A model generated the notes under the pieces. The model worked only from the letters and a program-made list of their open reading frames with translations. It searched no databases and was not told where the DNA came from. Source: Desulfobacterales bacterium GWB2_56_26 (GTDB lineage Bacteria; Desulfobacterota; Desulfobulbia; Desulfobulbales; Desulfocapsaceae). Taken from it: a DNA stretch of 43,815 nt. The stretch lies in assembly GCA_001799365.1 (NCBI GenBank), contig MGTI01000014.1:1-43815 (forward strand), read 5' to 3'. Of the stretch, positions 1-43,815 are shown piece after piece. The position numbers were made by a program, and so were the translations under genes. Position 1 is the stretch's first letter; every line of letters starts with the position of its first letter.

Positions 1-161
1 AGCGGGATGGAATTGCGAAAAATTACGCCATTTGGAAAAAGGAGCGGCTCTCGCTCACCCTGTCCATCGCCTGTCTGAAACGGCGCAAGGACGAACCGGT
101 ACTTCAGGCCCTCTTTTCCCTTCTCTCGGACATCTGGACGGATTGACCAAATATCCGGTCA

Positions 162-968
162 TCACCTGCTTTCATCCTTCGCCAGTTCCATCAGCCGCTG
201 TTCCGCCCATTTTCTGTATACCTTTTCTTCCGGAGTCTTCGGCTTCATGGCCAGGACCTTTTCGAACAACTCCCGGGCTTCTTGAGCCTGCCCGAGCCGT
301 TGCCGAAAGAGACCCAGGTCATAGTAATAAACAGAATAGTCGGGGCGCAGTTCGATGGCCTTCTGCATGAGAGCCACGGCATTATCGGTCGTCAGTTCTT
401 CCGGCAAGCCGCCGAAAAACATCGATGCCAGCATTCTTTCCAAAGAGCCGACTGCGCCGACCTTCAGATTCAGCCAGCTGAAGATATAGATGGGGTCGGG
501 ATCGTCCTGGGCTGAGGCTATCAGCACCGGCAGTTCCCGATGCAGTTCCCTTACGATGCGTACCTGGTCGCCGGACGGCATAAAACCAGCCGTCTTTGCC
601 TTGGCCACCACCTGGAGGAGTCTTGCCTGATAGTCCTCAGGCTTCAACAGGAGTGCCCGCTCGGCATAGGCTGCCAGTTTCAGATAGTGCTGTTTCTGCT
701 CTTCCGATCCTTTCTCCCGGTACAGCCAGCCCTGGCGAAAATGCAGAAATCCCGCATTGAGCAAGGCCTGATAGTTATCCGGCTCCTCCGCCAGAATATG
801 CTCAAATAACTGCAGGGCCTCAACTTCCCTGTTATTCTCCCGAAGTTGAACGGCATGGGCCAGCTGATCATCCTGTACGGCATTCGCCGAAATACAAGAG
901 AGTGGAACAAAGCAGCATATCACTACCAGGGGAACAATTCGAGCGAGGAAAAAATCGAGTCGTGACAT
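162..968 (-). CDS. TPR-repeat protein with N-terminal signal/TM segment
   Basis: ORF 162..995; internal Met at 968 (MSRLDFFLARIVPLVVICCFVPLS) gives a signal-like N-terminus; TPR-like repeats (EALQLFEHILAEEPDNYQALLNAGFLHFRQG; ARELFEKVLAMKPKTPEEK). Confidence 0.75.
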   Translation of the reverse strand: MSRLDFFLARIVPLVVICCFVPLSCISANAVQDDQLAHAVQLRENNREVEALQLFEHILAEEPDNYQALLNAGFLHFRQGWLYREKGSEEQKQHYLKLAAYAERALLLKPEDYQARLLQVVAKAKTAGFMPSGDQVRIVRELHRELPVLIASAQDDPDPIYIFSWLNLKVGAVGSLERMLASMFFGGLPEELTTDNAVALMQKAIELRPDYSVYYYDLGLFRQRLGQAQEARELFEKVLAMKPKTPEEKVYRKWAEQRLMELAKDESR

Positions 969-980
969 AGGATCTTTCGG

Positions 981-1029
981 GGTAACTCCCCACAAGGGGA
1001 GATAAGTCCCTTCAAGAAATTCTTTCTAA
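981..1029. repeat. Short intergenic repeat copy A (CCCC-ACAAGGGGAG...CTTCAAGAAATTCTTTCTAA)
   Basis: About 47 bp resembling 5973..6020 by eye. Confidence 0.55.
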
Positions 1030-1218
1030 GGTGTCTTGTCCTTCGGGTTCGTTTTCATACCCAATGATCATATACTGTAATGACAAATTTCACCGATAGA
1101 ACAAAATATTTTCTCCTCCGATCATATTGCTACCCACATGAGGGAACGGCCCTGAGATCCGCACCACAAACAGGAGTGGTGCGGATCGGGGTATGGAAGG
1201 AAAGCGGAAATCTCAGCC

Positions 1219-1452
1219 TTATTGACTCTTTGGCGCTCCAGGCTCCGCAGGTTTCTCTCCCGTTGTCTGACCGGGCTCCTGCGTCACTCCGGGTTGTTGT
1301 GTCCCGCCGGGTTGCTGCGTGGGTTGCTGCGTGGGTTGTTCAACCTTTTTCTCTCCGGTTTTCTCGGGCGGTTTGTCCCCATCGCAGGAGACAGTGGCTA
1401 AAGCGAGAAAGCTTGAAAAAACAACAGCGAGAATCATCCTGTAAGTTGCCAT
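1219..1452 (-). CDS. Small lipoprotein with Pro/Gln-rich low-complexity tail
   Basis: MATYRMILAVVFSSFLALATVSCDGDK is a lipobox-like signal; the tail is a degenerate TQQPGGTQQPGVTQEPGQT repeat. Confidence 0.6.
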   Translation of the reverse strand: MATYRMILAVVFSSFLALATVSCDGDKPPEKTGEKKVEQPTQQPTQQPGGTQQPGVTQEPGQTTGEKPAEPGAPKSQ

Positions 1453-1494
1453 TACTTCCTCCCTTGGTTGATTATGCTTCACCGAAACGTGCTA

Positions 1495-1659
1495 TCAGAT
1501 ATGGGGCCTTCGTCCGAGGACGGCAAACACTACGGCAAGAATGAGACCTACGATAAAGAGAATCCAGGCGATATTTGCGGCAGTACCCGCAATACCAGTG
1601 AGACCCATTACACCCGCGACGATAGCAATGATAAGAAATATGACGGCTAATCCGATCAT
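1495..1659 (-). CDS. DUF1328/YtjA-like small membrane protein (54 aa)
   Basis: Not in the ORF track (under 60 aa). Reverse strand translates as [68 protein letters not shown]-like sequence upstream. Confidence 0.8.
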
Positions 1660-1825
1660 GACTGCTCCTCCTCTTGGTTGTACGGCAAAAACCTATTCGT
1701 GATGCCGATAGTTAGTTAGGTTTTATACAAGAGGTAAGATTGCTTCGCCGCCTTGTCAACTTGCCGGGCAAGACCGCCGATTGGCCCGGCGCAACCAGTG
1801 TCCTGTCAAGGTAAAAAGAAAAATG

Positions 1826-3832
1826 TCAATTGATGACAAATCTGCCGACCAAGGTCTTCAGTTGTTCCGAGAGACGCAGGAGCTCCTGGGAGTTTTGATC
1901 GACTTCCGAACCATTCTCGGATATCCGTCCGGCAGCGTGATCTACTTGAGTGATATCTGCCGAAACGAAACCTGCTTTTTCGGCGCTTTGCATAATATGA
2001 GTGTTGATATAGGCAAGCCCTGCCGATGTCTGGACAACATTACTGGTGATCTCGCTGGTTGCCACCGACTGTTGGTCAATTGCGGTCGAAATGGTAATGA
2101 TTATGTTGCTTACCTCACTTATTACCGCAGAAATCTCCCCGATGCTTTGCACAGCGCCCTGAGTGGCACCCTGAATACTGTCGATCTGTGACCTGATCTC
2201 TACGGTAGCCTGAGCCGTTTGTCCAGCCAATTGCTTGATTTCGTTGGCAACTACCGCAAATCCCCGGCCAGCCTCGCCGGCTCTGGCCGCTTCGATGGTG
2301 GCATTCAACGCAAGGAGGTTGGTCTGGGCGGAAATTTCGTTAATCGCCTCCGTCACCTTGCCGATTTCTTCGGCGGTCTGCCCCAGTTGATTCACCTGCC
2401 GCGAGGCCGTTTCCGTCTGAGTTACGGTCTGGGCGGCAATTATCCGAGCCTTCTCCGAGTTTTTGGCGATTTCCTGAATCGTCTTGTTCATCTCTTCTGC
2501 AGAGCGGACAATCAACTCCACATTTCCCGAGGCCTGCTGCATAGTGCTGGACACAGACTGCAGATTATTGCTCATCTCCTCCGTCACGGCAGCGGCGTTA
2601 TTGGAACGGGTCTTCATATGACCGGCACTCGTCGATAACTGGCCGGCAAGATCTGCCAAGCCGATTGACGAGCCGTTCAATTTCTCGGTGATATGGGCAA
2701 CCTCTTTGACGAGGGTATGAATTTTTTCGACAAAGACATTAAACCATTTGGCTTGTTCGCCCAACTCATCCTTTCGATCTTCCGTGAGTTTGCGGGTCAG
2801 GTCGCCTTCGCCTTCGGCAATGTCCTTCAGCATGTTGACGATGTTTTTTATCGGTCTGGTGGTACGAAAACCGGTGAAAAGCGAGATGCCGCTACCAAGC
2901 AGCAAACCGAGCGCCAGCAACAGGGTAATGCTCTTTGACGCCGTGCTTTTTGCCGTATCCATCAACACGGCCGTCCCCTGTTTGAAATCCCTGATCAAGG
3001 CCAGGATCTCGTCTTTTTGTTTCAGCATGCCGTCGGTCAGCCGTCGATTCTCTTCGCAAATTTTGGCGATCTGCTCGAATTGCGAGCCGCTGTACATGGC
3101 CATCGCTTGCCGGATCTGCGGAGGCACCTGTTTGATATCTTTATCATCGAGGGCCTCGGCCAGGAACGACCATTCCGAAAACGTTTCGGCAGCGAACTTC
3201 ATGCCATCGACAACCCGCTTCATGGCCTGGTTATCTTCATGGAGAAAATAGTTGTTTTCCGCAAGACGGGTGGTCACCATCAAGGTAAACAGTTTTTCCG
3301 TGACCGAGAGCAGTTCCTGCTCATAGGATGTGAGTTCTTTGCCGGCAATGAGTGCGTTGTTTTTCCGATCTTCCAGAGGGGTCTTGACCTTGTCGACAAG
3401 CAATTGGGTGGTGGTATCGTACGCCTGTGTCAGGGTCCCTTTAAGGCTTTTCAACTGCTTGGTGTTGCCGACTACTTTATCGAAAGAACCGTTGTACAGG
3501 AGGATATTGTCGGACAACAACTGCAAATGACTCAACAGCGCTCGGTCCTGAACCTCGGCCTGAAGCTGATCGCCCAGTTCCTTGACCCGGCTCATATTGT
3601 CCTTGAAGGCCTCGGCCTGCGCATCGTCCTGGCGAAGCAGATAGGTGCCCTGAAAGTCCTGGGCCGTGTAGATCGATTCCGCCAGTTTGCCCGCTTGATT
3701 GAAAAGCTGCACTTTCGCGGCGATGCCGTTCAGATTAAAAATACAGAAAAGCACACTGACCCCAAAGAGGACGAGGATGGCCACGGACCCCATCGACGTC
3801 TTCACCCAAAGCGGTAGACTTTTGACGTTCAT
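1826..3832 (-). CDS. Methyl-accepting chemotaxis protein (helical periplasmic sensor, HAMP, MCP signalling domain)
   Basis: Hairpin tip [41 protein letters not shown]; two TM segments; long alpha-helical periplasmic region. Confidence 0.95.
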
Positions 3833-3865
3833 TGTCACACTTCCTCTCGTTTCGCCAAACAATAT

Positions 3866-3902
3866 CCCTCCGGCCTCAAGGTACAACCCTTTGGCCGGAG
3901 GG
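3866..3902. repeat. 10-bp perfect inverted repeat between Cache and MCP genes
   Basis: CCCTCCGGCC-N17-GGCCGGAGGG. Confidence 0.75.
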
Positions 3903-3936
3903 AGAAGTCTCCCCCGGTTTCCACTGGAGATCCTAT

Positions 3937-4425
3937 TTATTCCAAGTACATGCCTGCCCCTGCATAAACATTTTCATTGCCCATCAGGCAACCCTTCACA
4001 TAAGAGGTTTTTTGCGAAAACGCCTGCTCGCCCGGCTTCGGCCAGCGATAGTCGACCCACCCGCTGCCGTTGGCATATGTGGTGCTCTCTTTGGTTGCCT
4101 GGCTGGATTTTGCGGTTTCTGAAAAATCGGCGAAGAATCGTTTGCCGTTATCATCTTTCAACCCTATCAAGACTTTTCCTATCAATTCCGGCTTGACATG
4201 CATCAACGTCTTGCCTTTCATGTCGTTCACGAAGACATAATTATCGTTGCAGAAACGGATGGCCTTGACCTTCTCCAGACCGGCCTCGCCTTCTTGCTCC
4301 AGTATCTGCACGGCATTATCGACTGCAGTTTTGACTTCCTCTTTACTGCACGTCGTTGCCCAGGCCGTCGTTTGTCCGCACAGACAGAGAACCGCTCCCA
4401 CCGCCAACACCTTTCTCAGTTTCAT
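3937..4425 (-). CDS. Secreted single-Cache domain protein
   Basis: Signal peptide MKLRKVLAVGAVLCLCGQTTAWA; Cache-like core (NDNYVFVNDMKGKTLMHVKPELIGK...SGWVDYRWPKPGEQAFSQKTSYVK). Confidence 0.85.
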   Translation of the reverse strand: MKLRKVLAVGAVLCLCGQTTAWATTCSKEEVKTAVDNAVQILEQEGEAGLEKVKAIRFCNDNYVFVNDMKGKTLMHVKPELIGKVLIGLKDDNGKRFFADFSETAKSSQATKESTTYANGSGWVDYRWPKPGEQAFSQKTSYVKGCLMGNENVYAGAGMYLE

Positions 4426-4630
4426 CGAAATGCTCCTTTACAGTAAAATTTTAGTCTCAAATCAAAAACATTGACCTTCCAGAACTATCGGAAAAATAAA
4501 ATAGGAAGTCAAGCCATGCTGGTTTTTTTGAAGAGGCGTGAGGATGAAAGGGAGAAGGAAACTCGGTGGAATCGGGGAGGATTAAAATGTTATCCCTGTA
4601 ATTGCCAGGTCTTCAGGCGATGCTGATGGT

Positions 4631-4795
4631 TTAACGCGGATAGGTGAATTCTATACCGGCCTCATGAAACCGGATATTAATCTCCAGGTTGATAGCCTGT
4701 TGAATATCCATAAAATGGTTATAACAGGGACTTGTCACCCAATAAACGATTTCAAATTTCAGGACAGAAATGCCGTACTCTGCAAAATGCGCTCG
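4631..4795 (-). pseudogene. Remnant of an MscS-family mechanosensitive channel C-terminus
   Basis: Reverse strand reads RAHFAEYGISVLKFEIVYWVTSPCYNHFMDIQQAINLEINIRFHEAGIEFTYPR*, with an in-frame TGA just upstream (4796..4798); matches the end of the MscS C-terminal domain. No upstream MscS coding sequence remains. Confidence 0.75.
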
Positions 4796-4868
4796 TCAAA
4801 GCGTACCAGGGCGTTATACGAAAAATTTTCCGGGCGTGCCTGGCGATGTGTATTATGTTGTTGGCGTT

Positions 4869-5804
4869 ATGAAAAACGAACAGAGCATGATATTTCGCCA
4901 GCACCATTCTTTTCCTGATGGCTTGAGAGATATGATCCCCGAATATCCGGCTGCCGCAGCCGTAACCATGGCGATTCGCCCCCTCCTCCACCCCTTGTTT
5001 CAGGCCCTGCCGGACGGGATATCCGAATTCACCTTTGCCAACATCTACCTGTTTCGGGCGGCACACAACTACCTGCTCTCGCGGCTGTCCGACGGGCGAA
5101 TTGTCATCCTCGGCAATGACCATGGCCATCCCTTCTTCATGTCGCCCTTCGGTCTGCCGGAGAAGCCGCTCCTCGACCTGCTGATGACCAACCATGGCAG
5201 GATGAAGTGCGTGGCCGCATCGCAAAAAGAATTTCTTGAAGCCATGGGCTTTGTGGTCACGGAGGACCGCGACAATTTCGATTACTTGTACCTGCGGCGG
5301 GAACTGGCCGAACTGACCGGGCGGAAATTTCAAAAGAAAAGAAACCTTATCAAAGGGTTCCTGAATAATTTCAACTGGGAGGGCCGGCCGCTGCTGCCTG
5401 AGCTGCTGGGCGATGCCATCGGCATCCTGGAGGCCTGGCGCAACGAGCACGACTCTGCCGGCGACTATGCAGCCGCCCGCGAGGCCCTGGAAAAGTCCGA
5501 AGAGCTGCAGCTATGCGGCGGCATCTACTATGTAGACGGACAGCCTGCGGCCTTTACGCTCGGCGAGGAACTGGCCTGCGGCACCAGTTTCGTCATCCAC
5601 TTCGAAAAAGCCCTCAACCGTTACAAGGGCATTTATCAATTTATCAATCAGGCTTTCGCCGGGATTCTCGGCGAAAGCTATACCACCATCAACCGCGAGC
5701 AGGATCTGGGCGAGGAAGGGCTCCGCCATGCCAAACTGAGTTACCGGCCGAGCGGCTTTGTGGAAAAGTTTTCGGCGACATTGCCCCATTCAGCGTATAA
5801 ATAA
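4869..5804 (+). CDS. DUF2156 / phosphatidylglycerol lysyltransferase C-terminal (GNAT-like) domain protein
   Basis: GRKFQKKRNLIKGFLNNFNWEGRPL, ALNRYKGIYQFINQAFA, TTINREQDLGEEGLRHAKLSYRP are typical of DUF2156. ORF opens at 4770; the start is uncertain. Confidence 0.8.
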   Translation: MKNEQSMIFRQHHSFPDGLRDMIPEYPAAAAVTMAIRPLLHPLFQALPDGISEFTFANIYLFRAAHNYLLSRLSDGRIVILGNDHGHPFFMSPFGLPEKPLLDLLMTNHGRMKCVAASQKEFLEAMGFVVTEDRDNFDYLYLRRELAELTGRKFQKKRNLIKGFLNNFNWEGRPLLPELLGDAIGILEAWRNEHDSAGDYAAAREALEKSEELQLCGGIYYVDGQPAAFTLGEELACGTSFVIHFEKALNRYKGIYQFINQAFAGILGESYTTINREQDLGEEGLRHAKLSYRPSGFVEKFSATLPHSAYK

Positions 5805-5972
5805 CAGCTTCGGCCTAACCATTCCCAACGTACTGCATACCTTCCGTCCAATAGACTGAGAAAATCTGTCAATTCCGACAAAGATCCGAACAATATCACT
5901 TTACCAGGTGAATTCAAACCGATTATTGACTAGAATAGAGAATCTTCACGGCTGTGTTTTACTCCATTTTTC

Positions 5973-6020
5973 CAATTTCCCCGACAAGGGGAATGAGTAC
6001 CTTCACGAAATTCTTTCTAA
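5973..6020. repeat. Short intergenic repeat copy B
   Basis: CCCCGACAAGGGGAATGAGTACCTTCACGAAATTCTTTCTAA; compare 981..1029. Confidence 0.55.
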
Positions 6021-6047
6021 AAACAAGAAATGAATTTCTCAGGTACT
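5996..6047. repeat. Long imperfect palindrome upstream of the CoA-activase gene
   Basis: AGTACC-ttcac-GAAATTC(-)TTTCT-aaaaaca-AGAAATGAATTTC-tca-GGTACT. Confidence 0.65.
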
Positions 6048-6079
6048 AGTGACCCGTACGGGGTAAGAGGATCGGAGCC

Positions 6080-9000
6080 ATGCACAAGGATGTCGAGCAT
6101 TCGCTGGGAATATGTCTTGGTGCTTCAACTGTGTCGCTCGTCGAGGTTGAACGGCGGGCGGGAACACCGCCCGTAATCGTCAAACATGCTGCAAAGGCTC
6201 ATCAGGGCAGCGTCCGGGACTGTCTCGATGCCCTGCTGCAGGAAACCGGCAACCTGACCGAAAAAAAGCTCTGTGTCACCGGCCGCAACTTCCGTCACTC
6301 CCTCAATCTCTCCTCCATCTCCGAACCCGAAGCGACCGAACTCGCAGTCGGGCATATCCTGCCCGCGGATCATCCCTACCGGTTGGTAATTTCGGCCGGA
6401 GGTGAAACCTTTCTGGTTTACCACCTCGACGACCTGAACTGTATCGGCAACATCCACACCGGCAACAAATGCGCGGCCGGCACCGGCGATTTCTTTCTGC
6501 AGCAGCTGCGCCGGATGGATATTCCGCTGGCCGAGGCCACTGCAATGGAGCTGCCGGAAAAATCGTTCAGGATATCCGGGCGATGCTCAGTTTTCTGCAA
6601 GAGTGACTGCACCCACGCCCTCAACAAAGGGGTGGCAAAAAACGCGGTGGTCGCCGGGCTGACCAGCATGATGGCAGATAAACTGTTGGAGCTCATAAAA
6701 GATTTCGACATCGGTCACGTTCTGCTGGTCGGCGGCTGCGCCGGCAATACAGGCATGGTCCATTACCTCCGGCAAAAGATCGGCAATCTCTATATTCCCG
6801 CCGAAGCCGCCTATTTCGAGGCGCTCGGCGCGGCGCTCTGGGCGCTGGACCATGCTCCGCGTCCCTACCCCGGACGGGACCGACTCTTCTGCGACAACGC
6901 CTGCAATTTTTCTTTCCACAAGCCGCTCACCGCCTTCCGGCATCTGGTGCATTACAAAAACAGGCCGCACGGCAAGGCTGAAGCAGGCGACCATACGATC
7001 CTCGGCCTGGACGTCGGCTCCACCACCACCAAGGGCGTACTGCTGCGGCGCAACGACAAGGAGGTTCTCGCCTCCGCCTATCTGCGCACGAACGGCGATC
7101 CGGTGGGTGCCGCAAGAAATGTCTATCGGTCCCTCTGGGATCAACTGAGTGTGCCGGTTGTCATCGAGGCGGTCGGCGTGACCGGTTCCGGCCGCCAGAT
7201 TGCCGGCCTCCATGCCATGACCCCCGGCGTCGTCAATGAAATCATTGCCCACGCCACGGCCGCCGCCTTCTACGACCCGGAGGTCGATACCATTCTCGAA
7301 CTCGGCGGACAGGATGCCAAGTACACCTATCTCGCCAACGGCGTCCCCAACGATTATGCCATGAACGAGGCCTGCAGTGCCGGGACCGGCTCCTTCCTGG
7401 AAGAATCGGCCAGGGAAAGCCTGGGGCTTGAGGTGAGCGACATCGGCAACATGGCCTTCCTTGGTGAAAAACCGCCCAATTTCAGCGACCAATGCGCCGC
7501 CTTCATCAGCTCGGACATAAAAAACGGCGTGCAGCAGCGGATCTCGACCGAAAATATCGTCGCCGGCCTGGTTTACTCCGTGGCCCTCAACTTTATCAAC
7601 CGGGTCAAGGGCAATCGGCCGGTGGGTCAAAAAATCTTTATCCAGGGCGGCGTCTGTTACAACCAGGCAGTGCCCGTGGCCATGGCCGCCCTCACCGGCA
7701 AGGAAGTGATCGTCCCGCCCGATCCAGGCCTGATCGGGGCCTTCGGGGTCGCGCTTGAAGTCGAAAAGCGGCTCGAACAGGGGCTCATCCAACCGGCAGT
7801 CTTCGACCTCGAAGTACTGGCCACACGCGAGGTCGGCTACGAAAAACCCTTTATCTGCGGCGGCGGCAAGGAAAAATGCGACCGGAAGTGCGAGATCGCG
7901 CGGATTACCCTGGCCGGCAAAACCTATCCCTTCGGCGGCATCTGCAACCGCTACGACAACATGCTCCGCAACGCCGACATCGACAGCAGCGGCTGCAATC
8001 TGGTCGCCGCCCGCCAGAATTTGATTTTTGCCGGGGAAGAGTCGGAGACAGAGCACGCTCGCCCCACCGTCCGCATGAATCGGTCGTTTTTGATCAACAC
8101 CTATTATCCCTTTTACCGGCGCTATCTTGAGGAACTTGGCATGAACCTCATCCTGCCGAAGAGCGTATCCCCCGCCGGCATCGCCCGGCGGGGCGCCCAG
8201 TTCTGTTATCCGGCCGAACTCGCCCACGGCTATCTCGCGGACATGCTCGAACTTGCGGCCGATTTCACCCTGCTGCCCCACATCATAGGCATTCCCTCCG
8301 GCAACGGCGAGATGTCCTGCACCTGCGTCTTTGTCCAGAGCGAACCTTTTTACCTGAGAAGCGCCTTCCGGGAACTGGAGACTCCCGCCACGCTGTCGCC
8401 GACCCTCGATTTTTCCGCAGGTTTTCATGACCAGCAACGGGTGTTCGGGGAACTGACCGTAAAGCTCGGTCGAACCGCTCCCCAAGGCCGAAAAGCCTTT
8501 GCCTGCGCGCATGAGGAACAGACCAAATGCCGACGGCAGCTGAAGGAAATCGGCCAAAAATTCCTGACCGACCTCGAAAAGAGCCCGGACCGGTTCGCCG
8601 TGGTCCTTTTCGGCAGGCCGTACAACAGCTTCACCGACATCGCCAACAAAGGCATTGCAATGAAGTTTGCCACCCGGGGCGTGCCGATCGTCCCCTTCGA
8701 TCTCTTACCCTTTGAGGATCAAAACCTGGACGAGGAGATCAACATGTATTGGGCCATGGGCGATAGCCTGCTCCGCTGCGCCCGGTTCGTCGCGGGACAC
8801 CCGCAGCTCTTTGCCGCCTATATCACCAATTTTTCCTGCGGACCGGATTCCTTCATCATCACCTATTTCCGCGACACCATGGGCGCAAAACCGAGCCTCA
8901 CCCTGGAACTCGACAGCCACACTGCCGATGCCGGACTGGAAACGCGGATCGAGGCCTTCCTCGATATTGTCGGCACCTGCCGCAAACTGGGAAAATCGTT

Positions 9001-10360
9001 TGTAAAAGCCTACAAGGACAAGGGTACGACCGCCGCCATGGAGTATAAACCCGGAGGCGCAGCCATCCGTACCGCAGGCGGGGAACGGGTCGGACTTACC
9101 GACAAAAGGGTGAAGCTGCTGGTGCCGGCCATGGGCAAATTCGGCACGCCGCTTTTGGCCGATGCTTTCGCCGGTTGCGGCATCCGGACCGAACAACTGC
9201 CGCCGGCCGATACCGAAAGCCTCAAGCTGGGCCGGGGCCATTCCAGCTGCAAGGAATGTTTGCCGCTGCAGACGACGCTGGGCACCGTTCTCCACTATCT
9301 GCAGAAAGACCGGCCCGAGGGCCAGATTACCGCCTATCTCATGCCCAACGCCGACGGACCGTGCCGGTTCGGCCAGTACAACGTTCTGACCAGAAGGCTC
9401 ATCGCCCGCCAGAACATTGCCGATACGGCGGTGTTTTCGCCTTCGACCGAGAACTGCTACGGCGGCCTGGGCACCAAATTCCAGATCGCCGCCTGGCGGG
9501 CAATCGTCACCGGCGATGTATTCGATGAAATGTGGTCCACCATCCTGACTGCGGCAGCTGATAAAGAGGCGGCCCTTACGCTGCTGGATGAACGCCACCG
9601 GGCGCTGCGCCGGGTCATCGCCGGAGACTGGCGAACCCTGGCCCGTGAGCTTAAAAGAAGCGCCGGAAAGCTGGCCGCAATTGTTCTGACCAAGGATTAT
9701 CGGACCATTCCCAAGATATCTCTTGCGGGAGAAATCTATGTCCGCCACGATCCCCTCTCCCTGCAGATGCTGGTGGAGAGATTGGCTGCGCGCGGGTTCA
9801 TCGTCCGGACAGCGCAGAACAGCGAATGGTTCAAATATGTAGACTGGCTGATCGAAAACGGCCTTCATGGCAAAAATTCCATCAATTTCCGTATAGTTAA
9901 CTGGATAAAAGGGCGAATCGACCGGCAGATCCGCGAGCTTTTGGCCCCTGCCGGACTCTTCTACCACGGCGATATGCGGGTCGGGCCGGTGGTCGGGCTC
10001 GGCGCCCGCTTTCTTTCGCCGGAGGTCCAGGGCGAGGCCATTCTCACCATCGGCTCGGCCTTTCACGACATTCTCAATCCCGCCTGCGGGATCATCTCCA
10101 TCGGCCCCTTCGGCTGCATGCCGAGCCGGGTAGCGGAAGCGATACTGCAGCAACGGTTTACCGCCGGGGAGAAAAAACGGATGAACGGTCACGCCGGTTC
10201 CCCCATCCTTAAAAACGGCGAGCGGAAATTCCCCTTTCTGGCCATCGAAACCGACGGCGCTCCCTTCCCGCAGATCATAGAGGCTCGGCTGGAGGCCTTC
10301 TGCCTGCAGGCGGAACGGCTGCACCGCGAGATGCTTGCCGGATCGCCGGATTATTGTTGA
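6080..10360 (+). CDS. Large acyl-CoA dehydratase activase fusion (two BadF/BcrA-type ASKHA ATPase domains, DUF2229, HgdB-like C-terminal part)
   Basis: Two HgdC-like cores: NKCAAGTGDFFLQQ...GRCSVFCKSD and LGLDVGSTTTKGVLL...ELGGQDAKYTYL...NEACSAGTGSFLEE; DUF2229-like FICGGGKEKCDRKCEIARI; C-terminal KECLPLQTTLG...GPCRFGQY. Confidence 0.92.
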   Translation: MHKDVEHSLGICLGASTVSLVEVERRAGTPPVIVKHAAKAHQGSVRDCLDALLQETGNLTEKKLCVTGRNFRHSLNLSSISEPEATELAVGHILPADHPYRLVISAGGETFLVYHLDDLNCIGNIHTGNKCAAGTGDFFLQQLRRMDIPLAEATAMELPEKSFRISGRCSVFCKSDCTHALNKGVAKNAVVAGLTSMMADKLLELIKDFDIGHVLLVGGCAGNTGMVHYLRQKIGNLYIPAEAAYFEALGAALWALDHAPRPYPGRDRLFCDNACNFSFHKPLTAFRHLVHYKNRPHGKAEAGDHTILGLDVGSTTTKGVLLRRNDKEVLASAYLRTNGDPVGAARNVYRSLWDQLSVPVVIEAVGVTGSGRQIAGLHAMTPGVVNEIIAHATAAAFYDPEVDTILELGGQDAKYTYLANGVPNDYAMNEACSAGTGSFLEESARESLGLEVSDIGNMAFLGEKPPNFSDQCAAFISSDIKNGVQQRISTENIVAGLVYSVALNFINRVKGNRPVGQKIFIQGGVCYNQAVPVAMAALTGKEVIVPPDPGLIGAFGVALEVEKRLEQGLIQPAVFDLEVLATREVGYEKPFICGGGKEKCDRKCEIARITLAGKTYPFGGICNRYDNMLRNADIDSSGCNLVAARQNLIFAGEESETEHARPTVRMNRSFLINTYYPFYRRYLEELGMNLILPKSVSPAGIARRGAQFCYPAELAHGYLADMLELAADFTLLPHIIGIPSGNGEMSCTCVFVQSEPFYLRSAFRELETPATLSPTLDFSAGFHDQQRVFGELTVKLGRTAPQGRKAFACAHEEQTKCRRQLKEIGQKFLTDLEKSPDRFAVVLFGRPYNSFTDIANKGIAMKFATRGVPIVPFDLLPFEDQNLDEEINMYWAMGDSLLRCARFVAGHPQLFAAYITNFSCGPDSFIITYFRDTMGAKPSLTLELDSHTADAGLETRIEAFLDIVGTCRKLGKSFVKAYKDKGTTAAMEYKPGGAAIRTAGGERVGLTDKRVKLLVPAMGKFGTPLLADAFAGCGIRTEQLPPADTESLKLGRGHSSCKECLPLQTTLGTVLHYLQKDRPEGQITAYLMPNADGPCRFGQYNVLTRRLIARQNIADTAVFSPSTENCYGGLGTKFQIAAWRAIVTGDVFDEMWSTILTAAADKEAALTLLDERHRALRRVIAGDWRTLARELKRSAGKLAAIVLTKDYRTIPKISLAGEIYVRHDPLSLQMLVERLAARGFIVRTAQNSEWFKYVDWLIENGLHGKNSINFRIVNWIKGRIDRQIRELLAPAGLFYHGDMRVGPVVGLGARFLSPEVQGEAILTIGSAFHDILNPACGIISIGPFGCMPSRVAEAILQQRFTAGEKKRMNGHAGSPILKNGERKFPFLAIETDGAPFPQIIEARLEAFCLQAERLHREMLAGSPDYC

Positions 10361-10443
10361 TATATCTTAGCCTTCTCGGGTAATGCTACAGAGGAAGACA
10401 AGGCGAAGGATGTCATGCAATAATTTCCATTCGATAAATTGAA

Positions 10444-11769
10444 ATGCCTACCACCACAGCATCGGACAGTGTCAAAAAAAAACGTGTCTCCTCTGGCATT
10501 CCCGAACTCGACAGGCTACTCGGCGATCTGTTCATCGGCGACAACGTCCTCTGGTACGAAGACGCCGGCAGCTTTTCCGCGATCTTCTGCCTGAAATTCA
10601 TCCGGGAGACGCTGGCCCGCAAAAAACCGCTGATCTATGTCACCTTCGATCGGTCCCCGAAAAACGTGGTGTCCTTTTTGGGGACGCTCGCCGAGAGCCA
10701 GAACCTGACCATTCTCGACTGCTTCACCAACGGCAAGGGCGACCGGTCCGAGGTTTTCAACAAATTCTATGAGAAGGACGGCGCCCTGTGGCCCTACCAG
10801 GTGATCAAGCTGAACGACCCGTCCAATCCCGGCCATGTCGGCGAGGCGATCTACGGTCTGCACAGCAATCTGTCGGGAGACGTTCATTTCATTCTCGACA
10901 GCCTGACCGGCATGCAGGCCCTCTGGGGCGGCGAGGAGCAGGTGCTGCAGTTCTACGCCAGGACCTGTCCCCGCCTCTACGAACTGGAGACCATTGCCTA
11001 CTGGCTCATTGAAAAAGGCGCGCACTCCAACCGGCTCAAGGCCAATATCAACAAGATCGCCCAGGTGGCGATCGACCTGTCGGTGCGCCGCGGCAAGTCG
11101 ATGCTGAAGATCGTCAAGGCGGAGAAGCGGAATTCGAAATTCTTGAACGAACAGCACGAGTATGCCTGCGAGGATTCCGACATCGTCTTCGAAAGCCAGC
11201 GTCAGGAGAAAGGAAAATTCGATCTCGGGGCAAAGATCAAGAGTTTCAGGCTGTTGCGGGGACTCAGTCAGAAGCGTCTTGCCGACCTGACCGGGGTGAC
11301 CCCGAGCACCATATCCCAGGTGGAAAAAAACCTGATCTACCCCTCGCTGCCGGCGTTGTTCCGGATCGCCGAAAGCCTTGCCATCGACATGGCCACCTTC
11401 TTCAAGGAACACGGGTTGACTAAAAATTCCCTCGTCCATCCCGTCGACAAACGGTCACCCCTGCCGCTCGACAAGATTACCAAGGACAAGGCGACGGCCG
11501 AACTGCTGATGCCGCCGGATCTGGCCACCGGGTTGCAGGCGGCGATTGTCAGAATCCGGCCCGGCAAAAAACTCGTCGGTCATTTCGTGGTTCACAAGGG
11601 TGAGGAGTTCGGGTATCTCCTCACCGGACGGCTGGAAATGACCATAGACAACGAATCATACGAGGTAAATCCGGGCGACGCCGTGTTCCTGCCGAAGGAT
11701 ACTCCCGGCGGGTGGCGCAATACCGGCGAGGCCGTGGCCGATCTGCTCTGGATAACGGTACGGGGATAA
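10444..11769 (+). CDS. KaiC/RecA-like (degenerate) domain - XRE HTH - cupin fusion regulator
   Basis: N-term SSGIPELDRLLGDLFIGDNVLWYEDAGSFSAIFCLKFI (KaiC-like, no GKT); HTH KIKSFRLLRGLSQKRLADLTGVTPSTISQVEKNLIYPSLPALFRIAESLAI; cupin GKKLVGHFVVHKGEEFGYLLTGRLEMTIDNESYEVNPGDAVFLPKDTPGGWRNTGE. Confidence 0.88.
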   Translation: MPTTTASDSVKKKRVSSGIPELDRLLGDLFIGDNVLWYEDAGSFSAIFCLKFIRETLARKKPLIYVTFDRSPKNVVSFLGTLAESQNLTILDCFTNGKGDRSEVFNKFYEKDGALWPYQVIKLNDPSNPGHVGEAIYGLHSNLSGDVHFILDSLTGMQALWGGEEQVLQFYARTCPRLYELETIAYWLIEKGAHSNRLKANINKIAQVAIDLSVRRGKSMLKIVKAEKRNSKFLNEQHEYACEDSDIVFESQRQEKGKFDLGAKIKSFRLLRGLSQKRLADLTGVTPSTISQVEKNLIYPSLPALFRIAESLAIDMATFFKEHGLTKNSLVHPVDKRSPLPLDKITKDKATAELLMPPDLATGLQAAIVRIRPGKKLVGHFVVHKGEEFGYLLTGRLEMTIDNESYEVNPGDAVFLPKDTPGGWRNTGEAVADLLWITVRG

Positions 11770-11780
11770 AGCTGAAAAAA

Positions 11781-11812
11781 CATCACCGAGCCATGCAACC
11801 GGATCGGTGATG
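11781..11812. terminator. Hairpin between convergent genes
   Basis: CATCACCGA-N14-TCGGTGATG, perfect 9-bp arms. Confidence 0.6.
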
Positions 11813-11817
11813 AAGGG

Positions 11818-11844
11818 CTGCTGCCGCATTGGCCACGGCAGCAG
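11818..11844. terminator. Second hairpin between convergent genes
   Basis: CTGCTGCCG-N9-CGGCAGCAG followed by TTTACTGTTT; perfect 9-bp arms. Confidence 0.6.
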
Positions 11845-11867
11845 TTTACTGTTTCGTCCTGTATGAA

Positions 11868-13505
11868 TCAGGCCAGCAGAATCGCTCGCGCGCTTTCGTT
11901 CTTGGCGTCGGTGATGTGAGTTATCCCCGTCTCGCGGGCGGTCTCGCGGTTCGCCGCATAAATATCCTCCCGGCTGATCTGGGAAACCTTGAACTTGCGG
12001 GCACCGGCCAGCAACTGCTGGATGCCGCAGGCAAGTTTGTCGGCCATGGTCCACATGGCGATCGCCCCGTACGGAATGTTGCGCATCTCGTCTTTCCCCA
12101 CTTTTTTCTGTACATCGAAATAGGAGGCGAAGATCTCCTCCGGCGTGGTGCCGATTTCAGTGACCGACTTCGGCAGGCTGTCCCAGTTGCCGTTGATCGT
12201 TTCCTTCCGGTCCGGATTGATGACACCCTCGATATTGGCGCCGAGGAAACCGGGGATCATGATGCCCCGGCCCATGCAGATCATCTTGACAAACGGCGCC
12301 CCGAGCGCGAGGCCCTTGAAGATGCTGTCTTCCAGAGCAAAACCGCCGGCAAAGGAGAGATCGACGACCTTTTGCCCGCGGCTAGCCAGGAGGCTCGCGT
12401 ATTCGTAGGCTTTGGCGTGGAGGTTGATGGACGGTACGCCCCAGCTCTGCATCATGTTCCACGGGCTCATGCCCGTGCCGCCGCCGGAACCGTCGATGGT
12501 GAGGAGGTCGAGCCCGGCGTCGGAGGCGAATTTGATCGCCATGGCCAGCTCTTCCATGCCGTAGGAACCGGTCTTCAACGAAATCCGGTCAAAGCCGAGG
12601 CTGCGCAGGTAATCGACCGACTTCATGAAATCTTCCCGGACCAGGGCCACGGTATCAAGATGGGTGCCGCCGAGACGGCTGTGCCGGGCAAAGGATTTGA
12701 TCGCCCCCTTGGCAAAGGCTTCCTGCACCTCGGGCAAGGCAGGATTTGGGTCGACCACGTAGCCGCGCTCCTTGAGGAACAGGGCGTAATCGAGGCTCGT
12801 CACCTGGATCTCGCCGCCGATGTTTTTCGCCCCTTGGCCCCATTTCAGCTCGATTATGCATTTGTTGCCGTACTTTTCGGCAACATATTCGGCAACCCCG
12901 TTGCGGGTGTCCTCGACATTCAACTGGACGATGATGGCGCCATGCCCGTCATAGTAGCGGAGATACACATCGATCCGGCGATCGAGTTCAGGGGAGATTT
13001 TGATGCGGCCGCCGCCCATGGTCGATTCTTTGTCGACACCGACGACATTCTCGCCGATGACGATGGGGATGCCGGTCAGCGCGCAGCCGACGGCGAAGGA
13101 ATTCCAGTACTTGGCGGCAATAAAGGTCGAGCCGAGGGCGCCGGTCATCAACGGCAGGCGGGATTTGGTCTTTATCTTATTTCCGAATTCGGTGGATAGA
13201 TCGACATTGGGGAAAATACAGTCGTCGGCATTGGAAGTGAGCCCATCGCTCAAGCCCACCGAGCCGTATGCATACCCTTGGATTCGCAAAGAGTTGTAGG
13301 ACACCCCGACATGGGTGGTGTTGTTGGCCCCCGCCGTTACCAGGCCGAAGTCGCGGGGATAAAGGAGTTTCCGCCCGACGAGGCTCGATTTCCAGGTCTC
13401 GCATTTGCCGGTGCAGTCGGCCCGGCACAGGGTGCACAATCCCGATTCCGCTGGATTTCCACGATTGGCAGTTCCCAAGACATCGTTCAGTTTTTCAAAA
13501 CGCAT
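11868..13505 (-). CDS. FMN-binding glutamate synthase (GltB2-type) domain protein
   Basis: LLTIDGSGGGTGMSPWNMMQSWGVPS, GGFALEDSIFKGLALGAPFVKMICMGRG; N-terminal Cys cluster CTLCRADCTGKCETW. Confidence 0.9.
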   Translation of the reverse strand: MRFEKLNDVLGTANRGNPAESGLCTLCRADCTGKCETWKSSLVGRKLLYPRDFGLVTAGANNTTHVGVSYNSLRIQGYAYGSVGLSDGLTSNADDCIFPNVDLSTEFGNKIKTKSRLPLMTGALGSTFIAAKYWNSFAVGCALTGIPIVIGENVVGVDKESTMGGGRIKISPELDRRIDVYLRYYDGHGAIIVQLNVEDTRNGVAEYVAEKYGNKCIIELKWGQGAKNIGGEIQVTSLDYALFLKERGYVVDPNPALPEVQEAFAKGAIKSFARHSRLGGTHLDTVALVREDFMKSVDYLRSLGFDRISLKTGSYGMEELAMAIKFASDAGLDLLTIDGSGGGTGMSPWNMMQSWGVPSINLHAKAYEYASLLASRGQKVVDLSFAGGFALEDSIFKGLALGAPFVKMICMGRGIMIPGFLGANIEGVINPDRKETINGNWDSLPKSVTEIGTTPEEIFASYFDVQKKVGKDEMRNIPYGAIAMWTMADKLACGIQQLLAGARKFKVSQISREDIYAANRETARETGITHITDAKNESARAILLA

Positions 13506-13550
13506 TGCAATCTCCTTTCGGATTTCCCTGTGGGAGCTGCCGTCCAAATA

Positions 13551-13590
13551 AAAAAGGCATCTGCCTCACAGAGAGGAAACAGACGCCTTT
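13551..13590 (-). terminator. Intrinsic terminator in the leader of the glutamate synthase-like gene
   Basis: RNA sense: AAGGC-GTCTG-ttt-CCTC-TCTGT-GAGG-CAGAT-GCCTTTTTT; strong stem plus U-tract, upstream of the start codon. Confidence 0.85.
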
Positions 13591-13602
13591 GTCCAGTGTT
13601 TC
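13576..13602 (-). promoter_or_regulatory. ANTAR-type hairpin P2 (hexaloop AAAGGC), antiterminator
   Basis: RNA sense: GAAACA-ctg-GAC-[AAAGGC]-GTC-TGTTTC; loop A1 and G4; sequesters the 5' arm of the terminator. Confidence 0.8.
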
Positions 13603-13608
13603 TACGTG

Positions 13609-13626
13609 CCCCACGCCATTGTGAGG
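13609..13626 (-). promoter_or_regulatory. ANTAR-type hairpin P1 (hexaloop AATGGC)
   Basis: RNA sense: CCTCAC-[AATGGC]-GTGGGG (6 bp, one G-U); outer CTAC/GTAG extends it to 13602..13633. Confidence 0.8.
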
Positions 13627-13657
13627 ATTGTAGTTATGTATTAGTACGTTTTATTAG

Positions 13658-13680
13658 CTTGACTAAATTATCTTGTCAAG
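13658..13680 (-). promoter_or_regulatory. Inverted repeat with embedded TTGACA, candidate promoter/operator
   Basis: CTTGAC-N11-GTCAAG in the 230-nt gap between the ANTAR gene and the gltB-like gene. Confidence 0.45.
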
Positions 13681-13737
13681 ACAAAAATACAATGCTCGTG
13701 CTTTATCCGGAAACAACGGGTTCCGAAAAGACATTGT

Positions 13738-14448
13738 CTACAGTTCGTCGGAAAGCACGATGGCTTCGGCCACATCCTGCATCGACTTCCGGGTATCCAT
13801 GCTCCGTTTCTGGATCCAGCGATAGGCATCCTCGCCGCTCATCTGCCGCCTGTGCATGAGGATCTCCTTGGCACGCTCGATGACCTTGCGGGATTTAAGT
13901 TCCTGTTCGATGACGCGGGTCCTGATGATCAGTTCGGTGTTGTGAATGGCAACCGCCGCCTGGCTCGCCACCGCGGTCAGCATATTGATATCGGTCTCCG
14001 AAAAGACATGGGGCTTGGCGGTAAAACAGTTGAGGACGCCCATGACCTTGTCTTCCCTGCCCATGAGGGGGACACCGACCATGGACACCAGGCCTAACTT
14101 GGCGGCCATTTCCTTTTCCTTGAATCGCTCGTTGGCCAGCACATTGTCGATCACCAGCGGCCGCTGGGTCGAGGCCACGTAGCCGACCACCCCTTCGTGC
14201 ATCCGCAGCACCCGGTCCTTGACATATTCGCGATCGATGGCCTGGGTCGCCTTCAACCTGATCACCGGCGGATTTTCAGTTTCATCGACCAGCCACAGGG
14301 AACAGATTTCAACGCCCGTCACCCTGGCGGTTACCATGACGATAAGCTTGAAGAGATCCTCAAGAAAGAGCTCCGAGGTGATCGCCTGCCCGATATCCAT
14401 CAGCGCCTTGATGTAGCGGTCGTAGGTATGTTGAGGAGATTTTTCCAT
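13738..14448 (-). CDS. GAF-ANTAR domain transcription antiterminator
   Basis: GAF domain (VVGYVASTQRPLVIDNVLANERFKEK...LVSMVGVPLMGREDKVMGVLNCF) and C-terminal ANTAR (RKVIERAKEILMHRRQMSGEDAYRWIQKRSMDTRKSMQDVAEAIV). Confidence 0.93.
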   Translation of the reverse strand: MEKSPQHTYDRYIKALMDIGQAITSELFLEDLFKLIVMVTARVTGVEICSLWLVDETENPPVIRLKATQAIDREYVKDRVLRMHEGVVGYVASTQRPLVIDNVLANERFKEKEMAAKLGLVSMVGVPLMGREDKVMGVLNCFTAKPHVFSETDINMLTAVASQAAVAIHNTELIIRTRVIEQELKSRKVIERAKEILMHRRQMSGEDAYRWIQKRSMDTRKSMQDVAEAIVLSDEL

Positions 14449-14488
14449 TAACTTACACTAACATTGTTGATATCATGTCATCAGATAA

Positions 14489-14740
14489 TCAATTCTGATG
14501 CTGCAGCCAGAGCAATCCTTTTCTGGTGATGAGATTGTACTGCAGATCCGGATCGGTCTCGATAATCCCAAGCCCTTCCATGCTTTTCAAGACCTGCCGA
14601 AGCTCCGGCATTTTCATGTTCAACCGGCCGGCAATGGTTTCCGAGGTAACCAGCTGCGGCTCGGCTTCCTTCAAATTATCCGAAAGAACGGTAAGTACCC
14701 GAAGTTTATGCTCCTGCATTGACATATGCACCTCATTCAT
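14489..14740 (-). CDS. Small winged-helix DNA-binding protein
   Basis: LRVLTVLSDNLKEAEPQLVTSETIAGRLNMKMPELRQVLKSMEGLGIIETDPDLQYNLITRKGLLWLQ. Confidence 0.7.
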   Translation of the reverse strand: MNEVHMSMQEHKLRVLTVLSDNLKEAEPQLVTSETIAGRLNMKMPELRQVLKSMEGLGIIETDPDLQYNLITRKGLLWLQHQN

Positions 14741-14956
14741 GGCAAACGTGGCAATTCTTCATGATTTTTCCTCATATTTTTCTATTCGAAAAGGAGACAA
14801 TCTGCAAACAAAAACCATTTTTTTATTAATTTTTGCATTATTTATTTAGTGTTAGTTAATTCTAGAGTTGTATTACCGAAAAAGCCCCTTTGCCATCCGG
14901 ACTTTTTCCTTTATCTTGTCCATATTTCATCAACAAATCTCTACGGGAAAAGGAAT

Positions 14957-15541
14957 ATGGCCGACCAAGACGATCAACCATCCAGCGACCGCTGGACGAT
15001 TTCTGCCACGAGAACGATTTTCACCAATCCGGTCGTCAACCTGGTAACCAGCCGGGTCCGCTGCGGACGAACGGCAATCGAAAAGGACTTCTATAAATTC
15101 CAGTTTCCGCGCTGGGTCAACATTATCGCCCTGACCGGCAGACAGGAATTGATCCTGATCCGCCAGTACCGCTTCGGCACCGACCGGATCGAATTGGAAA
15201 TTCCCGGCGGGGCGGTCAACGACGGTGAAGACCCGTTGGCGGCCGGTTTACGCGAGCTGCTCGAAGAGACCGGCTATGCCGGACAAAACGGCCGGATCAT
15301 CGGCAAGGTGTGCCCCAATCCGGCTATTCAGAATAACTTCTGCTATACCGTGCTGGTGGAGGATGTCCGGCAGGTGGCCGAACCCTCCCAGGACGACATG
15401 GAGGACATCGAGGTGCTGATCCTGCCGCAGGATGAGGTGCAAAAACTGGTGGTGGACGGCAGCATCAGCCACGGGCTGGTCCTCAACGCGCTGATGTTCT
15501 TTGCCATGGACAAGGCGAAAAACAGGTTCGGCAGGCCATGA
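14957..15541 (+). CDS. NUDIX hydrolase (ADP-ribose pyrophosphatase-like)
   Basis: Nudix box GGAVNDGEDPLAAGLRELLEETGY. Confidence 0.92.
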   Translation: MADQDDQPSSDRWTISATRTIFTNPVVNLVTSRVRCGRTAIEKDFYKFQFPRWVNIIALTGRQELILIRQYRFGTDRIELEIPGGAVNDGEDPLAAGLRELLEETGYAGQNGRIIGKVCPNPAIQNNFCYTVLVEDVRQVAEPSQDDMEDIEVLILPQDEVQKLVVDGSISHGLVLNALMFFAMDKAKNRFGRP

Positions 15542-15708
15542 GCGGCGGAGACGTAAGGCCGTACGACTGCCGTCGGATTCTGGAAATTCATTGACAGAGC
15601 GAGTGTTTCCCGGTAATTCTTGGTGATTCGTGACCAGGTTGCCCGAAGTTACTTTTTCCACACAATTCTCTTAAGGCAACACACGCTTCTCTGAAATATA
15701 CTGAACTG

Positions 15709-15734
15709 AGCGGCAAATTTTTGCCGCTTTTTTT
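15709..15734 (+). terminator. Intrinsic terminator
   Basis: AGCGGCAA-attt-TTGCCGCT followed by TTTTTTT. Confidence 0.8.
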
Positions 15735-15773
15735 ATCACTGTCCATCGTCAAACTCCGAAAACGAGATTCATC

Positions 15774-17288
15774 ATGAGTGAAGAGAGTCAGATTCTTGCC
15801 CAACGTAAAGAAAAAGCCGAATCCCTTGCCGCCCTCGGGGTGAATCTGTACATTAACAGCTTCAAGCCGGCCAATTCGGCAAAAGAACTCCTGCCCAAGG
15901 GAGAGGGTCTCGGTCCCCAGGATGCGGACCCGGAAGGCGCCGTCTATTCCGTGGCCGGTCGCATCATGGCCATGCGCAAATTCGGCAAGGCCGCCTTCTG
16001 CACCGTCGCCGATACCAGCGGCCAAATCCAGATCTATGTGAAGCTGGACGTCCTGGGCGAGGGGATCTTTGAAACCTTCAAAAAATGGGATATCGGCGAC
16101 ATCGTCGGCGTGGAAGGCACCCTGTTCAAGACCAAGGTGGGGGAACTGTCCATCCAGGCGGCGAAGATCGTGATGATCTCCAAGTCGCTGCGGCCCCTGC
16201 CCGACAAATGGCACGGCCTGACCGACGTCGAGACCCGCTACCGTCAGCGCTATGTCGATCTGATCGTCACGCCTGAGACCCGCGAGACCTTTCGCAAGAG
16301 GGTCGAGATCATCCGCCTCGTCCGCGAATACCTGAACGACCAGAACTTCATGGAAGTGGAGACGCCGATGATGCAGCCCATCCCCGGCGGCGCTACCGCA
16401 AAACCTTTCATGACCCATCATAATGCACTGAACATGGACCTCTACCTGCGGATCGCCCCGGAGCTCTATCTGAAGCGCCTCCTGGTCGGAGGCTTTGAGC
16501 GGGTTTTCGAGATCAACCGCAATTTCCGCAACGAAGGGTTGTCGACCCGGCACAACCCCGAGTTCACCATGCTGGAATTCTACCAGGCCTACGCCACCTA
16601 TACAGACCTCATCACCCTCACCGAGAAGATGATCTCGTCGATCTGCGAGAAAGTCAACGGTACCATGAAGATCACCTACCAGGGCACCGAGGTCGACCTC
16701 ACGCCGCCGTGGAAGGTACTGACCATGGATCAGGCGCTCGTCGAGGTTGCCGGAATAGACCCGGCCGCATTGGTCGATGATGCCAAGGTTATGGCCCTGG
16801 CCAAGGAAAAAGGGATTAAACTTGAAGAGAAAGCGGGGCCCGGGAAGGTCAAGACCGAACTCTTCGAGCTGCTGGTCGAGGAGAAGCTTATCAACCCGAC
16901 CTTTATCACCTCTTATCCGACCGAGGTCTCGCCGCTTGCCCGGAGAAACGACCAGGATCCGACGGTTACCGACCGCTTCGAGCTCTTCATCACCGGCCGC
17001 GAGCTGGCCAACGGCTTCAGCGAGCTGAACGACCCGATGGATCAGCTGGGGCGCTTCGAAAAACAGATTGCCGAGCGCGGCGACGACGACGAGATTCATC
17101 CCGAACTGGATGCCGATTACATCCGAGCGCTTGAATACGGCATGCCGTCGGCCGCCGGCGAAGGCATCGGCATCGACCGGCTGGTGATGCTCTTGACCGA
17201 TGCCCCCTCCATCCGCGACGTCATCCTCTTCCCGCACTTAAAACCCGAGACGAAGCTGCAGCAGGAAGTCCTGCCGGAAAAACCATAG
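15774..17288 (+). CDS. lysS: Lysyl-tRNA synthetase (class II)
   Basis: YRQRYVDLIVTPETRETFRKR, FRNEGLSTRHNPEFTMLEFYQAYATY, SAAGEGIGIDRLVMLLTDAPSIRDVILFP. Confidence 0.98.
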   Translation: MSEESQILAQRKEKAESLAALGVNLYINSFKPANSAKELLPKGEGLGPQDADPEGAVYSVAGRIMAMRKFGKAAFCTVADTSGQIQIYVKLDVLGEGIFETFKKWDIGDIVGVEGTLFKTKVGELSIQAAKIVMISKSLRPLPDKWHGLTDVETRYRQRYVDLIVTPETRETFRKRVEIIRLVREYLNDQNFMEVETPMMQPIPGGATAKPFMTHHNALNMDLYLRIAPELYLKRLLVGGFERVFEINRNFRNEGLSTRHNPEFTMLEFYQAYATYTDLITLTEKMISSICEKVNGTMKITYQGTEVDLTPPWKVLTMDQALVEVAGIDPAALVDDAKVMALAKEKGIKLEEKAGPGKVKTELFELLVEEKLINPTFITSYPTEVSPLARRNDQDPTVTDRFELFITGRELANGFSELNDPMDQLGRFEKQIAERGDDDEIHPELDADYIRALEYGMPSAAGEGIGIDRLVMLLTDAPSIRDVILFPHLKPETKLQQEVLPEKP

Positions 17289-17305
17289 ACTGGAAATTAT
17301 AGAAC

Positions 17306-18531
17306 ATGTTTGAATGGTTCATCGGCCTGAGATATCTCAAGGCCAAACACCGGCACGGCTTCATCTCGCTGATTTCGCTTATTTCAGTGGCCGGCATCAC
17401 CGTCGGGGTCATTGCCCTCATCATCGTGCAGGCCGTTTACTCCGGCTTCACCGAAGGGTTGCGCGATCAAATCCTCGGGGTGAATTCCCATATCATCGTC
17501 CAGCGGCTGGGAGGAACCATCGGCAATTACGAACTGGCCCGCGAGCGCATCCTCACCGTTCGGGGTGTGACCGGCGCCACCCCCTACCTCTATGCCCAGA
17601 CCCTCCTCAGCAGTTCGGGCGGCGGCAACGGCGTGGTGCTCCGCGGCATGGATCCCGCCACCGCCGAAAATGTCGTGGGTCTTGCAAAGCAGATGACGAA
17701 AGGCTCAATCCATGACCTCACCGAGCCGGAGAGCGAGCGGGTGCCGAATATCATCCTGGGCAAGAATCTGGCAAACGACCTCAAGGTAACTGTGGACGAC
17801 CGGATCCGGCTTATCTCTCCGGGCGGGCCGCTCACGCCAATGGGCATTATCCCGAAGATCAAGACCTGCCGGGTGTCCGGGATTTTCGAGACGGGCATGT
17901 TCGAGTACGATTCAACGCTTGCCTACATGGCGCTCAGTGAAGTCCAGCACTTCCTTGACATAGGCGACATGGTGCACGGCATCGAGGTCACGGTTGCCCG
18001 GGATGAACTCAACCGGGCCGACCAGGTAGCCGCCCGGATTGCAGAAGCCTTGGGGCCCGGCTTTATCGCTAAAGACTGGATGATGATGAATCGCAACCTG
18101 TTCGCCGCCTTCAAGCTTGAAAAAATCGGCATGTTCATCGCCATGGCCCTCATCATTCTTGTTGCGGCGTTGAACATCATCAGCGCGCTCGTCATGGTGG
18201 TCATGGAAAAAAGCAAGGATATCGCCATCTTGAAATCGATGGGCGCCACAGCCGGTTCCATAATGAAGATCTTTTTCCTGCAGGGGCTGGTCATCGCCAT
18301 CACCGGCACGACGCTCGGAGTCGCGGGGGGATTGGGTCTTTGCGAACTGCTCTCGCGCTACCAGTTCATCGAGCTGCCTTCCAACGTCTACCCGATGACC
18401 ACGCTGCCGATCAAGGTGCTGCCGGAGGATGTGCTGATCATCGCCGTCTGCTCCATCGTCATTACGCTGCTCGCGACCCTTTATCCTTCCTGGAAGGCCT
18501 CGACCGTCCATCCGGCGGAGGTGCTCTCCTG

Positions 18532-18532
<1 letters not shown>
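17306..18532 (+). CDS. lolC: Lipoprotein-releasing ABC transporter permease, LolC/LolE family
   Basis: FEWFIGLRYLKAKHRHGFISLISLISVAGITVGVIALI; FtsX-like C-terminus; coupled to lolD. Confidence 0.93.
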
Positions 18533-19196
<664 letters not shown>

Positions 19197-19200
<4 letters not shown>

Positions 19201-19255
19201 GGACGAAAATGTTTCGCCCGTGCACTGGGAAGGGCGAAAGATTTTTCGCCCCTAC
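19197..19255. repeat. REP family A, head-to-head pair (GTAG-GGACGAAAATGTTTCGCCC ... GGGCGAAAGATTTTTCGCCC-CTAC)
   Basis: GTAG-headed palindromes in inverted orientation; the first head overlaps the lolD TAG stop. Confidence 0.75.
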
Positions 19256-19325
19256 GATCCATATCGGGAATTTGTGGAGTAAAATTCAAAAATCGGGATG
19301 CACACGTAACGCTGCAAACTGAACT

Positions 19326-21557
19326 ATGGCCAAGAATCTTCTCCAGCTGTTGTTTCATCCCAATCCCCTGAAAGCCGGACTGCTCTCCATCCTCGCCTGC
19401 TGCCTCCTCTGGAAATCCTTCGAATACGAGAAACCGGCCTTCTTTTCAGCCATCGATGCCAAAATCGTCGATACCATGTTCCTGATAAGGGGGGCGCAGG
19501 AGACCAGCGGCTCGGTGATCATCGTCGACATCGACGAGGCGAGCCTGAAGGAACACGGCCAATGGCCGTGGCCGCGAAATATCGTCGCCGACCTCACCCG
19601 CCGGATCTACGACGCCGGCGCTTTGGTCATCGGTTTCGATATCCTTTTTGCCGAAAAAGACCGGACGTCCCCCGCGGTTTTGTTCAACCGTTACCGAGAC
19701 CTTCTCGGCGACTGCGATGAACAGCTCCTGCAGACGGTCGGGGCGATCAGCGAGTACAACCATGACCGGCTGCTCGGTGACGCCATCGCCTCCGGGACCA
19801 GTGTGCTCAGCTACATGTTTTTGTTGCGGGAAGACTCCCTCAAAAACCCCGGCGCGACTCCCTTTCCCACCCCGAACATCACCATCGACAGTGAAGAAGC
19901 CGGATTCCCCGATCTGAAACTCATTTCCGCCTATCGTTCGATCATCAATATCCCCGAGGTGGCCACCGCCTCGTCGGAAGGTTTTTTCAACGTCTTCCCC
20001 GATCAGAGCGGCACGGTCCGCAAGGTGCCGCTGTTCATGATGATGGACGACATCCCCTACCCTTCGCTTGCCTTCGAAATGGTCCGGCTGGTCAAAAATG
20101 AAGAAGACGTTCAGCTGCATCTCAGCGCCATCGGCAGCAAAAACCAGCGAACCCTGCTCGGGGTGTCCATGGGGCAATCCTTTACCCGAACCGACGACCT
20201 GGGCCAGTTGACCGTCAATTTCCGCGGCCCCTATAACACCTTCCCCTACCTGTCCGCCGCCGACGTCCTGAAAGGTATCGGCACCGAACGGCTGAACGGC
20301 AAATACGTGCTGATCGGTTCTTCCGCCTCGGCACTCATGGATCTGGTCGCCACCCCGTTTTCATCGAGGTCGCCGGGGGTCGAGGTGCATGCCAATATCA
20401 TCGACAATCTGATCAAAAACGATGCTATGGTCTGGGAGAATTACACGGAAATCGGCTTGACCTATTTCATTATCATCATTGCCGGTCTGCTAATGGTCGT
20501 CTCCCTGGTTTACCTGGGACCATTCCTCGGCTTCGCCACTGGACTTGCCATCATGTTCGCCATCGTCGCCGGCAACTATCATTTTCTGTTTCAGAAGCAG
20601 CAACTCCTGGGCATCTCGTATATCCTCGCCTCGCTTCTGGCCGTCTTCATGACCGTTTCGATGTTCAATTACCTGTTCGAGGGCCGACGGCGCCTCTTTA
20701 TCAGGCGGGCCTTTTCCCACTACGTCTCCCCGTCGGTGGTCAATGAACTGCTGAAAAATCCCGAACGGCTCAACCTTTCCGTCGAGAGCCGGGAAGTCAC
20801 CATTCTCTTCTGCGATATCAGGAATTTTACAACACTCTCCGAAGTCACGCCTGTCGCCGAACTCGGCCAGTTTCTGAACACCTACTTCTCCCTCCTGACC
20901 GACATAATTACCAAACATAACGGCATGGTGGACAAATATATCGGCGATGCCATCATGGCGGTGTGGGGAACACCCCTCGACGACAAGGATCATGCCGAGA
21001 GTGCGGTACGGGCGGCACTCGAGATGATCTCGACCATCAGAGAACGCGGGGATCAGTTTAAGCTTGCCGGGCAGACCATCGAGATCGGCATCGGCATCAA
21101 TACCGGGATGGTCAGCGCCGGGAATTTCGGCAGCAGCAAACGTTTCGACTACACGGTCCTGGGCGACAACGTCAACCTTGCCTCAAGGATCGAGGGACTC
21201 ACCAAGTTCTATCGTTTGAAGATCCTGATCAGTGAGTTCACCCGCAAAAAACTCGCGCCCGATTACTGCTGCCGATTCGTCGATACGGTGATGGTCAAGG
21301 GTAGGAACAAACCAGTCAATCTCTTTGAGCCGCTGGGAGAGGTCGAAAACGCCGGCGAAAAGAGTGCGAAGCATGAGTCGTACGAAACGGCCCTGCTCCT
21401 GTTCAAATCCAGGCGGTTTGTCGAGGCACAGGACCTCTTTGCCCGCCTCTATGCGGAAAATCCCGAGAAGATTTACCAGATCTATCTGGAACGGTGCCGA
21501 AACTTTGCCGAGAATCCCCCGCCGCCGGAGTGGCAGGGGGTGCACGATCATAATTGA
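19326..21557 (+). CDS. CHASE2 domain adenylate/guanylate cyclase (class III)
   Basis: N-terminal TM plus CHASE2 (VIIVDIDEASLKEHGQWPWPR), three TM, cyclase core ILFCDIRNFTTLSE...DKYIGDAIMAVWGTP...FDYTVLGDNVNLASRIEGLTK. Confidence 0.95.
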   Translation: MAKNLLQLLFHPNPLKAGLLSILACCLLWKSFEYEKPAFFSAIDAKIVDTMFLIRGAQETSGSVIIVDIDEASLKEHGQWPWPRNIVADLTRRIYDAGALVIGFDILFAEKDRTSPAVLFNRYRDLLGDCDEQLLQTVGAISEYNHDRLLGDAIASGTSVLSYMFLLREDSLKNPGATPFPTPNITIDSEEAGFPDLKLISAYRSIINIPEVATASSEGFFNVFPDQSGTVRKVPLFMMMDDIPYPSLAFEMVRLVKNEEDVQLHLSAIGSKNQRTLLGVSMGQSFTRTDDLGQLTVNFRGPYNTFPYLSAADVLKGIGTERLNGKYVLIGSSASALMDLVATPFSSRSPGVEVHANIIDNLIKNDAMVWENYTEIGLTYFIIIIAGLLMVVSLVYLGPFLGFATGLAIMFAIVAGNYHFLFQKQQLLGISYILASLLAVFMTVSMFNYLFEGRRRLFIRRAFSHYVSPSVVNELLKNPERLNLSVESREVTILFCDIRNFTTLSEVTPVAELGQFLNTYFSLLTDIITKHNGMVDKYIGDAIMAVWGTPLDDKDHAESAVRAALEMISTIRERGDQFKLAGQTIEIGIGINTGMVSAGNFGSSKRFDYTVLGDNVNLASRIEGLTKFYRLKILISEFTRKKLAPDYCCRFVDTVMVKGRNKPVNLFEPLGEVENAGEKSAKHESYETALLLFKSRRFVEAQDLFARLYAENPEKIYQIYLERCRNFAENPPPPEWQGVHDHN

Positions 21558-21579
21558 AGCCAAAGAGAAATGACGTTTT

Positions 21580-21699
21580 CGTAGGGTGCGCCGTGCGCAC
21601 CGTTGGACGCGGCGATGGATGTTTGTAAGGAAGGGGAACGGTATTTGAGATTGTTTTCGGGCATCCGGTATGATTTCGGTGCGCACGGCGCACCCTACG
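21580..21699. repeat. REP family B inverted pair
   Basis: CGTAGGGTGCGCCGTGCGCACCG ... CGGTGCGCACGGCGCACCCTACG, perfect 23-bp inverted arms about 75 bp apart; each arm is GTAG + GGTGCGC-CGT-GCGCACC. Confidence 0.8.
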
Positions 21700-21711
21700 C
21701 TCGCCTGCAGG

Positions 21712-22596
21712 CTACTCGATAATGGTGGAGCCCATGATCGCCTTGTTGCCGGTCCCGACCGAGACATTGGCGGAATTCTTGATCGTCGCGCGATTGACCA
21801 CTGTCCCTTTCACTTCCGAATTCTCGATTTTGATCGAGCCCATATGGGCTTCATTGTTGGTGCCCACGGCCACGTTGACAGAGTTGCTGATCGTTGCCTG
21901 ATTGACAATGTTGGCGTTCGGCCCAATGGTCGAGCCCCCGGAAGTGACATCGTTGTCGATCGACGCACCGCTCTCGATGGGGTAAATCTCGGAAGCATCG
22001 AAATGGCGGGCTGCGGCTGGCGCACTGTTGGCATCGGCGACGGTGGTGCCGAGACCCGCCTGAAGAAGGGCCACCGAGCCTTTATTATTGGTGACATCGA
22101 TGCCCTTGCCGCTCAGCAGGTAGACCGAGAGCTTCTTGCCCGACACGCTGCCCGCATAGGCAGACCCTCTGATGCCGATGGAGGCCGCGGGAGTCTTGGC
22201 GACAAACGATTCCGGATTGGATTTGGTGATCTTGCCGCCGATGATCCGGAACAGCCCTTCGTTGATGGTCACCTTGAATTTCCCCTGCTTCTGCTCCTTC
22301 GACCAATTGTAATCGATAAGCTTGATCCGGCTCTTCTCACCGAGAGTGACGATGGTATCGTCCTGAAAGACGAGCTTTACCCGGCCCTTCTCCTCTGTCA
22401 CGATGAGATCGTCGATCGCTACCGGATCCTTGATCTTGAGGCTTCTGGTCACGCCCTGGGAATTTATCGCATACACCTCCCCCCGCACCGCCGAGATGTA
22501 ACCCGCCGGTTGTTGTTCCGCGAGGACATAAGTCCAACCACATACTATGAAAATCCCTATGGCCAGTACACTTCGTGCAAGCATGATTCCCACCAT
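21712..22596 (-). CDS. FecR domain protein with C-terminal tandem repeats
   Basis: Signal peptide; FecR-like LKIKDPVAIDDLIVTEEKGRVKLVFQDDTIVTLGEKSRIKL...GLFRIIGGKITKSNPESFVAKTPAASIGIRG; two C-terminal about 35-aa repeats. Confidence 0.9.
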   Translation of the reverse strand: MVGIMLARSVLAIGIFIVCGWTYVLAEQQPAGYISAVRGEVYAINSQGVTRSLKIKDPVAIDDLIVTEEKGRVKLVFQDDTIVTLGEKSRIKLIDYNWSKEQKQGKFKVTINEGLFRIIGGKITKSNPESFVAKTPAASIGIRGSAYAGSVSGKKLSVYLLSGKGIDVTNNKGSVALLQAGLGTTVADANSAPAAARHFDASEIYPIESGASIDNDVTSGGSTIGPNANIVNQATISNSVNVAVGTNNEAHMGSIKIENSEVKGTVVNRATIKNSANVSVGTGNKAIMGSTIIE

Positions 22597-22869
22597 TTTT
22601 CGGAGCTGCTATGAGTGCCGATAACGCCTTACATATTGTATTTTATTTTATGGGCAACGAAATTCAGTAGCAAGGAAATAGTGTCGAAGCCCGCAACATA
22701 GAGCCTTCGATGCCCCTGCAATTTCCGTGAGGGTCCTTCTAAGATGGAAATAGGGAGAAATATCATAGAAAGGCGAATAATTTTTATTCAAGACTAAACT
22801 ATTTCTGATTTTTGCTATACACTCTTTTCCGGTTCCGGTGCGCATGTTCTTGCCGGCGCCGGATATACT

Positions 22870-25776
22870 TTGGGCCAAAACCTCTTCGGCGTACCCATGA
22901 ATTCTTCCGACCAACAAACGCATTCGCCGCAATTGACGCGGAATTTTCACCGATACAGATCCATCGCGGTGGCCGTCACCTTCGGTCTCATCCTGACCTG
23001 CGCACTCTTTTCGGCCATATCGATCGTCTCTCTGCTCGGTTTCAGGAATTTGCACCACGCCCTGACCCACATATCGGGAAAGCTTGCCGAGGAAGTCCGG
23101 CCGGCAGGTACCACCGCCGGAAACCACGGAGAAAGCGAGCCCAATGTGTGGGAAAAGGTAGGATTACGCTCTGCCGATTCCGCCGGCGTGCTTCCGGAGC
23201 TTGCCCGGCAGGCCGAAAAACTCGCCAAACATGCCGAGCAGCACATCAAGATTCTTGCAACCCTCTTTGTCCTGTCGCTGCTCCTGGCCCTTGCCTTTTT
23301 CTTCTATTTCCGGTGCAATCTCATCGCCCGGCTCACCCGTCTCAACCAGACAGTGCTTGCCATGGTCGAGGGGCAAAACCGGCAGATCATCGACACCGGG
23401 TGCGATGAAATCAGTGCCATCGCCAGCTCGATCAATTTTTTTTCGGCGGAGCTTTACAAGGCGAAAGCGGCAGCGGAAAGATCGGCGATCACCAAGTCGC
23501 AGTTCCTGGCCCATATGAGTCACGAGATACGAACGCCGATGAACGCCATCCTCGGTTTCTCCGACCTGGCGCTGCAGACAGACAATCCCTCGGATCATTT
23601 CGATTATCTCGGCAAAATCAACACCGCTTCCTATTCCCTGCTCGGCATCATCAATGCAATTCTCGACCTGTCGAAAATCGAGGCGGGCAAGCTCACGGTG
23701 GAAAACGTCGACTTCGATCTCCGCGAACTGCTGGAGAAACTGGCCACGCTGATCAGCCTCAGATGCGAGGAATCGGGAATCGAATTCTATTTCAACATCG
23801 CCCCGGAAACCCCTTTTGCCCTCAGAGGCGACGCCCTTCGCCTCAGCCAGGTCCTGACCAATCTGATAACCAACGCCTTCAAGTTTACCGAGAGCGGCTA
23901 TATTATCCTGCACATTTCCCCCGATCCGGGCCGCCTAATCGGAAGTGATCGGGTAATTTTACGTTTTTCCGTGCAAGACACCGGCACCGGCATCACCAAG
24001 GAACAGGAAGAGAACCTCTTTCAGCCGTTCACTCAGGCGGACTCCTCCATCACCCGCAAATTCGGCGGGACGGGCCTGGGACTCACCATCTGCAAGAGCC
24101 TCGTTGCGATCATGAACGGCAGCATCTGGCTTGAAAGAAACGACACCCCCGGCAGCACGTTCTGCTTCACCGTCCCCTTTGCCCGCAAGGAGGGTCACGA
24201 CCGCGATTTTTACTCGGCCCCCGGGATGGTTGCAGGCAAGAGGATGATCGTCATGTCTGAAAGGCCGCAAAAGGCGAGTGAACTCTCCTACCAGCTGGCC
24301 GCCTTCGGGATCGAAGTCTGCCAGGCGCTGACGGTGCAGGAGGTTGTCTCCGCCCTCTGCGAGCAGCCACTCCAGAACCCCTACGAAATCGTGATTGTCG
24401 ATTGCGAGATCTATTCGCAGCGCTGGCTGGAGATTCCGGGAAAAATCAAAGCGGCCGCAGCGGCAGCTGTTGCCCCCGCCCTGATTCTCACCGGCATGCA
24501 GCGATTGTCGACCCACTTTTCCGCCCACAATATAAACGGCTGCGACTATTTTCTCGCCAAACCCATAACGCCCGCCAGGCTGCTCGACGCGATCCTCACC
24601 GTCCTCGGCGCGGATAATCCGGACCCGGTCGCATCCTTGGACAAACGCTCGGCGGCCCCGTTGCCGTCGTTTGATCACCTCCTGGGGAATCGTGTACTGC
24701 TCGCGGAAGACAACAAGATCAATCAGCAGATCACCCTCGGTTTTCTCGATTTTGCCGGACTTGCCACGACCATTGTCCAAAACGGAGCCGAGGCGGTGGA
24801 ACTGCTCGAACGGGAAGGGACGTCCTTCGACCTGGTACTGATGGATATCCAGATGCCGGTCATGGACGGCTACAGTGCCACCGAGGCGATACGAAAGATG
24901 GCCGCACCGACCGGCAAGATTCCGATCATCGCCCTGACCGCCCACGCCATGCAGGAGGAAAAACAGAAATGTCTCGACCGGGGGATGAACGACTACATCA
25001 CCAAACCCATCAACCCCGAGCAGCTGTTTGCCACCCTCGGCAGATACCTTCCCTGCCGCCCCCCTGCTCTGAGGCGGCCGGCAAAACCGCAAGAACCGGA
25101 GGGTCTGCCGGAGGAACTGGCTGCCGGCCGGCACGGGATCGACATGAAAGCGGGTCTTGCCCGCACCATGGGCAATCCCACGCTCTATCTCGATCTGCTG
25201 GCAACCTTCGTCGAAAGATATCGGTCCTATCCGGAGATCATGCGGGAAGAATTCAAGAAACTCTCGTTCGATCAGGCCCGCCGGATGATCCATACCCTCA
25301 AAGGCGTGAGCGGTAATCTGGCGATGAATACCCTCTATGCCCAATGCGTCCAGCTGGAAGTATCGCTCAAACGAAAAAAGATAAACGAATGCAACATTCT
25401 CTTTGACGATCTTGAAAGGGAGCTCGAAAATATCTGCGGCTTTCTCCGGCAATATCTTGACAGATACCGAAATTCCGTATCGAATAGAGCGCTGATGCGG
25501 GAAGAATTCCCCGTCGATTCCGAGGACAAGAATTCGCTGTTGCAAGGTCTGGCTCATTCTTTACAGAACAACAGCTCAAGGGCCTTGAAACAGATCAACC
25601 GTCTACGTTCGTATCTGGAACCGGAAGATAAGATTGTTTTTGCAAGAATCGAAAAGTATATCAACGACCTGGATTTCGAAACAGCACGAACACTCCTGAT
25701 CCAGTGGCAAGACTCGATCCGGAAAGAGGAGCGCGAAACTCATTCATGCAAGACGAATGTACGCCAAAGATCCTGA
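22870..25776 (+). CDS. Hybrid sensor histidine kinase (TM sensor, HisKA, HATPase, pseudo-REC, REC, Hpt)
   Basis: FLAHMSHEIRTPMNAILGFSDLAL; NLITNAFKFT; GTGLGLTICKSLV; REC VLLAEDNKINQQ...DLVLMDIQMPVMDGYSATEAIR; Hpt RRMIHTLKGVSGNLA. Confidence 0.95.
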   Translation: MGQNLFGVPMNSSDQQTHSPQLTRNFHRYRSIAVAVTFGLILTCALFSAISIVSLLGFRNLHHALTHISGKLAEEVRPAGTTAGNHGESEPNVWEKVGLRSADSAGVLPELARQAEKLAKHAEQHIKILATLFVLSLLLALAFFFYFRCNLIARLTRLNQTVLAMVEGQNRQIIDTGCDEISAIASSINFFSAELYKAKAAAERSAITKSQFLAHMSHEIRTPMNAILGFSDLALQTDNPSDHFDYLGKINTASYSLLGIINAILDLSKIEAGKLTVENVDFDLRELLEKLATLISLRCEESGIEFYFNIAPETPFALRGDALRLSQVLTNLITNAFKFTESGYIILHISPDPGRLIGSDRVILRFSVQDTGTGITKEQEENLFQPFTQADSSITRKFGGTGLGLTICKSLVAIMNGSIWLERNDTPGSTFCFTVPFARKEGHDRDFYSAPGMVAGKRMIVMSERPQKASELSYQLAAFGIEVCQALTVQEVVSALCEQPLQNPYEIVIVDCEIYSQRWLEIPGKIKAAAAAAVAPALILTGMQRLSTHFSAHNINGCDYFLAKPITPARLLDAILTVLGADNPDPVASLDKRSAAPLPSFDHLLGNRVLLAEDNKINQQITLGFLDFAGLATTIVQNGAEAVELLEREGTSFDLVLMDIQMPVMDGYSATEAIRKMAAPTGKIPIIALTAHAMQEEKQKCLDRGMNDYITKPINPEQLFATLGRYLPCRPPALRRPAKPQEPEGLPEELAAGRHGIDMKAGLARTMGNPTLYLDLLATFVERYRSYPEIMREEFKKLSFDQARRMIHTLKGVSGNLAMNTLYAQCVQLEVSLKRKKINECNILFDDLERELENICGFLRQYLDRYRNSVSNRALMREEFPVDSEDKNSLLQGLAHSLQNNSSRALKQINRLRSYLEPEDKIVFARIEKYINDLDFETARTLLIQWQDSIRKEERETHSCKTNVRQRS

Positions 25777-26714
25777 TCATTGACGACAGTATCGAGCATA
25801 TCAAGATCCTGATCGGGCTGCTGGAAGACCTGTATGACATACACTTCGCCAAAAGCGGGGAGCAGGGACTGGAACTCTTATCCACCGCCAATCCCGATCT
25901 CATCCTCCTCGATATCGTGATGCCGGAGATGGACGGCTTCGAAGTGTGCCGGCGGATTAAGCAGCATGAAAAGTGGCAGGAAACACCGCTGATCTTCATC
26001 TCGGCCCAGGGTGAGGCGGGCGATGAGACCCGCGGGCTGAACCTGGGCGCCATCGATTATATCGCCAAGCCCTTCAATCCGGCGATTGTCAAGGCCAGGA
26101 TACGCAATCATCTGCAGTTGCGGGCGGCGATGCGGGAGTTGGAACGGCTCTACACTCTCGCCCTCGATGCCAATCCCCTCACCGGTCTGCCGGGCAATAA
26201 CTCCATCATCAAAAACATCGAGGCCAAGCTGCAGGCGGGCGACAGCTCCTGTGTCATCTATACCGATATCGATAATTTCAAGGCCTATAACGATAAATAC
26301 GGCTTTGCCCGCGGCGACGAGATCATCCGCTTCAGCGCAGGTCTTTTGAAGGCGGCGGTGGCTAAGTCAGGCTGTGCCGAGGCCTTTGTCGGCCACGTCG
26401 GCGGCGATGACTTCATCATGATTATCCCCGCCGAACACTGCCTGCTGGTGACCGAGGACATCATCCGTAATTTCGACAGGGACATCATCAACTTCTACAA
26501 CCGCCAGGACACCGACCGGCGGTGTATCCAGGCGACCGACCGGCGCGGCCGGCAGCAGATATTCCCCATCATGAGCATCAGCATCGCCGGGATCGATCTC
26601 AGCCACCGGCGATACTCCTCATACCTCGAGGTCAACGATGCCTGCGCCGAGATGAAAAAGGTGGCCAAGTCCACTCCCGGCAGCACCGTCTGTTTCGACC
26701 AGCGTACAACGTAG
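25746..26714 (+). CDS. Response regulator with degenerate GGDEF-like (GGDDF) output domain
   Basis: REC PKILIIDDSIEHIKILIGLLED...LILLDIVMPEMDGFEVCRRIK; output domain YTDIDNFKAYNDKYGFARGDEIIRF...HVGGDDFIMIIP; overlaps the kinase gene by 31 bp. Confidence 0.92.
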   Translation: MQDECTPKILIIDDSIEHIKILIGLLEDLYDIHFAKSGEQGLELLSTANPDLILLDIVMPEMDGFEVCRRIKQHEKWQETPLIFISAQGEAGDETRGLNLGAIDYIAKPFNPAIVKARIRNHLQLRAAMRELERLYTLALDANPLTGLPGNNSIIKNIEAKLQAGDSSCVIYTDIDNFKAYNDKYGFARGDEIIRFSAGLLKAAVAKSGCAEAFVGHVGGDDFIMIIPAEHCLLVTEDIIRNFDRDIINFYNRQDTDRRCIQATDRRGRQQIFPIMSISIAGIDLSHRRYSSYLEVNDACAEMKKVAKSTPGSTVCFDQRTT

Positions 26715-26813
26715 GGGCTCTTCTGGTTTTCATCCCTCAGGAGGGTTCGGGGCGGGCAAGGGCGAAAAATTCTTTCGCCCTTACATTGTCTGGCGAAAAA
26801 TTTTCGCCCCTAC
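26711..26813. repeat. REP family A cluster between convergent genes
   Basis: GTAGGGGC..., GGGCGAAAAATTCTTTCGCCCTTAC and GGCGAAAAATTTTCGCCCCTAC; heads at both ends overlap TAG stop codons of the two convergent genes. Confidence 0.7.
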
Positions 26814-28864
26814 AGGGTTGTTTCTTCCAGCAGGGGATTGATACGGATTTTCCCGCTGCCGAGCTGCAGCTGCTTTTTCTTCTCGCTTTGGCGGATGGTC
26901 TCCCGTTGCAGATGAAACCGCTGGGCGACGATCGCCGGGTCGATGAGGGCTTTTCCCACCAGATCCTTCACATCGTCATCGATCGGCGAGGGAATTTTTC
27001 CATCCACCAGACTCGCCACATTCCCTTTTGCCGTACCGGCTGCCGTCCCCACTGCCAGTTGCCGGCGGTTGTCGACCTGGGAGTCGGGTTTGTCGAACGT
27101 GCCGGTAATCGTCAACGGCAATGAAGGCTTACCTTTCGCCTGCTTCGCCACCTCGCCCTGCGGCGCAACCTGCAGATTCCAGGTCCTGCCGGGGATATTC
27201 GCTCCGCCGCCTACGGCCATGGCCACGGCGGGTGAGGTGAGGGTCGCTTCACGAATGGTCAACAGACCACCCTCGATGGTCACGACACCTTTCAGCTCGG
27301 AGAAATCGGTCCGCAGACTTTTTCTCTCATCTGCAGGTCCGGCTTCGACAAGTGCCCGTCGCTCTATCGACCGGGCCAGATCGACACCCAAGAGCGCCCC
27401 GTCAAGACAGGCAAACGAGGCTTCGCCGGAAAGGCTCTTCTGCCGTGCAGCCGACAAATTTCCGGAGAACTCAATAGTCATGTCGCCCGCCAAGGTTCCG
27501 GTCAGGATATCCCGGCCGGCCATCTCCCGCATCATGGTCTCCGCCTCGACCCCTTGCACCTGCACGCCAACCCGCATTCTGGGCATCTCACCTGAAAGAT
27601 CCGCGGTAAGATTTGCCTGCAGTTGTCCGCCATACAACTGCATGGAGGCGTTAATGAGGGTTAGGATGCCCTCTTTCCCGCCGATGGTGGCCTTGACAGC
27701 GGATCCGGTGGCCCCATACATTTTCAGCGATTGAACGTTCATGGACCCGGCAAAAGCAGCGGTCCCGGCCAGACGATGTATCATCCCCATCGCCGAATTT
27801 TCATGTTTCACCTTGGCGGATTCCACTTCCTCCCGATTTCCGGGAAGAAAATACCGGTCGAGATCCAAACGATCGATGTTGAGGGAAAAGTCGACATCCG
27901 GTTTTTTCATGTCTTTCACCTCGCCGGAAAAAACTATGGTAGTGTCATCAAGCCGCGCGGTGCCCTTCTCGACAGTCAGGCCATCCCGCCTGCCCTTGAC
28001 TGCCAGCTCGAGCCCCACTGCCTGAAAGGTCGCGGGATCGGCTGCGTCGACCGGGAAAGGGACTGCCAGGGCGGCGAACAGTTTCCTCGGCGAAAACGAA
28101 GACAGGTTGAGAGCAACATCGTAGACGGGTGCTGTGCCCCAGTTCTCCACCTTGCCCTGCACCTGCCCCTGCAGTGTTTCCATGAGATGAAAACCGATAT
28201 CCAGCGGAAAAGACTCATCGCCCTGCTTGTGCCCGAACGGGCCTATCCTCCCCTCAAGGGCGATCGGCCGACCATCATAGGACGCCTTGAAATCGAGGGC
28301 TATGTGGCGATCCGCCTGCACATTGTTCAACAGAAGCATCAGATCTTCGACGCTGTGGCGGACATGATTGGTCCTGTCGATCCAGTTCACCTTGCCATCC
28401 GTCACCGCCAGCAGCGTGCAGAAAATGCTGTCCTGCAAAAAATCGAGCCGCGGTAGCGCCATCGACCGCAGCATTTCCCAGTTGTCCTTGCCGTCACTAT
28501 TCTTCTCGAGATTAACCTCAAGACCGCCCACCACAAACCGGCTGATCCGGATTTCTTTTTTGAGCAGGGGCAGCAGTTTGATCCGTGCCTCGAAAGAGTC
28601 GATCTTAACAAGCGCATCGCTCACGAATCCGGGAGGGTTGCCAAGTTTTAAGTCGGAAAAGGTAAGGCTCAGCCATGGAAAAAAAGAAACCGCCACATCC
28701 GAACCGATCGAAAACGGCCGGCCCGAGGCCTCACTTATGCTTTTCTCGATCTCCGGCACATACCTCTGAACATTGATGAGAACCGGCATAAGCATGACGG
28801 TTACAACCAGAAGAAAAATAAAAATCACGATGGGGAAGATCCCATATTTCAATATCTTGTTCAT
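26810..28864 (-). CDS. AsmA family protein
   Basis: Single N-terminal TM, VQRYVPEIEKSISEASGRPFSIGSDVAVSFFPWLSLTFSDLKLGNPPGF...; AsmA-like C-terminus. Confidence 0.9.
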   Translation of the reverse strand: MNKILKYGIFPIVIFIFLLVVTVMLMPVLINVQRYVPEIEKSISEASGRPFSIGSDVAVSFFPWLSLTFSDLKLGNPPGFVSDALVKIDSFEARIKLLPLLKKEIRISRFVVGGLEVNLEKNSDGKDNWEMLRSMALPRLDFLQDSIFCTLLAVTDGKVNWIDRTNHVRHSVEDLMLLLNNVQADRHIALDFKASYDGRPIALEGRIGPFGHKQGDESFPLDIGFHLMETLQGQVQGKVENWGTAPVYDVALNLSSFSPRKLFAALAVPFPVDAADPATFQAVGLELAVKGRRDGLTVEKGTARLDDTTIVFSGEVKDMKKPDVDFSLNIDRLDLDRYFLPGNREEVESAKVKHENSAMGMIHRLAGTAAFAGSMNVQSLKMYGATGSAVKATIGGKEGILTLINASMQLYGGQLQANLTADLSGEMPRMRVGVQVQGVEAETMMREMAGRDILTGTLAGDMTIEFSGNLSAARQKSLSGEASFACLDGALLGVDLARSIERRALVEAGPADERKSLRTDFSELKGVVTIEGGLLTIREATLTSPAVAMAVGGGANIPGRTWNLQVAPQGEVAKQAKGKPSLPLTITGTFDKPDSQVDNRRQLAVGTAAGTAKGNVASLVDGKIPSPIDDDVKDLVGKALIDPAIVAQRFHLQRETIRQSEKKKQLQLGSGKIRINPLLEETTL

Positions 28865-29278
28865 TTACTGCTCCAGACAACTCCAACTTTTCACATATAT
28901 TTTTGGGACAGATGCCCGGTGACCGGGCGGCGCACATCCCCATTACGGTAAATCCTGCCGCAGACATTTTTTCGGACTGATACCTGAATAACCGTTTCCA
29001 CCCCCGGTGGGTATCGCAAACAGAAAAAAGTACTGATGTATTGCTATCATATAGAGAGGAGAAATTTCCAGCAACAAATATCCTGCAGACATTCCCGGAC
29101 TCTCTCATCCTTGAAATGTTTCGGCGCGGAAGAAAATAGCCCTTGTGCAATTTTTTTGACAGGAAGTCTTCTTGCTTTACCTTCTTTTGTGAAGACCGCC
29201 TGCTGCTCATTGTAACGTTCACAAAATTCAAAAAAGAATCTAATGCCCAAGAACTTTCAAAATGACGTCTTCCAGGCA

Positions 29279-29366
29279 GGGTGCACTCTGTGCACCAATG
29301 AAATCAGGATGGTGCGCACGGCGCACCCTACGAATTTGGGTGCACGTAGGGTGCGCCATGCGCACC
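29279..29366. repeat. REP family B cluster (three units)
   Basis: GGTGCACTCTGTGCACC (decayed), GGTGCGCACGGCGCACCCTACG, CGTAGGGTGCGCCATGCGCACC; flank CCGGATGCCCGAAAA shared with the 21.6 kb copy. Confidence 0.75.
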
Positions 29367-29442
29367 GAAAATCCGGATGCCCGAAAAGCTGATAGCTGAC
29401 TGCTGAACGTTTATGGCGTTTTCTTAACTTACAGGAGGTTAT

Positions 29443-30351
29443 ATGAAAACACACGCAGAGGCAATGGTACTCGCCTCTTTTGCCGCCGATTCCCTCGCCC
29501 TGGGAGTCCACTGGATCTATGACACCAACCGAATTGCCGTGGAGTTCGGCAGGGTCGTCGACCTGCTCCCGCCGGAACCCGGCGGGTACCATCCGACCAA
29601 ACAGAAAGGCGAATTCACCCACTACGGCGACCAGGGTTTTCATCTGCTCCAGCACCTGGTGCGCCATCAGGGGAAATTTGATCCGGCAGCCTACGCCGGA
29701 GAATGGCGGGACTTCTTCACCGGCTACCCTGGCTATATGGATAAAGCCACCAAAGCCACCCTGCACAACATGGAAACGGGCATGCCCATGACAGCCTGCG
29801 GTTCCCCCTCCACCGATCTCGGCGGCGCGGCCAGAATTGCCCCGCTCATTTATCGCTATCGCGACGACCTTGATCTGCTGGTCAGGGCAGTCAAAGAGCA
29901 AACTGCCTTAACCCACACCGGATCCGGAATAGAGGATGGCGCCCTGTTTATCGCGAGAAGCTGCTACGCCATCCTGCACGGCGCCAACATCCAGGAGGCC
30001 TTCACCCAAGCTCTCGATTGCAGTATCGACGATGTGGATCTCGATCTTCGCCTCAACAAAAGCATCGCAGCCGAAAACATGAGTGTCTTCCAGGCGGTGC
30101 AGGAATTCGGCCCGATGTGCGCAGTCAACGCCGCCCTGCCGGGGGCGGTCTGCACCGCTTTGCGTCACGCGGACAATCTGGAGGAGGCGCTGATCGAAAC
30201 GGTCATGGCCGGCGGCGATTCGGCGGCACGGGGAATGGTGGTCGGCATGGTACTCGGCGCCTCTCTCGGCAGGAATGCCATTCCGCGGCGCTGGCTGGAA
30301 GGCATGACGAAATATCGGGAGATCGAGGCGGCCCTGGAAAAACTGCCATGA
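29443..30351 (+). CDS. ADP-ribosylglycohydrolase (DraG) family protein
   Basis: MVLASFAADSLALGVHWIYD...TKATLHNM...GGDSAARGMVVGMVLGASLGRNAIPRRWLEGM. Confidence 0.88.
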   Translation: MKTHAEAMVLASFAADSLALGVHWIYDTNRIAVEFGRVVDLLPPEPGGYHPTKQKGEFTHYGDQGFHLLQHLVRHQGKFDPAAYAGEWRDFFTGYPGYMDKATKATLHNMETGMPMTACGSPSTDLGGAARIAPLIYRYRDDLDLLVRAVKEQTALTHTGSGIEDGALFIARSCYAILHGANIQEAFTQALDCSIDDVDLDLRLNKSIAAENMSVFQAVQEFGPMCAVNAALPGAVCTALRHADNLEEALIETVMAGGDSAARGMVVGMVLGASLGRNAIPRRWLEGMTKYREIEAALEKLP

Positions 30352-30621
30352 GAGAATTACAATCTGCCACAGCAATTACCATCTGCACTTTCGAATTACA
30401 TTTTGGAAACGGAAAGAGAGATTTATGTAATTGAGCTTCTCCGCCAAAATGTCCAAACTCGAAAATTAGCTGAGATAACTCCACGTCCGCAGAACATGCA
30501 CTTTCGGGCGACATTGGCACATGACTTGCATTAATCTTTGAACTCCCACACGGGAGATTCCCAAGCCCCCCCAATCGGGTAGAATCTACGCAGTTTGTAT
30601 TTTCTGCCCGATTTCTTTTTT

Positions 30622-30675
30622 AGGAGCCGTTACGAAATAACCAGGCCATTTTCACCCCATTTCGTTACGGCTCCT
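30622..30675. repeat. 17-bp inverted repeat (16/17), palindromic element or terminator
   Basis: AGGAGCCGTTACGAAAT-N20-ATTTCGTTACGGCTCCT. Confidence 0.7.
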
Positions 30676-30745
30676 TAGACCGTTCCGAGCATTACCTTGG
30701 CCATGTTGTTTTTTGACAACGGCTCAGCTCCCCTCATTTCCACCG

Positions 30746-31504
30746 TTACCGTTCGACCATCGCTTTCCTATACTCGTAATATGCCTGTCGGGTGGCGATA
30801 TACGGATCCAGCGCGTACCTCTTCACATCCTCATACAGATCGGGATAGAGCGAGAGATTGTTCACCCTGCTGGTTGTATAATAGGCCATGTCGAGGGTCC
30901 AGTCGTCGTGAAAATAGGGAACCGGATGGAGATAGGCATCGGCTGCCAATCCCACGGAATCGCGTACACTCGATGGCCCGAAGAGCGGCCAATATAAAAA
31001 AATCCCTTCCGCCAGGCCCCATTTGCCGAGAGTCTGGCCGAAATCGGCCCGTTCGGGATCGATATCGAACTCAACAGATGCCACATCGACGAAACCGTAC
31101 ACCCCGATTGTGCTGTTGATGACAAAGCGGCTGAGGGTTTTGCCGGTAAGCTGCATATCCCCCTGCAGGAGGGCGTTGACAAGGGTGATGGGAGTTGCCA
31201 CGTTGTGGAAGAAATTGCCGAAACATTCCCGAAGCTCGCGAGGCAGCACCCGACTGTACACCCTGGTGGTCGGCTTGAGAACCCATTCATACAACTCGTC
31301 GTTTACCCTGAAGAAAAACCGGTTCATCGGTTCCAGAGGATCGCGAATCGCCAATTGCTCCTGAATTTCATCATAGCCACCAGCTTCTTCCGTCTCCTCC
31401 GTCAACAGATCCGGAAAAGGTTGATCCGGAGCGGTTTGGGCGGAGAGAGCGGCAGGGAAAAGAAAAGGGATCAGAAAAAAAAGAAACAACCGGACAGTTT
31501 TCAT
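30746..31504 (-). CDS. mlaA: MlaA (VacJ) family lipoprotein
   Basis: RDPLEPMNRFFFRVNDELYEWVLKPTTRVYSRVLPRELRECFGNFFHNVATPITLVNALLQG...INSTIGVYGFVDVA. Confidence 0.93.
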   Translation of the reverse strand: MKTVRLFLFFLIPFLFPAALSAQTAPDQPFPDLLTEETEEAGGYDEIQEQLAIRDPLEPMNRFFFRVNDELYEWVLKPTTRVYSRVLPRELRECFGNFFHNVATPITLVNALLQGDMQLTGKTLSRFVINSTIGVYGFVDVASVEFDIDPERADFGQTLGKWGLAEGIFLYWPLFGPSSVRDSVGLAADAYLHPVPYFHDDWTLDMAYYTTSRVNNLSLYPDLYEDVKRYALDPYIATRQAYYEYRKAMVER

Positions 31505-31673
31505 AAGGAGAATGGGAAAGTTGTGGATTGGGGACCGATGTCAAAGCTCGCGCAACGGGATCTCGGGTCTCTGAAATAACTTCGTGAATGATTAGAACAT
31601 TATTCTGGCAATTGATTATCAATAAGTCAATCGATAACGGCAGAAAAAGCGCAGCGAAATCTCACTCCCCTGG

Positions 31674-34310
31674 TTAAACCATGAAGACAAACATCCCTCC
31701 CAGGGCGATGAGGAAGGTGAACGGGATTGCCAGCGCCTTCGAAGTCACCGTATCCCCGGCCATGGACCGCTCTATCACCCGGTAGGTGGCATAGAGGGAG
31801 GCGAGCAGCCCACCCATCACCGTCAGGAACTGAAGCACATAGGTGCTGTCCACGCTGATCAACCGGATATTCTCATAAACCGGCTGCATACCCAGCAACT
31901 GTTCGATATTAGGAACGATCCGCCCCGCTCCGCCGACGAAGATTTCCATGTGTACGGCCATGTAACCGCCCAGGATGAGCGGAATAATCCCGTATCCCGA
32001 AAGCGATAGCAGCAGCTTTTTGTCGATCCGCGCATAGAGCGCCTCAATCGATACCGTGAGGTAGAAGCCGACCTGGAAGAACAGAATAAGCGCAAAAAAG
32101 AGTATGCTTGCGACTCCCGCCTCAGGCAGCATCACACCCGATCCGGCAACGCTTGAAACCAGCCAGTCGACCAGTCCGGCAAACTCGCTCTGCAGGGCAA
32201 ACGGAAAAAAAATCGCCGCCATCGAGACGATGAGAAAGCTGTCCGCACTCCTGGGCGTCTCCAGAGCCCACAGCTCCTGCGGGGCAAGGCGCAGATTGAT
32301 CTGGATGGAGCTGTTGACGCAGTTCTTGACGCACTTGGCGCACATGATGCAATCCCGATTGTTATCAACCAGATACGGATGCCTGAACATCGGGCACCCG
32401 GCCATGTCGCCGTCGCCGACATAACAGGAGTGGTCCTGGCAGCGATTCAGACAGACATGTCTGTTGGAACGCAGTTCGACCACCGACGGCATCGAAAAAA
32501 TGGCGTTCACGGCCCCCAGGGGACAAATATACCGGCACCAGCTGCGCCTGGAAAACAGCACGGAAAAGAGGATGGAGCCCAAGGTGATGATCAAGATAAT
32601 GCCGCCGGTCAGATACGGATTGTGGTAGGCATCCCAGACAATCTCGACCCAGTACACCACGATACAGAGGACCGCCATGATCCAGCCGGAATAATCCTTG
32701 ATGAGCTGCGGGGTCTTGCGCTTCGGTTTGACCATGTTCTGCAGGATCGTGCCCGGCGCGGCGAGAGTGCAGACGCTGCACCAGGTTCTGGCCAGAAAAA
32801 AGAACGAGAAGAACAATACCGGCCAGCCAATGTACCAGCCGATGGTCAGCCCAAGATTGGCCTGCGGATCCCTCGGCCCGAAAAAGAGAAAGAGGACGGT
32901 GATCAGCAGCACGGTACCCACGATAAACTGGGGGACGCGGGGAAAGATCCGGCTTTCGAGAAATTTTCTGATCCAGGCGATTCTGAGGATGTTGTACTCC
33001 CACTTCCCTTCCGTTTTCGGCAGGCCGAGCAGAATCTGATCCGGGACGATCTCATCTTTTTTGGCCAGCATGACTGCCCGGCGGATCACGCTCGACAACT
33101 CGGTGAGATTGCCGGGCCAGTCGTAATTCATGAAAATCCCCAGGGTCTCCGGCGAGACCTTATGGATCTTCTTGCCGTATTCGCGGCTGAAACGGGCGAG
33201 ATAGTGCAGAACCAGCCGGGGCAGGTCCTCCTTGTGGTTGCGGAGCGGCGGGACGTGGAACTGGCAGGGCTCGAACAGGGCTAAAAGTTCGGGCAGGATT
33301 TTGCCGGTACTTTTCAAGTGGTCGATGGAATAGGTGCTGATAAAGACGATGCGCGACTGCATCGCCACCCGATTATCGCTGTCGACATGGCTATAGGTGC
33401 TGCTCTCTATGATTTTTACCAGCTTTTCCTGCAGCTCCTTCTTCATCAGGTGGATATGAGTGAATACCAGGGTGCCCCCGGTGGTCTGCTCGAAGAGCCC
33501 GGCCCGTCGGGCCTGGGCAAAGGGGAAGGCGTTCTGCTCGGTGCCGAGGAGTTTCCGCTCCAGGCGCATCGGCTCGTACTCCCGCAGATCGACCTCCCGG
33601 AACTGCCCTTCGGCCCTGCGGCTCTGCAGATGGATCTGCCTGGCGATGACCGATTTGCCGGTCCCCGCTTCTCCGGTGAGAATATACGGAGCACTGGTGG
33701 CAGCGAATTTGCCGATTATCGCCTGGGTCTTTTTGGCTGTCTTCGATTCGCGGATATCGTCGTTTTTGCGCCGGGCCAGGCGGCGCAGCTGAATGGCCGA
33801 CATGCTTTTATCCTTGAACAGGATCACATCGTCGGCCCCGGACATCTCATCCTTGCGGTGTTCGTCGCCGGGTGCATCCACCTGGTCGATGAAGGCCACC
33901 CGCAGCCGCTCCGCCAGTGCGGCATCGAGTTGCCGGTGGATTCTGCTGTTGGATAGAATGGCTATACGGAAATAGCGTTTATCGAAACAGATAACGACCA
34001 GATCGCACAGTGCCCGGACCGACAGCGACCGCGGTTTTTCCGTGAGAATGCCGGTTTCGCCGAAATGACCGCCCGGGCCGATCCTGCCGACAATCCTGGT
34101 GCCCCCGTCGTCGCGGCCGAGGAGGAGTTCGGCCTCGCCCATGGCGATGACATAGAACACCTCGCTGACATCGCCTTTCCGATAGACATACTGCCCTTCG
34201 GGGACAATCTGAACTCGGGCCACCTGGGCAAAGGAGGCGATTTCGGCGGCAGTGGCATCCCGGAAGAGGATGGAGCGCTGCAGATGTTCGGCTATGACTT
34301 CTCTTTTCAT
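31674..34310 (-). CDS. cNMP-binding domain - degenerate sigma54 AAA+ domain - membrane 4Fe-4S polyferredoxin fusion
   Basis: cNMP motif GHFGETGILTEKPRSLSVRA; Walker A ILTGEAGTGKSVIARQIH with LLGTEQNAFPFAQARRAGLFEQTTGGTLVFTHIHL (no GAFTGA, no DE); polyferredoxin CSVCTLAAPG, CRYICPLGAVNA, CIMCAKCVKNCVNSSIQINLR with multiple TM. Confidence 0.9.
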   Translation of the reverse strand: MKREVIAEHLQRSILFRDATAAEIASFAQVARVQIVPEGQYVYRKGDVSEVFYVIAMGEAELLLGRDDGGTRIVGRIGPGGHFGETGILTEKPRSLSVRALCDLVVICFDKRYFRIAILSNSRIHRQLDAALAERLRVAFIDQVDAPGDEHRKDEMSGADDVILFKDKSMSAIQLRRLARRKNDDIRESKTAKKTQAIIGKFAATSAPYILTGEAGTGKSVIARQIHLQSRRAEGQFREVDLREYEPMRLERKLLGTEQNAFPFAQARRAGLFEQTTGGTLVFTHIHLMKKELQEKLVKIIESSTYSHVDSDNRVAMQSRIVFISTYSIDHLKSTGKILPELLALFEPCQFHVPPLRNHKEDLPRLVLHYLARFSREYGKKIHKVSPETLGIFMNYDWPGNLTELSSVIRRAVMLAKKDEIVPDQILLGLPKTEGKWEYNILRIAWIRKFLESRIFPRVPQFIVGTVLLITVLFLFFGPRDPQANLGLTIGWYIGWPVLFFSFFFLARTWCSVCTLAAPGTILQNMVKPKRKTPQLIKDYSGWIMAVLCIVVYWVEIVWDAYHNPYLTGGIILIITLGSILFSVLFSRRSWCRYICPLGAVNAIFSMPSVVELRSNRHVCLNRCQDHSCYVGDGDMAGCPMFRHPYLVDNNRDCIMCAKCVKNCVNSSIQINLRLAPQELWALETPRSADSFLIVSMAAIFFPFALQSEFAGLVDWLVSSVAGSGVMLPEAGVASILFFALILFFQVGFYLTVSIEALYARIDKKLLLSLSGYGIIPLILGGYMAVHMEIFVGGAGRIVPNIEQLLGMQPVYENIRLISVDSTYVLQFLTVMGGLLASLYATYRVIERSMAGDTVTSKALAIPFTFLIALGGMFVFMV

Positions 34311-34374
34311 ACAACGTTGTCTGCCGCACCGGCGGGTAAACCGGCGGCAGCCTTATCGACAGGTCGGGAGCCCG

Positions 34375-35292
34375 TCAGATTTGCAAATGACGCTCGATTA
34401 CCTCGGCGATGAGCGGGGCCACGGAATAGACGTCGAGCAGATCGTCGCTTTCCCGTCCCGGATAGGTGTCCGATCCCATCACCCGCGAGATAGGCCCTTC
34501 CCGGAACTTTTTCATGGAGTCGCCTGCCATCACCAGATGGGTGGCGTGGGCCACAACTTCTTTTGCCCCCGCCTCCAGGCACCGGGTCGCGGTCTGCAGG
34601 ATCGAGCCGCCGGTGCGGATCATATCGTCGCAGATTATCACCGTCTTCCCTCGCACGGCGCTCGAAACCTGACCGACGATGGTCTTGTCGGTATCGTAGC
34701 GGTCTTTATCCGCCGCGGTATGAGGGCAATTCAAAATGCTCGCGAGTCGGGCGATCCTCTTGGAAAAACCGTAGTCGGGAGAAACCAGCACGTAATTCTG
34801 CAGCCCACTCTTTCTGATTTTTTCAATAACCAGATCGTCGGTCCAGACATGCTTGGTGCTGACCTCGCCGCCATGGGCATGGAGAACCGCCTCGGAGTGG
34901 AGATCGATAAAGGCGACGAAATCCGGCCGTGCCCGGAAAATCTGCCGGGTCCTGGTTATGCCTTTCGGGATCTCGTGGGAATTGGGTTTGGCCCTCTCCA
35001 TGGTGGAATAGCCGAGAAACGGAATGACGACATTGATCGATGCGGCATTCCAGTATCTCGCCCCTGTGATGAGGTCGAGCAATTCCTGCTGGGAGGAGTC
35101 GTCATGGGTCACGCCGACAATGACCAGATCCTTGCCGGAAATGGACTGGGGGAAGGCATGGTAGCGTTCCCCGTCGGCAAAGCGCTTACCGATCATCTCG
35201 GTGAAGGGAACCCACATCCGCTCCGCCACTTTGAAACCCAGTTCGGTGGATGCTTCGTTCGCCACCAGAATGACATTTTCCTTCTTGGTCAT
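34375..35292 (-). CDS. prs: Ribose-phosphate pyrophosphokinase family protein (divergent)
   Basis: FADGERYHAFP, VIPFLGYSTMERAKP, FIDLHSEAV, PRPP loop VIICDDMIRTGGSIL. Confidence 0.8.
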   Translation of the reverse strand: MTKKENVILVANEASTELGFKVAERMWVPFTEMIGKRFADGERYHAFPQSISGKDLVIVGVTHDDSSQQELLDLITGARYWNAASINVVIPFLGYSTMERAKPNSHEIPKGITRTRQIFRARPDFVAFIDLHSEAVLHAHGGEVSTKHVWTDDLVIEKIRKSGLQNYVLVSPDYGFSKRIARLASILNCPHTAADKDRYDTDKTIVGQVSSAVRGKTVIICDDMIRTGGSILQTATRCLEAGAKEVVAHATHLVMAGDSMKKFREGPISRVMGSDTYPGRESDDLLDVYSVAPLIAEVIERHLQI

Positions 35293-35346
35293 AGCCGCCC
35301 CGTCTCCGGAGAACGGGCTGCACCCGTCCCCCGGCAGTTTGCAGAT

Positions 35347-36435
<1,089 letters not shown>

Positions 36436-36486
36436 TTATTGTTCGGAAAAATAAGCACTTGTGCAAACAGAGATTACATCGTTGCC

Positions 36487-36546
36487 GTAGGGGCGACAAA
36501 TTTTTCACCCATTCATCGTTGCGGGCGAAAGATTTTTCGCCCCTAC
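36487..36546. repeat. REP family A head-to-head pair
   Basis: GTAGGGGCGACAAATTTTTCACCC ... GGGCGAAAGATTTTTCGCCCCTAC. Confidence 0.75.
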
Positions 36547-36554
36547 ACCACCCC

Positions 36555-37214
36555 TCATCGCCGGTCGAACGTCAAAAGAAAACGTCTTGCCCCCGAAAAA
36601 GGCAGAACACACTCCCTGACATCCGCCAGTTTGAATGCAGACCGTTCGACTACTGCGGAGGCGGCCGCCAATTCTTCCCGCCACTTTGGCCCTTTCATCA
36701 GGATCACTTGGGGGGAAGATGCTGAAAATCTCTCTACCATCGCCAGAAAAGCCCCAACCTCCGTAACCGCCCGCCCGGTGATATGGGTAAACGGCCGGGC
36801 GGCGGGCAACCGATCTTCATCTTCGACCCGGCAGCCGAGAATGGTTACATCTTTCAACCCTAAGGTCCGCACAATATGGCCGAGAAAACTGACCCTCTTT
36901 TCCCTCGGTTCAACCAAAGTGACGGTCAGTTCCGGCCGCACAGCCTTGCAGACCAGCCCGGGAAAACCCGCGCCGGTGCCGATGTCGAGCAGGTGGCAGC
37001 CAGACTCTGCCAAAAGCGGCAGGAGCGTCAGGGAATCGACAAAGTGATTTTCGACGATCTCTTCATCGGTTGCCGATTTGGCGATGAGGTTGACCTTTTT
37101 GCTCCATTTTTTCAGTTCGCTGAAATAGGTAGCCAAACGGTCGATCGATTGAGCAGGTACGGCGATTTCGAGCTTCTCAAGGCCTGCCGTCAGTTGCGCC
37201 GCAAAACCTGCCAT
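36555..37214 (-). CDS. rsmG: 16S rRNA (guanine527-N7)-methyltransferase
   Basis: HFVDSLTLLPLL...LLDIGTGAGFPGLVCKAVRPELTVTLVEPREKRVSFLGHIVRTLGL; start overlaps the hisD stop. Confidence 0.93.
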   Translation of the reverse strand: MAGFAAQLTAGLEKLEIAVPAQSIDRLATYFSELKKWSKKVNLIAKSATDEEIVENHFVDSLTLLPLLAESGCHLLDIGTGAGFPGLVCKAVRPELTVTLVEPREKRVSFLGHIVRTLGLKDVTILGCRVEDEDRLPAARPFTHITGRAVTEVGAFLAMVERFSASSPQVILMKGPKWREELAAASAVVERSAFKLADVRECVLPFSGARRFLLTFDRR

Positions 37215-38521
37215 CACTTCCCGAGCCGGACCGCGATGGAGCCGGCATGCGCGCCCAGCCCTTCGAGCCTGGCAAGACGCATGATATGTTCGCCGTCGGC
37301 GGCAAGCGCTCCGGCCGAATAGCTGATCACCGAACTCTTCTTCAGAAAGGTCTCAACGCCCAGGGCCGAGGCAAATCTGGCCGTGCCCATGGTCGGCAGG
37401 ACGTGATTGGGTCCGGCAAAGTAATCCCCCGCCGCCTCCGGGGTGTTGTGACCGAGGAAGATCGCTCCGGCATGACGGATATGGGGGACCTGGGCCCAGG
37501 GGTCGGCGATCATCAGTTCGAGATGCTCGATGGCAATGGCATTGGCCATCTCGATTGCTTCATCAAGGCTTTCGACAATGAGGATCACCCCGCGGTTTTG
37601 AAGGGCCGTGCGGGCAATCTCTTCCCGGGCCAGCAACGGCAACTGCCGATCGAGCTCGGCCAGGACCTGGTCCGCCAAGGGGGCATGGGTGGTGACAAGG
37701 ATCGCCAGCGCCAGCGGATCGTGTTCCGCCTGAGCGAGCATGTCTGCCGCGACACTGGCGGCGGCGGCAGTCGCATCGGCGACAATCAACACCTCGGAAG
37801 GGCCGGCGATCATGTCGATCCGCACCATCCCGGAAACCTGGCTTTTTGCCTCGGTGACGTACTGGTTGCCGGGCCCGACGATGACATCGACCTTGGGGAT
37901 AGTCTCAGTGCCGAAGGCCAAAGCCCCGATGGCCCAGGCCGAGCCGGCCTTGTAGATTTCGGTGATGCCGATCTCCTGGGCGGCCACCAGCAGGTGCGGG
38001 CTGACCCTGCCGTCGGCTCCTGGAGGAGTTACCATCACCCGTTGATTGACGCCGGCGATACCTGCCGGGATGCCATTCATCAGCACCGAGGAGACGAGCG
38101 GCGTCGAGCCGCCTTTGCCGCCTGGAACGTAGAGTCCGGCCGAATCGACCGGACGCACCAGCCGGCCGACAATGGTTCCGTCTTCGCGGGTCTGCAGCCA
38201 GGAATCCTCCATCTCCCGCTCGTGAAAGGACTGGATGCGTTCGATTGCCCGAGCCAGGGTGTCGAGAAACTCCTCGTCCACGAGGGTGTAGGCCTCCTGC
38301 AGTTCCGCGGCACTGACCTGCAGCTGCCCGGCCGTCAGGTTCGGGGCATCGTACTTGCGGCATAAGGCAAGCACCGCCTCATCTTTCTTATCTCTCACCG
38401 CCTGCAGGATCTCGCTCACCGCATCCCGGCAGGAATTGTCGGCAGGCTGGAATCGATCGAGCAACCCCTGCAGGGTTTTTTCGCCTTCCGGGCTGCCTAT
38501 GGAAACCGGTGTAATCAACAT
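37214..38521 (-). CDS. hisD: Histidinol dehydrogenase
   Basis: GLYVPGGKGGSTPLVSSVLMNGIPA, VDVIVGPGNQYVTEAKSQVSGMVRIDMIAGPSEVLIVAD, AQAEHDP, GPNHVLPTMGTARFASALGVETFLK. Confidence 0.97.
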   Translation of the reverse strand: MLITPVSIGSPEGEKTLQGLLDRFQPADNSCRDAVSEILQAVRDKKDEAVLALCRKYDAPNLTAGQLQVSAAELQEAYTLVDEEFLDTLARAIERIQSFHEREMEDSWLQTREDGTIVGRLVRPVDSAGLYVPGGKGGSTPLVSSVLMNGIPAGIAGVNQRVMVTPPGADGRVSPHLLVAAQEIGITEIYKAGSAWAIGALAFGTETIPKVDVIVGPGNQYVTEAKSQVSGMVRIDMIAGPSEVLIVADATAAAASVAADMLAQAEHDPLALAILVTTHAPLADQVLAELDRQLPLLAREEIARTALQNRGVILIVESLDEAIEMANAIAIEHLELMIADPWAQVPHIRHAGAIFLGHNTPEAAGDYFAGPNHVLPTMGTARFASALGVETFLKKSSVISYSAGALAADGEHIMRLARLEGLGAHAGSIAVRLGK

Positions 38522-38821
38522 TATTTCCTCATCGAATATTTCGAAGCGGGATATATTCCGCTAGTAATTTGAACAACTTGCACAAGTAACCCGGTTAGTT
38601 ATACCAAACCCGGGCAAACAGGACCGCACTATACGTCATTTCAGCCAAATTATAAAGACCTGCGGCCGCTAATTCAACATTTCGCCCAGTGCTTTATTTT
38701 GTCGGGAAAAGACTTACTATTTACAAGCCATAAGGATTATGGTTCTTTTTAAAAAGTTTGGGCGGTTAAGGGGTGCGAATGACCGCTTAAAACCGCCCGT
38801 TATTCAGCAAGAAGGAGTTGT

Positions 38822-39895
38822 ATGGAGTTCCAACCGAAATGGATAGCCTGGGAGATCACCCGGCGCTGCAATCTCAAATGCGTGCACTGCCGTTCGTCGT
38901 CGGCTCTGGAAGTCGCCGGCCACCCGGATTTCTCCCTGGCCGAGGCCAAAACCGTCATCGACAACATCGCCTCGTACGCCAGCCCCGTGCTGGTTCTCTC
39001 CGGGGGTGAGCCGCTGTTACGCGAGGACGTCTTCGATATTGCCCGGTACGGCACCGACAAGGGCTTTCGCATGTGTCTTGCCACCAACGGCACGCTGGTT
39101 ACCGATGCGGTATGCGCCCGAATCAAGGACGCCGAACTCCGGATGGTGTCGCTCAGTCTCGACGGGGCGACCGCCGCAACCCACGACAATTTCCGCAACG
39201 AGAAAGGGGCATTCGCCGGGACCATGGAGGCGATCCGGCTATTCAAAAAACACAACATCCCTTTCCTGGTCAATTCCTCCTTCACCATCCGCAACCGTCA
39301 CGAGATCCCCGAAATATACCGGCTGGTAAAATCCCTCGGGGCGACCGCCTGGTACATGTTCATGATCGTGCCGACCGGCCGCGGCGAAGATATCATGACG
39401 GAACTCATCCCCGAAGATGTCTATGACGAAATCCTGGCCTGGCATCACGAGGTGGAAAAACAGGAAGACGAGCTGCTGATGCGGCCGACCTGCGCCCCCC
39501 ACTACTACCGGATCGTTCGTCAGAAGGCCAAAGAGGAAGGGGAAAAAGTCAAGCACCGGACCCTGAAGTTTTCGACCGGCGGCTCGAAAGGGTGTCTTGC
39601 CGGCCAGCTCATCTGCCTGATCGATGTCGACGGCGAGGTCCAACCGTGCAGCTACTTTCCGAAGTCGGCAGGCAATATTAAGCAGATGCCTTTCAAGGAA
39701 ATCTGGGAGAATTCCGAGCTCTTCCTCTCGCTCCGCGATTTTAAAAGTTACAAGGACAACTGCGGCAAGTGCGAATATGTCGGCGTCTGCGGCGGCTGCA
39801 GGGCCCGCGCCTATGCCATGACCGGCGACTATCTCGCCCAGGAGCCGTTTTGCAGCTATATTCCAAGGCAAATTGTCAAAAAAGAACCCTATTAA
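38822..39895 (+). CDS. Radical SAM/SPASM protein of the NirJ/AhbC/AhbD (heme/heme d1 biosynthesis) family
   Basis: [80 protein letters not shown]. Confidence 0.88.
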
Positions 39896-39925
39896 CTCAT
39901 TTCCGCCATCATACACATAAATAAT

Positions 39926-40945
39926 ATGAACGATACCTTTCTGAAAGCCTGCCGTGGTGAAAAAACAGCCTACACTCCGATCTGGATAATGCGCCAGGCG
40001 GGACGCTATCTCCCCGACTACCAGAAGGTCCGGGAGAACGTTACCTTTCTTGAACTGTGCAAGACCCCGGAACTCTGTGTGGAAGTGACGATGCAGCCGG
40101 TGGATCTTCTCGGTGTGGACGCCGCGATCCTGTTTTCGGATATTCTCATCCTCATGGAGGCGATGGGCGCAACGCTGCAATTCCATGAAGGCCGCGGACC
40201 GATCTTTCATCACACCATACGGGATCAGGTGGCTCTCGACCGGCTGATCGTTCCCGATGCCGACGAGGCGACATGGTTTGTCATGGAGACTATCCGGTTG
40301 CTGCGAAAAGAGCTGCAGGTGCCGCTGATCGGCTTTGCCGGCGCGCCGTTTACCTGTGCGACCTACCTGATCGAAGGCGGTTCCTCCAAGGTATTCTGGG
40401 AAACAAAAAAAATGATGTACCGGGAGCCGGAGCTATTCCACAACCTGATGGCCAAGATCACCGACAGCACCATTTTCTACCTTCAGGCCCAGGCGCGAGC
40501 TGGCGCCCAGGCGCTGCAGCTCTTCGACTCGTGGGTGGGGATTCTTGGCCCCGACGATTTTGCCGAATTTGCCCTGCCTTATGTGCAAAGGATCATGGCG
40601 GCGCTGAAGCCGTACGATGTCCCGCTTATTTATTTTGCCAACAATGGCGCAACCCTGCTCGATCTCTCGGTCACCTCGGGTGCCGACGTCATCGGCCTCG
40701 ACTGGCGGATTCCCATCGGCGAAGCGATCAAAAAAGTCGGCGGCAAGGCGGTCCAGGGCAACCTCGATCCCTTCGCCCTCCTGCTGCCCAAGGACCGGCT
40801 GCGCGAGCGGATCGGCAGGTTACTGAAAGACGCCGAAGGCGCCCATGGCCATATCTTCAACCTCGGCCACGGCATTCACCAGTTCACCCCGCCCGAACAG
40901 GCCAAATTTTGCGTAGATACTGTCCATGAGCTGAGCAGCAGATGA
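39926..40945 (+). CDS. hemE: Uroporphyrinogen decarboxylase
   Basis: PIWIMRQAGRYLPDYQKVRENVTFLELCKTPELCVEVTMQPVDLLGVDAAILFSDILI; GFAGAPFTCATYLIEGGSS; NLGHGIHQFTPPEQ. Confidence 0.97.
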   Translation: MNDTFLKACRGEKTAYTPIWIMRQAGRYLPDYQKVRENVTFLELCKTPELCVEVTMQPVDLLGVDAAILFSDILILMEAMGATLQFHEGRGPIFHHTIRDQVALDRLIVPDADEATWFVMETIRLLRKELQVPLIGFAGAPFTCATYLIEGGSSKVFWETKKMMYREPELFHNLMAKITDSTIFYLQAQARAGAQALQLFDSWVGILGPDDFAEFALPYVQRIMAALKPYDVPLIYFANNGATLLDLSVTSGADVIGLDWRIPIGEAIKKVGGKAVQGNLDPFALLLPKDRLRERIGRLLKDAEGAHGHIFNLGHGIHQFTPPEQAKFCVDTVHELSSR

Positions 40946-41565
40946 GAAGTGCGGCTACGCCGTCAGGAAATTCCATGCATAAACAGATCCCGTCCATAAG
41001 CCAATGTCTCGAATATATCGATCGCTACGAGATGCTCGACAACATCCGGGATCACTCCATCATGGTCGCAAGAGTAGCGGGGACGCTGGCTGACGGGCTG
41101 CGGCAAAGCGGCCGGGCCACGGCCCCCCTGCCGAACCGGGCGGAGGTGACGGCCGGGGCCTTGCTCCACGACATCGCCAAGACCATGTGCCTGCAGACAA
41201 CCTGCAATCATGCCGAGGTCGGACAGCGGATCTGTGTTGAGCTCGGCTATCCCGAGATCGGCGAGATCGTGGCGGAACATGTGATCCTCAAAACCTTCAC
41301 CGTCGACCGCTATGCGCAAGGGCTCTTCAGCGCCAAAGAACTCGTCTTCTATGCCGACAAACGGGTGCTCCACGACCGGGTGGTACCGCTTGCGTCCCGA
41401 CTCGACTATATTCTGGAACGATACGGCGAAGGCAATCCGCTGCGGGAAAAATATATCCGGCTGAACTTTCAACGCACCCTCGATCTGGAAAAATTCCTTT
41501 TCCGCTTCCTCGACTTCACACCCGCAACCGTCATGCCGCAGGTGTTCGTGGTAGATCCCATCTGA
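40942..41565 (+). CDS. HD domain phosphohydrolase
   Basis: HSIMVARVAGTLAD...AGALLHDIAKTMCLQTTCNHAEVGQRI; ATGA overlap with hemE. Confidence 0.85.
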   Translation: MRSAATPSGNSMHKQIPSISQCLEYIDRYEMLDNIRDHSIMVARVAGTLADGLRQSGRATAPLPNRAEVTAGALLHDIAKTMCLQTTCNHAEVGQRICVELGYPEIGEIVAEHVILKTFTVDRYAQGLFSAKELVFYADKRVLHDRVVPLASRLDYILERYGEGNPLREKYIRLNFQRTLDLEKFLFRFLDFTPATVMPQVFVVDPI

Positions 41566-41694
41566 CCCTCTCTGTACCAATTTTGCAGAAGGTTTTTTGA
41601 CCCGAGTCCGGTTCACCCTACCGATGCAGCGGCAAAGCCCTCAATTTGCAAAATAAAAACAGTATTTGGTCGGACCATACTTGACACCCACGAG

Positions 41695-41721
41695 AATTAC
41701 TGGAATAACATTACAGTAATT
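41695..41721. promoter_or_regulatory. Inverted repeat downstream of a TTGACA box, candidate operator for aap genes
   Basis: AATTACTG-N11-CAGTAATT just after TTGACA (41681). Confidence 0.45.
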
Positions 41722-41844
41722 AGAGCCTCGTCCATCAGTTTTGCTTATGTGGCCTTGTCTGGCTTAAGCGAATGCTGAAACCCGAGGAGAGTTTGAAGGC
41801 GACTTCATCCGATCATTTTCATTTCACTTGAGGAGGCATGTTCG

Positions 41845-42864
41845 ATGAGACAATTGAAGAAAGTTGTACCGACGATGGTTGCAGCATTTTGTCTGACCGC
41901 AGGGGTGGCCGCCGCCGGCACTCTTGACGACGTCAAAGCCAAAGGTTTCGTGCAGGCGGGCGTCAACGGCGAACTGTTCGGTTTCGGCAAACCGGACGAG
42001 AAAGGAGTCTGGAAAGGTCTCGATGTGGATACCGCCCGGGCGGTCGCCGCCGCGGTATTCGGCGATGCCGAGAAGGTGAAGTATATTCCGCTGACCGCCA
42101 AGACCCGCTTTACCGCCCTGCAGTCCGGTGAAATCGATGTACTCACCCGGAATGCCACACAGACGCTCACCCGCGACACCGACCTCGGCCTCGATTTCGT
42201 CCAGGTCAACTACTATGACGGCCAGGGCTTCCTGATCCCCAGCAAACTCGGGGTAAAGAGCGCAAAAGAGCTTGACGGCGCCACCGTCTGCGTCCTCCCC
42301 GGCACCACCACCGAGCAGAACGTCGCCGACTATTTCCGCGTCAATAAAATGAAGATGAATCCGGTCGTCATCGAGAACAACGCCGAGCTGGCTAAGGCCT
42401 TCTTCGCCGGCCGTTGCGACTGTCTGACCTCGGACGCCTCTCAGCTCGCCGGCATTCGCGCGGTTGCGCCGAATCCCGCTGACTATGTGCTCCTCCCCGA
42501 AATCATTTCCAAAGAGCCGCTCGCCCCGGCCGTCCGTCATGGCGACAACCAGTGGAAGGATGTCGTCAACTATTCGGTTCTGGCCATGATCGATGCGGAA
42601 GAACTGGGCATCACCTCGCAGAACGTCGACGAGATGTTGAAGAGCACCAACCCGGATATCCAGCGCTTCCTGGGCGTCACCCCGGGCAACGGCAAGGCCC
42701 TGGGCCTCGATGAAAAATGGGCCTACAACATCGTCAAGCAGGTCGGCAACTACGGCGAAGTGTTCGAGAGAAACGTCGGCGAGACCACCCCGCTGATGCT
42801 CAAACGCGGCCTCAACGCCCAGTGGAATAAAGGCGGTTTGATGTATTCGCCCCCGTTCAAATAA
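41845..42864 (+). CDS. aapJ: General L-amino acid ABC transporter substrate-binding protein (AapJ/BztA-like)
   Basis: GTLDDVKAKGFVQAGVNGELFGF...WKGLDVDTARAVAAAVFGD...LTRNATQTLTRDTDLGLDF; signal peptide. Confidence 0.92.
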   Translation: MRQLKKVVPTMVAAFCLTAGVAAAGTLDDVKAKGFVQAGVNGELFGFGKPDEKGVWKGLDVDTARAVAAAVFGDAEKVKYIPLTAKTRFTALQSGEIDVLTRNATQTLTRDTDLGLDFVQVNYYDGQGFLIPSKLGVKSAKELDGATVCVLPGTTTEQNVADYFRVNKMKMNPVVIENNAELAKAFFAGRCDCLTSDASQLAGIRAVAPNPADYVLLPEIISKEPLAPAVRHGDNQWKDVVNYSVLAMIDAEELGITSQNVDEMLKSTNPDIQRFLGVTPGNGKALGLDEKWAYNIVKQVGNYGEVFERNVGETTPLMLKRGLNAQWNKGGLMYSPPFK

Positions 42865-42893
42865 TTCTCAAAAACAAGGCATGTCCGAAACCT

Positions 42894-43034
42894 AGGAGGT
42901 TGTTCGAGAATAGGCATTTTTTCTCAGATCGAGACATTTCAGAAAAATAAGCACAGCCATACAGTTGATATTGCGAGCATTATTTTTCTGAAATAACGCG
43001 GAGATGGGAAAAGAGCATTCTCGGACGGCCTCCT
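42894..43034. repeat. About 140-bp imperfect palindromic element between aapJ and aapQ
   Basis: Outer arms AGGAGGTTGTTCGAGAAT / ATTCTCGGACGGCCTCCT; inner perfect 15-bp arms ATTTCAGAAAAATAA / TTATTTTTCTGAAAT. Confidence 0.85.
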
Positions 43035-43061
43035 CTCGGCCATGCCGGAGAAGCAAGAAAC

Positions 43062-43815
43062 ATGGATCACACAACGACACCGGAGAAAATTCCCTTCCTG
43101 CGTGACCCGGCCAAGCTGGCGATTCTCTACCAACTGCTGACTCTGACCGGGGTCGGTCTGCTCAGCTATTATCTGGTCAGCAACACCCTGGCCAACCTTG
43201 AACGGCAATCGATCTCCACCGGATTCGGTTTCTTCCACCGGGAGGCGGCCTTCGAGATCGGGGAAACGTTCATCAGGTATTCCGCCGCCGACTCCTACGG
43301 CCGGGCGCTAACCGTGGGCTTCCTGAACACCCTGTCGGTGGCCTTTATCGGCATCGTCCTCACAGTGCTTCTAGGAACGGTGCTGGGCATCGCGAGGCTT
43401 TCCTCAAACTGGCTGGTGGCGAAACTCTCAGCCTGGTATATCGAATTTTTTCAGGACATTCCGATCCTCCTGCAGCTCTTTTTCTGGTACGCCTTTTTTT
43501 ACGAGATTCTGCCCGCACCGCGCCAGGCGCTCAATCCGATAGCGGGCGTTTTTCTCTGCAAGCGGGGGCTGGTCTTCGGTGTTCCCCATTGGCATGAGGC
43601 CTTTCTCTATGGATGTATTGCCTTCCTGGTCGCCCTGGCGTTGGTGTTCTTCATGCGAAAGTGGGCCGCGAAGCGTCAAGAAGCAACCGGCAAGTTCTTT
43701 CCCGTCGGGCGTAGCGGTGCGGCTCTGCTTGTCGGTCTGCCGCTTCTCGCCTGGTGGCTGGGCGGGGCGCCGACTGCCATGAACGTCCCGGAACTCACCG
43801 GCTTCAACTTCAAGG
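43062..43815 (+). CDS. aapQ: Amino acid ABC transporter permease (AapQ/BztB-like), truncated by window end
   Basis: Open to window end: MDHTTTPEKIPFLRDPAKLAILYQLLTLTGVGLLSYYLVSNTLANLERQSISTGFGFF...TVGFLNTLSVAFIGIVLTVLLGTVLGIARLSSNWLVAKLSAWYIEFFQDIPILLQLFFWY. Confidence 0.9.
   Translation, partial: MDHTTTPEKIPFLRDPAKLAILYQLLTLTGVGLLSYYLVSNTLANLERQSISTGFGFFHREAAFEIGETFIRYSAADSYGRALTVGFLNTLSVAFIGIVLTVLLGTVLGIARLSSNWLVAKLSAWYIEFFQDIPILLQLFFWYAFFYEILPAPRQALNPIAGVFLCKRGLVFGVPHWHEAFLYGCIAFLVALALVFFMRKWAAKRQEATGKFFPVGRSGAALLVGLPLLAWWLGGAPTAMNVPELTGFNFK

Follow-up and report, generated by a model that had tools for sequence, protein, structure and literature searches.

The described systems that come closest to the module reported here are EutV/EutW with the eutP-type leaders of Enterococcus faecalis, NasR with the nasF leader of Klebsiella oxytoca, PAL of Nakamurella multipartita and the regulons predicted for Desulfotomaculum reducens and Pelobacter carbinolicus. 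The dual hexaloop was defined by Ramesh et al. 2012 (PMC3369931), who also demonstrated for EutV the need for an A at position 1 and a G at position 4 of the loops (A1/G4). In the E. faecalis eut leaders the linker between the two hairpins is 5-12 nt, and a linker of 14 nt impaired induction (PMC3369931). The same study predicted ANTAR RNAs for glutamate synthase genes in D. reducens and for nitrogenase genes in P. carbinolicus. The EutV residues that contact the RNA have been defined from a EutV-RNA structure, in which Y164 stacks on G4 (PMC8934654). According to a paper of 2020 the characterised one-component ANTAR proteins were NasR and PAL only, and the GAF-ANTAR combination, a common architecture, was then without a worked example (PMC7496416). 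Our literature search recovered no paper on a GAF-ANTAR protein together with its RNA, nor any description of a module in which GAF-ANTAR has a single target and lies next to a PF01645-like gene.

The locus studied here, which comes from a sulfate-reducer-like bacterium, resembles the eut system in its tandem A1/G4 hexaloops (hairpins P1 and P2), in the overlap between P2 and an intrinsic terminator and in the largely conserved RNA-contact residues of the ANTAR domain. It differs in its sensor, as EutV possesses a REC domain that is phosphorylated by EutW whereas the present regulator has a GAF domain, and in its linker, which varies more and has a greater length (15 nt in this leader when measured as far as the GAC core of P2; median 19 nt and range 10-32 nt in relatives). 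With NasR it shares the one-component sensor-ANTAR design, the connection to nitrogen-metabolism genes and the putative antitermination, but NasR senses nitrate via a NIT domain. PAL is likewise a one-component sensor-ANTAR protein, but uses a PAS-LOV light sensor. The predicted regulons of D. reducens and P. carbinolicus involve the same RNA architecture before glutamate/nitrogen genes, as a prediction, and Desulfotomaculum is, unlike the present host, a Firmicute. The type of switch is known, and its presence in front of glutamate synthase genes had been predicted earlier; the module is a well-supported further case, with looser hairpin spacing and a type of sensor that still lacks a worked example. 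On computational grounds we consider it very likely that the GAF-ANTAR protein is a one-component transcription antiterminator and that the gene behind the leader is its dedicated target.

Regulator and leader RNA

The features of the module are listed in Table 1, as positions in the window, i.e. the whole stretch of 43,815 nt that was analysed. The Pfam annotation of the regulator (GAF_2, 6e-23; ANTAR, PF03861, 2.9e-20 and 72.2 bits against a curated cut-off of 27.3; no REC domain) agrees with the domain composition that had been read from the sequence originally. A second ANTAR protein was not found in the host genome, which is 89% complete, so that another target or regulator could be missing. 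EutV could be aligned without gaps on basis of PDB 6wsh, and with an offset of 2 in the numbering of the paper all listed residues match. At the positions of the RNA contacts R142, K143, K149, M172 and R175 the EutV residue is present in each of the 46 relatives (46/46); at the position of Y164, 39 of the 46 have a Tyr and 6 a Phe. Four secondary contacts are replaced in the present protein (E160 by G, R168 by Q, N173 by D and R177 by S).

Table 1. Positions of the features of the GAF-ANTAR module in the window
Feature	Position	Strand	Basis and remarks
GAF-ANTAR one-component regulator, 236 aa	13738..14448	-	GAF ~residues 29-169, ANTAR 181-231
-35 box TTGACA of leader promoter	13674..13679	-	predicted; conserved in relatives
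Probable -10 box TAATAA	13651..13656	-	17-nt spacer; weak match to consensus, position conserved
P1 hairpin CCTCAC[AATGGC]GTGGGG, recruitment hexaloop	13609..13626	-	read directly; 6-bp stem
P2 core hairpin GAC[AAAGGC]GTC, antitermination hexaloop	13582..13593	-	read directly; 3-bp stem
Intrinsic terminator AAAGGCGTCTGTTTCCTC...GAGGCAGATGCCTTTTTT	13553..13590	-	terminator scan; U tract to 13549
FMN glutamate-synthase-like protein, 545 aa	11868..13505	-	ATG at 13505 after AAAGGAG

The GAF domain is, both in PDB and in NCBIfam, nearest to that of PtsP, enzyme I of the nitrogen PTS, and resembles more weakly those of NifA and of cGMP phosphodiesterases. We infer that the domain binds a metabolite that reports nitrogen status, for instance glutamine or 2-oxoglutarate. 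Two cysteines of the domain, C49 and C141, are invariant in the 46 relatives and may possibly have a redox or metal role; C49 aligns with a Cys of PtsP GAF domains.

Within the leader, the 5' arm of the terminator starts inside the P2 loop, and the two structures are mutually exclusive in sequence. The minimum free energy structure consists of P1 and the terminator (-29.9 kcal/mol, z -2.77), and 2 of 200 shuffles folded as well. Given that the terminator (-21.5 kcal/mol) is far more stable than either the P2 core (-2.8 kcal/mol) or an extended P2 (-6.5 kcal/mol), the P2 state would need help to form. A composite scan for an A1/G4 hexaloop with a stem of at least 5, followed by a second hexaloop with a stem of at least 3 and an overlapping terminator, returned exactly one match on both strands of the window, which is the leader; the composite was absent from 40 dinucleotide-shuffled windows and from 4000 shuffles of the leader. 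The tandem A1/G4 hairpins and the overlap of P2 with the terminator arm, the core of the original prediction, are borne out by these results. The longer P2 that had been proposed, GAAACA-ctg-GAC paired with GTCTGTTTC, can indeed form here, but its lower stem is not conserved: pairing below GAC/GTC was found in only about half of the orthologs, by which we rejected a long P2 stem as a universal feature, although such pairing is still commoner than with shuffled linkers.

These features suggest the following course of events. A promoter just 3' of the regulator gene would give rise to a short leader RNA, which by default would fold into P1 and the terminator, and transcription would then end before the glutamate-synthase-like gene. 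With the GAF domain in its signalling state, an ANTAR dimer would bind the P1 hexaloop and subsequently the P2 hexaloop as it emerges; with P2 held, the 5' arm of the terminator would be sequestered and RNA polymerase would continue into the gene. The binding of ANTAR to the leader, its dimerisation and activation as the direction of control are here derived by us from sequence. Two properties count against this mechanism, namely a linker that is longer than in the E. faecalis eut leaders and the four replaced EutV contacts.

A riboswitch that senses a small molecule directly, next to an ANTAR gene that is there incidentally, would be another way to read the leader. The resemblances that could favour it are weak, sub-threshold Rfam matches (mir-633, glutamine-II and others), which we attribute to chance; a search of the window and the leader against Rfam 15 yielded no family at the gathering threshold, a conserved ligand-binding core is absent beyond the two hexaloops, and the element is co-inherited with the ANTAR gene (see below). 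We regard this reading as exceedingly improbable.

Conservation and co-inheritance of the element and the regulator

Of the 96 genomes of the kinship set, 34 contain the target gene, with weak and partial matches counted. Loss of the loop letters or of the overlap between P2 and the terminator in orthologous leaders had been named beforehand as the outcome that would speak against the switch. Both turned out to be kept: none of the 19 aligned leaders of close orthologs departs from A1 and G4 in either loop (19/19) and each retains a terminator that overlaps P2 and has a U tract, and the same holds for nearly all members of a larger set of 67 elements. The model by which this set was chosen prefers such loops, but position in front of the target gene played no part in the choice. 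In the set, A1 and G4 of loop 1 are present in 67/67, and A1 and G4 of loop 2 in 64/67 and 66/67, respectively. Three of the 67 elements precede other genes and the rest precede the orthologous gene.

The compensatory changes that were anticipated are found in P1. Within the 19 leaders double changes occur at 4 of its 6 pairs and the covariation score was reached by none of 500 shuffles; within the 67 elements 5 of 6 pairs show compensatory change. In both sets the signal exceeds that of all, or almost all, shuffled and slid controls; the relatedness of the sequences inflates the shuffle statistics, though the slid-partner controls agree. The terminator pairs of the close leaders are maintained as well (95% pairing kept, with compensating changes). 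The P2 core stem GAC/GTC is invariant (67/67), as would be expected of a stem that has a part in both structures.

A covariance model that was built from the leaders (R1, its E-values being approximate) gave strong matches (E<=1e-7, approximate) over 261 genomes of the class of the host, nearly always one per genome, which sit at the gltS-like gene wherever the position was examined. Weak extra matches in the host genome (on C253 and C152) were discarded as plain terminators without two hexaloops. Among 80 GTDB loci with the target gene, selected on protein similarity alone, the element lies directly upstream of the gene in about 70; these derive from Desulfobulbales and Desulfobacterales, with Desulforhopalus and Desulfopila as the closest named relatives. 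In a group of genomes with a 67-69% identical gene ('MIQWPK...'; L024, L022 and also L021, L025 and L026) the element is found 275-485 nt from the gene. In two of these, L024 (ATGTGTTTAGAGAAAACC...) and L022 (ATGTATCTTGGAAAAACA...), the terminator is followed by a short remnant that resembles the usual gene start, and it looks as if a relative, equipped with a ribosome binding site of its own, had taken the place of the original gene.

The strength of the terminator, its position downstream of the regulator gene and the presence elsewhere in the genome of similarly shaped plain terminators, with weak model scores, would fit a leader that is a mere terminator of the GAF-ANTAR gene, with P1 as a chance hairpin and the target under a promoter of its own. 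Yet there is covariation in P1 and the letters of the loops are fixed, copies of the element are also found in front of other operons, upstream of which no regulator gene lies, and TTGAC occurs at most 85 nt upstream of P1 in 65 of the 67 elements, mostly as TTGACA and usually with a TA-rich hexamer 17 nt further on. With a promoter between the regulator and the terminator in 65/67 loci, the terminator most plausibly belongs to the leader of the target itself, and a plain terminator is highly improbable.

Likewise very unlikely, in our estimation, is that the chief effect of the ANTAR protein on the tandem hexaloops is something other than signal-gated antitermination, be it constitutive binding, sequestration or an effect on RNA stability or translation. 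ANTAR RNAs without terminators do exist and have been proposed to act at the level of translation (PMC3369931). Against such a route stands the P2-overlapping terminator with its U tract in each of the close leaders, while the ribosome binding site of the target is situated around 30 nt downstream of the U tract, outside the ANTAR element.

In line with the adjacency noted at the outset, the gene that usually comes next upstream of the element is that for GAF-ANTAR; it was found there in 43 of the 60 element-bearing GTDB loci with enough flank. In full, the loci with at least 1.4 kb upstream comprise 43 with the element and an adjacent GAF-ANTAR gene, 17 with the element only, 6 with neither and none with GAF-ANTAR only; the 17 that lack an adjacent regulator count against the mechanism. 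In whole genomes of the order that contain the target gene, 21 have both, 1 the element only, 4 neither and none the regulator only (Fisher 3.3e-4, ignoring phylogeny). In the sole exception, G043 (99% complete), no ANTAR protein was found and P1 of the element is decayed; this case, too, counts against the mechanism, and a decayed P1 is what loss of the regulator would be expected to leave. Genus members without the target gene (G004, G011, G013 and G014) have no ANTAR protein either. Five Desulfobacterales genomes in which the element lacks a neighbouring regulator gene were searched: an ANTAR gene was located elsewhere in two, in one case around 4.6 kb from a second element, and not found in the other three, which are drafts. 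The distribution suggests that in most cases the element and the regulator are either both retained or both lost.

Target enzyme and other operons preceded by the element

The target protein had been taken for an FMN glutamate synthase-like enzyme. It does appear to be a relative of PF01645, but a distant one (E 4.1e-13, partial, with positions 188-303 of 369 matched), whereas classical GltB of the relatives scores ~1e-150 and a second, shorter homolog ~1e-60; it is at most a putative glutamate synthase. The 3Fe-4S cluster of glutamate synthase is bound by the motif CX5CX4C, which is absent from the target protein. Four N-terminal cysteines (C24, C27, C31 and C35), on the other hand, are kept without exception in 24 homologs, the most distant of which is 29% identical. 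Together this suggests that the enzyme carries an Fe-S cluster different from that of the glutamate synthases. A relative in PDB was not found by sequence, and an AlphaFold model from 7 close sequences was too poor for use (pLDDT 45). A dedicated GATase partner like that of the Desulfobacterales was not found in the host genome (89% complete).

Two neighbouring genes were recorded. Convergent to the target gene lies a gene for a KaiC-like protein with XRE HTH and cupin domains (10444-11769, + strand), which is syntenic in around 30 of the 80 GTDB loci. Beside the module, at 6080-10360 (+ strand), a 1426-aa fused acyl-CoA dehydratase activase-like protein (BadF/BcrA ATPase and DUF2229) is encoded, a homolog of which occupies the same place in L066.

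In Desulfobacterales the element is found before several other operons, which have no regulator gene upstream. It precedes glnA in L127 and L168 (L127:8324-8401), GATase-GXGXG genes followed by HdrC/B/A-like genes (L119:5502-5585, L098:4864-4953), in L166 and L174 as two tandem elements before GATase-GXGXG and HdrC/B/A-like genes, and operons that encode MvhD, MetV, MetF, two Glu_synthase proteins and a GATase (L169, L170 and L155). The occurrence before glnA and split glutamate-synthase operons makes ammonium assimilation our best guess for the regulated process. Of the nitrogen or redox metabolite that had been put forward as the signal, the nitrogen part is supported by this wider set of operons and the redox part is without direct support. 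The gene contexts suggest that in Desulfobacterales an ANTAR-run regulon for ammonium assimilation is wired to Hdr-type electron carriers.

More tentatively, and with some doubt, one may envisage a regulon that spans the Desulfobacterota, in which a GAF-ANTAR antiterminator would sense nitrogen status directly and coordinate glutamine synthetase with split glutamate synthases linked to Hdr, MvhD and MetFV; in Desulfobulbales a single regulator, a single RNA and a single gene would be what is left of it, and the RNA would tolerate a much longer hairpin spacing than EutV permits. With one regulator and one strong target RNA in the host genome, and dozens of natural variants, the module would make the sensing by GAF-ANTAR proteins and the gating of their RNA binding directly testable. 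For the organisms themselves, the data point to ammonium assimilation being controlled by ANTAR in Desulfobacterota that reduce sulfate, a control that may include operons tying glutamate synthase to electron carriers of the heterodisulfide-reductase type.

Follow-up and report, generated by a model that had tools for sequence, protein, structure and literature searches.

A membrane Fe-S protein headed by a cNMP-binding domain and a degenerate sigma54-type AAA+ domain

The locus and its gene product

The window, i.e. the whole analysed stretch of 43,815 nucleotides, encodes on its minus strand an 878-aa protein that joins a cNMP-binding domain, a sigma54-type AAA+ domain and a membrane Fe-S module. 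The gene, its parts and its two direct neighbours are located as follows:

31674..34310, minus strand: whole ORF, 878 aa, cNMP domain, dead sigma54-type AAA+ domain and membrane polyferredoxin
33891..34310, minus strand: residues 1-140, cNMP-binding domain with capping helices (PF00027)
33753..33890, minus strand: residues 141-186, variable linker (67% mean identity to the consensus, 11% invariant columns)
33243..33752, minus strand: residues 187-356, AAA+ core of the sigma54-activator type, catalytically degenerate
33006..33242, minus strand: residues 357-435, AAA lid and juxtamembrane segment, highly conserved, very low dN/dS
31677..33005, minus strand: residues 436-878, membrane 4Fe-4S-type module with about nine TM helices and predicted cytoplasmic-side cysteines
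34375..35292, minus strand: ribose-phosphate diphosphokinase (Prs)-like gene (305 aa), directly upstream, 64 bp away
30746..31504, minus strand: mlaA-like lipoprotein gene, directly downstream

The reading frame extends over 878 codons from ATG to TAA without internal stops, and the coordinates and the single ORF given in the first-pass annotation are right. Four Pfam models match above their gathering scores in the order cNMP_binding (PF00027, residues 36-117, 62 bits), Sigma54_activat (PF00158, residues 187-340, 99 bits, cut-off 20.2), AAA_lid_14 (PF25601, residues 357-426, 67 bits) and Fer4_5 (PF12801, residues 569-606, 30.8 bits, gathering score 22). A helix-turn-helix (HTH) was not detected in the 878-aa protein (Pfam, E 0.01). 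This includes the CRP/Fnr-type HTH behind the cNMP domain, where Pfam shows the linker and then the AAA domain.

An assembly error or frameshift that fuses separate genes had been named at the outset as what would overturn the three-part reading. The probability of such an artefact is negligible, because 11 full-length relatives with 68-89% identity are encoded in one frame in independent assemblies, the source genome itself carries a paralog, and pairwise dN/dS values of about 0.02-0.2 in every domain of the protein and its relatives indicate purifying selection. Most of these 11 assemblies bear the titles Desulfobulbaceae, Desulfopila or Desulforhopalus. Cultured bacteria with orthologs include Desulfopila sp. 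IMCC35006 and Desulforhopalus sp. IMCC35007 (L009 and L012). The ORF is a real, maintained gene. Constraint among close orthologs peaks in the AAA lid and the Fe-S part: invariant columns amount to 62% in the lid, 59% in the Fe-S part, 28% in the less conserved AAA core and 11% in the linker. The dN/dS of the lid is the lowest of all regions in three of four tested pairs and the second lowest in the remaining pair.

The Prs-like protein scores above the ribP_PPkin cut-off and below those of other Prs models. Its gene lies upstream of the fusion gene in most close relatives, and most close orthologs share the order hisD-rsmG-leuB-prs-[X]-mlaA, where [X] is the fusion gene. Since the neighbours of paralogs and distant relatives differ, the context does not name a partner; no conserved redox partner gene adjoins the window gene or the paralogs. 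Elsewhere in the window, a response regulator with GGDEF (25704-26714, plus strand) adjoins a hybrid histidine kinase with Hpt (22870-25776).

An AAA+ domain without the activator motifs

The roles of the AAA+ motifs in sigma54 activators (bEBPs) have been reviewed (PMC7175178). In the 878-aa protein, the corresponding positions read:

33651..33674, minus strand: residues 213-220, Walker A GEAGTGKS, intact
33516..33533, minus strand: residues 260-265, NAFPFA at the GAFTGA (loop L1) position
33456..33476, minus strand: residues 279-285, Walker B strand GTLVFTH, D and E lost
33276..33299, minus strand: residues 338-345, arginine-finger region ILPELLAL, both Arg lost
33096..33119, minus strand: residues 398-405, sensor II WPGNLTEL, Thr for Arg (WPGNVREL otherwise)

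The retained Walker A, NAFPFA in place of GAFTGA and TH in place of the Walker B DE (residues 284-285) had all been read correctly in the first-pass annotation. The losses go beyond its list: neither arginine-finger position (residues 339 and 345) carries an Arg, the sensor I Asn is missing at residue 326, and the sensor II Arg is gone as well.

These changes are a property of the family. In an alignment of 55 family members with 22 canonical activators, 20 of the latter from the same genome, the GAFTGA-like loop, the Walker B Glu and arginine finger 2 are present in 22/22 canonical proteins versus 0/55 family members. The Walker B acid and the sensor II Arg, again found in all 22 canonical activators, persist in two of the 55 each, as does arginine finger 1, and the sensor I Asn is found in 10/55. 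Altogether, the canonical set retains every compared motif in 20-22 of its 22 members. What the family preserves is mostly structural: glycines, GN and E in the lid motif, and a Walker A that is complete in 41/55. In the paralog clade, Arg replaces the Walker A lysine, and a few distant members have a disrupted P-loop. The fold itself is retained in the predicted structure, with a TM-score of 0.88 to the AAA domain of NtrC1 (AlphaFold model, fold search); the fold-search matches listed bore only on the AAA part, and in this model, built from 12 close sequences, confidence in the membrane part is low (overall mean pLDDT 52.8).

Judged by these motifs, the protein is not a sigma54 activator, because the GAFTGA loop, the Walker B Glu and finger 2 are lost family-wide, the sensor II Arg almost so, and an HTH was not found. 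The Sigma54_activat annotation would suit a sigma54-dependent transcription activator of unusual sequence, yet contact and hydrolysis motifs have disappeared throughout the family, the protein is membrane-anchored and members occur in cyanobacteria, which makes this explanation highly improbable. Cyanobacteria are not known to possess sigma54. One Sigma54_DBD match was found in the source genome and none in the single control cyanobacterium. The loss of sigma54 activation proposed in the first-pass annotation is thus upheld by the motif counts, the missing HTH and the presence of the family on cyanobacterial plasmids. Its second idea, a nucleotide-dependent gate, is supported only in part: the P-loop lysine is kept in the 878-aa protein, but it is Arg in the paralog clade, Walker A is incomplete elsewhere in the family and the hydrolysis machinery is gone. 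Because some members lack a complete Walker A, the AAA domain may not need to bind nucleotide.

With the bEBPs NtrC1, PspF and NtrX, the 878-aa protein has the AAA+ fold, the lid and Walker A in common. It differs from them in the absence of GAFTGA, the Walker B DE, the arginine fingers, the sensor II Arg and the Fis HTH, and at the position of the bEBP HTH stands the membrane redox module. Activators without GAFTGA are on record: NtrC of Caulobacter and of Rhodobacter capsulatus and VspR of Vibrio cholerae are cited as such in PMC10274813. In these proteins, too, the loop that contacts sigma54 is lost and the AAA domain is retained in a role apart from sigma54. However, they act at DNA as transcription regulators, whereas the 878-aa protein has a membrane module and no recognisable HTH. 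Two activators of D. vulgaris with unusual motifs are also transcription regulators (PMC4641369).

A Fer4_5-type membrane module compared with NapH, NosR and CcoG

The C-terminal half contains the following cysteine motifs:

32769..32780, minus strand: CxxC of WCSVC (C511, C514), invariant
32319..32537, minus strand: CxxxCP (C592, C596) and two ferredoxin-like motifs, all invariant

The ferredoxin-like motifs comprise C620, C624, C629 and C639, and C654, C657, C660 and C664. The 12 cysteines are conserved without exception in 13 diverse proteins from three phyla, cyanobacterial members and a stand-alone Deinococcus module included, and would suffice for three cytoplasmic-side [4Fe-4S] clusters. 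The number of nine TM helices is approximate, as it was read off hydropathy plus model; the loop charges obey the positive-inside rule if the head and every cysteine are cytoplasmic. The Fer4_5 match and the invariant cysteines agree with the first-pass annotation, which had placed a NapH-like 4Fe-4S membrane module where a Fis HTH would be expected. In the source genome, Fer4_5 matches are confined to the two fusions.

E. coli NapH aligns to the module with an hhalign probability of 96-97.5%. The NapH models score far below their cut-offs (TIGR02163, 37.5 bits vs 213; NF007013, 40.6 vs 234), and therefore the module is a Fer4_5-type relative and not a NapH. With NapH/MauN it shares the layout of CxxxCP and CxxCxxCxxxC and the predicted cytoplasmic-side cysteines; unlike them, the 878-aa protein continues into additional C-terminal TMs and bears a large regulator head, and its gene is not flanked by nap genes. 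NosR and CcoG, the latter a cupric reductase reviewed in PMC7558416, likewise combine a Fer4_5-type membrane Fe-S core with extra domains. In the 878-aa protein, by contrast, the head consists of cNMP domain and pseudo-AAA; the N-terminal FMN-binding domain of NosR was not found with Pfam, the NosR model NF046105 scores 20.7 bits against a cut-off of 1000, and no match to the CcoG/RdxA model TIGR02745 was listed at E 0.1.

Relatives of the module also exist on their own. One (L170) is located beside NapG/NapH-like genes, another (L168) beside CcmA/CcmC-like genes and a third (L167) beside a YtkA-like gene, with CcdA- and ResA-like genes near (by eye). In L180:4582-6801(+), a membrane Fe-S module of this type forms a fusion with a cytochrome c domain that has a Met/His-rich N-terminus. 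Other stand-alone modules are surrounded by unrelated genes. Because of these NapGH-, Ccm- and YtkA-like neighbours and the cytochrome c fusion, membrane electron transfer fits, and by analogy with NapH, NosR and CcoG it is probably the function of the module.

Distribution and origin of the fusion

The search across the phylum suggested in the first-pass annotation found the three-part architecture in 20 of 395 sampled genomes, with the AAA motif losses extending through the family; among sampled genomes of the order, the proportion is 41/194. The close-family profile behind the count for the order yields strong matches in 19/395 phylum genomes, to which a broader profile adds one fusion (G025). 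The 395/395 tally of the broader profile includes ordinary activators and was not used as prevalence. The source genome has a second copy (G000:C16:5994-8573; L017, 867 aa), and two matches occur in 9 of 12 sampled genomes of the genus, the source genome counted. This paralog (L060:5982-8585(+), contig C16) adjoins, in divergent orientation, genes that by eye resemble Fur/PerR and katG, and katG also lies near the Pseudanabaena member; the katG-like and PerR/Fur-like neighbours may be a coincidence.

Outside the phylum, tblastn detected members with all three parts on cyanobacterial plasmids (Pseudanabaena galeata and Aulosira laxa) and the membrane module without a head on a plasmid of Deinococcus ficus. 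The cysteine synthase gene cysK is located at most 20 bp 3' of the cyanobacterial plasmid members (L132:5407-8100, L133:5380-8094), and genes for DsrE, rhodanese and glutaredoxin are found near the Pseudanabaena copy. A link of the cyanobacterial members to sulfur metabolism is possible. Synechocystis slr0593 has been termed a 'cAMP binding membrane protein' (PMC3516471). It could be related to the family.

In a tree of AAA domains, one branch with support 100/99 separates 26 fusions from 27 canonical activators. The module tree requires two changes and has long branches. A single origin of the fusion is likely: the AAA domains form one group, although the modules need two changes. One protein from the phylum, L165, combines a cNMP domain with an intact AAA domain and a Fis HTH. 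It could have told against the loss of function as an ortholog with intact motifs and a DNA-binding domain, but it is devoid of the membrane module and groups with the canonical activators. L165 represents a one-component bEBP form with the cNMP domain in front, as in the 878-aa protein. Its arrangement is a plausible ancestral form; the protein itself is not taken as the direct ancestor, because it groups with the canonical set.

The cNMP domain as a putative sensor

The features that concern cyclic nucleotides are:

34017..34064, minus strand: residues 83-98, phosphate-binding cassette FGETGILTEKPRSLSV, E85 and R94 present
19326..21557, plus strand: CHASE2 and class III nucleotide cyclase, possible cyclic-nucleotide source, same window, about 10 kb away

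The cassette shows the FGE-x9-R layout (E85, R94), in accordance with the intact-looking motif of the first-pass annotation, and PDB profile matches of the domain are to PKA/PKG regulatory domains. The source genome encodes two class III cyclases, one of them inside the window. All 19 of the closest (type A) sequences have FGE, and 14 have R94. In the 71 family sequences, E85 is found in 65 and R94 in 26, and the paralog in the same genome has Asn at the R94 position. Cyclic-nucleotide control of the 878-aa protein is hence plausible. As a general input of the family a cyclic nucleotide is unlikely, because most members, the paralog included, have lost the cNMP Arg; cAMP or cGMP as family-wide input is not supported for this reason. 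The second-messenger link of the first-pass annotation is thus plausible only for the protein described there.

That the P-loop and the cNMP Arg vary within the family, and that headless membrane modules exist in other genomes, would also suit a constitutive membrane redox enzyme whose AAA head is a leftover oligomerisation unit that carries no signal. Such a purely structural scaffold is unlikely: the 12 closest proteins keep the P-loop GTGK and FGE without exception and R94 in 11 cases, dN/dS is low in the cNMP and AAA domains, and distant members keep N-terminal sensor domains or, in some cases, add further ones (FHA or GAF).

Proposed mode of action

We favour, with moderate confidence, an inner-membrane NapH-type Fe-S electron-transfer protein whose head combines a cNMP-type sensor with a non-hydrolysing pseudo-AAA+ domain derived from sigma54 activators. 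The pseudo-AAA domain would oligomerise, perhaps stabilised by nucleotide, and the state of the cNMP domain, possibly together with bound nucleotide, would set this oligomer. Given that constraint is strongest on the lid and the Fe-S part, we infer that the head is coupled through the lid to the membrane redox module, which in turn may tune the passage of electrons between donors in the cytoplasm and the membrane or periplasm.

Two genomes (L070:3439-9068, L072:6870-12636) encode a histidine kinase and an NtrC-type response regulator immediately upstream of a family member.

The signal might also run in the opposite direction. The Fe-S module would then sense the state of quinone or ferredoxin, and the AAA head would act in trans on active sigma54 activators, which it would sequester or join in mixed oligomers; the protein would thus be a membrane-tethered regulator and not an electron carrier. 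The retained AAA fold, the position behind a kinase and an NtrC-type regulator, and a source genome with sigma54 and dozens of activators speak for this outward redox sensor. Nevertheless, we regard it as improbable: the arginine fingers and GAFTGA, which are needed for ring function, are lost, the linkage to kinase and activator is limited to two genomes, and the family resides beside cysK on cyanobacterial plasmids, where sigma54 is not expected.

With regard to the family as a whole, it can be proposed, tentatively, that the inward-signalling electron-transfer protein described above represents a widespread class, in which a sigma54-type AAA+ domain has turned into a non-hydrolysing transmitter that conveys the state of a cNMP domain to a [4Fe-4S] module and controls electron flow directly, through the protein itself, instead of transcription.

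Significance

A full-text literature search, which covered few subscription papers, found no published description of the combination of cNMP domain, AAA domain and membrane Fe-S module. The individual parts are known, but neither their combination nor its wide occurrence nor the consistent loss of AAA function appears to have been described. An AAA+ domain of transcription activators has been recruited onto a membrane redox protein and, stripped of its catalytic parts, has persisted across the phylum and beyond. Family members are at times annotated as regulators, e.g. as 'nitrogen assimilation regulatory protein' in Aulosira, which misleads the interpretation of genomes. If the head controls electron flow, the family would tie signalling directly to respiration-type electron transfer in relatives of sulfate reducers.
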